Assembly: GCA_900317035.1 (NCBI GenBank) | Contig: ONFC01000004.1 | Coordinates: 1-36,443 of the forward strand | Length of the DNA: 36,443 bases | Reading direction: 5' to 3' | Source: an uncultured Eubacteriales bacterium | GTDB taxonomy: Bacteria > Bacillota > Clostridia > Saccharofermentanales > Saccharofermentanaceae | Part shown: positions 1-36,443 of the stretch, piece after piece | Position numbering within the stretch: position 1 is the stretch's first letter | Layout of the letters: each line of letters begins with the position of its first letter | Notes under the pieces: model-generated | Seen by the model: only the letters and a program-made list of their open reading frames with translations | Database searches by the model: none | What the model was told of the DNA's origin: nothing | Translations under genes and position numbers: made by a program

Positions 1-59
1 CTCGCTCGAGACTGCTTCGTGGAAATATTCTGGAAAAAACTGGAAATCCGGCGTAATGG

Positions 60-99
60 AAAGGGGCGGCTCGCATTGAGTCGCCCCTTTGGCTTTTTT
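60..99 (+). terminator. Intrinsic terminator of a gene left of the window
   Basis: A 9-bp perfect stem (AAAGGGGCG at 60-68 with CGCCCCTTT at 82-90) and a 13-nt loop are followed by a run of six T at 94-99. The T-run is on the plus strand, so it should end transcription coming from a plus-strand gene outside the window, facing the minus-strand ABC operon. The first 182 bases hold no gene that I can support. Confidence 0.75.
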
Positions 100-182
100 C
101 GCTATGGATGATTCTTTGTGAAAAGCACTCGTATCTGCTTCTCCCAGTGCCCCGGAGAGCCCGGGAGCTGTCTGGCAGCGTC

Positions 183-2543
183 TTACTCTGCTACCAGCAT
201 CTGGTACGGTTCCACCTTCTTGATTCGGCGTGCCTGAAGGACAGCGAAGAGGAAGGAGATGAGGATCATGGCGGCACCGATCACGACGAGACCAGGGATC
301 GGGATATCGAAGGTGCACTTCATGAGGCCGAAGCTGATCATGATGAACTGCATGTAGGGATTCGCGACGAAGTAAGACACTACAGAGAACAGGATGACCG
401 AAAGGATAATGGTCGGCATGAAGGAGCCTGCCGTCTGAAGGATCAGGGACTTCGATGTGTAACCGATGGCCTTGTAGATACCGTAGTCTTTTCTCTTGCT
501 GAAGACCAGAGAGCGGATCAGCAGGAAGAGTACCAGGAGAATCACCAGTGCAGAGATCAGACACATCATCACGAGCATCAGGGTCGAGATTCCCTTGAAG
601 GTGATCATAGACGCTTCGATGGACTTCACCATATTCATTCGGACTACCATTTTCTCACCGAACTTTTCTTCACAGGCATCCAGGATCGGATCGATCTGCT
701 CATCGGTTTCGGTATCAAAGAGGAAACTCGTGGGCATCGATTCCAGATCAAGGATATGCGCTGCTGCCGCTTCCGACATAATGGCTTCATGACCGTCGTT
801 ATTCAGGCTCTGGATGAATCCTGTGATCAGGTAGGTATACTCTCTGCCGCCCAGATTGAGAGTGATCTCATCACCGATCTTATAACCGTTCTGTTTGGCG
901 AATTTACCGCTGACATTGACCTCGTTTTCGTGTGAGGGAAGTCTTCCCTTGTAGCAGACATCCTTATTGGCCTTCTGCGTCGGATCCACATATACCATCA
1001 GGTACAGAGAATCTTCCTGTCCGACATAAATCGAATCCTCACGGTATCTGCGGATGTTTTCGACGCCTTCCTGAGAGGAAAGGAACTCATATCCTTCTTC
1101 CCAGGTATCCTTGTCAAAAGTGACAACACCATCACAGATTTCCGGGACCATCAGACTGAGGTTCGGTTTCCTGTTAAAGTTCTCGAACATCAGAAGTGCA
1201 ATGACACAAATGAATACCATAAATCCGGTAACAAAGAATGTGATAATGTTCTGTCTCTTATTGTGCAGCATCGTCTTCATGGAGAGGCTGGCATCCAGGC
1301 CGAAAACGGACTTGTCGAGCTTGAAGTGGTTGGTTTTGAAGTTATGGCTCTCCACACCTTCACGAAGAGCAACGATCGGCTCGATTTTCTTGATCTTACG
1401 AAGTGCAAAAAGTGTAACCAGCACAGTAAGAAGTACGACGGTAGAAAAGGCTACGATGGTTGCGATCAGGCTGAAAGAAACACTGTAAGGGACACCCATC
1501 TGCGCAATGACCAGAGAAGAGATCGACGGAGCCAGCAGGTAAGAAACGGCGATACCGATAACGGAAGCGATCAGAGCCAGAGTCAGGAACATCATCAGGA
1601 CAGAACTCTTGATGTTGCGGCTGGTGTAGCCGATGGCCTTCAGAGCACCGATGGTCTTCATGTTTTCCTTGACATAGTTGCCGATGCTGTTGACGATCAT
1701 GAGAATGATGACAATGACGACAAGCATGGTTACGGCGAGAAAAGAACCCGCAATGATCAGCGACATAAATGTACGGGAGCCGAGGTACATGGAGACCGGC
1801 TGCAGCGAAACATTTGCCAGAGCATCATCTGTCTTCAGCTGATTGAGGACGCGGATACGGAACTGTCCCATTTTGACATCGTCCTTGAGTTCAAATACGA
1901 CGAAAGAAGATTCACCGGCATCGCCGATCTTGGAATACATTTTTTCATATACTTCATCAGAGACACAGATCTCGTAAAGTCCGCTGTTATTGCATCCGCC
2001 ATATACGGTGTTGAGAAATCCCTTGACTTTCAGGTCATAGTTTTCACCGGAGATAGAGATGTGATAGTCATCTCCTACGTGCATTCCACCCGAAGTCTTA
2101 AACTGATACGGAAGGTAGATATAATCACCGGTGATGGAGGCATCTTCTTCGGCGATCTCGGTACGCGCCATTGTCTTTTTCATCATGGATTCCATCCGGC
2201 AGACCTTTACGGAATTATCCATCTCGGAAGATCCGAACGGAAGAGGTAAAAGAGAATAATACAGTGCTTTTTCCAGCTCGTATTTTTCTGCTCCCTGAAG
2301 GAGATCTGAAAGATAAGAATCATCAACATTGAGTGTTTCACTTGAGACGTACATCATTCCGTCTCCGCCATCGAGGCGCTCCGCTTCTTTGGCTGCGGTC
2401 GGATAGGTATCGGTAAAGAGGATCATAGCCAGAGACATGAGCATCGAAGCCAGGAGCATCAGACAGAAGATACCGATAGAGCTTCCCTTATTCTTACGAA
2501 AGTGGGATTTCGCGAGCATTTTTTCTTTTGTCATGGTTACCAC
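183..2543 (-). CDS. FtsX/MacB-type ABC transporter permease
   Basis: A 786-residue membrane subunit of an ABC exporter. The sequence shows a duplicated FtsX plan: a first transmembrane helix near residues 25-50, a large extracytoplasmic domain to about 260, three helices at about 265-385, then a second unit with a helix near 430-450, another extracytoplasmic domain to about 650, and three helices to the C terminus. Both halves carry the cytoplasmic-loop pattern G-A-L-K-A-I-G-Y-T-S / Y-G-I-Y-K-A-I-G-Y-T-S typical of FtsX domains. It overlaps the ATPase gene by 7 bp (2537-2543), so the two are translationally coupled. With the adjoining kinase and regulator it resembles systems that export or sense antimicrobial peptides or lipids, although BceB proteins are shorter and have a different helix count. 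The substrate is unknown. Confidence 0.93.
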   Translation of the reverse strand: MVTMTKEKMLAKSHFRKNKGSSIGIFCLMLLASMLMSLAMILFTDTYPTAAKEAERLDGGDGMMYVSSETLNVDDSYLSDLLQGAEKYELEKALYYSLLPLPFGSSEMDNSVKVCRMESMMKKTMARTEIAEEDASITGDYIYLPYQFKTSGGMHVGDDYHISISGENYDLKVKGFLNTVYGGCNNSGLYEICVSDEVYEKMYSKIGDAGESSFVVFELKDDVKMGQFRIRVLNQLKTDDALANVSLQPVSMYLGSRTFMSLIIAGSFLAVTMLVVIVIILMIVNSIGNYVKENMKTIGALKAIGYTSRNIKSSVLMMFLTLALIASVIGIAVSYLLAPSISSLVIAQMGVPYSVSFSLIATIVAFSTVVLLTVLVTLFALRKIKKIEPIVALREGVESHNFKTNHFKLDKSVFGLDASLSMKTMLHNKRQNIITFFVTGFMVFICVIALLMFENFNRKPNLSLMVPEICDGVVTFDKDTWEEGYEFLSSQEGVENIRRYREDSIYVGQEDSLYLMVYVDPTQKANKDVCYKGRLPSHENEVNVSGKFAKQNGYKIGDEITLNLGGREYTYLITGFIQSLNNDGHEAIMSEAAAAHILDLESMPTSFLFDTETDEQIDPILDACEEKFGEKMVVRMNMVKSIEASMITFKGISTLMLVMMCLISALVILLVLFLLIRSLVFSKRKDYGIYKAIGYTSKSLILQTAGSFMPTIILSVILFSVVSYFVANPYMQFIMISFGLMKCTFDIPIPGLVVIGAAMILISFLFAVLQARRIKKVEPYQMLVAE

Positions 2544-3292
2544 CCCATTCCGCCTAAGAAGTCACGAAGCTTCAGGTGACGCTCCTTGTCGCCGGAAACA
2601 TACTTCCCGAGGTCACATTCACCTGCGATCTCACCGTCTTTGACGTAGAGGATGCGGTTGCCGCGACGGGCGGATGTGATATCGTGGGTAACCATTACGA
2701 TGGACTGTCCATTATCATTTGCTTTTGTAAGAACGTCGAGGACATCCTTACCTGTTGTCGAGTTAAGAGCACCTGTAGGCTCATCGGCGAACACGAGCTT
2801 CGGTTCGTTGATCAGAGCTCTTGCGATACCGACACGCTGGGCTTCACCGCCACTGAGCTGTGTCGGGAATTTGTTCCAGAGATTCTCATCGATATCGACA
2901 GACTTAAGAACTTCTCTTGTTTTAGCGCCTGCAGCCTTCTTATTCTTCTCAACAAGAAGTGCTGCAGCCAGAACGTTATCGAGAACGCTCATGGAATCTA
3001 CGAGGTAAGTCTGCTGGAAGACAAATCCGCAGTTCTTTCTTCTGAAAAGAGCGAGCTCATCCGGTGTTCCCTTTGTGATGTTCTTTCCTGCGAAAGTAAC
3101 ATCGCCGAGTGTCGGCTTGTCCATGCCGGACAGGGCATAAAGAAGAGTGGATTTACCGGCGCCGCTGGCACCCATGATTACGGTAAAATCACCTTCATAG
3201 ATCGAAAGATCGATGTTGCGAAGCACGTGCTGCTGTACGCCTCCGTTAGAAAATGTCTTGCAAAGTTTCTGTGTTTTGATTATCTCATTCAT
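2537..3292 (-). CDS. ABC transporter ATP-binding protein (MacB/LolD-like)
   Basis: A 251-residue ATPase that should drive the adjoining FtsX-type permease. Visible motifs, in order: Walker A GASGAGKST, Q-loop FVFQQTYLVDSMSVLDNV, ABC signature LSGGEAQR, Walker B KLVFADEPTGALNS and H-loop VMVTHD. The P-T-G-A-L-N run after Walker B is characteristic of the MacB/LolD/BceA class. The start at 3292 has a strong AGGAGG-type site (TAAGGAGGCGAG on the coding strand) at normal spacing. The upstream gap of 107 bases to the kinase gene contains its own promoter and a phased repeat set (see 3335-3372), so the transporter is probably induced by the adjacent response regulator rather than only by read-through. 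Confidence 0.95.
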   Translation of the reverse strand: MNEIIKTQKLCKTFSNGGVQQHVLRNIDLSIYEGDFTVIMGASGAGKSTLLYALSGMDKPTLGDVTFAGKNITKGTPDELALFRRKNCGFVFQQTYLVDSMSVLDNVLAAALLVEKNKKAAGAKTREVLKSVDIDENLWNKFPTQLSGGEAQRVGIARALINEPKLVFADEPTGALNSTTGKDVLDVLTKANDNGQSIVMVTHDITSARRGNRILYVKDGEIAGECDLGKYVSGDKERHLKLRDFLGGMGW

Positions 3293-3318
3293 AGCGTTTC
3301 TCGCCTCCTTATGGCACT

Positions 3319-3372
3319 ATCATACTTTTTCAAGTCTTAACTGCCTTTAAGGAACTCTTAAATCTTTCTTAA
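3319..3372 (-). promoter_or_regulatory. ABC-operon promoter with four phased TTAAGA-like repeats
   Basis: On the minus strand, read towards the ATPase gene, four direct repeats lie one helical turn apart: TTAAGA (3367-3372), TTAAGA (3356-3361), TTAAAG (3345-3350) and TTAAGA (3335-3340), with steps of 11, 11 and 10 bp. A -10-like TATGAT follows at 3319-3324, with no good -35 box. Tandem hexamers phased at 10-11 bp are the usual target of dimeric OmpR/PhoB-type regulators, and such a regulator is encoded two genes upstream. That it binds here is inference. Confidence 0.6.
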
Positions 3373-3399
3373 TTCTCGAAAAGCACTGAAACGTCGGCA

Positions 3400-4650
3400 T
3401 CAGATCGTGCGGATCAGGAACAGCACCTGAAGTCCCGGCTCTTCGTTCGTGATCAATATGTCGCCATCCATCTCCTTCAGAAAGTAGGATGCCAGATACA
3501 GACCGATGCCGGCGCCGTCCTTGCCTTCGCTGTTTTTACCGCGCTTATACTTTTCTTTTAATACGGCAACTTCCTCGTCGGTAACGCCGGGACCGAAGTC
3601 ACGGATTGAAACTTTCAGATATTCGCCCTCGAGCTTCACGTCGACCTTGATCTCTGTATCCGCATACTTATATGAATTAATAAATACATTATCGAAGGCC
3701 TGCTGCAGGCGGAGCTTGTCGGTGAAGACTTTGCATTCCGGGATCGTAAAATCACCGGCGCGCTTTAAGTAGTCGGCATGCAGGATCGCTTCGCGCACCG
3801 AGGAAGAGTCATTCTCTCTAGGACTGACGGCGATCTCCGTCGCTTCGTGGACGCTCGACTGGAAGAGGTTATCGACCAGCACGGTGAGCTCGTCGGCCTT
3901 AAAGTTGATGAGGTTGAACCGTTCTTTTACCTTCTCTTCTTTGGCCAGTTCATATCCGAATTCCGATGCCGACTTGATCGAGGCGACCGGAGTCTTAATG
4001 TCGTGCGAGAGCTTCGCGACCATTTCCTTTTTAGCGTCGTTGGCGGCTTTCTCCGCAGCATGGGACTTCTTGATCTCATCTCTCATGATATCGAATGCCT
4101 CGGTAAAAGCACCGAACGTGTGCTTCTTATCCATCGGCAGAGGAATGTCGAGGTTTCCGCCTGCGACGCGCTCGGCAAATCCGGACAGCTCGTCAAACGG
4201 TTTCACGATCGTCTTTTTCAGATAGATCACATATGCGATGATGATCACTGCCTGTACGGCGGAGATGACAAGGATCGTGACGGCGATCGCCCGCTGGTTC
4301 TTCTCGATCCGATCCTGTGTGTCATTATGGAAAAGCACTTTGCCGACGACTTTATCTCCCTGCTTTACATCCAGGATCGTGTCGTTGTTTTTGACGGCCT
4401 CGTTGACACTGGTGGAGATATCGTCCGCATTCTTGTAAAGAAGTTTCCCGTCCGTGTCGATCAGGGAATAGTTGCGAGTCGTGAGATATTTATCGTTCTG
4501 GCCGAAGTTTTCTTCGATGACCTTGATGCAGTCGTTGATCGCGACGGTGTCCTGCTCAATATCCCTCGAACGGTACAGGAGAATACCGGCGATCACACCT
4601 TCGAGGACAAAGGTCAGAATGATGAGGACCAGGAAGCTCTTCTTTCTCAT
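3400..4650 (-). CDS. Membrane sensor histidine kinase with HAMP
   Basis: A 416-residue kinase. It has a transmembrane helix at about 6-27, an extracytoplasmic sensor of about 90 residues, a second helix at about 121-145, a HAMP linker to about 198, and a dimerisation/phosphoacceptor helix with KLSHDIKTP (His216). A HATPase domain follows, with N-box INSYKYAD, G1 box DFGPG and G2 box GAGIGLYLA. All catalytic boxes look intact. The start at 4650 has a GGAGG site seven bases upstream, and only 28 bases separate it from the response regulator stop. The kinase, regulator and FtsX-type transporter form one co-oriented cluster, so it should phosphorylate that regulator in response to the transporter's substrate or to envelope stress. 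Confidence 0.94.
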   Translation of the reverse strand: MRKKSFLVLIILTFVLEGVIAGILLYRSRDIEQDTVAINDCIKVIEENFGQNDKYLTTRNYSLIDTDGKLLYKNADDISTSVNEAVKNNDTILDVKQGDKVVGKVLFHNDTQDRIEKNQRAIAVTILVISAVQAVIIIAYVIYLKKTIVKPFDELSGFAERVAGGNLDIPLPMDKKHTFGAFTEAFDIMRDEIKKSHAAEKAANDAKKEMVAKLSHDIKTPVASIKSASEFGYELAKEEKVKERFNLINFKADELTVLVDNLFQSSVHEATEIAVSPRENDSSSVREAILHADYLKRAGDFTIPECKVFTDKLRLQQAFDNVFINSYKYADTEIKVDVKLEGEYLKVSIRDFGPGVTDEEVAVLKEKYKRGKNSEGKDGAGIGLYLASYFLKEMDGDILITNEEPGLQVLFLIRTI

Positions 4651-4678
4651 GCGTTATCCTCCATCACACAGCTGCGGC

Positions 4679-5374
4679 TCATCTGCCGGCTCCTGTGACG
4701 TATTTATATCCCTCTTTCCATACGGTCTGGATGCGCGAAGGATTCTTCGGATCTTCCTCGATCGCTTCTCTGAGTTTTCTGATGTGTACATTGAGCGTGC
4801 CGTCGGAAGTGAACTTATCTTTCCATACATTATCGAAAAGCTCTGCTTTCGTGATCAGGCGGTCCGGGTTCTCCACGAGATAGAGAAGAAGAGTGAACTC
4901 CATGCTGGTAAGCTTCTTCGGTTCGCCGCTGACAGTTACGGTCTTATTCTTCTTATCTACGGTAAGCAGGCCATCTTCAAAAACATCCGGCGATTCTTTT
5001 TCGGTGATAGACCCGAAACGGCGGAGCATGACCTTTACCTTGGCTAGCAGGACCCCGAGGGAATACGGCTTTTCGACATAGTCGTCGCCGCCGATATTGA
5101 GCGCGATGATCTTATCGTCATCAGTATTTCTCGCAGAAACGAAAAGGATCGGGATATTGAGAGTGGAACGGATATGCTTACACAGCTCGAATCCGGAACC
5201 ATCCCCGAGATTGATATCGAGAAGGATCAAAGAGGTGTCATTCTCTTCGAGAAAAGTGAGCGCCTCTGCCTTACTGTAAACGGCTTTGGTTTTGACTTCA
5301 AACATATTGAAGTACTCGCAGGTATTATCCGCGAGGACCTTTTCATCGTCGATGATCAGACAATCGTAGTGCAT
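4679..5374 (-). CDS. OmpR-family response regulator
   Basis: A 231-residue two-domain regulator. The receiver domain has the acidic pocket (IIDDE near residues 7-11), the phospho-acceptor D53 in LLDINLGDGSG, the switch Ser in FVSARN and the conserved lysine in DDYVEKPYS. A winged-helix DNA-binding domain follows (GEPKKLTSMEFTLLLYL, then DGTLNVHIRKLREAI and a C-terminal WKEGYKYV hairpin). The start at 5374 is chosen because AGGGGAG lies just upstream on the coding strand; a longer reading frame to 5485 has no such site and adds 37 residues that resemble no receiver domain. It probably acts on the phased TTAAGA repeats in front of the ABC genes. Confidence 0.95.
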   Translation of the reverse strand: MHYDCLIIDDEKVLADNTCEYFNMFEVKTKAVYSKAEALTFLEENDTSLILLDINLGDGSGFELCKHIRSTLNIPILFVSARNTDDDKIIALNIGGDDYVEKPYSLGVLLAKVKVMLRRFGSITEKESPDVFEDGLLTVDKKNKTVTVSGEPKKLTSMEFTLLLYLVENPDRLITKAELFDNVWKDKFTSDGTLNVHIRKLREAIEEDPKNPSRIQTVWKEGYKYVTGAGR

Positions 5375-5573
5375 GTGATCTCCCCTAATCAGACATGGAT
5401 TCAAGGGTATTTTACCACAATAGAAAAGCACTCCGCGAGATGAGGCCTCCCATGAGAATCTTCCTCTCGAAATAATTTTTTGCAACGCATCCGGATTTTC
5501 TGTCGTCTAATTTGCAGATCAGGTTTTGCAAAGCACGAAAAATAATTACTCGAAAAAAGTGAGGAATAAGAAA

Positions 5574-6890
5574 ATGAAGACGAAGAAAATCGTAGCCGGA
5601 TTAATGACCACATCGATCTTCTTATCAATGGGAACAGGATGTGCAAAGAAAACAAACGGAGGATCCGCTTTCGGATCAAATAATAAGAAGAGCAGCATCC
5701 CCGTGACATCAGTCAAAAGAGACAACGGACAGAAGGCGGTCTTCGAGCTCGCCACGGCAATGTCCGGAAAAGAGAGCATGTCCCAGGATGAACTGAATAT
5801 GGCATACTCGAAGTTTATCTTCGAGATGATGAAACGATGCGCACAGGATGCGAAGGGAGAGAATGTACTGATCTCTCCGGACTCAGTGCTTTTCGCGATG
5901 AATATGACTGCGGCGGGTGCGAATGGAAATACCCTGAGCCAGATGATGAATACGATGGTTCCGGGAGTAGACGAGCCGACTGCATTTGGTTTCGCGGTGA
6001 ATCACATGAATTCGCTGAAGAACGATAGCCTGAAGATCGCAAACTCGGTATGGATCAACCAGAATAAAGCTGACAGCGTATATGAGGATTTCCTGAAGTA
6101 CGTAAGGGAGAACTTCGGAGCTGAGGTCGGCACGCTGGAGTTTGGACAGGGCGCAGTCGAGACGATCAACAAGTGGGTCGAAGAGCAGACAGAGGACAGG
6201 ATCCATAATCTGCTCGAGCAGCTGACGGACAATGATCTGATGGTCCTGGTCAATGCCATCGCATTTGACGGCAAGTGGGAGACCTCTTATGCGGAAGACA
6301 GGGTGTATGAAGGCACCTTCCGTAACGGAAAAGGCGAAGAGCAGAAGGTCATGTACTTAAGCGGTGAAGAGACCACATACCTGAGCAATGGTAAGGCCAT
6401 TGGTTTCCTTAAGGATTACGATGACGGGAAGTTTACGTTTATGACGATCCTTCCGGAAGATGAGAATGTAGATATCAACGAGTTCATCGCTAACCTGACA
6501 CCGGAAGAATACTGGGAGTTCTGGAACAGTCAGGATGACTCCATGGAAGTATATACTGTCATGCCGGAGTTTAAGAGCGAATATGATATCCACCTGCCCG
6601 CGATCCTGAGCGACATGGGTATGAAGGATGCGTTCAGTGATACGGACGCAGATTTTTCAAACATGACGAAAAGGGATGTGTATATCTCGGATGTCATTCA
6701 TAAGACATATATCGAGGTAGACCGCAAGGGTACTAAAGCAGCGGCAGCTACCGCGGTCGTTATGACCGAGAAGTGCATCGCGGAGCCGGACCCGGCCAGA
6801 TACGTGACCTGCGACCGCCCGTACGCATATGCGATCGTTGATAAGGACACCGGTATCCCGGTATTCCTCGGCACGGTGGAGACAGTATAA
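5574..6890 (+). CDS. Lipoprotein serpin (serine protease inhibitor)
   Basis: A 438-residue serpin attached to the cell surface. The start at 5574 has GTGAGG upstream and gives a clean lipoprotein signal ending LSMGTGC, with the lipid-bearing cysteine at residue 24. The serpin fold shows in ISPDSVLFAMNMTAAGA, the LVNAIAFDGKWE shutter strand and the C-terminal DRPYAYAIVD strand. The hinge reads KGTKAAAATAVV: P15 Gly (residue 386), P14 Thr and P12-P9 all Ala. That is the small-residue pattern of inhibitory serpins, so the loop should be able to insert. Aligning the loop by length to alpha-1-antitrypsin puts Lys400 near P1, suggesting trypsin-like targets, but the loop is about five residues longer so P1 is uncertain. 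It is transcribed away from the two-component system. A second serpin lies at 33245. Confidence 0.94.
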   Translation: MKTKKIVAGLMTTSIFLSMGTGCAKKTNGGSAFGSNNKKSSIPVTSVKRDNGQKAVFELATAMSGKESMSQDELNMAYSKFIFEMMKRCAQDAKGENVLISPDSVLFAMNMTAAGANGNTLSQMMNTMVPGVDEPTAFGFAVNHMNSLKNDSLKIANSVWINQNKADSVYEDFLKYVRENFGAEVGTLEFGQGAVETINKWVEEQTEDRIHNLLEQLTDNDLMVLVNAIAFDGKWETSYAEDRVYEGTFRNGKGEEQKVMYLSGEETTYLSNGKAIGFLKDYDDGKFTFMTILPEDENVDINEFIANLTPEEYWEFWNSQDDSMEVYTVMPEFKSEYDIHLPAILSDMGMKDAFSDTDADFSNMTKRDVYISDVIHKTYIEVDRKGTKAAAATAVVMTEKCIAEPDPARYVTCDRPYAYAIVDKDTGIPVFLGTVETV

Positions 6891-6938
6891 GACCGGTGAG
6901 CAACTTGGACACGAAGACATCCGTACGTCTCCCGCCAC

Positions 6939-7013
6939 TCTAAATTTAGATGCCGGAAACAACGTGATATCAGGCCTTGAGCAGAAATGTCAGAAAATGA
7001 CATTTCTGCTCAA
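6939..7013 (+). terminator. Hairpin module copy A (terminator-like) after the serpin
   Basis: A 12-bp perfect palindrome TCTAAATTTAGA (6939-6950) precedes a 16-bp perfect stem: TTGAGCAGAAATGTCA (6977-6992) pairs with TGACATTTCTGCTCAA (6998-7013) around a GAAAA loop, followed by the T-rich GGTTTTCTC. It probably ends the serpin transcript. A third copy of the arm, in the right-hand orientation (TGACATTTTTGCTCAA, 7025-7040), overlaps the next promoter. The same module recurs near 8752 and 13778. Confidence 0.7.
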
Positions 7014-7023
7014 TGGTTTTCTC

Positions 7024-7053
7024 TTGACATTTTTGCTCAACTGGCCGTAAATG
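7024..7053 (+). promoter_or_regulatory. Candidate promoter of the HTH cassette
   Basis: A consensus -35 TTGACA (7024-7029) sits inside the third arm of hairpin module A. The -10 region (GTAAAT or TAAATG at about 7047-7053) is weak. The three hairpin modules A, B and C all end in TTGAC at the same place, so the promoter is part of the repeated unit. Confidence 0.5.
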
Positions 7054-7078
7054 GAAGAAAAGACTAAAGGAAACTGGC

Positions 7079-7540
7079 ATGACATCTTTAGGGGAGAATA
7101 TTCACTTTTACAGAATTCAACGTAATATATCACGGAAAGAATTAGCGGAAATAGTTCATGTTTCGCCAAAAACGATCGGAAGATGGGAGATAAACGAAAC
7201 TGTTCCATCGGAGGAGTTCATAGACATTCTTGCAGAGGCTCTTGGAGTTTCAAGAGAAAAGTTGTACACCCGGGAACAAGAGAGTGAAGAGCCGAAGGCG
7301 GAAGATGCATATTTATACGATACGATAGCAGACAGAGTCCAGCATGTGTCCTCTGAAATTGAAGATCTGGGAAGTTACAAATCTAAAGAGCAGGATGATC
7401 TTCTCGATAAGGAACTTCTAAAAATCAGGAAGAAGAAAAAAAGGATCATTATCATCTTTGTAGTAATAGCCATTGTGATGATCGCTGCTTATTATCTGGA
7501 TTGGTGTTTAAACTCTATTTACTCACCATTTAATAAATGA
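7079..7540 (+). CDS. Membrane-anchored XRE-family HTH protein 1
   Basis: A 153-residue protein with an N-terminal Cro/C1-type helix-turn-helix (about residues 5-60: NISRKELAEIVHVSPKTIGRWE), a charged linker and one transmembrane helix near the C terminus (about 121-143) ending in a short outside tail. The start has AAAGGA eight bases upstream. Its stop codon overlaps a possible ATG of the next gene (ATGA at 7537-7540). A DNA-binding domain tethered to the membrane suggests signal transfer from the envelope to the nucleoid without phosphorylation. The partner is likely the second HTH protein, the secreted protein at 8091, or both. I do not recognise a named family beyond XRE. Confidence 0.85.
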   Translation: MTSLGENIHFYRIQRNISRKELAEIVHVSPKTIGRWEINETVPSEEFIDILAEALGVSREKLYTREQESEEPKAEDAYLYDTIADRVQHVSSEIEDLGSYKSKEQDDLLDKELLKIRKKKKRIIIIFVVIAIVMIAAYYLDWCLNSIYSPFNK

Positions 7541-7557
7541 TTGTAAGGTTGAAGAAC

Positions 7558-8085
7558 ATGCTTGGAGAAGAAATCAAAAAGAACAGACAGATCTGTAGAA
7601 TGAGCCAGAAAGAACTGGCGAACCGTCTTGGAAAATCAAGACAGATGGTTTCCCGTTGGGAAACCGGCGATGCTACGCCCGATGAGAGCGAAATAGAAGA
7701 ACTAGCTCAAATCTTCGGAGTTTCTTCCGATGATCTGTGTCAGCCTAAGGAGGAGAAAGTGTTATCTTCCTCCAAAGAGGAGAAGGGCTTGTCGGATATT
7801 CATCAGACTATTCAAGAGGCTTCTCATAATATCCTTCGGGTTAAAATGAAGTTCCTTGATGACGAAGAAGAGAGATTGAGGAAGATAAAGCAGATTCAGA
7901 AGGAACGAAGATCTTTAAAGATTACTGTAATCGTTGGAGTTATTCTTCTGATTCTACTTGCAATGGGACTAATTCACAGGCGAAATACTCTTGGCCCCAA
8001 TGGAGGAATTGAAGGACCTGCCGTTCTGGATAATGAGACGGGGATCATAGTAAATGGAACGAAGAAGCCGCAATTAGGAGGATGA
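7558..8085 (+). CDS. Membrane-anchored XRE-family HTH protein 2
   Basis: A 175-residue paralogue of the preceding protein: an N-terminal helix-turn-helix (MSQKELANRLGKSRQMVSRWE), a linker of about 60 residues with a charged helical stretch (LDDEEERLRKIKQIQKE), a transmembrane helix (about 123-141) and an outside tail of about 30 residues. The start at 7558 is preferred because TAAGG lies ten bases upstream; an in-frame ATG at 7537 overlaps the previous stop and lacks its own site, so a coupled longer form is possible. Two different tethered HTH proteins in tandem suggest a heterodimer or two operators. Targets are unknown; autoregulation of this cassette is a reasonable guess. Confidence 0.84.
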   Translation: MLGEEIKKNRQICRMSQKELANRLGKSRQMVSRWETGDATPDESEIEELAQIFGVSSDDLCQPKEEKVLSSSKEEKGLSDIHQTIQEASHNILRVKMKFLDDEEERLRKIKQIQKERRSLKITVIVGVILLILLAMGLIHRRNTLGPNGGIEGPAVLDNETGIIVNGTKKPQLGG

Positions 8086-8090
8086 GACAA

Positions 8091-8690
8091 ATGACAAGAA
8101 AATCTGTTAGTAGAATGATAGGGTTATTAGTAGTTGTTATGACCCTTTGTGGAAATATGATTATGGTTCGAGCATCTGATGAGCAGCCTTTCAATTTGCT
8201 GGATTATTGTGAAACCCATGAGATTAGAACACAAACGGAGTTTAATGAGATATTGGTCACCTACTGTAATATCTCTGAAGAAGAGCTTGATCCTGACTTG
8301 GGCTGGGATTTTTTCAAGATTGATGTGGATCGCGAGATTGAAAGTGTCATCGTTATGAAAATGGACCGATTGATTGCATCGGGAGAGGTAACGACATCAA
8401 ACAGTGCAAGTAAGGAGTACTTCAATCAAAGTGGAAATAAGATTTTTACGATACGAGTAGAAGGTACTTTTATGTATACGATCGGGTGGTGCACTTGTAT
8501 AACATCTGATGGGTCGTTTACAAGAGGTTTTTTATCGTTTTGGAATAGTACTCCATCAATTACTAGCGGGAATACTTCTGCTACAAAATCGTATGCGAGG
8601 ATCAGTGGAACAGCCACTTATTTAAACCAGAGTAAAGATTACACGTTAACACTTACATGTAACAATACAGGAACTTTTGGATGCTATTAG
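8091..8690 (+). CDS. Small secreted protein of unknown function
   Basis: A 199-residue exported protein. The start at 8091 is chosen because AGGAGG (8076-8081) lies nine bases upstream; the ATG at 8082 directly abuts that site. A typical signal peptide (MTRKSVSRMIGLLVVVMTLC...) ends near VRA-S. The mature part starts with an acidic segment (about 35-110). A Thr/Ser-rich, probably beta-structured C-terminal half follows, with cysteines in WCTCI and in the final residues NNTGTFGCY. No catalytic motif is visible and I do not recognise the family. It is the last gene of a three-gene set after two membrane-tethered HTH proteins, so it may be their regulated product or extracellular ligand. Confidence 0.8.
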   Translation: MTRKSVSRMIGLLVVVMTLCGNMIMVRASDEQPFNLLDYCETHEIRTQTEFNEILVTYCNISEEELDPDLGWDFFKIDVDREIESVIVMKMDRLIASGEVTTSNSASKEYFNQSGNKIFTIRVEGTFMYTIGWCTCITSDGSFTRGFLSFWNSTPSITSGNTSATKSYARISGTATYLNQSKDYTLTLTCNNTGTFGCY

Positions 8691-8724
8691 GGCGGATTTT
8701 AGTTAAGCTGAAACTTTTCCGTTA

Positions 8725-8827
8725 GTGATCAAAACGCAGTAATTTCAAGGCGTGAGCAGCAATGACAGAAAGAGTCATTTTTGATCACGCCATTTTCGTT
8801 GACTTTTCAAAAACAGCGCTATAATAT
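8725..8827 (+). promoter_or_regulatory. Hairpin module copy B with sigma-A promoter
   Basis: The second copy of the repeated module. An arm-like GTGATCAAAA starts at 8725, and 27 bp later the imperfect stem GGCGTGAGCAGCAATGAC (8750-8767) pairs at 15 of 18 positions with GTCATTTTTGATCACGCC (8774-8791). It is followed by TTTTC and then a good promoter: TTGACT (8799-8804), a 17-bp spacer and TAATAT (8822-8827). The module probably ends the upstream cassette and starts the lipoprotein operon at 8921. About 90 bases of leader follow without recognisable structure. Confidence 0.65.
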
Positions 8828-8920
8828 CGGACTAAAGAAGTCTTCTATGCGGATCCGTTTGTTTCATAAGAGACTTATGAGAAACTCAATTAAGTAATCA
8901 AAGACGGGGGGAGAGACAGA

Positions 8921-11158
8921 ATGATAAGTGTAAAGAAATTGTTCAGATCTGTACTTTCTTTAGCGCTAGTTTTGAGTGTGTTATTATGTAGCGCATGCAA
9001 GAAAAAGTCGTCTAAAGAAGATGCTTCTGTCTCTCCTCTCTTCCCATATTACTTAACAGAGAATAAGATTCTTTCCATTCCCAATGAGTGCAGGGCGGAT
9101 TTTGCAGATAACGCCTTAATTGTTCAGACCTTTTTTGAGTCTGAGATGTATTCCAAATTGAGAGCAGAGCAGTGTATTCCGAACCTTGGGGATGACGTAG
9201 GAAAGAAATATCCTCTCTTCCCGATTGATGAACAGGGCAATGTTCTTACTCCGGACAATAAATTGCTATTTCTGGATGAGAACGGGAAAACTATAAAAGA
9301 ATTCGATTTGAATAAAGAATGTGGAACATCACTTCGAGACCGGATAATGCGATGCCAAGGAAACGACTGCTGGATGATAACCTTACAGGCGGATAATGCT
9401 ACGGGCGAACAGAAGTATTTCTTGGATATGATTCGATCCGATAGTGGCCTGGTCAAGCATATTCAGTTGGATGCTGATCCGGAGATGATGTTGATCCGGG
9501 ATATTATGACAAGCGAAGATGGTAGATTAGCTCTAATTGTCTATAGTCAAGGCACCTCTTCCATATATTCCTTAACAGAAGACGGAAATATCCGGGAAAC
9601 AATCGAACTTCCTGAGATGGCTGAGTCAAATGTGATCTTCCATAAAGGACAGTGGACATGTGTTGGCATCGGAAAAGATGGTGGGACGGTTCTGTTCCGT
9701 TTAGATGAAAAGAGTACAAAATGGACGGAAACCGCTATTCAAACGCCGGTCTTCAGGTCTCTATTTTCTCATGGTGAACACTTATTCGGAGTTACGACAA
9801 CCGGCATTACCTGTCTGGACATCACTGAACCTGTATCCCTTGCCTGGGAGGACGTTTCTGTATGGGGATCTATTCAAGATCTGAGATTCCGTGAGAACGG
9901 TGAACTCGAGTTAATCACGAAGCAGTTGAACGATGAGATGCTTGTTTGGTATCACTTGAGTCCGGCAGAAAAGCAGGATCTGAAGAAAAAAGAAGAGTTT
10001 GTGATAGCGGGATATAATCTGGAAGGAAGTTGTGTAGAGCAGCTTGTTCAGGAGATGAATCTTCTGCATCCGGAAGTCAAATTCATTTTGCGGGATTATA
10101 AAAATGAAATCAATGCGACTGAAGAGAACTGGGCACAGGCACGAAATGAGATCAATACGATTATCAGTCTGGATCTGGCGAATGGAACGGCGCCGGATAT
10201 GTATTTTGATCAATATGCCGATGCCGGATTAGATGAGTTGGGAAGGCTGGGCTATTTAAAGGATATGACACCGCTGATTTCCACGCTCGATGAAGAGGAG
10301 TACTATGTCGATAAGATCACCATGGGGGCGGAAACACCATACTGTGCCTGCCTCTACTTCGATATTATCGGTTTCTGTGCTTCTGAGAAATATGTGGAGA
10401 ATCCTTATACCTGGACATATGAGGATTTTTATCGAAGTGCAAAGAAGTACCCTGATTATTCCGGAATTCAGACTATCTTTTCAAAACAGTATCTTCTGAA
10501 ACACGGAATTATGGCTCAGATAGATACATTTGTCCGAGATGGAAAGGCGTACTTTAATAGTGAGGATTTTCTTAACCTGTTAAAATGGACGAAAGATTTC
10601 GGATGCAAAAGCAACTGGGATGACTATGTATCCACGGATCTGGATAATGGTATTTACATGCTGGATTGGGCGGATATAGTTGCGCTGGGGTCACTGTTTA
10701 TGTGCCAGGATCATGTCATAGTCGGATTCCCGAATGAAAATGGATCTCTTCATGTGGTGCCGTATTGTTTATTAGCGATATCTGCCTCAACTTCACAACC
10801 TGACCTTGCCAATGAAATAATAAAATATGCAGTAGGAGAATCTTTCCAATCGAAAAGTAAACAGCTAAATCAAGGAATCTCGGTAAATCGGAAATATAAT
10901 GAAGAGAAGATGCAGCAAGATTATGATTTCATCGAGAATAGCGGCGCATATAGGTTAATGTACACGAAAGAAGAATACCTGGACATGTATCGCAATATTA
11001 TAAAGCGGGGAGACCACTATCTCCACGGTTCTCAATCGATCGTCGATATATGTCTCGAAGAGGCAGCTGCCTATTATTCCGGAGATAACACCGCTGAACA
11101 TGTAGTTGATATGATTCAAAGAAGAGTAACACTCTATCTTCAGGAGACAGACATATAG
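8921..11158 (+). CDS. Large lipoprotein with solute-binding-protein-like C-terminal half
   Basis: A 745-residue lipoprotein; the signal peptide ends VLLCSAC with the lipid cysteine at 26, followed by KKKSSKED. The first ~340 residues have short repeated beta motifs (D-x-x-G-x-L/x-x-L-D-E-N-G), suggesting a beta-propeller-like module. The second half looks like a family 1 extracellular solute-binding protein: ...MNLLHPEVKFILRDY..., a segment with GTAPDMYFDQYADAGLDELGRLGYLKDMTPLI, and the C-terminal AEHVVDMIQRRVTLYLQ tail common in clostridial sugar-binding lipoproteins. No permease or ATPase gene adjoins, so it may use a distant transporter or act as a sensor. The 746-residue protein at 15218 has the same plan. 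The start has a purine-rich GGGGGGAGAG site. Confidence 0.85.
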   Translation: MISVKKLFRSVLSLALVLSVLLCSACKKKSSKEDASVSPLFPYYLTENKILSIPNECRADFADNALIVQTFFESEMYSKLRAEQCIPNLGDDVGKKYPLFPIDEQGNVLTPDNKLLFLDENGKTIKEFDLNKECGTSLRDRIMRCQGNDCWMITLQADNATGEQKYFLDMIRSDSGLVKHIQLDADPEMMLIRDIMTSEDGRLALIVYSQGTSSIYSLTEDGNIRETIELPEMAESNVIFHKGQWTCVGIGKDGGTVLFRLDEKSTKWTETAIQTPVFRSLFSHGEHLFGVTTTGITCLDITEPVSLAWEDVSVWGSIQDLRFRENGELELITKQLNDEMLVWYHLSPAEKQDLKKKEEFVIAGYNLEGSCVEQLVQEMNLLHPEVKFILRDYKNEINATEENWAQARNEINTIISLDLANGTAPDMYFDQYADAGLDELGRLGYLKDMTPLISTLDEEEYYVDKITMGAETPYCACLYFDIIGFCASEKYVENPYTWTYEDFYRSAKKYPDYSGIQTIFSKQYLLKHGIMAQIDTFVRDGKAYFNSEDFLNLLKWTKDFGCKSNWDDYVSTDLDNGIYMLDWADIVALGSLFMCQDHVIVGFPNENGSLHVVPYCLLAISASTSQPDLANEIIKYAVGESFQSKSKQLNQGISVNRKYNEEKMQQDYDFIENSGAYRLMYTKEEYLDMYRNIIKRGDHYLHGSQSIVDICLEEAAAYYSGDNTAEHVVDMIQRRVTLYLQETDI

Positions 11159-11185
11159 TATTTAAGTATAAGGAGAAATGAAACC

Positions 11186-11836
11186 ATGAAAAAAGCGAAG
11201 CTGATAATGATATTGGCAGTTGTCTCTGCAATTGCAATGACATGTGGATGTAAAGGATCAAAAAAGGATACGGAATCCTCTGCTACTGTATCTGAAACGA
11301 CTGCATCAGTATCAGAGGAGAGTTCCTCTGAGTCAGATGAGACGTCGTCTATGCAGGAAGATAGCACGTCCGAATCATCGGAGAGTGCGACCGAGCCTTC
11401 GAGTCAGAAGCCTGTAGCAATCAAAACTGCAAAAGAGATGGAAGAAGCTTTCCTCGAAGCGTGCAAAGATTCTATCGAACCGGTAACAGAACGTGATGCA
11501 GGAGAAAAGAATACGGTCCGCGTCTATGGCACGAAGTCAGTACATATTCTTTTCCGGGTATATAGTGATGCAGAATCTGCAAAGGCCGCGGTTCAAGAGA
11601 CACTGGACTATGGCGGATGGTATGAAGAGGATCTTGTTGTAAAGGAAATCAAGAAAGAAGAAGGTGCTTTTTTCCTTGAGGCATACTACTGCAAGATTCC
11701 GGAAGGGAGTGATGCTCTGTTTGTGCTGGGCTATAACGATACGATCTCCTTTTCTATGGAAGCCTTAGATACAGACCATGTAAAGAATGTGGAGAATATC
11801 CTTCTGGCGATGGGGATAGATCTGAAAACGATGTGA
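11186..11836 (+). CDS. Ser/Glu-rich lipoprotein of unknown function
   Basis: A 216-residue lipoprotein that follows the solute-binding-like gene by 27 bases in the same operon. The signal peptide ends MTCGC (lipid cysteine at 22), then a low-complexity Ser/Thr/Glu linker (about 28-72), typical of a spacer through the cell wall, and a small globular domain (about 75-216) with alternating strands and helices. The domain has no recognisable catalytic residues. The start at 11186 has AAGGAG upstream; an ATG nearer that site runs into a stop after three codons. A strong terminator (11868) ends the operon. The other solute-binding-like gene (15218) is also paired with a Ser-rich lipoprotein, but upstream and larger. 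Confidence 0.8.
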   Translation: MKKAKLIMILAVVSAIAMTCGCKGSKKDTESSATVSETTASVSEESSSESDETSSMQEDSTSESSESATEPSSQKPVAIKTAKEMEEAFLEACKDSIEPVTERDAGEKNTVRVYGTKSVHILFRVYSDAESAKAAVQETLDYGGWYEEDLVVKEIKKEEGAFFLEAYYCKIPEGSDALFVLGYNDTISFSMEALDTDHVKNVENILLAMGIDLKTM

Positions 11837-11867
11837 TATACAAACCTTAGCTTTTTTACCATTTGAC

Positions 11868-11905
11868 GCCCTGTGTCTGAATATCAGACGCAGGGCCTTT
11901 CTTTT
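11868..11905 (+). terminator. Intrinsic terminator D1
   Basis: GCCCTGTGTCTGA (11868-11880) pairs with TCAGACGCAGGGC (11884-11896), 13 bp with one G-U pair, followed by CTTTCTTTT. It closes the 8921-11836 operon. Its sequence and flank (CATTTGA upstream, GTGTCTGA core) closely match the terminator at 17494 that ends the other solute-binding-like operon. Confidence 0.85.
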
Positions 11906-11995
11906 CAAAAAAGTCACAGAACTACTCATATAAAATATTGCGCCGCACGCGTGTACGATAGTTCAATAAAGACATTACTTTGCGAGGAGGCGGAT

Positions 11996-12826
11996 ATGGA
12001 AAGCTTGTTGAGGGAATTGACGATCAGAAAAAGGCAACTGGACGAAGTAATCTCTTCGACGGAGGAGATCCTTAGACAGGCTCCGGCCGGCAGAGTGCGA
12101 GTCGAGCGGAGAAATGGATCTACCCGATATTTTCAGGTGCTCGAGGCTTATTCGCATGGTAAGTACATCCATAAGGAGAACAGGAATCTGGCAGTAAAAC
12201 TGGCGGAGAAAGATTACTTGTCGCACATTCTTGAATTTGCAAAGAAAGAGAGAGCGCTGCTTGAAAAATATCTCGGGTTTATGAAGACCAGATCTGCGGA
12301 TCACTTGTATCGGACTCTAAGTGAAGGTCGGAAGATGTTGGTGTCGCCGGTGCTTCTCGATGGCGGGACGTATGCCGATATGTGGTTAGCAAAGACGTAT
12401 GCGGGAAATCCGCAGTACCCTGAGAGATTGACTTTTCGGACCAGACGCGGTGAACTGGTACGATCTAAGACGGAAGTGTTTATCGCGAATGTGTATTTTG
12501 AACTGGGGATCCCATACAAATATGAGTGTCCTGTCGTACTTCGCAACGGGAAAACGCGTTACCCGGATTTCACCTTGCTGGATATTGCGCATCACAGAGT
12601 GGTCTATCACGAACATCTCGGTATGCTCGAAGATCCGGATTATCGAAAGGCAGCACTGATCAAACTTCAGGAATACGGAGAAAACGGAATATTCACAGGG
12701 AAGAATCTCATTCTTACGTCGGAGACATCATATGCACCATTTGATCCTGAACGATTCCGGAACAATGTTTGGGATGCTTTTCAGGTGGAATTTCTCAGGA
12801 AGGTCATAAAAGGTGGCGAAAGTTAA
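11996..12826 (+). CDS. PD-(D/E)XK-nuclease-like protein next to hairpin array 1
   Basis: A 276-residue soluble protein. The start at 11996 is set by a strong AGGAGG (11985-11990). The N-terminal 95 residues look coiled-coil or helical (LRELTIRKRQLDEVISSTEEIL...). The C-terminal part carries a pattern like the PD-(D/E)XK nuclease core: SKTE (E160), RYPDF (PD at 190-191), then VVYHEHLG (E206), and a Y-x-K-A-x-I-K-L-x-x-Y-x-x-N-G-I helix. The usual lysine two residues after the glutamate is Leu208, so activity is uncertain or the lysine has migrated. I recall similar W/H-EHLG proteins of unknown function in Clostridia. The last codons (GGES-stop) are formed by the first repeat of the array at 12811. 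Confidence 0.75.
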   Translation: MESLLRELTIRKRQLDEVISSTEEILRQAPAGRVRVERRNGSTRYFQVLEAYSHGKYIHKENRNLAVKLAEKDYLSHILEFAKKERALLEKYLGFMKTRSADHLYRTLSEGRKMLVSPVLLDGGTYADMWLAKTYAGNPQYPERLTFRTRRGELVRSKTEVFIANVYFELGIPYKYECPVVLRNGKTRYPDFTLLDIAHHRVVYHEHLGMLEDPDYRKAALIKLQEYGENGIFTGKNLILTSETSYAPFDPERFRNNVWDAFQVEFLRKVIKGGES

Positions 12827-13110
12827 GATTTGCTTGGATTGACCACCATGATGAAGGGAAGGGGAGGTGGCGAAATCTGATTGATCCGTAATCAGCCACC
12901 TTGAAAAGCACTATCAGTGGTGGCGAGAGAAGATAGGTGATGAGATTCGCCACCTTAAATAACGAAATGGAGGTGGTGAATGTGACGTATTTAACTATTC
13001 ACCACACGAAAAGAATGATCGAAGGTGGCGAAACAAGGGAACCCGCAATCTTAGCCACCAAAATCCTGCTTCCCAAGGTGGCAAAACTTGGCATCGTATA
13101 TTATTCGCCA
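12811..13110. repeat. Hairpin array 1: six alternating-orientation repeats, 53-bp period
   Basis: Six left arms, consensus AGGTGGCGAA, have GGTGG starting at 12812, 12866, 12919, 12972, 13024 and 13077 (steps 54, 53, 53, 52, 53). Each is followed 30-31 bases later by an inverted arm, consensus TCGCCACC, with CCA starting at 12843, 12896, 12950, 13002, 13055 and 13108 (steps 53, 54, 52, 53, 53). Arm pairs within units 3 and 4 are perfect over 8 and 9 bp. Unit 4 shows paired changes (GGTGGTGAAT with ATTCACCAC), so the inverted symmetry is kept when the sequence drifts. Sequence between arms, about 15-20 bases inside and about 17 between units, is not repeated. The array runs from the last codons of the PD-(D/E)XK-like gene to the TetR promoter. 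The 98-codon reading frame across it is not credible. Confidence 0.9.
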
Positions 13111-13131
13111 TTCAAGTTTGTACGGATGGGG

Positions 13132-13137
13132 TATAAT
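13132..13137 (+). promoter_or_regulatory. -10 box of the TetR gene
   Basis: A perfect TATAAT lies 35 bases before the TetR start, with no good -35 box (candidates overlap TTCAAG at 13111-13116). The last inverted arm of array 1 (13104-13110) falls just upstream, so anything bound to the array could affect this promoter. Confidence 0.6.
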
Positions 13138-13171
13138 AGGTATGGCGTATCTAGTATGATGGGAAGGAGCA

Positions 13172-13768
13172 ATGACGCTTATGCCGAGTTTTATGAAAGA
13201 TGCCATCAAGAAGACGTTTGTGGAACTTCTTGAGGAGCTTCCGATGTCCAGTATCACGGTCAAAATGATCGTCGAAAAGTGCGGGATCAACAGAAATTCT
13301 TTCTATTACTACTATCAGGATCTGCCGTCCCTGGTCGAGGAGATGGTAAAGGATGAGGCAGATACGATCATAGAAAAGTACGATACGATCGATTCGATCG
13401 AGACGGCACTCCGGGCCGCCATTTCCTTCTGCGAGCAGAATCGCCGGGCGATCCTTCATATCTATAATTCCGTCAGCCGCGATGTCTTTGAGCAGTATCT
13501 TTGGAAGGTCTGTGACTACGTTGTTACTACCTATGCAAAAACACTTTTCCACGATGTGGTGATCGCTCCGTCCGATGCGGAAATCATCCTCCGTTTCTAC
13601 CGCTGTGAATGCTTCGGACTTGCGATCGAGTGGCTCAATCAGAAGATGGAGTCAAATGTGGAAGCACATATTATCCGTTTCTGCCAGCTCTATAAAGGCA
13701 TGGCGGAGGAGATGATCCTCCGGGCGACCGAGAAAAATGCATCCGATTTAATAGCCGAAACTCCGTAA
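13172..13768 (+). CDS. TetR-family transcriptional regulator
   Basis: A 198-residue regulator. The N-terminal helix-turn-helix is clear (about residues 8-55: IKKTFVELLEELPMSSITVKMIVEKCGINRNSFYYYYQDLPSLV), followed by an all-helical ligand-binding domain without a recognisable ligand signature. Two starts are possible: 13172, with AAGGAG only two bases upstream, or 13181, at better spacing. TetR regulators commonly sit beside MMPL and LxxG-type efflux genes in Firmicutes, and such an operon lies at 17607-22761. I infer that this gene regulates it and that the lipoprotein cassette 13921-17458 was inserted between them. Module C directly downstream provides its terminator. Confidence 0.9.
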   Translation: MTLMPSFMKDAIKKTFVELLEELPMSSITVKMIVEKCGINRNSFYYYYQDLPSLVEEMVKDEADTIIEKYDTIDSIETALRAAISFCEQNRRAILHIYNSVSRDVFEQYLWKVCDYVVTTYAKTLFHDVVIAPSDAEIILRFYRCECFGLAIEWLNQKMESNVEAHIIRFCQLYKGMAEEMILRATEKNASDLIAETP

Positions 13769-13777
13769 TATCAGGCC

Positions 13778-13815
13778 TTGAGCAAAAATGACAGAAAATG
13801 GCATTTTTTGCTCAA
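13778..13815 (+). terminator. Hairpin module copy C (intrinsic terminator of the TetR gene)
   Basis: TTGAGCAAAAATGACA (13778-13793) pairs with TGGCATTTTTTGCTCAA (13799-13815), extended by CC/GG, and is followed by CTTTTTTG. It is the best terminator of the three module copies and shares the flanking TATCAGGCC with copy A (6967-6976). Confidence 0.8.
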
Positions 13816-13825
13816 GGCTTTTTTG

Positions 13826-13854
13826 TTGACATGAAGAATCCTTCTTGATAGTAT
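13826..13854 (+). promoter_or_regulatory. Sigma-A promoter of the second lipoprotein operon
   Basis: TTGACA (13826-13831), a 17-bp spacer and TAGTAT (13849-13854), directly after hairpin module C. It should drive the genes at 13921 and 15218. Confidence 0.75.
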
Positions 13855-13920
13855 CCCAATTATAGATGTAATTCATGTACAGCATGCTTTGTTTGGCATG
13901 CATGAGAAAAGGGCGTTGTC

Positions 13921-15210
13921 GTGAAAAGAGTTAAGCTTTCACTTTTGGCACTTCTGTTGATTCTTTGTCTTGTAGGCTGTTCAAAGAATCAGACTTCGTC
14001 TCGGCAACTTGAAAGCAGTGCTATCGTATCAGGCGATAGCACTGCTGATATATCTTCATCTTCCGTCGAGAGTACGCTTCAATCAGTCGATTCTGCTACT
14101 GTATCTTCGACAGAATCTTCGGATCCATCGAGGATCGATGATACGTTACCGATTTATATAAGTGACAAGTTTACTGTTCTTGACCATGATAAAAGCACTG
14201 CAAGTGTCTACAAAGTAAATCTGAATTATCCGACTAAAGAGTGGGAAGGGAATGATACGTGGACACGAAGTTATATCAGCCTTGCCTGGTGTTATGGCCG
14301 GACCTATTATTCGGCTCCGGAAGAATGGCCGGATGATCCTTCCGAAATGGATAACTATATTACGACGTGCAGTTCGTTATCTTTTTCCAAAGCTAAAAAT
14401 AATATTCTGAATTTTGAGAGGTCTTCAGTAGGAAAGATTCCGGGTGTGGAAAAGATTCCTTCTAGTGTTATTGACCTGTCTCTGGATGAAAGTATATTTG
14501 CCTATAATATGGATCTATATGATTACCCTTGGGATGTAGAGTTTAGCTCTACAAAGAAATTGAAGATACCTCAAGCCACGGTGTATTACATCAGCTCTTG
14601 TGTGGATGGGATTCCGTGTGGGATTACATCTGAATCATACTCTGGACAGTATGGTATCGGATTGACAAGTTCAGAGTATCCGACATATGAGTGGGAAGGA
14701 GTTGTAAAACCTGCTCATTATATTGCGCCTGATCACCTACTTCAGTATACAAATGGCGAGACTATCATCTATTTAGATGACACTATTCACAAGATAAAAG
14801 AAATACTTGTTGACCAAGGCAAGATTGTACCGGTAGAGGATTGCTTTGAGAGTATTCCTGATGCTATAAACTACGATATGAAGCGTATAGCCGGCGTATC
14901 TTATGAGGTTTATTCTGCCGAACTTCGATATATACGTCTTCGTGAGCATCCCCATGCCCAAATGATAAGCTCCGGCGAAAGATTGATTTATAAAGAAGAT
15001 GAAGAATTTATACTTGTGCCGGTGTGGGAGTTCTCAATTCTTGTTAAGCGGGTGGATGCTTTGAAGGAAGACTCTTCCAAGGCGAAAACCTCTGATATGT
15101 ACAGATACACCGCATACATCAACGCCCTGACCGGGGAATCTATGTATTCCAAAACGCACGGACCGGCAGATGAAGAGTATTATCCGTTTTTATATGGACA
15201 TGATATTTAG
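13921..15210 (+). CDS. Ser-rich lipoprotein of unknown function
   Basis: A 429-residue lipoprotein beginning with GTG (AAAGGG eight bases upstream). The signal peptide ends LILCLVGC, lipid cysteine at 20. A Ser/Thr linker (about 25-70) leads to an extracellular domain rich in Tyr, Trp and Asp (for example YAWCYG-like SLAWCYGRTYYS, YEWEGVVKPAHYIAPDHLLQY) with no known catalytic motif. Near the C terminus, ITLRE-type and AYINALTGESMYSK segments recall two-strand repeats seen in clostridial lipoproteins, but I cannot name a family. A 13-bp perfect inverted repeat lies in the linker-coding part (14014-14046). The stop overlaps or nearly overlaps the start of the next gene, so the two are co-translated. 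Confidence 0.8.
   Translation: MKRVKLSLLALLLILCLVGCSKNQTSSRQLESSAIVSGDSTADISSSSVESTLQSVDSATVSSTESSDPSRIDDTLPIYISDKFTVLDHDKSTASVYKVNLNYPTKEWEGNDTWTRSYISLAWCYGRTYYSAPEEWPDDPSEMDNYITTCSSLSFSKAKNNILNFERSSVGKIPGVEKIPSSVIDLSLDESIFAYNMDLYDYPWDVEFSSTKKLKIPQATVYYISSCVDGIPCGITSESYSGQYGIGLTSSEYPTYEWEGVVKPAHYIAPDHLLQYTNGETIIYLDDTIHKIKEILVDQGKIVPVEDCFESIPDAINYDMKRIAGVSYEVYSAELRYIRLREHPHAQMISSGERLIYKEDEEFILVPVWEFSILVKRVDALKEDSSKAKTSDMYRYTAYINALTGESMYSKTHGPADEEYYPFLYGHDI
14014..14046. repeat. 13-bp perfect inverted repeat inside a lipoprotein gene
   Basis: AGCAGTGCTATCG (14014-14026) and CGATAGCACTGCT (14034-14046) flank a 7-base loop. There is no T-run, so it is not an intrinsic terminator. It encodes part of the Ser-rich linker, where codon choice is free, and could form a strong mRNA hairpin about 100 bases into the message. 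Confidence 0.8.
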
Positions 15211-15217
15211 TAAAAAA

Positions 15218-17458
15218 ATGACCAATCGACTGCATTATACCAGACTTTTAGCATGCCTGGTTATGCTGAGCATGCTTATTTCCTTATGCTCTTCTTGTAA
15301 GGACGGAAAAACAAAACCCTTAGAAAGCAAGGGGGGATATGATTGCACCTTTTTTGAATTGCCTGTGAAAGACGGTTACGGAATGGATTTTAAGAAGATC
15401 CTTCTTGATGGGGATCAGTTCTGTGTAGTTGCACTTTATACTAAAGTCGACAGTAAAAATGTAATTCAGGAACAGATCACGGATATCTATCGAGTTGATG
15501 AAAAGGGCAAGCTTGTGTCAACACTTGAGATATCCGGAGCACAAGTGCCAGATGCTGTTGTGGGAGAATCATATGTTTTTCTAGGATACAGTATTGAAGA
15601 CCTGCAGGCTAAAAACAGTAATCAATCCCCTTCGTCCGATCCTCTGCCTTCACTCGTATTTCTTAACAAGACCAATGGAGACTTTATCAGAGATACACAT
15701 TTGGATTTTCAGGCAAAGTCCATAGTATCTTGTAGTAACGGATTTGTTGTTGAAGGAGCCGGAAGAATTGAAAAGTTCTCAAGCAATGGCAATTATGAGA
15801 ATTCTCTAGTTATCCCGTTCAGTACACCTGTGGATGGAAATGGAGTTTTCGAGGAAAATGGCAGGTTCTTCGCTGCCGAAGAGACCTCAGAATTCGAGTT
15901 TAACTATTATTCTATTGATTTTGCAAGTGGGAGTGTTGAGAAAGTTATCTCCGGAAAAGATGCAGGTATGAGTCTTGCCCGAGAAACCTACGGGAATAGG
16001 TATTTTACGTCCAGTGGCGAGTATAGGATCGATTGTACCAACAAGCAAGTTCTGACACTTGCCAAATGGAGTGACATCGACATACGTCCGGAAAAGAAAA
16101 TGCTTCATCAGCAGCCTTGGTACTATGCACTGGATGATGAACATTTTGCAAAACGATATGTGTATGGGGACGGAACTGCCGAAATACTCCTTTTCTCGTA
16201 CAATCCCGAGAAGAAAAACTATGCTCGAGAGAAAATTGTTCTTGGTGGATTTGGTATATATGATGATTTGCCATTAGGATGGGCAATTTATGAATTTAAC
16301 ACGACAAACACAGAGTATGAAATAGAGGTAGATGATTACACAGGACGGTTTCTTGATTCCGGGTCAGATGCGAGACAGGAACAACTTCGCCTGATGAAGT
16401 ATTTTCATGATGGACATACTCCGGACATATATTATGGAGATGATTTCGATTATGAGTATTGGGGAAGAAATGGCTTAGTTGCTGATTTGAACCCATATAT
16501 TCAGAATGATTCTTCTCTTTCCCTCGATGACTTTACCGAAGCGGGAAGGCGCTTGATGTTTGATCAAGAGGATCACTGTTATCAGATGTTCTCTTCCTAC
16601 CGTTTGAATGGGTATTGGATGCTGAAGCGTGACTTTGATGAAATAGATGACATGAGTTTTTCCGGCATGGTTCAATACTCCCAAGATAAAGAACTTCTCT
16701 TCAACGGTACAGATGATGCGATCGATTTGATGTCGTGTGTTCTAGGACATAACTATATGGATCTATTCTCTTCTGGAGAAACTGCATCAAGATTATCTGT
16801 GGAAGATCTTGCCGCCTTAATTCAGCAAGCAGTTTCGACTGGAACTTATCCATTTGAGTTCATGCCTGCTTCAGAAAGCGATTTGAGAGATGGTGAAGCG
16901 CTTCTTTGCTTTAGTTCGATCGGAGAATTTGAGTCTTTTGAAAATATGGAAAAGACTGTAGGTGAAAGTCTTGTGTATGTTGGCTATCCTTCGGCAGAAA
17001 CAACCCTGAGAATAGCCGAGCCAAAAGGACTTGTTGCAGTCTCTACTTCATCGAAAAATCCCGAGATCTGTTGGGAATTTATAAAATACATGTTCTCGGA
17101 AGAGGTTCAGAAGACTGTAGCACTGAATCAGTCGATACCCGTTCGACAGAGCGTTTTAGATATGACAACAAAAGCGTTTTTGCATCCTGAGGAGATTACA
17201 GATCCCGCTATGAATAGCCTGGTGACCGGGTTCTACAGAACAAAGAGTACTGGGCTTAAACCGGCAGAACAGTGGATGGTTGACGATTATATCGAGGTGA
17301 TTAATTCAGTGGATCGCATATATATTCATGACTGGGGTATTTTCAGCATCATTCGAGATGAAATCAATTCATATTACTCTCAAGGCCGACAGCCGGAACA
17401 GATAGCAGATACATTATATAAGAGAATACAACTATATATAGAGGAGAATTACGCATAA
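15218..17458 (+). CDS. Large lipoprotein with solute-binding-protein-like C-terminal half
   Basis: About 746 residues from the chosen start, with a signal peptide ending LISLCSSC (lipid cysteine at 27). The plan matches the 8921 protein: a beta-rich N-terminal half (about 50-380), then a solute-binding-like half with YHDGHTPDIYYGDDFDYEYWGRNGLVADLNPYI, MFSSYRLNGYWMLKR, and the terminal YYSQGRQPEQIADTLYKRIQLYIEENYA tail. No transporter genes adjoin. The start is uncertain: ATGs at 15170, 15194, 15200 and 15218 are all in frame and none has a good ribosome binding site. I take 15218, eight bases after the upstream stop, because it gives a standard signal peptide and fits translational coupling. 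Confidence 0.83.
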   Translation: MTNRLHYTRLLACLVMLSMLISLCSSCKDGKTKPLESKGGYDCTFFELPVKDGYGMDFKKILLDGDQFCVVALYTKVDSKNVIQEQITDIYRVDEKGKLVSTLEISGAQVPDAVVGESYVFLGYSIEDLQAKNSNQSPSSDPLPSLVFLNKTNGDFIRDTHLDFQAKSIVSCSNGFVVEGAGRIEKFSSNGNYENSLVIPFSTPVDGNGVFEENGRFFAAEETSEFEFNYYSIDFASGSVEKVISGKDAGMSLARETYGNRYFTSSGEYRIDCTNKQVLTLAKWSDIDIRPEKKMLHQQPWYYALDDEHFAKRYVYGDGTAEILLFSYNPEKKNYAREKIVLGGFGIYDDLPLGWAIYEFNTTNTEYEIEVDDYTGRFLDSGSDARQEQLRLMKYFHDGHTPDIYYGDDFDYEYWGRNGLVADLNPYIQNDSSLSLDDFTEAGRRLMFDQEDHCYQMFSSYRLNGYWMLKRDFDEIDDMSFSGMVQYSQDKELLFNGTDDAIDLMSCVLGHNYMDLFSSGETASRLSVEDLAALIQQAVSTGTYPFEFMPASESDLRDGEALLCFSSIGEFESFENMEKTVGESLVYVGYPSAETTLRIAEPKGLVAVSTSSKNPEICWEFIKYMFSEEVQKTVALNQSIPVRQSVLDMTTKAFLHPEEITDPAMNSLVTGFYRTKSTGLKPAEQWMVDDYIEVINSVDRIYIHDWGIFSIIRDEINSYYSQGRQPEQIADTLYKRIQLYIEENYA

Positions 17459-17493
17459 TTTATAACTTTCAGCTTTATTTTTAGTCATTTGAT

Positions 17494-17528
17494 GCTCCGT
17501 GTCTGAAATTCAGACACGGAGCTTTTTT
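17494..17528 (+). terminator. Intrinsic terminator D2
   Basis: GCTCCGTGTCTGA (17494-17506) pairs perfectly with TCAGACACGGAGC (17510-17522) around AAT and is followed by six T. It ends the 13921-17458 operon and is clearly related to terminator D1 at 11868. Confidence 0.9.
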
Positions 17529-17606
17529 CTGTCCGTTTGCTGAAAGCCAAGCGGGAAGTATCCTCTAACCAGATGATTGATAAGACTACAGATCGAGGTG
17601 AAAGAA

Positions 17607-18221
17607 ATGAAGATGAGAAGAATCGCACCGATGAGGATCGCAAAGATCGGATATGTGGTCATGTCTCTGATCTTTTGTGTTCTGGGCACAGGATTGATCC
17701 TTCATGCGGATATCGGAACGAAGATGCTGGGCACATTACTGGGGATCGCGATGATCGTTTTCGGGATCGTAAAGATCATCGGATACTTCTCCAAGGATCT
17801 TTTCCGCCTGGCATTCCAGTATGATCTTGAGTTCGGAAGCATACTCGCTGTTTTAGGGATCGCGGTGCTGGTACATCCGATCCACGCGATCCATCTGATC
17901 GTGATCGCGATGGGTGTGCTCATCATGGCGGATGCTTGTTTCAAACTGCGTATTGCGAGGGATTCCAGAGAGTTCGGGATCGGCGACTGGTGGTTCATCT
18001 TCGGTGGCGCGATCGTCGCCGGACTTCTTGGACTCCTGCTGATGTTCCGCCCCGGAAGCTCGGCAGAGACCCTGATCACGCTCCTCGGTGCCGCACTGGT
18101 TGCCGAAGGGATATTAAACCTTGCAGTTGCTATCTGCACAGTAAAGATCGTTAAAAATCAGTTCCCGGATAATATCGATCCGGATCTGGAAGATATTCCT
18201 TGGAAAGGAGAAAGAAAATGA
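17607..18221 (+). CDS. DUF308 (HdeD-like) membrane protein
   Basis: A 204-residue integral membrane protein with about six transmembrane helices in three hairpins (IAKIGYVVMSLIFCVLGTGLIL; LGTLLGIAMIVFGIVKIIGYFS; FGSILAVLGIAVLVHP; and so on), the repeated G-I-x-x-I-x-x-G pattern of the DUF308 family, and a cytoplasmic C-terminal tail. Function in Firmicutes is not established; HdeD is an acid-resistance protein in enterobacteria. The start at 17607 has GAGGTG six bases upstream. Its stop overlaps the MMPL start (ATGA at 18218-18221), so it is the first gene of a coupled three-gene operon. No clear promoter is visible between terminator D2 and this gene. Confidence 0.86.
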   Translation: MKMRRIAPMRIAKIGYVVMSLIFCVLGTGLILHADIGTKMLGTLLGIAMIVFGIVKIIGYFSKDLFRLAFQYDLEFGSILAVLGIAVLVHPIHAIHLIVIAMGVLIMADACFKLRIARDSREFGIGDWWFIFGGAIVAGLLGLLLMFRPGSSAETLITLLGAALVAEGILNLAVAICTVKIVKNQFPDNIDPDLEDIPWKGERK

Positions 18222-20326
18222 GTTTTTCAAAAGCCGTAGTTAAAAACAGAGTCTTGATCCTGATCATTGCTTTTCTGCTTTTGATCCCGTCTGTTTTCGG
18301 CTACATCGGAACGAGAGTGAACTATGACATGCTCGATTACCTGCCGAAAGACATGGAGACCGTTATCGGTCAGGACGAGTTGCTGAAGGAATTCGGCAAA
18401 GGTGCTTTTTCATTCGTCATCGTAGAGGATATGACGCCGCTTCAGGTGGCTTCTCTGAAAGAGAAGATCGCACAGGTCGAGCACGTCGAGTCGGTCATCT
18501 GGTACGATTCGATCTTTGATCTGTCTGTCCCGATGGAGATGCTGCCGAAGAAACTGTACGATGCATTTAATACCGATCACTCGACCATCATGGCCGTCTT
18601 CTACGATACATCCACTTCGGCGGATGAGACGATGCAGGCCATTACGAGCATCAGAAAAATCGCGGATAAAGAGTGCTTCGTTTCCGGCATGTCCGCGCTG
18701 GTCACCGACCTCAAGGAACTGTGCGAGAAAGAAGAGCCGATCTATGTGGCGATCGCAGTCGCGCTGGCACTTGTCGCCATGATGCTCCTGCTGGACAGTT
18801 TCCTCGCCCCGGTCGTATTCCTTCTTTCCATCGGCATGATGATCATCCTTAATCTCGGAAGTAATATCTTCTTCGGCGAGATCTCCTATATTACAAAAGC
18901 ACTCTCCGCTGTTCTTCAGCTGGCGGTCACCATGGACTATTCCATCTTCCTGTGGCACAGCTATAACGAGCAAAGAGAGAAATACCCCGATAATAAAGAA
19001 GCGATGATGGTCGCGATCCGCGAGACGCTCAGCAGCGTTATCGGAAGTTCCATCACAACGGTCGCAGGATTCATCGCTCTTTGCTTCATGAGTTTCACCA
19101 TGGGACGTGACCTCGGTCTGGTCATGGCAAAAGGCGTTATCATCGGTGTGATCGGATGCGTGACCGTACTTCCGGCCCTGATCCTGGTACTCGATAAGCC
19201 GCTTCAGAAAAGCAGACACAGATCGCTCATCCCGGGTGGAGGTGCTTTTTCAAAAGGGATCATCAAGATCTTCCCGGTATTCCTCATCCTGTTTGCGATC
19301 CTTCTGGTACCGTCTTTCTACGGATATAAGAAGGCCAGCAACGAAGTCTATTACGATATCTCCGTGTCGATCCCGCAGGATATGCCGAATGTCGTCGCGA
19401 ACAAGAAACTGCAGAGTGACTTTGAAATGGCGACACAGCATATGGTGCTGACCGATTCGACGCTTGATCCTGGCGTGACGCGTAAGATGATCTCCGAGAT
19501 GGAGAAGGTGAATGGCATAAACTATGTCCTGTCGCTGGAATCGCTGATCGGGGCGGATGTCCCGCAGGATATTCTCCCGGAGGAGATCATGAGCATCCTC
19601 AAAGGCGGCAAATGGGAACTCATGCTGATCAACTCGCAGTATGGTCTTGCGACCGACGAACTGAATGATCAGATCGACCAGCTGAACGTGATCCTGAAAA
19701 AGTATGACCCGAAGGGCCTTCTGATCGGAGAAGGACCGTGTACAAAGGATCTGATCGAGACGACGGACAAGGACTTCCGTATCGTCAACATCGTTTCTGT
19801 CCTGCTGGTATTCCTGATTATCGCATTTGTTACGAAGAGCGTGTCGCTGCCGTTTATCCTGATCTCGGTCATCGAGCTCGCGATCTTTATCAACCTCGGA
19901 CTTCCGCACTATCTGGGACAGAGCATGCCATTCGTCGGACCGGTATTTATCAGTACGATCCAGCTCGGCGCGACAGTCGACTATGCGATCCTGATGACGA
20001 CCAGATATAAAGAAGAGCGCATGCACGGACTTGCGCGCCGCGACGCGGTATGGACGGCACTTAAGACATCGATCCCTTCGATCCTCGTATCGGGAACAGG
20101 ACTCTTTGCAGCGACGATCGGCGTCGCGGTCTACTCGGATGTCGATATGATCAGCTCGATGTGCGTCCTCCTGGCTCGAGGCGCCGTGATCTCCATGATC
20201 CTGGTCATCTTCATACTGCCGTCCATGCTCATGGCATTTGACGGACTGATCAAAAGAACGACTGCCGGCATGAAAAAATGTGATACCAATTCGTCTTCTG
20301 AAACAAGAAAGGAGCTGTATGTATGA
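18218..20326 (+). CDS. MMPL/RND-superfamily transporter
   Basis: A 702-residue, two-fold repeated transporter: each half has one helix, an extracytoplasmic domain of about 150 residues and five more helices. The middle helices carry the D-Y pairs that relay protons in MmpL proteins (QLAVTMDYSIFLWHSYNEQ in the first half and IQLGATVDYAILMTTRYKEE in the second). The family exports lipids or hydrophobic compounds using the proton gradient. It lacks the long C-terminal tail of mycobacterial MmpL3. AAAGGAG precedes the ATGA-overlap start at 18218, and a longer frame to 18200 would lie on that site. The downstream LxxG protein is its likely periplasm-side partner, and the TetR protein at 13172 its likely regulator. 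Confidence 0.93.
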   Translation: MSFSKAVVKNRVLILIIAFLLLIPSVFGYIGTRVNYDMLDYLPKDMETVIGQDELLKEFGKGAFSFVIVEDMTPLQVASLKEKIAQVEHVESVIWYDSIFDLSVPMEMLPKKLYDAFNTDHSTIMAVFYDTSTSADETMQAITSIRKIADKECFVSGMSALVTDLKELCEKEEPIYVAIAVALALVAMMLLLDSFLAPVVFLLSIGMMIILNLGSNIFFGEISYITKALSAVLQLAVTMDYSIFLWHSYNEQREKYPDNKEAMMVAIRETLSSVIGSSITTVAGFIALCFMSFTMGRDLGLVMAKGVIIGVIGCVTVLPALILVLDKPLQKSRHRSLIPGGGAFSKGIIKIFPVFLILFAILLVPSFYGYKKASNEVYYDISVSIPQDMPNVVANKKLQSDFEMATQHMVLTDSTLDPGVTRKMISEMEKVNGINYVLSLESLIGADVPQDILPEEIMSILKGGKWELMLINSQYGLATDELNDQIDQLNVILKKYDPKGLLIGEGPCTKDLIETTDKDFRIVNIVSVLLVFLIIAFVTKSVSLPFILISVIELAIFINLGLPHYLGQSMPFVGPVFISTIQLGATVDYAILMTTRYKEERMHGLARRDAVWTALKTSIPSILVSGTGLFAATIGVAVYSDVDMISSMCVLLARGAVISMILVIFILPSMLMAFDGLIKRTTAGMKKCDTNSSSETRKELYV

Positions 20327-22761
20327 ATACGATCAACACAATGGCAAATAAAACACTGGCCTTGATCATCGGGGCAAGCATCTTAAGCGCAGGAGTAGGA
20401 GCCTCCGCAGTCGCCGCTTATTACTCCAAGTCCGGATCTTCCGGATCTTCGGAACCGGTGGCAGAAGGACAGATGAATGCGGATATCTCCGGTGTTTCAG
20501 GCGATACTTCCAGTGATCTGATGAAATATATGGATACCACGGCGGGCACACGGGCGGTCTCCCCGGAAAGTGCTTTTAAAGAGGAAACAGTATATGTGAT
20601 CGCCGGGCGTGAAGGATCGGTCAAGAAGATCATCGTCAGCGACTGGATCAGAAATACTGCCGGGAAGACCGGTGTGGAAGATGTCTCCGAACTCCCGGAT
20701 ATCTCACTTCTGAAGGATGGAGAGAGCTTCACGATGGGTGGCGGGAATACCCGTGTATGGGATACCACCAATGACGATATCTACTATCAGGGCAATATTG
20801 AAAAAGAACTTCCCGTCGATATGAAGGTGTCGTATTTCCTCGACGGATCGCCGATCACGCCGGAGGAACTGATCGGGAAGAGCGGACGCGTCACGATCCG
20901 CTACGAGTATAAGAACAACACGTCCGTCACGAAGGAGATCGACGGCAAGCAGGAAACACTCTATGTACCGTTCACGATGCTGACAGGTGTGCTGATGGAT
21001 AATGCAGTATTCTCCAATGTATCGGTATCCAACGGCAAGATCGTCAATGACGGAAGCCGAACGGTAGTCGTCGGATTTGCGTTCCCGGGACTCTCCGAAG
21101 ATCTGGGGATCACACCGGATAAGATGGCGATCCCGGACTATGTGGAGATCTCGGCAGACTGTGTAAACTTCAGCCTCGGCATGACAGTGACGATCGCTTC
21201 CACCGAGCTTCTTAACCAGATCGACCCGGATAAACTCGCCGGCGGAGCACTGGGGACAGGTGCGGCCGGATCCGGAGCAGATGGTTCGGAGGAGCCTCTG
21301 GATCTGAACGCTTCGATGAAGGAACTGACCGATGCGATGGATCAGCTGATCGACGGTTCTTCGGATCTGTATGACGGTATGTGCACGCTTCTGACCAAGT
21401 CGGAAGAACTGGTCGATGGTGTGAATAAACTTGCGGACGGCGCAGTGAAACTTAAGAACGGAACGGCCGCTGTAGATGATGGTGCCGGAAAAGTGGATAA
21501 GGGCATGGGCGATCTTTACGCCGGTATGTCCGAATTGGATTCCCATTCTGCTGAACTGAATGACGGAGCAAAGAAAGTCTTCGAGTCACTTCTGGCAACT
21601 GCGCAGGAGCAGCTGACGGCAGCTGGTATTTCAGTTCCAAAGATGACGATCTCGAATTATTCGGAGGTCTTAAATACTGTGATCAAATCGCTGGATGATT
21701 CGGCCGTATATCAGCAGGCGCTGGAGACAGTGACATCTGCGGTCGAGGGTAAACGCGACTACATCCGCTCGCAGGTCACGGCAGCAGTTCAGTCGGAGGT
21801 CGAGTCTCAGGTAACTTCGGCAGTAAAGGCGGAGGTCTCCGGCAAGGTGACAGCGGCAGTGCGCCAGCAGGTAGAAGCAGCGGTTACGGCAAGTGTACGT
21901 GAGAGTGTTCTTGCGAAGGTCCTGGAGTCACAGGGTATGACCAAAGAACAGTATGAGCAGGGTATCGCAGCGGGTGCGATCGATTCTTCCACGCAGCAGA
22001 AGATCGAGGGAGCGGTCGATCAGCAGATGCAGTCTTCTGAAGTAGCTTCTCTGATTTCGCAGAACACGGATGCACAGATGGAAACGGCACAGGTGAAAGG
22101 CCAGATCAGCGCAGCGATCGATCAGCAGATGGCCTCTTCCGATGTGCAGAAGATCATCAGCTCGAAGGTCAGCGAGACCATGGCATCTTCGGATATTAAG
22201 GCGCTGATCGATAAGAATACGGATGCACAGGTGGAAAAAGCAATCTCCGAGACGATGGCGGGCGATGAGGTGCAATCGAAACTGAAGGCGGCCTCCGCCG
22301 GTGCACAGAAAGTGATCGCACTGAAAGCAAGCCTCGACGGATATAATGCATTCTACTTAGGACTTCTGGATTATACCGGAGGTGTCAGAAAAGTCCTCGC
22401 AGGTGCGGGCGAACTGAAAAAGGGAACTTCGGATCTGAAGAAAGGAACGAAACAGGTCAAGGATGGCATGGCGGAGCTCTGCGACGGTATCCTGACACTG
22501 AAGGATGGACTTCCGGCATTGGTGGAAGGCGTAACGAAACTTCGTGACGGTTCGATGCAGCTGTCAGACGGCATGAAAGAGTTCAACGAAAAAGGCATTC
22601 AGAAGCTCGTCGAGCTTGTGGATGGAGATCTTGCCGGAGTTGTTACAAGACTTCGCGCCACACTTGAAGTATCGAAGGAATACTGCAACTACGCAGGCAT
22701 CGCTGATGATATGGATGGCTCGGTGAAGTTCATCTATAAGACAGAAGAGATCGAAGGATAA
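20323..22761 (+). CDS. LxxG heptad-repeat surface protein (YhgE/Pip-like partner of MMPL)
   Basis: An 812-residue exported protein with an N-terminal signal/anchor helix (TLALIIGASILSAGVGASAVAAYY) and a first domain (about 50-310) of beta structure. Two sets of X-X-X-L-X-X-G heptads follow (MDQLIDGSSDLYDGMCTLL... at about 335-410, and GAGELKKGTSDLKKGTKQV... at about 690-765). Between them is a long Gln/Ala/Ser helical stretch (about 470-660) with imperfect repeats such as KNTDAQ(M/V)E and QQMxSSxV. There is no clear C-terminal membrane segment, unlike full-length YhgE. It overlaps the MMPL stop by ATGA (20323-20326), with AAAGGAG upstream. The pairing of LxxG proteins with MMPL exporters is common in Firmicutes. 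A structural or accessory role is inferred. Confidence 0.88.
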   Translation: MNTINTMANKTLALIIGASILSAGVGASAVAAYYSKSGSSGSSEPVAEGQMNADISGVSGDTSSDLMKYMDTTAGTRAVSPESAFKEETVYVIAGREGSVKKIIVSDWIRNTAGKTGVEDVSELPDISLLKDGESFTMGGGNTRVWDTTNDDIYYQGNIEKELPVDMKVSYFLDGSPITPEELIGKSGRVTIRYEYKNNTSVTKEIDGKQETLYVPFTMLTGVLMDNAVFSNVSVSNGKIVNDGSRTVVVGFAFPGLSEDLGITPDKMAIPDYVEISADCVNFSLGMTVTIASTELLNQIDPDKLAGGALGTGAAGSGADGSEEPLDLNASMKELTDAMDQLIDGSSDLYDGMCTLLTKSEELVDGVNKLADGAVKLKNGTAAVDDGAGKVDKGMGDLYAGMSELDSHSAELNDGAKKVFESLLATAQEQLTAAGISVPKMTISNYSEVLNTVIKSLDDSAVYQQALETVTSAVEGKRDYIRSQVTAAVQSEVESQVTSAVKAEVSGKVTAAVRQQVEAAVTASVRESVLAKVLESQGMTKEQYEQGIAAGAIDSSTQQKIEGAVDQQMQSSEVASLISQNTDAQMETAQVKGQISAAIDQQMASSDVQKIISSKVSETMASSDIKALIDKNTDAQVEKAISETMAGDEVQSKLKAASAGAQKVIALKASLDGYNAFYLGLLDYTGGVRKVLAGAGELKKGTSDLKKGTKQVKDGMAELCDGILTLKDGLPALVEGVTKLRDGSMQLSDGMKEFNEKGIQKLVELVDGDLAGVVTRLRATLEVSKEYCNYAGIADDMDGSVKFIYKTEEIEG

Positions 22762-22763
22762 CG

Positions 22764-22780
22764 GGAAAAGTGCTTTTTCC
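22764..22780. terminator. Short inverted repeat between convergent genes
   Basis: GGAAAAG-TG-CTTTTTCC lies between the LxxG gene stop (22761) and the Nudix stop on the other strand, and contains one copy of the dispersed AAAAGCACT motif. It could serve both strands, but the stem is only about 7 bp and AT-rich. Confidence 0.45.
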
Positions 22781-23241
22781 TAGGCCTCGCCTTTTAGGAT
22801 GCGGAATGCCTTTCTGATAAAAACTTCATTCATCGGATCCATCGGGTGGGGGAGTTCGTCCTCAGCGAAGAAGCGCTGCCGGATGACCTCCTCTTCCTGT
22901 ATCTTCAGCTCGCCGTGGTACTCCCGGCAGAGGTAGAGAACGCCAGCGACGTAGATCTCGTCGCCGTGCGGATAGATGTAGTGCGTCGATTCGCCGGACT
23001 CCAGATCGAGGAACTCCAGCTTGTCGGCGATCAGCCCGGATTCCTCGAAGGCCTCCCGCTTCGCACATTCCTCGAAACTCTCGCCAAGTTCCATCGAACC
23101 GCCCGGATAGCCCCAGTAATGGTTGTCCGCGCGTTCATGAAGTAGTATCTCGTTTTTCTCATTTGCGAAAAGCACTGCTGCGCCGGGGATGATGATCGGA
23201 CGGTGGCCGAGTACTTTTCGAAGATCCATAATATAGCCCAT
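22780..23241 (-). CDS. Nudix hydrolase
   Basis: A 153-residue Nudix-fold hydrolase. The Nudix box is complete: GGSMELGESFEECAKREAFEESGL (G-x5-E-x7-R-E-x-x-E-E-S-G), which supplies the metal-binding glutamates. The W-G-Y-P-G-G approach to the box is typical of nucleotide-type Nudix proteins. The substrate cannot be told from the sequence. The start at 23241 has AAAGGA nine bases upstream on the coding strand; Met5 is an alternative without a better site. A second Nudix gene lies 75 bases upstream in the same direction, and the two may be co-transcribed. Confidence 0.92.
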   Translation of the reverse strand: MGYIMDLRKVLGHRPIIIPGAAVLFANEKNEILLHERADNHYWGYPGGSMELGESFEECAKREAFEESGLIADKLEFLDLESGESTHYIYPHGDEIYVAGVLYLCREYHGELKIQEEEVIRQRFFAEDELPHPMDPMNEVFIRKAFRILKGEA

Positions 23242-23316
23242 GCTGATAAATCCTTTCCTGCCGGAGCGTTTCTTAGCCCTGACTTCTATACTTTAAAGGG
23301 TGCCCCAGGGGGAGAG

Positions 23317-23820
23317 TCAAGACTCATATCCGATATCGTTATTCACGATGTGCATCACTGTGCTGCTTTCGATCGCTTCCTTCAGCTTCGACTTCAGCAT
23401 GACCGGGCGGACGTCGTATTTGTCGAGTTCATCGAGCGGGAGCCACACGAGTTTCTCATCGGTGTCGGTCTCTCCGGTAAAAGCACTATCTTCCGGTGCT
23501 TCCATCAGATAATAGAATTCCAGGACATGGCACTTCTTGCCGGAGATCCGCTCGTCCAGACGGTCACCATTGAAGAAGTTCTCACAGATAATGGCGCAGC
23601 GGACGGCCTTGCACGGTACGCCCGTCTCCTCGAAGACCTCGCGCTCGATGCAGTCTTTCGACGTCTCGCCGAGATGTACTGCGCCGCCGATCATGTAGTA
23701 GTAATCGGAGAGACAATTCTGCACAAAGAGCATCTTCCGGCCCTTTAGGATGATCGCCCCGGTACGGTATCGGAAGTAGTGTGAATCGGTGTTGATGAAG
23801 CAGTCCAGTTTCTGTGGCAT
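23317..23820 (-). CDS. Nudix hydrolase
   Basis: A 167-residue Nudix protein with a complete box, GGAVHLGETSKDCIEREVFEETG, preceded by DYYYMIGG. After the box, KAVRCAIICENFFNG and the acidic C-terminal half fit the MutT-like ADP-ribose/NTP group, but specificity is unknown. The start at 23820 has AAGGAG six bases upstream on the coding strand. It resembles the neighbouring 153-residue Nudix protein only in the box, so a recent tandem duplication is unlikely. Confidence 0.92.
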   Translation of the reverse strand: MPQKLDCFINTDSHYFRYRTGAIILKGRKMLFVQNCLSDYYYMIGGAVHLGETSKDCIEREVFEETGVPCKAVRCAIICENFFNGDRLDERISGKKCHVLEFYYLMEAPEDSAFTGETDTDEKLVWLPLDELDKYDVRPVMLKSKLKEAIESSTVMHIVNNDIGYES

Positions 23821-23876
23821 AGGTAACTCCTTGTTTCGGGAAGCACTTGTCCGGAGAGTGCGATGGATTCTTTTAG

Positions 23877-23943
23877 GGAAAAAAGAAACGTCTCCGGCGC
23901 AGCAAGATCACGAGAGATCCGTGGCATGAGCATGGAGACGTTT
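23877..23943 (-). terminator. Intrinsic terminator of the tRNA-Arg gene
   Basis: On the minus strand AAACGTCTCC (complement of 23934-23943) pairs with GGAGACGTTT (complement of 23886-23895), a perfect 10-bp stem with a 38-base structured loop, followed by CTTTTTT. It starts 11 bases after the tRNA 3' end. Confidence 0.75.
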
Positions 23944-23953
23944 AATTTTCAAT

Positions 23954-24028
23954 TGGCGCTCCGAGCAGGAATCGAACCCGCATTGGCAGTACCGGAAACT
24001 GCAGTCCTATCCGTTGAACGATCGAAGC
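23954..24028 (-). tRNA. tRNA-Arg, anticodon CCG, CCA encoded
   Basis: The minus strand reads GCTTCGA for the 5' acceptor, a D-arm GTTC-AACGGATA-GGAC, an anticodon stem GCAGT/ACTGC around TTCCGGT (anticodon CCG, reading CGG), a T-arm GCGGG-TTCGATT-CCTGC, the 3' acceptor TCGGAGC, G73 and an encoded CCA. The acceptor pairs throughout with one T-G pair. The gene looks intact; no integration junction or repeat of its 3' end is seen in the window. Confidence 0.95.
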
Positions 24029-24100
24029 ATGCGCTGAAAGTATTATAGCGATTCGGACCGGGGTTTTCAACCGCAGAAGAATGAAAGGAAACGGATGGTG

Positions 24101-24559
24101 CTATTTCTTCTTTAGGATCTCCTCACTGTCGAGGATAATCGTGAAAGGCCCCTGATTCTCGATCGAAACGGCCATATCCGCGCCAAAAACACCGGTCTGC
24201 ACATTCGGGATCACGGCCTTGCAGGAATCGATGATGTACTCGTACAGATCATTTGCCAGATCCGGGCTACCTGCATTGATGAACGACGGGCGGTTGCCGT
24301 GGTGGCAGTCGGCGTAGAGCGTGAACTGCGAGATGAGAAGGAGACTGCCGCCGACATCGGCGAGGCTTTTATTCGTTTTTCCTTCCTCATCACGGAAGAT
24401 GCGGAGGCCTATGAGTTTCTTGACCATACCATCGGCGATCTCCTTCGTATCTGTATTACTAACTCCTATAAAAACAAGGAATCCCAGGTCGATCGCGCCG
24501 ACGGTCTTGCCCTCGACGTCGACTCTGGCGGAGGTCACTCTTTGGATCAGAAAACGCAT
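24101..24559 (-). CDS. dtd: D-aminoacyl-tRNA deacylase
   Basis: A 152-residue protein, the usual length for Dtd. It starts MRFLIQRVTSARVDVEGK and has the two active-site motifs at the dimer interface: SQFTLYAD (the S-Q-F-T motif) and a C-terminal N-Q-G-P-F-T segment matching the family's N-x-G-P-(V/F)-T. It removes D-amino acids (and glycine from tRNA-Ala) mischarged onto tRNAs, in the cytoplasm. It lies upstream of tRNA-Arg on the same strand. Confidence 0.95.
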   Translation of the reverse strand: MRFLIQRVTSARVDVEGKTVGAIDLGFLVFIGVSNTDTKEIADGMVKKLIGLRIFRDEEGKTNKSLADVGGSLLLISQFTLYADCHHGNRPSFINAGSPDLANDLYEYIIDSCKAVIPNVQTGVFGADMAVSIENQGPFTIILDSEEILKKK

Positions 24560-24591
24560 AAAAAAGTACTCCTTTTTGACGGAATGTTATG

Positions 24592-24687
24592 TAGACAGCA
24601 TATCAAAATGTGTTATAATTGCAAAGAGCCGTTGAAAAAGGCTGACGAGCTTCTCAAGAAAACTTCGCGAGGAGCTCTTTTTATTTG
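24592..24687 (+). promoter_or_regulatory. Promoter and terminator-like leader of the DUF1846 gene
   Basis: TAGACA (24592-24597), a 16-bp spacer and an extended TG-T-TATAAT (24611-24619) form a promoter. The leader then folds: GAGCTTCTC (24647-24655) pairs at 8 of 9 positions with GAGGAGCTC (24669-24677), followed by TTTTTATTT. AAAGAGC at 24623-24629 can pair with GCTCTTT at 24674-24680 and would extend or compete with that hairpin. This is the layout of a transcription attenuator about 55 bases before the start codon. It has no known riboswitch or T-box signature. Confidence 0.6.
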
Positions 24688-24740
24688 TAAAAGAACAAGG
24701 GCGGAAGGCATATCTTCCGGCAAAAGGGGCGTGAAAAAGT

Positions 24741-26225
24741 ATGTTTAAAGTAGGCTTTAGCAATGAAAAGTACGTGCAGATGCAGTCGCAGAAGATCCGT
24801 GACCGTATCGGAAAATTCGGCGGTAAGCTGTATCTGGAATTCGGCGGAAAACTCTTCGACGATTACCACGCCTCCCGTGTTCTTCCGGGCTTTGAGCCGG
24901 ACAGCAAAGTCAAGATGCTCATGGAGCTGAAGGATGAAGTCGAGATCGTTATCGCGATCAATGCGGATGCGATCGAGAAGAATAAAAGAAGAGGTGACCT
25001 CGGCATCACATACGACCAGGAAGTGCTCCGCCTGATCGATGCTTTTACCGAGATCGGCCTGTATGTCGGCTCTGTCACGATCACCCAGTATACGAACCAG
25101 CCTCTGGCTGAGCAGTTTGCTAAGAGACTGCACCAGCTGGGCATCAAGGTATATAAGCAGTATCCGATCGCGGGCTACCCGATGAATGTACCGCTCATCG
25201 TAAGTGATGAAGGATATGGTAAGAATGAATATATCGAGACGACACGTTCTCTCGTCGTTGTTACCGCTCCGGGCCCGGGTTCCGGAAAGATGGCGACCTG
25301 CCTCTCCCAGCTGTATCACGAGAATAGAAGAGGCATCAAAGCCGGATATGCGAAGTTCGAGACATTCCCGATCTGGAGCCTGCCGCTGACTCACCCGGTG
25401 AATATTGCTTATGAGGCAGCAACTGCGGACCTCGCCGATGTAAATATGATCGACCCGTTCCACCTCGAGGCCTATGGCGAGACCACTGTTAACTACAACC
25501 GTGACGTCGAGATCTTCCCGGTCGTAAATGCGATCTTCGAGAAGATCTACGGCGAGTCCCCGTACAAGAGCCCGACGGATATGGGCGTTAATATGGCAGG
25601 CTTTGCGATCGTCGATGATGAGGCATGCCGTGAAGCCAGTAAGCAGGAGATCATCCGCCGTTACTACCAGGCGAAGTGCATGGTGCGTCAGGGCCTTTCC
25701 GAGGGTCAGGACGTCAGCAAGATCGAGCTCCTGATGAATAAGTCCGGTATCGAAGTCAATGACCGCCGTGTCGTTTCCGCAGCGCTCGTCCGCGCGGAGT
25801 CCACACATGGTCCGGCAGTCGCACTTGAGCTCCCGGACGGTCAGATCGTGACCGGTAAGAATTCCGAATTCCTCGGCGCTTCGGCCGCTGTTCTTCTGAA
25901 TGCACTGAAAGTCCTCGGTGGTATCCAGCATGAGATCCCCCTGATCTCGCCGAATGTTATCGAGCCGATCCAGGATCTGAAGGTCAACCACATGGGCAAC
26001 CATAACCCGAGACTGCATACCGATGAAGTTCTGATCGCTCTTGCGATGAGTGCTGCGACGAACCCGGTCGCTGAGCTCGCGATGCAGCAGATCAATAACC
26101 TCCGCCACAGCGATGCGCACTCGACCACGATCCTTTCCGGTGTGGATGAGGGCGTCTTCAGAAAACTCGGCATCAACATCACCTGCGAGCCGGAGTACGC
26201 GAAGAAGAAACTCTATAATAAGTGA
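24741..26225 (+). CDS. DUF1846 family protein
   Basis: A 494-residue cytoplasmic protein matching the DUF1846 family along its length. It starts [18 protein letters not shown] and contains [26 protein letters not shown], a mid-protein [17 protein letters not shown] (a phosphate-binding-like Gly loop that is not a normal Walker A), [12 protein letters not shown] and [15 protein letters not shown]. The family is widespread in Firmicutes and its function is not established. Length and termini look complete. GGGGCGTGAAAAAG precedes the start. A terminator-like leader lies just upstream, so expression may be attenuated. Confidence 0.93.
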
Positions 26226-26293
26226 TCTGCGCTCGGGCTTCAGTAGTCTGACTTGTGCCGGTTCACTGCCGGATAGAAATGAGATAGTAGGAA

Positions 26294-26836
26294 ATGTCGA
26301 TCTGTAAGTATTGTAAACATGTCAGCGAGGATGGCACGCGCTTCTGTAAAGTATGTGGAAAAGCACTGGATGTTTTCCCGGATACGCCGGTGCCGCAAAC
26401 TTCCGGTTTCCCGCCGGTGCCGCCGCTCCCGCAGCCGGCTCCGTCTTCATATCAGAATGCGCAGAGTTCTGCTTCGGATACCCCGGAGCCGAAGACGCTG
26501 CAGAATACTCCGAATACTTTTCCGATGAATGATAAGGACAGGCAGGCATATGCCGAGAAACTTCAGAATCCGGGAAGACCGGACAATGACGGCATCTGTG
26601 TGTTAGCTCTTATCTTCGGAATGACCAGTATTTTCTTCAATCCGTTCCTTCTGAGCAGTATTCTCGCGCTTATCCTCGGTATCGTCGGACATGCCTGCGG
26701 CGGACCGAAAAAGGATATCGCGAAAGTAGGATGGATCCTCGGACTGATCACGATGATCATCTATATTGTCATCCGCGTGGTATTTGCGATATTGGCATTT
26801 AGTCTGGTCTGGTGGATCATCCGGTTCTTTATCTGA
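26294..26836 (+). CDS. Zinc-ribbon DUF4190-like membrane protein
   Basis: A 180-residue protein. The N-terminal zinc ribbon (CKYC...CKVCGKAL, residues 4-24) is followed by a Pro/Ser-rich linker (about 28-85) and two or three transmembrane helices (about 97-121 and 128-180) with the G-I-V-G-H / G-W-I-L-G-L pattern of DUF4190. Such proteins are common in Clostridia and have no assigned role. The zinc-ribbon codons GGAAAAGCACTGG contain one copy of the dispersed motif. The start context is GTAGGAAATG, a weak site. Confidence 0.85.
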   Translation: MSICKYCKHVSEDGTRFCKVCGKALDVFPDTPVPQTSGFPPVPPLPQPAPSSYQNAQSSASDTPEPKTLQNTPNTFPMNDKDRQAYAEKLQNPGRPDNDGICVLALIFGMTSIFFNPFLLSSILALILGIVGHACGGPKKDIAKVGWILGLITMIIYIVIRVVFAILAFSLVWWIIRFFI

Positions 26837-26903
26837 GCGCCGGATCCCCGCTGCGGTCCGAACTATAATGATTTGCGGCGCGAAGCCCGCCGGTGGCGCG
26901 GGA

Positions 26904-27551
26904 TCAATCGATCAAGTCTCTCCAGGAGCGGACAGCGATGTCCGCTTCTTCTTTTATATCCATCCAGTCGCCTTCAGAGACGGTGTCGTAGATGCCGACG
27001 GTCTGAAACCCGCCTTTGGCGGCACCGCGGATGGCGCCTAAGATATCCTCGAACACGGCGCAGTCAGAGGGCTCTACCCCCAGACGGGAAGCGGCGAGAA
27101 GATAGATGTCCGGGAAACCTTTGCCGCGGGTGACCTCCGTGGAGACGGTGACGTTTTGGAAAAACGGGCGAAGCTCGTATTTATCCAGGATGATGTCGAT
27201 ATTATGCTGCGGCTCCATCGAGGTCGCGATCGCCATCGGGACGCCGTGCTCATGCAGAAAAGCGAGGTACTCCCTTGCGAAAGGCTTCATCGTGATCTTC
27301 GTGCGGTAGTAGTCCGCGCACATATCGAACCACTCCTCGATGACCTGCTTCGGAGTCGCGGAAAGACCGTATCTGTCGATAGTGTAGCGGGCACCCTCTT
27401 CCCAGCCCATGCACTTGATGGCATCGGTATAATCAGGGGTGATCTGATGTCCGTGGGCGGTCAGAAAATCTGCATCGATCTGCCTCCAGACCCACATGGA
27501 GTCGAGGAGCGTTCCGTCCAGATCGAAGATCGCGGCTTTCGGTAAAAACAT
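26904..27551 (-). CDS. HAD-superfamily phosphatase / beta-phosphoglucomutase-like
   Basis: A 215-residue haloacid-dehalogenase fold protein. Motif I is AIFDLDGTLLDS (nucleophile Asp and general acid Asp), the alpha-helical cap follows, motif II is MAIATSME (Ser/Thr), motif III is the lysine in TRGKGFPDIYLLAA and motif IV is CAVFEDILGAIRGA. This arrangement with a C1 cap fits the beta-phosphoglucomutase/phosphoglycolate-phosphatase group. The substrate is not predictable. AGGAG precedes the start at 27551. It is divergent from the GGDEF-EAL gene; the shared 170-bp region holds an inverted repeat made of the dispersed motif. A candidate -10 (TATAAT, complement of 27602-27607) lies upstream. Confidence 0.93.
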   Translation of the reverse strand: MFLPKAAIFDLDGTLLDSMWVWRQIDADFLTAHGHQITPDYTDAIKCMGWEEGARYTIDRYGLSATPKQVIEEWFDMCADYYRTKITMKPFAREYLAFLHEHGVPMAIATSMEPQHNIDIILDKYELRPFFQNVTVSTEVTRGKGFPDIYLLAASRLGVEPSDCAVFEDILGAIRGAAKGGFQTVGIYDTVSEGDWMDIKEEADIAVRSWRDLID

Positions 27552-27647
27552 GCTTTTCTCCTAAAATATCAAATTCTTTGCATTTACTCTTAATGGAAAA
27601 AATTATACCATTAGGCAGATAGAATGTTTCAATTTTCAAACATTTTT

Positions 27648-27678
27648 CGAAAAGCACCTGTATTTTGAGTGCTTTTCG
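27648..27678. repeat. 10-bp inverted repeat of the dispersed motif in a divergent promoter region
   Basis: CGAAAAGCAC (27648-27657) and GTGCTTTTCG (27669-27678) form a perfect 10-bp inverted repeat with an 11-base gap, between the divergent HAD and GGDEF-EAL genes. It could be an operator. It is also the only place in the window where two copies of the motif face each other. Confidence 0.7.
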
Positions 27679-27724
27679 TGCATAATTGGAATTGCGTATA
27701 TTTACTATGGGAGTGGGAGCAGAT

Positions 27725-29593
27725 ATGGCGCAAGATTTAGATAACAGAGAAGTTCGAGCGGACGAATCATCCTTCATGGAAAGATTCGTCGATACCAGTC
27801 TGCATCCTGCAGAGAATCATCGTTTCGCTGCGTTAAAGATCGCCGCATATGTGATTTTGTTCCTTCTCTTTGTCGTATTAAATGCATTAGTTGGTTCTGT
27901 TTCCGCACTTGATTTCCTGGTCCCTTTCCGTGGAGTTTTCTCACTCGTGCAGCTTATGCTCTCGATCCTGATCGTCCAGTCCCAGAGCATGAAGGGTTTT
28001 TACGCAGTGATCGTAGTGTCGGTGCTGCAGATCGTTGCGACGATCGTGGCAATGGTCCGGTTCGAAGATACTTTCGCACTGAACGGTCTGGCGACAACGA
28101 TCTTGAGCGTGATCATCGTCGGCATCATCCTGGCATACAACCGTCGCGTGGCGCATGAGATCGAGCGGGTCGCCTCAAAGACCGAGGAACTCGAGCAGGC
28201 CAATACCGATCTTAAGAAGAGAGAAGAAGAGACGAAGCGCCAGAATACGCTTCTTAAGGAATATAACCGTGCGATGAAGGAGAATGAGGAACGTCTCTAC
28301 CAGATGAACCACTTCGACACGGTCACCGGACTTCCGAACCGCGTGAAGATCACCGACCGTATGGATCTTCTGATCAGTATCCTTTCGAACAAGAACATGC
28401 CGTTTGCCCTGATCTATGTGGATCTCGACAACTTTAAGACGATCAATGACTCCATGGGTCATAAGGTCGGTGATATGGTGCTGCAGTCCGCGGCATCCCG
28501 CCTGACTTCCTCGATCGATCAGGAAGACATGATCGGCCGCTGGGGCGGAGATGAGTTTGCGATCATCGTGCAGCGCCAGTTCTCGGACGAAGACATGCTC
28601 AATTACGTTGAGAACCTAAGAGATACACTCTCCAAGCCATTTAGTATCGAAGAATCCGAGTACACCGTGACCGCCAGCTTCGGTGTGTCCTTCTTCCCGC
28701 AGGACGGAACGACATCCGCCGAGCTGATCAAGTGCGCGGAGACCGCGATGTATAAGGCAAAAGAATACGGCAAGAACATGGTGCAGTTCTTCAGAAAAGA
28801 GATGAAGGACGACATCATGCGGAAGATGAAGTACGAGAGCAAGCTTCTGAGCTCGATCAAGAACAGGGAACTGTATCTCGCATTCCAGCCGCAGTTTGAT
28901 ATGAAAGAGAGAAAGCTCCGCGGATTCGAGGCACTCTGCCGATGGAATTCCGAGAGATTCGGCGAAGTTCCGCCGACGGAGTTTATCCCGGTTGCCGAGT
29001 CTGTCGGCTTTATCGTGCCGCTCGGTGAGTGGGTCCTCGAGACTGCCTGCCTGACACTGAACCGCATCAAAGAGACATATAACTGGGACGGCATCATGTC
29101 CGTCAATATTTCCGCTGTCCAGCTGATGAGCCCGATGTTCCTGCAGTCCGTCAAGCGCATCATCCAGAAGACCGGTGTCGATACGAAGAACCTCGAGTTC
29201 GAAGTTACCGAGTCCGTCATGGTTTCAAATGTTGATTATGCTGTAAAAGTACTCAAAGAGATCTCCGCGATGGGTATTACCGTCGCACTCGACGACTTTG
29301 GTACCGGTTACTCTTCACTGAACTATCTCCAGCAGCTCCCGATCAATGTACTGAAGATCGATAAGTCGTTCGTCGATGAGCTCCCGATCAAGAATGCCCA
29401 GCGCCTCATGGTCGGCTCGATCATCGGTCTGGTGCACCAGATGAAGATCAAGGTCGTCGCCGAAGGTGTCGATGACAGAAGACAGCTCGATATCCTCACG
29501 AAGTACCAGTGCGACTTCGTACAGGGAAATATCTGGGGCTGCCCGATCCTGGAAAACGAGGTAGGAGTGCTTTTCGAGACGAAACCTGTCTGA
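27725..29593 (+). CDS. Membrane GGDEF-EAL protein (c-di-GMP turnover)
   Basis: A 622-residue protein with several N-terminal transmembrane helices (about 35-140), a coiled-coil linker (about 145-200), a GGDEF domain (intact GGDEF at residues 274-278) and an EAL domain (EAL at 402-404). The EAL domain keeps DDFGTGYSSL, LKIDKSFV and VAEGVD, so phosphodiesterase activity is likely. GGDEF activity is also possible. No RxxD inhibitory site stands five residues before GGDEF. The start at 27725 has GAGTGGGAG upstream; upstream ATGs at 27686 and 27707 lack a site. The final codons include one copy of the dispersed motif. The signal sensed by the membrane part is unknown. Confidence 0.93.
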   Translation: MAQDLDNREVRADESSFMERFVDTSLHPAENHRFAALKIAAYVILFLLFVVLNALVGSVSALDFLVPFRGVFSLVQLMLSILIVQSQSMKGFYAVIVVSVLQIVATIVAMVRFEDTFALNGLATTILSVIIVGIILAYNRRVAHEIERVASKTEELEQANTDLKKREEETKRQNTLLKEYNRAMKENEERLYQMNHFDTVTGLPNRVKITDRMDLLISILSNKNMPFALIYVDLDNFKTINDSMGHKVGDMVLQSAASRLTSSIDQEDMIGRWGGDEFAIIVQRQFSDEDMLNYVENLRDTLSKPFSIEESEYTVTASFGVSFFPQDGTTSAELIKCAETAMYKAKEYGKNMVQFFRKEMKDDIMRKMKYESKLLSSIKNRELYLAFQPQFDMKERKLRGFEALCRWNSERFGEVPPTEFIPVAESVGFIVPLGEWVLETACLTLNRIKETYNWDGIMSVNISAVQLMSPMFLQSVKRIIQKTGVDTKNLEFEVTESVMVSNVDYAVKVLKEISAMGITVALDDFGTGYSSLNYLQQLPINVLKIDKSFVDELPIKNAQRLMVGSIIGLVHQMKIKVVAEGVDDRRQLDILTKYQCDFVQGNIWGCPILENEVGVLFETKPV

Positions 29594-29792
29594 CGGCCTG
29601 ACGGAAGAACGGCCGGCCAGCCGGGGTATCCCTGACAAGTGCTTTTCGCGCGGAAAAGACGGAACGCCACCCCGTAAGGTCATAGGAGTTTGCATTTTCT
29701 TTCGCTTTTTTGCCTTTCTTGCCCCAAAGCGCAATTTAACCGTTCCTTTTCTGAATTTATGGGTGTATGCTAATCCCGTTAAATAATCCTAT

Positions 29793-29829
29793 GCTGTGAT
29801 ATTCCGCAATGATGTATCACGGCTTTTTT
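29793..29829 (+). terminator. Terminator-like hairpin just before the fusion gene
   Basis: GCTGTGATA (29793-29801) pairs with TATCACGGC (29815-29823), 9 bp including one T-G pair, followed by six T (29824-29829). The ribosome binding site ACGGAGG of the 29847 gene begins right after it. It either ends transcription from upstream or is an attenuator. A -10-like TATGCT lies at 29766-29771. From 29594 to 29792 I see otherwise only GC-rich sequence with one motif copy (29638). Confidence 0.65.
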
Positions 29830-29846
29830 GACGGAGGTTTTTCGAA

Positions 29847-32459
29847 ATGGCGATGAAGCTTGCTTTTTCTACACTGGCATGCCCCGAGTGGTCCTGGAAG
29901 GACATCTATCCGATGGCTCACGACCTTGGCTATGCGGGAATCGAGATCAGAGGACTTGGTGAAGAGATCACCGCGTCCCATGCAAAGCCGTTCCTTCCGT
30001 CGGAAGTGGACCGCACCATGGAAAACCTTAGAAAGCTCGGTTTGGAGATTCCATGCTTCTCCTCCAACTGTGTACTGGCTTACGAAGACGGCGCCAAGAT
30101 CGCGCCGACCGAGATCGGTGAATATGTCGCACTTGCCAATAAGTGCGGTGCTTCCTATGTACGTATCCTCGCGGATGCCCATCCGGCACCGGAAGGCGAA
30201 GTCGATGATGAGAAGATCATCGCAGAGTTGAAGGATCTGGCTCCGCTGTGCGAGGGCAAGAACGTCACACTGCTTGTCGAGACCAATGGTGTTTATGCAG
30301 ATACCGCGCGTCTTCGTAAACTCATCGAGGCGGTAGATTCTCCTTACGTAAAAGTACTCTGGGACGTGCATCACCCGTTCCGTTATTTCGGCGAGTCCGT
30401 CGAGACAACATGGGCAAATGTCGGTGAGTATGTCCGCTATATCCACGTGAAGGATTCCATCAAGGAAGAAGACGGAACCGTGGCTTACCGCCTGCCGGGA
30501 CACGGAGATCTTCCGCTGGAAGCGCTTTTCGAGCTGCTGGATAAAAACGGCTACGACGGATTTGTATCCCTCGAGTGGGTAAAGAGATGGGCCAAAGAGA
30601 TCGAGAGTGCAGCGATCGTATTCCCGCAGTTCATCAACTTCGTAAGGACCTGGGAGAAGACCAAGGGCACGAAGAAAGTGATCGAGCCTTCTAAGAAAGA
30701 AAGCAAGGCACAGGTTCGTCCGGAGGCTCCGATCGAGGTCGTTCCTTCCAATATCAAGTATGTCGAAAAAGGCAAGGGCCAGAGAATGTTCGAGAAGGAC
30801 GTGCTCGTCGAGATGACCTTCGGTCAGATGCTCGATAAGGTCGCGACCGAGTTCCCGGATCAGACTGCTTTTGCCTACACGATGCGTGACTATACAAGAA
30901 CATACAGCGAGTTCAGAGATGATGTAGACCGTGTTTCCAAGATGCTCATGGCGATGGGCGTCAAGAAGGACTCTCACGTAGCGCTCTGGGCCACCAACCG
31001 TCCGCAGTGGTTCCTGACATTCTGGGCCTGCGTACGTATCGGCGCGGTTCTGGTTACCGTAAATACTGCCTATAAGATCCACGAGATCGAGTACCTGCTG
31101 CGTCAGTCCGATTCCGACACGCTCGTCATGATGGACGGCTACAAGGACATCAACTACGTCGATATCGTCAATGAGATCTGCCCTGAACTTGCGAAATCCA
31201 AGCCGGGCGAGATGGTCTCCGAGAGACTTCCGTACTTAAAGAACGTCATCACGATCGACAACCGTTACGACGGCTGCTTCTTCTGGGACGATGAGTTCGA
31301 GACGGCAGACGGCAAGGTCAGCGATGCGGATCTGCGCGCCATGATCGATGCGACAAAACCGGACGAAGTCTGCAACATGCAGTACACATCCGGTACGACA
31401 GGTTTCCCGAAGGGCGTTATGCTCACGCACAGAAACGTTCTCAACAACGGTAAGTGCATCGGTGACTGCATGAACCTCTCCACCGAGGACAGACTCCTGA
31501 TCCAGGTGCCGATGTTCCACTGCTTCGGTATGGTACTCGCAATGACCGCTTCCGTAACCCACGGTGTTACGATGGTCCCGCTCGATTACTTCTCTCCTCG
31601 AAAAGTACTTGCTTCCATCACGGCCCGCCGTGTTACAGCGATGCATGGTGTTCCGACGATGTTTATCGCGCTTCTTGAGAATCCGGACTTCGAGCAGACA
31701 GATTTCTCTTACATGAGAACAGGTATCATGGCAGGATCTCCCTGCCCGATCCCGGTCATGGAAGACGTTGTGAATAAGATGAACATGAAAGAGATCACGA
31801 TCGTTTACGGTCAGACAGAGGCTGCTCCGGGATGCACCCAGAGCCGTGTCGATGACTCTATCGAAGTCCGTGTACAGACTGTCGGTAAAGAACTTCCGGG
31901 TGTTGAGTGCCGCATCGTAGATCCTGCTACCAATGAAGTCCTGCCGGATAACGTAGATGGTGAGTTCTGCGCACGCGGTTACAACATCATGAAGGGCTAC
32001 TACAAAATGCCGGAGGCGACGAAGGCTGCGATCGATGAAGATGGTTGGCTCCATACAGGTGACCTGGCCCGCCGTACACCGGAAGGCTACTACAAGATCA
32101 CCGGCCGTATCAAGGATATGATCATCCGTGGTGGTGAGAACATCTACCCGAAGGAGATCGAAGAGTTCATCTATACACATCCTGATGTTTCCGACGTTCA
32201 GGTCATCGGTGTTCCGGATGAGCAGTATGGTGAAGAGATCATGGCCTGCATCATCAAGAAGGAAGGTTCCACGCTTACTGAAGATGATGTTAAGAAGTAT
32301 GTCAAAGATCACATGGCAAAGCACAAGACTCCGCGTTATGTCGCTTTCGTTGACGCTTTCCCGATGAACGCAGCAGGCAAGATCCTGAAGTTCAAGATGA
32401 GAGAAGATGCGGTCAAGATGCTGGGCCTGGAGAAGGCTTCGAAGATCGAGACAGCCTAA
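29847..32459 (+). CDS. Fusion: sugar-phosphate isomerase-like TIM barrel + acyl-CoA synthetase-like AMP-binding enzyme
   Basis: An 870-residue, two-domain protein. Residues 1-275 are a TIM barrel of the sugar phosphate isomerase/epimerase (AP endonuclease 2) type: LAFSTLACPEW, LLVETNG, VLWDVHHPFR, IHVKDS and the final FVSLEW, giving the expected metal ligands E, D, H and E. A charged linker (about 276-305) follows. The rest (about 310-870) is an adenylate-forming enzyme: QYTSGTTGFPKGVMLTH (P-loop starting near 513), GQTEAAPG, WLHTGDLA, GRIKDMIIRGGENIYP and the catalytic lysine K845 in NAAGKILK. All core motifs are present. The second part most resembles medium/long-chain acyl-CoA synthetases. 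Which substrate couples the two domains is unknown. A terminator-like hairpin lies between promoter and start. Confidence 0.93.
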   Translation: MAMKLAFSTLACPEWSWKDIYPMAHDLGYAGIEIRGLGEEITASHAKPFLPSEVDRTMENLRKLGLEIPCFSSNCVLAYEDGAKIAPTEIGEYVALANKCGASYVRILADAHPAPEGEVDDEKIIAELKDLAPLCEGKNVTLLVETNGVYADTARLRKLIEAVDSPYVKVLWDVHHPFRYFGESVETTWANVGEYVRYIHVKDSIKEEDGTVAYRLPGHGDLPLEALFELLDKNGYDGFVSLEWVKRWAKEIESAAIVFPQFINFVRTWEKTKGTKKVIEPSKKESKAQVRPEAPIEVVPSNIKYVEKGKGQRMFEKDVLVEMTFGQMLDKVATEFPDQTAFAYTMRDYTRTYSEFRDDVDRVSKMLMAMGVKKDSHVALWATNRPQWFLTFWACVRIGAVLVTVNTAYKIHEIEYLLRQSDSDTLVMMDGYKDINYVDIVNEICPELAKSKPGEMVSERLPYLKNVITIDNRYDGCFFWDDEFETADGKVSDADLRAMIDATKPDEVCNMQYTSGTTGFPKGVMLTHRNVLNNGKCIGDCMNLSTEDRLLIQVPMFHCFGMVLAMTASVTHGVTMVPLDYFSPRKVLASITARRVTAMHGVPTMFIALLENPDFEQTDFSYMRTGIMAGSPCPIPVMEDVVNKMNMKEITIVYGQTEAAPGCTQSRVDDSIEVRVQTVGKELPGVECRIVDPATNEVLPDNVDGEFCARGYNIMKGYYKMPEATKAAIDEDGWLHTGDLARRTPEGYYKITGRIKDMIIRGGENIYPKEIEEFIYTHPDVSDVQVIGVPDEQYGEEIMACIIKKEGSTLTEDDVKKYVKDHMAKHKTPRYVAFVDAFPMNAAGKILKFKMREDAVKMLGLEKASKIETA

Positions 32460-32567
32460 TTAAGTAAGAGCAACAAAATAACCTCTCCTCGACTCAAACA
32501 GTACGCTTCGCGTAACTCGTCGCTGAGAGGTTTTTTGTTGCTCTTTTTTGAGGCTGTCTCGATCTTC
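32441..32567. repeat. Long interrupted inverted repeat over the end of the fusion gene
   Basis: Three nested arms: GAAGATCGAGACAGCCT (32441-32457) with AGGCTGTCTCGATCTTC (32551-32567), 17 bp; AAGAGCAACAAAA (32466-32478) with TTTTGTTGCTCTT (32533-32545), 13 bp; ACCTCTC (32481-32487) with GAGAGGT (32525-32531), 7 bp. The loop is 37 bases. The outer left arm contains the last five codons. The middle and inner arms plus the T-rich stretch work as a terminator; the extra 17-bp outer arm does not need to exist for that. Confidence 0.9.
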
Positions 32568-32624
32568 TTTTGCCTTTCGGGGACTCGTCGCTTGGGTTTT
32601 TGTGGCATTATTAGGATAGATTGT

Positions 32625-32660
32625 TGTAACACTTTGTGGTGTTTTGTTGATATATAGGGT
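32625..32660 (+). promoter_or_regulatory. Possible ECF-type promoter of the sigma/serpin operon
   Basis: TGTAAC (32625-32630) resembles the AAC-containing -35 of ECF sigma promoters, and a -10 would lie near 32646-32655 (TTGATATATA). If right, the sigma factor transcribes its own operon. Only one site is seen, so this is weak. Confidence 0.35.
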
Positions 32661-32690
32661 GAAAGCTTTAGTGAAGGTGAGGATTGCCGG

Positions 32691-33248
32691 GTGCGTGACA
32701 GTGAGATTGTGGATCTCTTTTTGAGACGGGATGAAGAAGCGCTTCGTGTCGTGTCGGATCAGTACGGCGCGAGACTGAATCATATTTCGTTCCGTATCAC
32801 ACAGGATGAACAGACCGCGGAAGAATGTGTGAATGATACGTATCTGGAAGCCTGGAACCGTATTCCGCCGAGTGAGCCGAGAGAGTATCTTCTGGCTTTT
32901 CTCTCGAAGATCATACGGGCAAAATCACTGAACCGCTGCATATACGAACATCGGTGCAAGCGGCATGCGTATGTCGAGGAACTATCTTCCGAACTGGAAC
33001 AGTGTATTCCTTCCAAGATCAGCGTCGAAGAAGAGATAGAAGGAAAAGCTTTTGCGGAGGTAGTCAGCCGGTTTCTTCTGGCGCAGCCGGATGAAAAAAG
33101 AAGAGTGTTTGTCAGACGATATTTCTATATGGAAAACACATCGGTTATTGCGGCTGCGTATGGATTTAGTGATAACAAAGTCCGGACGATGCTTTCCCGG
33201 ATGCGAAAGGAACTGAAAAGTTTTCTGGAAAAGGAGGATTTCCTATGA
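32691..33248 (+). CDS. ECF-type sigma-70 family sigma factor
   Basis: A 185-residue sigma factor with region 2 (FLRRDEEALRVVSDQYGARL..., with DEQTAEECVNDTYLEAWNRIPP as the region 2.2-2.4 core) and region 4 (FVRRYFYMENTSVIAAAYGFSDNKVRTMLSRMRKELKSFL). It begins with GTG, with GTGAGG ten bases upstream. The stop overlaps the ATG of the serpin (ATGA at 33245-33248), the arrangement usual for a sigma factor and its anti-sigma factor. It is probably held inactive by the N terminus of that membrane protein. Confidence 0.93.
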   Translation: MRDSEIVDLFLRRDEEALRVVSDQYGARLNHISFRITQDEQTAEECVNDTYLEAWNRIPPSEPREYLLAFLSKIIRAKSLNRCIYEHRCKRHAYVEELSSELEQCIPSKISVEEEIEGKAFAEVVSRFLLAQPDEKRRVFVRRYFYMENTSVIAAAYGFSDNKVRTMLSRMRKELKSFLEKEDFL

Positions 33249-34708
33249 ACGGAAAAGATATGTTGGAAATGATGTCTGAACTAGACGAAAAAGTTGTGGC
33301 AGATGCTGCCGTCACACCGATAAGAAAGACACGGAAAAAGTGGAAGATCGTTCTTGGCGCCGTGGCTGCCGCCCTTATAGTGGGTATTCTGGGATATACG
33401 ATTTACCCTTACGTGAGGGGAAAGATTACCGGGAAATATAAGCAGGATTTGAAATCCGGGACGCTGATGGCTTCGCCCAGGTATCCGGAGATGCCGGAGA
33501 ATCCGGAACTTACGAGGGGGTATGATAAGGAAAAAAGTCAGGAGTACCTTCAGGCAGTGATGGCTTTGCGTAAGCAGCCGGAGGGATATCAGGACGGCTA
33601 CGATGCGTATTTGAAAGATGTGCTGGGTGTTATCTTTTCGGATACAGGGAATGGGAATAAGGCGTTCTCGCCCCTCTGCCTGTATATGGCACTGGGAATG
33701 ACTGCAGAAATCACGGACGGAACAACACAGCAGCAGATCCTGGATGTTTTGCATCAGCCGGATATTGCAACGCTTCGTGAGCGTGCCAAGTCGATCTGGC
33801 TTGCTAATTATATGGACGATGGATTGTCTAAACTGGTACTGGCTAATTCACTTTGGATGAATACTGGACGGAATTATGAACAGTCCGTACTGGATACATT
33901 GGCGAACAACTATTTCGCTTCTTCGTATTCCGGCGATCCATCATCGGAGAAATATAGTCAGAAACTCCGCGAATGGATCAACGAGCAGACGGATGGGCTT
34001 CTTGAAAACATGCTCTCCGATCTGAAGCTGGATCCGGATCTGATGATAGCTCTTGTTTCTACCGTGAATTACTGTGGGAAATGGGCGGATCCTTTTCTAA
34101 AGAGCGAGACGAAGGATGGAACATTCCATGCCCCTTTAGGTGATGTGAACTGCAAGTATATGTGTACGGAAACGGGGCATGAGAATTTCTATGGAGATCA
34201 TTTTGAATGTGTATCCTTGCCGATTATTAACAATGGCAGCGTACGGTTCATTCTCCCGGAAGAAGGAATGACACCGGAAGAACTGCTGATGGATGAAGAA
34301 CTCCTTCAGTTTTTGAACACAGAGTCCTATAAATGGGATAAAACAATAGAGGCCGCTAGTGTTCATATGGAAGTGCCGAAGTTCGATATCTCTTCTGACA
34401 TAAAACTGAATGATTACCTGAAGGCTTTGGGAATAGAGGATCTATTTGAAGCGGGAGACGCCGATTTCAGTCCGCTGGTGGGTAAGAGTGATGAAAACTT
34501 CTACGTGAATTCAATCGAACAGAACACACGTATCATGATCGATGAAGAAGGATGTAAAGCGGTTTCTGCTACAATCCTTTTGGCCGGAGCCGGACAAACC
34601 AAAGAACATTTCGAATTCATCCTGGATCGGCCGTTCGTATTTGAAATCGTAAGTGATACGGGACTGCCTCTTTTCGTTGGCGTCGTGAATGATCCGACCA
34701 TGTCCTGA
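33245..34708 (+). CDS. Membrane-anchored serpin, putative anti-sigma factor
   Basis: A 487-residue type II membrane protein: a cytoplasmic N terminus of about 33 residues (MNGKDMLEMMSELDEKVV..., then basic RKTRKKWK), one transmembrane helix (about 34-56), a linker and an extracytoplasmic serpin (about 110-487). The N terminus resembles the short cytoplasmic heads of clostridial proteins encoded after ECF sigma factors, from memory of such families. Serpin features are FSPLCLYMALGMTAEITDG, NYCGKWADPF and the C-terminal DRPFVFEIVSD. The reactive-loop hinge is EEGCKAVSATILLAGAGQ: P15 Gly436, P14 Cys437, P12-P9 A-V-S-A, mostly small but less canonical than in the serpin at 5574. The ATGA overlap with the sigma gene implies stoichiometric expression. 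Confidence 0.92.
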   Translation: MNGKDMLEMMSELDEKVVADAAVTPIRKTRKKWKIVLGAVAAALIVGILGYTIYPYVRGKITGKYKQDLKSGTLMASPRYPEMPENPELTRGYDKEKSQEYLQAVMALRKQPEGYQDGYDAYLKDVLGVIFSDTGNGNKAFSPLCLYMALGMTAEITDGTTQQQILDVLHQPDIATLRERAKSIWLANYMDDGLSKLVLANSLWMNTGRNYEQSVLDTLANNYFASSYSGDPSSEKYSQKLREWINEQTDGLLENMLSDLKLDPDLMIALVSTVNYCGKWADPFLKSETKDGTFHAPLGDVNCKYMCTETGHENFYGDHFECVSLPIINNGSVRFILPEEGMTPEELLMDEELLQFLNTESYKWDKTIEAASVHMEVPKFDISSDIKLNDYLKALGIEDLFEAGDADFSPLVGKSDENFYVNSIEQNTRIMIDEEGCKAVSATILLAGAGQTKEHFEFILDRPFVFEIVSDTGLPLFVGVVNDPTMS

Positions 34709-34727
34709 TGCGTCTTGAGCAGAAATA

Positions 34728-35035
34728 ATCCGTAAGGTGAAATGTGAGACTGCAGATATAGTTCCATTTTTTGTAATTTTATCCGTAAGAGTAGAGATGC
34801 TTTTACGGATAAAATTGCGTTTTCTGCGATATTATCCGTATGGGGAGATGTGATTTTGCGGATAAAATTGCATTTCTTGCAAAATTATACGTAAAGACTT
34901 CTTTGAGTTTGCGGATAGAAATGTGTTTTTTGTGATTTTATCCGTAAAAGGGAGTGTGAATATACGGATAAAAATCGCTGTTAGGAAATTTTATGGGTAA
35001 ATGCCGGAAAAGCACTGCTCCGTTATTTCACCCAT
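34728..35035. repeat. Hairpin array 2: alternating-orientation repeats, exact 53-bp period
   Basis: Left arms (consensus ATTTTATCCGTAA) have ATCCGT or a variant starting at 34728, 34781, 34834, 34887 (ATACGT), 34940 and, degenerate, 34993 (ATGGGT): five steps of exactly 53. Inverted arms (consensus TTACGGATAAAAT) have CGGATA or a variant starting at 34753 (CAGATA), 34806, 34859, 34912 and 34965: four steps of exactly 53. The second unit is a perfect 14-bp inverted repeat (34775-34788 with 34803-34816). Sequence between arms is about 14 bases and not repeated. The sixth unit has ATGGGT (34993) and ACCCAT (35030-35035) as a changed pair. The array begins 20 bases after the serpin stop, next to CTTGAGCAGAAAT, the same 13-mer as in hairpin module A. 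Confidence 0.92.
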
Positions 35036-35039
35036 TGCT

Positions 35040-35201
35040 TTCTGCAACTTATGCATCCCTTTTGGCAACTCGCGCAAAGCCCTATTGCGCAGGCTTTTCG
35101 GGGCTGGTATCCTCCGTCTTGAAAGAAAGACGAAGTAAGCGCGGCGGGTGGTCCGTCGGCAAGGCATCACTTGATGCCGGTGAAAACAGGAGGATGCAGA
35201 G
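35040..35201 (+). promoter_or_regulatory. Structured leader before the second ABC transporter
   Basis: The 160 bases before the ATPase gene contain several small hairpins: AAAGCC/GGCTTT (near 35077-35098), CGTCTT/AAGACG (near 35117-35134) and GGCATC-ACTT-GATGCC (35164-35179). No U-tract follows any of them, and no riboswitch consensus is convincing. The ribosome binding site AGGAGG lies near 35190. The sequence is GC-richer than array 2. Confidence 0.35.
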
Positions 35202-36056
35202 ATGATTTCAGTTACAGGGATTTCAAAGAGCTTCGGTGATAAAAAAGTGCTCGATGGTATTTCGATGACGATCGAGGACGGGGAGATCTTCGGACTTCTC
35301 GGACCGTCCGGTGCGGGTAAGACAACATTGATCAGAGTGCTGACCGGACAGCTTAAGTTTGAAGAAGGCGCAGCGATGATCAATGGCAAAGATGTCAGAA
35401 AGCTCACCGGCGCAGATAAGAAACAGTTTGGTGTCATGATGGATGACTTCGGCCTGTATGAGAGACTGACCTGCTATCAGAACCTTCGCGTTTTCGCGGA
35501 TATCTACGGTGTCGGTGACGCGGAGATCGCGACAGTTCTCAAAGAAGTGGAGCTGGAAGATGCCGAGAAAAAAGAAGTGAAGAAATTAAGTAAAGGCATG
35601 AAGGAGCGCCTCCGCCTGGCAAGAGCACTTCTGGCACATCCCAAGGTCCTTTTCCTGGATGAGCCGACAAGCGGGCTTGATCCGCAGACCAGCAGCGAGA
35701 TACACGAGATCATAAGAAAGAGAAAAGACGCCGGAACGATCATTTTCCTGACGACGCATAACATGACGGAAGCGGAGAAACTCTGCGATCACCTGGTCCT
35801 TCTCAATGAAGGAAAAATAGTAGAAAGAGGCGCGCCAAAAGAACTGTGCCTCCGCTATGATCATCAGAAAAAGATCGAGCTTGTAACCACGAAAGGTGAG
35901 ACAGTCTCGCTGGAAATGAATAGAGAAAATGCAGAAGAAACGAGCGCACAGATCGCGGAATTCCTGAAGGAAGGAAAACTCAGCACGATCCACTCGAAGG
36001 AACCGAATCTGGAGACCGTGTTCATGGAACTCACGGGCAGAAAACTGGAGGTGTAA
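35202..36056 (+). CDS. ABC transporter ATP-binding protein (ABC-2/drug-export type)
   Basis: A 284-residue ATPase with Walker A GPSGAGKTT, Q-loop MMDDFGLYERLTCYQNL (the Gln is replaced, as in several export ATPases), signature LSKGMKERL (a variant of LSGGQ common in drug and bacteriocin export ATPases), Walker B VLFLDEPTSGLDP and H-loop FLTTHNM. The C-terminal ~70 residues are the usual export-type extension. The start at 35202 has AGGAGG upstream. It is followed after 4 bases by an ABC-2-type permease. The substrate is unknown. Confidence 0.95.
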   Translation: MISVTGISKSFGDKKVLDGISMTIEDGEIFGLLGPSGAGKTTLIRVLTGQLKFEEGAAMINGKDVRKLTGADKKQFGVMMDDFGLYERLTCYQNLRVFADIYGVGDAEIATVLKEVELEDAEKKEVKKLSKGMKERLRLARALLAHPKVLFLDEPTSGLDPQTSSEIHEIIRKRKDAGTIIFLTTHNMTEAEKLCDHLVLLNEGKIVERGAPKELCLRYDHQKKIELVTTKGETVSLEMNRENAEETSAQIAEFLKEGKLSTIHSKEPNLETVFMELTGRKLEV

Positions 36057-36060
36057 GAAG

Positions 36061-36443
36061 ATGAGAGAAGCCACAGCAATCTTTAGAAAACAGGTACTCG
36101 ATACGAGAAAGAACAGAGCGGTCCTGATCCAGTTCATCATGTTTCCGATCATGACGATCGTGATGAGTAACGCCGTGAAGGTCGATGACATGCCGGAGTT
36201 TTTCTACCTGAAACTCTTCAGCATCATGTATATGGCGATGGCGCCGATCGTGTCGATGAGCGCGATCATCTCGGAAGAAAAAGAGAAGGGGACACTTCGC
36301 GCGCTGATGATGAGTAACGTCCGCCCGGCAGCGTATCTTCTGGGTGTCGGTGTGTATGATTTTATTTGCTGCCTGATCGGTACGATGCTCATGAGTAAGA
36401 GCTGCGGACTGGATGACGGACCGTGGTGGAGATATCTTTGCGT
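36061..36443 (+). CDS. ABC-2-type permease, partial (runs off the window)
   Basis: The reading frame opens at ATG 36061, four bases after the ATPase stop, with GGAGGTG upstream, and stays open to the window edge (127 codons). It begins MREATAIFRKQVLDTRKNR, a basic cytoplasmic segment, then a first transmembrane helix VLIQFIMFPIMTIVM. A loop and a second helix follow, with EEKEKGTLRALMMSNV. The E-K-E-x-G-T-L-R-A-L pattern is the hallmark of ABC-2 permeases. The rest lies outside. Confidence 0.9.
   Translation, partial: MREATAIFRKQVLDTRKNRAVLIQFIMFPIMTIVMSNAVKVDDMPEFFYLKLFSIMYMAMAPIVSMSAIISEEKEKGTLRALMMSNVRPAAYLLGVGVYDFICCLIGTMLMSKSCGLDDGPWWRYLC

What the first reader, a model, noticed from the sequence alone, without database searches (positions are those of the whole stretch)
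11996..13137. PD-(D/E)XK-like gene leading directly into a 53-bp-period array of alternating short repeats with unique spacers
The sequence shows six GGTGGCGAA arms alternating with six TCGCCACC arms, with non-repeated 15-20 base segments between them, so it is a repeat/unique-spacer array but with 8-10 base repeats that flip orientation. It begins in the last four codons of a protein with a nuclease-like E...PD...E pattern, suggesting that gene and array move or work as a unit. Unit 4 has compensated changes in both arms, which argues that the paired or palindromic form is under selection. The array ends at the promoter of a TetR gene. A nuclease-like protein beside a palindrome array could be a defence, recombination or repeat-maintenance system; that is inference.
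Basis: partly seen in the sequence, partly recalled or inferred. Interest (0 to 1): 0.88.

Follow-up and report, generated by a model that had tools for sequence, protein, structure and literature searches.

The report
Nuclease genes with private phased-site arrays
Many rumen and gut Clostridia carry several copies of an undescribed nuclease gene, each sitting beside its own array of short mirror-image DNA sites spaced by whole turns of the double helix, which points to an unrecognised protein-DNA system in which enzyme and target array change together.

Summary
The 276-residue protein is a predicted PD-(D/E)XK nuclease with no Pfam or NCBIfam family; the host genome has eight copies. Among 118 non-redundant homologues with full flanks, 79 have an alternating inverted-repeat array next to the gene, against 6 of 967 distal windows. 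A second genus repeats this. Each array has its own 7-12-base arm. Unit lengths cluster at about 53, 63 and 74 bp, that is 5, 6 or 7 helical turns (79 of 82 arrays). Arms are conserved while spacers drift like neutral DNA without changing length. There is no compensatory pairing and no G-U excess. This is a phased double-stranded DNA site array, not an RNA or guide array. Among close relatives the arm changes when the N-terminal domain changes, most strongly with a beta-hairpin (residues 31-60), while the nuclease domain stays the same. One arm family also has conserved satellite arrays elsewhere in three genomes, found only where its nuclease exists. The window holds one gene-less array (34779-34971). 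Binding by the protein and the biological role are inferred, not shown. No matching system was found in the literature held.

The parts
11921..11969 (+). Promoter-like element shared by many paralogues with a downstream array: ACTACTCATATAAAATATTGC ... GTTCAATAA
   Evidence: Same motif and spacing upstream of L001, L003, L004, L016-L019 and others; sequence comparison only
11996..12826 (+). Nuclease gene, 276 aa: N-terminal helical hairpin with a beta-hairpin tip (residues 1-99), linker, PD-(D/E)XK domain (about 146-265; E160, D191, E206, K223)
   Evidence: ORF; AlphaFold2 pLDDT 94; fold matches TnsA, I-Bth0305I, Bax1, Vsr; conserved residues
12812..12847 (.). Dyad 1: GGTGGCGAA / TTGACCACC
12866..12900 (.). 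Dyad 2: GGTGGCGAA / TCAGCCACC
12919..12954 (.). Dyad 3: GGTGGCGAG / TTCGCCACC
12972..13006 (.). Dyad 4: GGTGGTGAA / TTCACCACA
   Evidence: the sister genome has GGTGGCGAA here
13024..13059 (.). Dyad 5: GGTGGCGAA / TTAGCCACC
13077..13112 (.). Dyad 6: GGTGGCAAA / TTCGCCATT
34779..34971 (.). Second array of the same kind without a nuclease gene: four dyads TTATCCGTAA-N-TTACGGATAA, period 53, plus a decayed half unit at 34726
   Evidence: two relatives lack exactly three units (159 bp) here

Best explanation
A sequence-specific nuclease with its own cognate site arrays. Shown by sequence: gene and array are linked; each copy has its own arm; arrays act at the level of double-stranded DNA with helical phasing; arm identity follows the N-terminal domain in close relatives; the active site is retained. 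Inferred: a dimer of the protein reads the two arms of one dyad with the beta-hairpin at the tip of its N-terminal helical hairpin, and dimers on successive dyads, lying on one face of the helix 5, 6 or 7 turns apart, stack into an ordered nucleoprotein assembly. Both inverted arms in a fixed spacing are practically absent from the genome outside arrays, so the arrays are the enzyme's only strong chromosomal sites. Arrays lengthen and shorten by whole units and can be copied elsewhere as gene-less satellites. Most likely role (speculative, about 0.3): the phased array stores and restrains the nuclease, so that enzyme is free or active only when the assembly is disturbed or the array is lost, giving a defence-like or addiction-like module that carries a private DNA sponge.
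For: Linkage: 79/118 against 6/967. Phasing: 79/82 arrays within 2 bp of a multiple of 10.5; all 29 arrays outside the 5-turn class also fit; jumps inside arrays are mostly 9-12 bp. Arms 94-99% conserved while spacers fall to 54-55%, with at most one gap, in L018/L019 and L002/L028. No covariation, no G-U excess. Pairs with nuclease domains at least 80% identical share the arm only if N-domains are at least 72% identical; contrast highest in residues 31-60. Satellites: exact ATAGGATC dyads in the four genus genomes whose nuclease has that arm (23, 32, 24, 3), one in a fifth, none in 18 others; satellite arms 96.4% conserved against spacers 81.8% and flanks 78.5%. One satellite copied as a unit. 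Active-site E160, D191 and E206 almost invariant.
Against: No binding or cutting was measured. About a third of homologues have no array that my detector finds. The all-pairs test does not separate the N-domain from the nuclease domain (partial rho 0.057 and 0.065); the N-domain case rests on close pairs from a few clades. Conserved arms at unlinked satellites are not obviously explained by a simple sponge, and the window's second array has no cognate nuclease in the assembly.
Confidence: 0.6

Rival explanations
1. REPIN/RAYT-like selfish pair: the nuclease mobilises or maintains palindromic arrays, which spread as non-autonomous copies; no host role.
For: Gene-less satellites occur only in genomes with the cognate nuclease; an array was copied to a new locus with boundaries at the array ends; four of five satellites lie between convergent genes; many paralogues with private arms.
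Against: Satellites are at orthologous places in three species and their arms are under purifying selection there, not high turnover; the window's own arm has no satellites; helical phasing is not needed for mobility.
Confidence: 0.22
2. Autoregulation: the array is a cooperative operator for its own gene.
For: In many loci the array lies directly upstream of the start codon; phased dyads suit cooperative repression.
Against: In nearly half of the loci, the window's included, the array follows the stop codon; the own arm is not enriched at the promoter side of these genes; satellites lie far away.
Confidence: 0.1
3. Transposon ends: the arrays are transposase-binding sites of a TnsA-like element.
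For: The nuclease domain resembles TnsA (Z 8.5); Tn7-like elements carry arrays of inverted repeats at their ends (PMC8649781).
Against: The array is normally on one side only; no conserved partner gene, hence no TnsB/TnsC; array copies move without the gene.
Confidence: 0.05
4. RNA system: the array is transcribed into hairpins that act as guides (TIGR- or CRISPR-like) or as an RNA antitoxin (type III toxin-antitoxin).
For: Alternating 8-12-base repeats with variable spacers beside a nuclease gene resemble TIGR arrays on paper (PMC12045711).
Against: No compensatory changes, no G-U excess on the gene strand; spacers drift neutrally; units quantised by the DNA helix; spacers of 13-36 nt, not 9; no Pfam Nop match.
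Confidence: 0.03

Closest known systems
REPIN/RAYT (palindromic repeats with a dedicated single-copy transposase)
   Same: One enzyme gene flanked by inverted repeats, with dispersed copies found only where the enzyme gene is present
   Different: PD-(D/E)XK nuclease instead of an HUH transposase; ordered tandem arrays phased to the DNA helix; private arm per paralogue
TIGR-Tas
   Same: Array of alternating 8-12-base repeats with variable spacers upstream or downstream of a nuclease-like gene; repeats vary from locus to locus
   Different: Repeats are inverse complements; units 53, 63 or 74 bp; no sign of RNA pairing; no Nop match, no HNH/RuvC; spacers drift
Tn7-like transposon ends (TnsA/TnsB)
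   Same: Arrays of inverted protein-binding sites; TnsA-like nuclease fold
   Different: Usually one array per gene, no partner transposase, no element boundaries
PADLOC candidate PDC-S68 and related AAA-ATPase or helicase proteins
   Same: Same type of C-terminal nuclease domain (E about 1e-28)
   Different: Only the nuclease domain is shared; those proteins are about 1200 aa and I did not test them for arrays
Phased cooperative operators and centromere-like arrays (iterons, parC, toxin-antitoxin operators; from general knowledge)
   Same: Repeated sites on one face of the helix for a self-encoded protein
   Different: The bound protein is a predicted active nuclease; sites occur downstream of the gene or unlinked as often as upstream

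Membership tests
PD-(D/E)XK nuclease superfamily | Core fold with acidic triad | tested here: met
   Model pLDDT 94; TnsA Z 8.5, I-Bth0305I 8.7, Bax1 7.8, Vsr 7.3; E160, D191, E206 near invariant. Z values are moderate and the lysine sits in the next helix (K/R223)
TIGR-Tas | Nop domain | tested here: inconclusive
   No Pfam Nop match among 79 homologues; N-domain aligns to the TasH coiled coil (Z 9.1, 67 residues) but no better than to Rad50 or LidA
TIGR-Tas | Edge and loop repeats with 9-nt spacers giving a 36-nt RNA | tested here: not met
   Arms are inverse complements; gaps mostly 13-36 bp; units 53, 63 or 74 bp
TIGR-Tas | Array processed into tigRNAs | not testable with these tools
   No expression data; indirect test for RNA pairing negative
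CRISPR-Cas | Direct repeats of 25-36 nt with exchanged spacers and cas genes | tested here: not met
   Repeats alternate in orientation and are 7-12 bp; spacers drift; no conserved partner gene
REPIN/RAYT | Y1/HUH transposase | tested here: not met
   No transposase family match; fold is PD-(D/E)XK
REPIN/RAYT | Dispersed palindromic repeats only with the cognate enzyme | tested here: met
   ATAGGATC family and TGGGATC in G003; not for GGTGGCGAA
Type III toxin-antitoxin | Tandem RNA repeats acting as antitoxin | tested here: inconclusive
   No covariation or G-U excess and no Rfam match at the array; arrays occur on either side of the gene; no expression data
Tn7-like transposon | Site arrays at both ends plus TnsB | tested here: not met
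   Array usually on one side; no conserved neighbour
PDC-S68 | Full-length about 1200-aa architecture | tested here: not met
   Only residues 140-258 match the last 120 positions of the model

The most novel reading that the evidence does not exclude
A new class of bacterial module in which the partner of a diversifying nuclease is a stretch of DNA: helically phased dyads that store or restrain the enzyme, with matching satellite arrays under selection elsewhere on the chromosome. The enzyme's reading head and all its sites change together.
Probability: 0.3. Interest if true: 0.95.

Novelty: categorically new. Interest (0 to 1): 0.86.

Why it matters
It would be a chromosomal protein-DNA system present in most genomes of at least one bacterial family, with one to ten independent specificities per genome, that current annotation appears to miss. 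The set of paralogues is a ready-made experiment in the evolution of DNA recognition: a short beta-hairpin and up to 16 target half-sites appear to change together, so a recognition code could be read from sequence. The helical spacing makes direct predictions about a nuclease assembly on DNA.

Tried and rejected
RNA hairpins: tested and rejected. Rfam: only a tRNA in the window. Spacer-as-guide: rejected, spacers drift in place. Viral targets: searches for dyads of three arms in viral contigs gave only single dyads, compatible with chance, and no arrays. Viral and plasmid relatives: only one unannotated faecal contig is full length (28% identity, no array found); other hits match the nuclease domain alone. 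Simple insertion of gene plus array before the TetR gene: relatives show a rearranged region, no clean empty site. Partner gene: none beyond ordinary synteny. N-domain predicted alone and searched: only generic helical hairpins, nothing informative. N-domain fused to other effectors: not seen. Promoter-side copy of the arm for autoregulation: no enrichment. All-pairs Mantel test for which domain follows the arm: not discriminating. Literature: seven searches gave no description of these arrays; the library is incomplete.

Full report
Check of the observation. The ORF 11996-12826 encodes 276 residues. It runs into an array of twelve alternating arms, 12812-13112, with gaps of 17-18 bp on both sides of every arm and a unit of 52-54 bp. 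A purpose-built score for alternating arms gives 52 here; 1500 simulated windows of the same composition never reached 30. Only two places in the window stand out: this array and a second one at 34779-34971 with the arm TTATCCGTAA.

The gene belongs to an undescribed family. It has no Pfam or NCBIfam match. The host genome has eight copies, mostly 32-42% identical to the window's. All 23 genomes of the genus have one to ten copies, and 101 of 115 genomes of the family have at least one. An AlphaFold2 model has mean pLDDT 94: a helix, a beta-hairpin (residues 33-48), a long helix, a linker and a PD-(D/E)XK domain. The nuclease part resembles TnsA, I-Bth0305I, Bax1 and Vsr at moderate Z. E160, D191 and E206 are almost invariant and position 223 is K or R. 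The same nuclease domain ends the PADLOC candidate PDC-S68 and is found in AAA-ATPase proteins on plasmids. The N-terminal part alone gives only generic helical hairpins and is nearly always found in ORFs of the same size class.

The array belongs to the gene. Among 118 non-redundant homologues with both flanks, 79 reach a score of 30 beside the gene. Of 967 windows more than 1.5 kb away, six do. The 40 loci, nearly all from another genus, were examined after the detector and cut-offs were fixed: 26 of 40 beside the gene against 1 of 186 distal windows. Arrays lie directly downstream or directly upstream of the gene. Arms differ from locus to locus, for example ATAGGATC, TACGACTAA, GCCCGTAA and AGGCTAAA.

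The array works as double-stranded DNA. Unit lengths of 82 distinct arrays cluster at 51-55, 62-64 and 73-75 bp. 79 lie within 2 bp of a multiple of 10.5, against 44% expected, and all 29 arrays outside the 5-turn class fit. Inside arrays most irregular units differ by 9-12 bp. Orthologous arrays keep arms (94-99%) while spacers decay to the level of the flanks (54-55% in L018/L019 and L002/L028), with at most one gap. Spacer length is therefore held and spacer sequence is free. Paired changes in the two arms of a dyad are as frequent as in shuffled pairings (19 against 20.0, and 13 against 14.4), and G-T pairs are fewer than A-C (75 against 110). The array is not an RNA hairpin array, and the spacers are not guides.

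Who reads the arms. Arms are shared above about 80% protein identity and mostly changed below 70%. In pairs whose nuclease domains are at least 80% identical, the arm is the same when the N-domains are at least 72% identical and different when they are below about 68%. For example, L036 and L002 are 89% identical in the nuclease and 51% in the N-domain, with unrelated arms. The contrast is strongest in residues 31-60, the beta-hairpin and the strand after it. Over all pairs the two domains cannot be told apart, so this is evidence from few clades. When an arm changes, all arms of the array change while spacers stay unique, so I infer that arms were changed one by one under selection rather than by array replacement.

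Satellites. The arm ATAGGATC (nuclease L002) forms arrays at six places in the host genome, five of them without the gene. Across the genus, exact dyads occur in the four genomes whose nuclease has this arm (23, 32, 24 and 3, the last probably all at the gene), once in a fifth, and never in the other 18. The three genomes with satellites are close relatives, so descent is a partial confounder. G003, whose orthologue has the arm TGGGATC, has satellites of that arm, one fused to an array of a further arm. Satellites at orthologous places keep their arms (96.4%) against spacers (81.8%) and flanks (78.5%). Two satellites in one genome are copies of each other with homology ending at the array edges. 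The window's own arm has no satellite. The window's second array has no nuclease of its own in the assembly, and two relatives have lost exactly three units of it.

Mechanism. Shown by sequence: linkage, private arms, double-stranded phasing, free spacers of fixed length, conserved active site, arm-dependent satellites. Inferred: a dimer reads one dyad; dimers stack on one face of the DNA. Speculative: the assembly restrains the nuclease, so the array acts as a DNA sponge in a defence-like or addiction-like module. The main alternative for the biology is a REPIN/RAYT-like selfish pair, and the two are not exclusive. The helical phase argues for an assembly; the conservation of satellites argues against mere mobility.

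Comparison with known systems. TIGR-Tas arrays look similar on paper (PMC12045711) but differ in repeat symmetry, spacing and chemistry. Tn7 ends have inverted site arrays (PMC8649781) but at both ends and with partners. REPIN/RAYT shares the logic of enzyme plus dispersed palindromes but not the enzyme. I found no report of the arrays in seven literature searches of an incomplete library.

Limits. Most genomes are metagenome assemblies. A third of homologues have no detectable array; some of these show degenerate arms by eye. No strain-level comparison and no expression or binding data were available.

Noticed in passing
window 120, 3378, 4330, 5423, 5885, 12903, 23167, 26358, 27668, 29566, 29638, 35007: The decamer GAAAAGCACT occurs 12 times in the window (0.05 expected by dinucleotide shuffles) and 42 times in 92 kb of the genome (0.5 expected), apparently mostly between genes and often followed by CG; it looks like a genome-wide signal (Chi-like, segregation or uptake signal)..
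   Followed up: partly
window 34779-34971: Gene-less array TTATCCGTAA/TTACGGATAA after a serpin-like gene; G003 and G018 lack exactly three 53-bp units at the same place..
   Followed up: yes
window 11921-11969 and the same position in many paralogous loci: Shared promoter-like element CTCATATAAAATATTGC-N-GTTCAATAA upstream of paralogues with a downstream array, suggesting co-regulation of otherwise diverged copies..
   Followed up: partly
L238 2017-2583 (G003:C42): Composite satellite: five TGGGATC dyads followed directly by six TAGTACCA dyads, both with 53-54-bp units..
   Followed up: partly
L015 about 6181 (sister genome): The 97% identical orthologue of the window gene carries an in-frame TAG near codon 61 while its array is intact..
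   Followed up: no
L007 and L008 (own genome): A second, shorter subfamily (22-24% identical to the window protein) also has arrays; L008 has lost the catalytic Asp (Y at position 191) yet keeps its array..
   Followed up: no
L003, L020, L021, L022 (next to the same HAD-like gene): The same chromosomal place in different species holds the nuclease with four different arms, so specificity changes in place..
   Followed up: partly

Follow-up and report, generated by a model that had tools for sequence, protein, structure and literature searches.

The window, the whole stretch of 36,443 nucleotides that was analysed here from an uncultured Eubacteriales bacterium, contains two arrays of short arms in alternating orientation. 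The array under study (array 2) is the second of the two, as the earlier note had put it; it is non-coding and lies between a serpin gene and a gene for an ABC-transporter ATPase (Table 1). Both of these neighbours were borne out by Pfam, as was the claim that no nuclease gene adjoins the array. Between the serpin stop codon and the first arm of array 2 there are 16 bp, and about 200 bp separate the end of the array from the ATPase gene. The functions of the genes checked beside the arrays are unrelated, and neither a regulator nor a nuclease recurs among them.

Table 1. Arrays and neighbouring genes in the window (positions in the whole stretch)
Feature	Position	Strand	Remarks
Array 2	34722..35000	.	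six 53-bp units; from repeat finding, tandem repeats, autocorrelation, shuffles and arm positions
Sixth unit of array 2, degenerate	34990..35035	.	ATGGGT / ACCCAT; arm separation 37 bp versus the usual 25
Array 1	12811..13113	.	six units; arms AGGTGGCGAA / TTCGCCACCT; alternation 26-27 bp as in array 2
Serpin gene	33245..34708	+	upstream of array 2; Pfam PF00079, E=3.2e-61
ABC-transporter ATPase gene	35202..36056	+	downstream of array 2; Pfam PF00005, E=1.2e-33
TetR-type regulator gene	13172..13768	+	downstream of array 1; Pfam PF14278, E=1.9e-13

Searching array 2 with the 11-mer TTTATCCGTAA and allowing ≤2 mismatches, we located left arms starting at 34725, 34778, 34831, 34884, 34937 and 34990, that is, with five steps of exactly 53 bp each. 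The right arms, TTACGGATAAA (the reverse complement), lie at 34750, 34803, 34856, 34909 and 34962, again with four steps of exactly 53 bp; the one at 34750 is degenerate, with 4 mismatches. The two arms alternate in orientation about 26 and 27 bp apart and are separated by unconserved sequence, all of which agrees with the earlier note apart from the length of the arms, which had been given as 13-14 bp and is about 10-12 bp in its conserved part. An autocorrelation peak at lag 53, which had been proposed as a test, is present: identity at this lag over 34722-35035 is 0.609, compared with 0.277 ± 0.027 in dinucleotide shuffles of the same region and a top value of 0.418 over any of 140 lags in 2000 such shuffles. 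It is also the strongest local autocorrelation in the whole window at lags 15-199 (0.69 over 150 bp), the best unrelated value (0.51) coming from a coding repeat. The matched changes that had been reported for the sixth unit are present in the sequence but cannot be taken as a sign of maintained pairing, given the wide separation of these arms (Table 1) and a non-complementary pair, ATCGGT / ACTCAT, at the same place in a related genome, G002. Array 1 advances in unit steps of 54, 53, 53, 52 and 53 bp, with a best lag of 53; its arms are unrelated to those of array 2, and yet the geometry is shared.

We surveyed 2.0 Mb of sampled stretches, of which 0.50 Mb came from this genome and the rest from other members of the genus, further genera of the same family and a single Lachnospiraceae genome. 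The detector accepted alternating arms at any period from 30 to 100, and block-shuffled sequence served as the control. The survey returned 34 clusters against 0 in the control; 19 of them have periods of 50-54, seven of 81-84 and a few of 61-62, and the 34 include a few that are coding repeats or noise from a single hit. This genome contributed seven arrays of the 53 class in its 0.50 Mb, which by extrapolation gives about 35 in the genome, and further arms found here besides the two of the window are TTGATCCTAT, TTCTATCGGTA and TTATGTCTGA. Outside the genus, where the survey is thin, the Lachnospiraceae record JAKSSA010000010 contains a nine-unit array with TTTATCCGTA arms and a period of 53-54, and a second array with other arms occurs in the same genome. 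Dispersed elements of this kind form a class found across the genus, with a single geometry and many families of arms, and array 2 is one of them. The period classes of 61-62 and 81-84 lie near whole helical turns with P about 0.009, a value obtained from few independent classes by a test chosen post hoc.

Several further arrays were seen alongside. In the period-82 class, two direct CTCACCTAA arms about 12 bp apart are followed by inverted copies (L095 10941-11250, L100 1200-1440, L117 14282-14500), and these arms are common to this genome and G008. Period-84 arrays with arms ATTACCGCCAAA / TTTGGCGGTAAT occupy several loci in another genus of the family (G025 and G029; L141 8118-8415, L144 628-838 and 14460-14790). 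In G002 and G001 (L170 9685-9880, L185 8700-8895), a tRNA-like gene and a terminator are followed directly by arrays with arms TTTAGTCGTA / TACGACTAAA.

Searches of the whole genome for single arm families allowed the distance between arms (the loop) to be measured in many units at once. With loops of 12-22 allowed, GATCCTA..TAGGATC yields 28 units at six loci, with one loop length in 25 of the 28 and one shorter in 3, while the reversed-pattern control yields 0 units. With loops of 10-22 allowed, TATCGGT..ACCGATA yields eight units, likewise at six loci, and the loop is 18 in 8/8; it is 18 in almost all TATCGGT units of the related genomes G006, G002 and G008 as well, whereas outside the genus the loop lengths of this pattern are scattered, as by chance. 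The pattern TATCCGT..ACGGATA of array 2 also has a loop of 18 and differs from TATCGGT..ACCGATA by one arm base, and array 2 is therefore best seen as a variant of the TATCGGT family. Because such pattern searches pick conserved arms, arm conservation among the matches is partly ascertained; loop length is unaffected. Thus, unrelated arm families share one geometry, a single family can occupy at least six loci in a genome, and it is the spacing rather than the sequence between the arms that is the conserved trait, the intervening DNA being conserved in length only.

The same holds at the array 2 site in relatives. The earlier note had raised the possibility that the spacing varies freely among them, and this is not what was found: array 2 is kept with 53-bp steps in G006 (DFFH01000122, Mageeibacillus sp. 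UBA3781), G008 and G012 have the flanks seen here with exactly 159 bp (three units) missing from the array, and in G002 the array is one unit shorter by way of a hybrid of units 2 and 3. These losses indicate that copy number shifts by whole units, without drift of the spacing. Between orthologues, the arms are conserved only weakly above the loops, with changes at 2/118 arm and 7/159 loop positions against G006 and at 9/96 and 15/130, respectively, against G002. One of the orthologous intergenic sites is apparently without an array in G010 which, together with the three-unit loss in G008 and G012, marks the arrays as dispensable at single loci. The presence of orthologous arrays in separate assemblies argues against an assembly artefact, although the assemblies of the genus are mostly many-contig drafts. 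Unit-wise losses of this kind, along with the fresh amplification of some arrays (L066, L194), are what passive tandem duplication (VNTR slippage) of an accidental palindrome would produce with no binding protein at all. Slippage would, however, give any period, while unrelated sequences here repeatedly give 52-54, and the spacing has been kept after the intervening sequence diverged, which makes this explanation very improbable.

In contrast to the spacing, the arm families change between genomes. GATCCTA units number 28 in this genome (G000), 27 in G006, 28 in G008, three in G004 and one in G013, and they are missing from the remaining 18 genus members. For TGCCGTA, G009 has 67 units and G021 has 41, against 0 in both this genome and G006. 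Upstream of the same ABC gene that follows the TATCCGTA array here, G009 and G021 carry six units of another arm, TGCCGTAT / ATACGGCA, with a period of 52. Within the genus, one arm family hence takes the place of another from species to species, in one instance beside the same gene. Different families also use one intergenic site beside a desulfoferrodoxin gene, where a TGCCGTAT array lies in G021 (L128 16495-16790), a period-50 double-arm array in G019 (L175 8365-8570) and no array in G010 (L180 5771-5864).

Regular repeats with unlike sequence between them recall a CRISPR-like memory array, and we give this reading next to no weight. A CRISPR array needs direct repeats in the same orientation with acquired spacers, and was rejected here: the repeats alternate in orientation, the spacing is 14-18 bp, the would-be spacers are conserved at the same positions in different species, and no phage or plasmid match to them was found. 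Phage or plasmid origin was likewise rejected, array 2 having no match to phages or plasmids; the sole viral-contig match to the GATCCTA pattern is an unrelated short-period repeat.

We then considered whether the arrays act as RNA or as DNA. Transcribed tandem hairpins could serve in mRNA 3' protection, in attenuation or as small RNAs, and two observations point in this direction: the arrays fold better than shuffled sequence (z = -6.2 and -5.0), and about 7-8 of 17 arrays of the 53 class start ≤40 bp from a stop codon. Inverted repeats, however, fold as RNA by construction, and the pairing itself shows little sign of selection. Shared derived changes occur at 5/140 and 9/133 in neighbouring opposite arms, compared with 19/575 in non-neighbours, so that no clear covariation of partner arms was seen, and the pairing of real partner arms is no better than that of shuffled ones (P = 0.16 and 0.76). 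A candidate compensatory change in unit 4 of array 1 (GGTGGTGAA/TTCACCAC) was rejected, the pair being mismatched in G006. In L134, the two arms of every unit differ consistently at 3/14 positions, and no Rfam family scores above its cut-off on either array. The lack of co-variation argues against selected RNA hairpins, and a stretch between arms that is free in sequence and fixed in length is not needed by a hairpin loop but is needed by a protein array on the DNA helix. Altogether, we regard RNA hairpins as quite unlikely.

On the DNA helix, 26.5 bp corresponds to about 2.5 turns and 53 bp to about 5. The typical element consists of about six 53-bp units, or about twelve arms of 10-12 bp alternating every 26-27 bp, and has the properties of a protein-binding array, namely conserved sites, fixed spacing and free intervening sequence. 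We therefore give roughly an even chance (about 0.5) to the reading, drawn from the pattern of the sequences, that these are BIME-like DNA elements, dispersed over the genome, in which the arms serve a putative DNA-binding protein as helically phased sites. Each arm family would then be the half-site of a sequence-specific protein that loads cooperatively, and like arms on one face of the helix would give rise to a regular nucleoprotein array between genes, possibly a chromosome-organising, insulating or silencing scaffold. Binding of the putative protein would keep the arms and their spacing while the stretches between drift; the arrays would spread by copying as a whole and change in copy number by unit-wise recombination. 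Among the neighbour genes checked, no candidate for the arm-binding protein recurs beside the arrays. This counts against the reading, as do the small margin by which arms are better conserved than loops between orthologues and the dispensability of arrays at single loci.

Chief among the rival readings is that of a MITE- or REP-like mobile element, non-autonomous and serving no host function: a transposase or recombinase with its gene elsewhere would recognise the arms, and the six-unit element would spread and decay. In the TGCCGTA arrays of G009 and G021, loop identity between loci is 66% at the same unit index and 50% at different indices, with 0/2000 permutations as extreme. This shared unit order across many loci implies that the arrays are dispersed copies of one six-unit element, and mobility alone, with no role for the host, could account for the ordered loop similarity in G009. 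The homology between the copies in L128 and L129 is moreover confined to the array and ends at its limits, and the species-specific distribution of the families fits this alternative as well. On the other hand, even copies with unrelated loops keep their internal arms and spacing fixed, the arrays of this genome were found to have no mobilising gene beside them, and none of the loci compared offers a clean empty site with a target duplication, synteny being broken beside the arrays. RAYT is the known mobiliser of such repeats, yet no match to the Y1 (RAYT/IS200-type) transposase family PF01797 was found in this genome (assembly 94% complete), and the family is absent from 19/23 genus members, the other 4 having matches. 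We consider mobility without host function somewhat unlikely on balance; a binding array and mobility may both hold, as in BIMEs.

Two further observations touch on mobility. The similarity between L061 and L062 was examined as a possible element insertion, but is due to a segmental duplication that spans about 470 bp. In G014 (L194 118-500), a 53-bp array that has been freshly amplified, with arms GCGTGG / CCACGC, has an IS200-type (Y1) transposase gene about 1 kb away, which may be chance.

Several known systems resemble these arrays in part. Phased operator arrays of cooperative DNA-binding proteins have half-sites at a fixed distance with free sequence between them and a period near whole turns; they share the fixed half-site spacing with the present arrays, which lie at many loci beside unrelated genes and whose cognate protein is putative. 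In Neisseria, intergenic mosaic elements (NIMEs) carry dRS3 repeats, one palindromic 20-mer, with intervening RS units that vary in length. Like the arrays described here, NIMEs are intergenic inverted-repeat arrays with unlike sequence between the repeats, but in NIMEs the length varies and the arm is fixed, whereas here the length is fixed and the arms vary by family. BIMEs, which consist of regularly spaced REPs in alternating orientation, agree with the present arrays in this layout and in being intergenic and dispersed, and are known to bind proteins (PMC2817692). Their repeats, in contrast, are imperfect palindromes of one core in high copy and tied to a RAYT transposase, while the arms found here are short, non-palindromic and of many unrelated families. 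REPs can also form ordered tandem arrays of up to 12 REPs that are copied between places in one genome, and REPINs resemble the present arrays in being inverted pairs that are dispersed as units and in having families that differ between genomes (PMC3116915). They differ in that this genome has no RAYT, the unit of dispersal here is the six-unit array, and unrelated families keep the 53-bp period. Membership of the RAYT/REPIN system was rejected on the transposase, dispersed copies themselves being present in G009 and G021.

Sequence and keyword searches of the open-access literature found no published description of these arrays. Bacterial interspersed repeats are usually defined by their sequence; here one geometry spans unrelated sequences at several loci per genome, also in Lachnospiraceae, and the sequences turn over between close species. 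Should a protein indeed read the arrays, they would represent a new and abundant system for organising or insulating the chromosome, one that carries its own ruler and changes its specificity fast. It is tempting to speculate further that the phased arrays, at dozens of places between genes, are built by a common predicted protein scaffold whose DNA specificity changes rapidly, the geometry (2.5-turn alternation, six units) being conserved while the arms turn over between species together with the protein, like a fast co-evolving pair, which would make the arrays an undescribed class of chromosomal element; we hold this extension to be possible rather than probable.

Finally, some array loops contain copies of AGTGCTTTTC (reverse complement GAAAAGCACT), the commonest 10-mer in the 0.50 Mb of this genome, with 90 copies compared with 2.5 expected. 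In the window it occurs at 120, 3378, 4330, 5423, 5885, 12903, 23167, 26358, 27668, 29566, 29638 and 35007, and it may be a Chi-like, uptake-like or hairpin motif.
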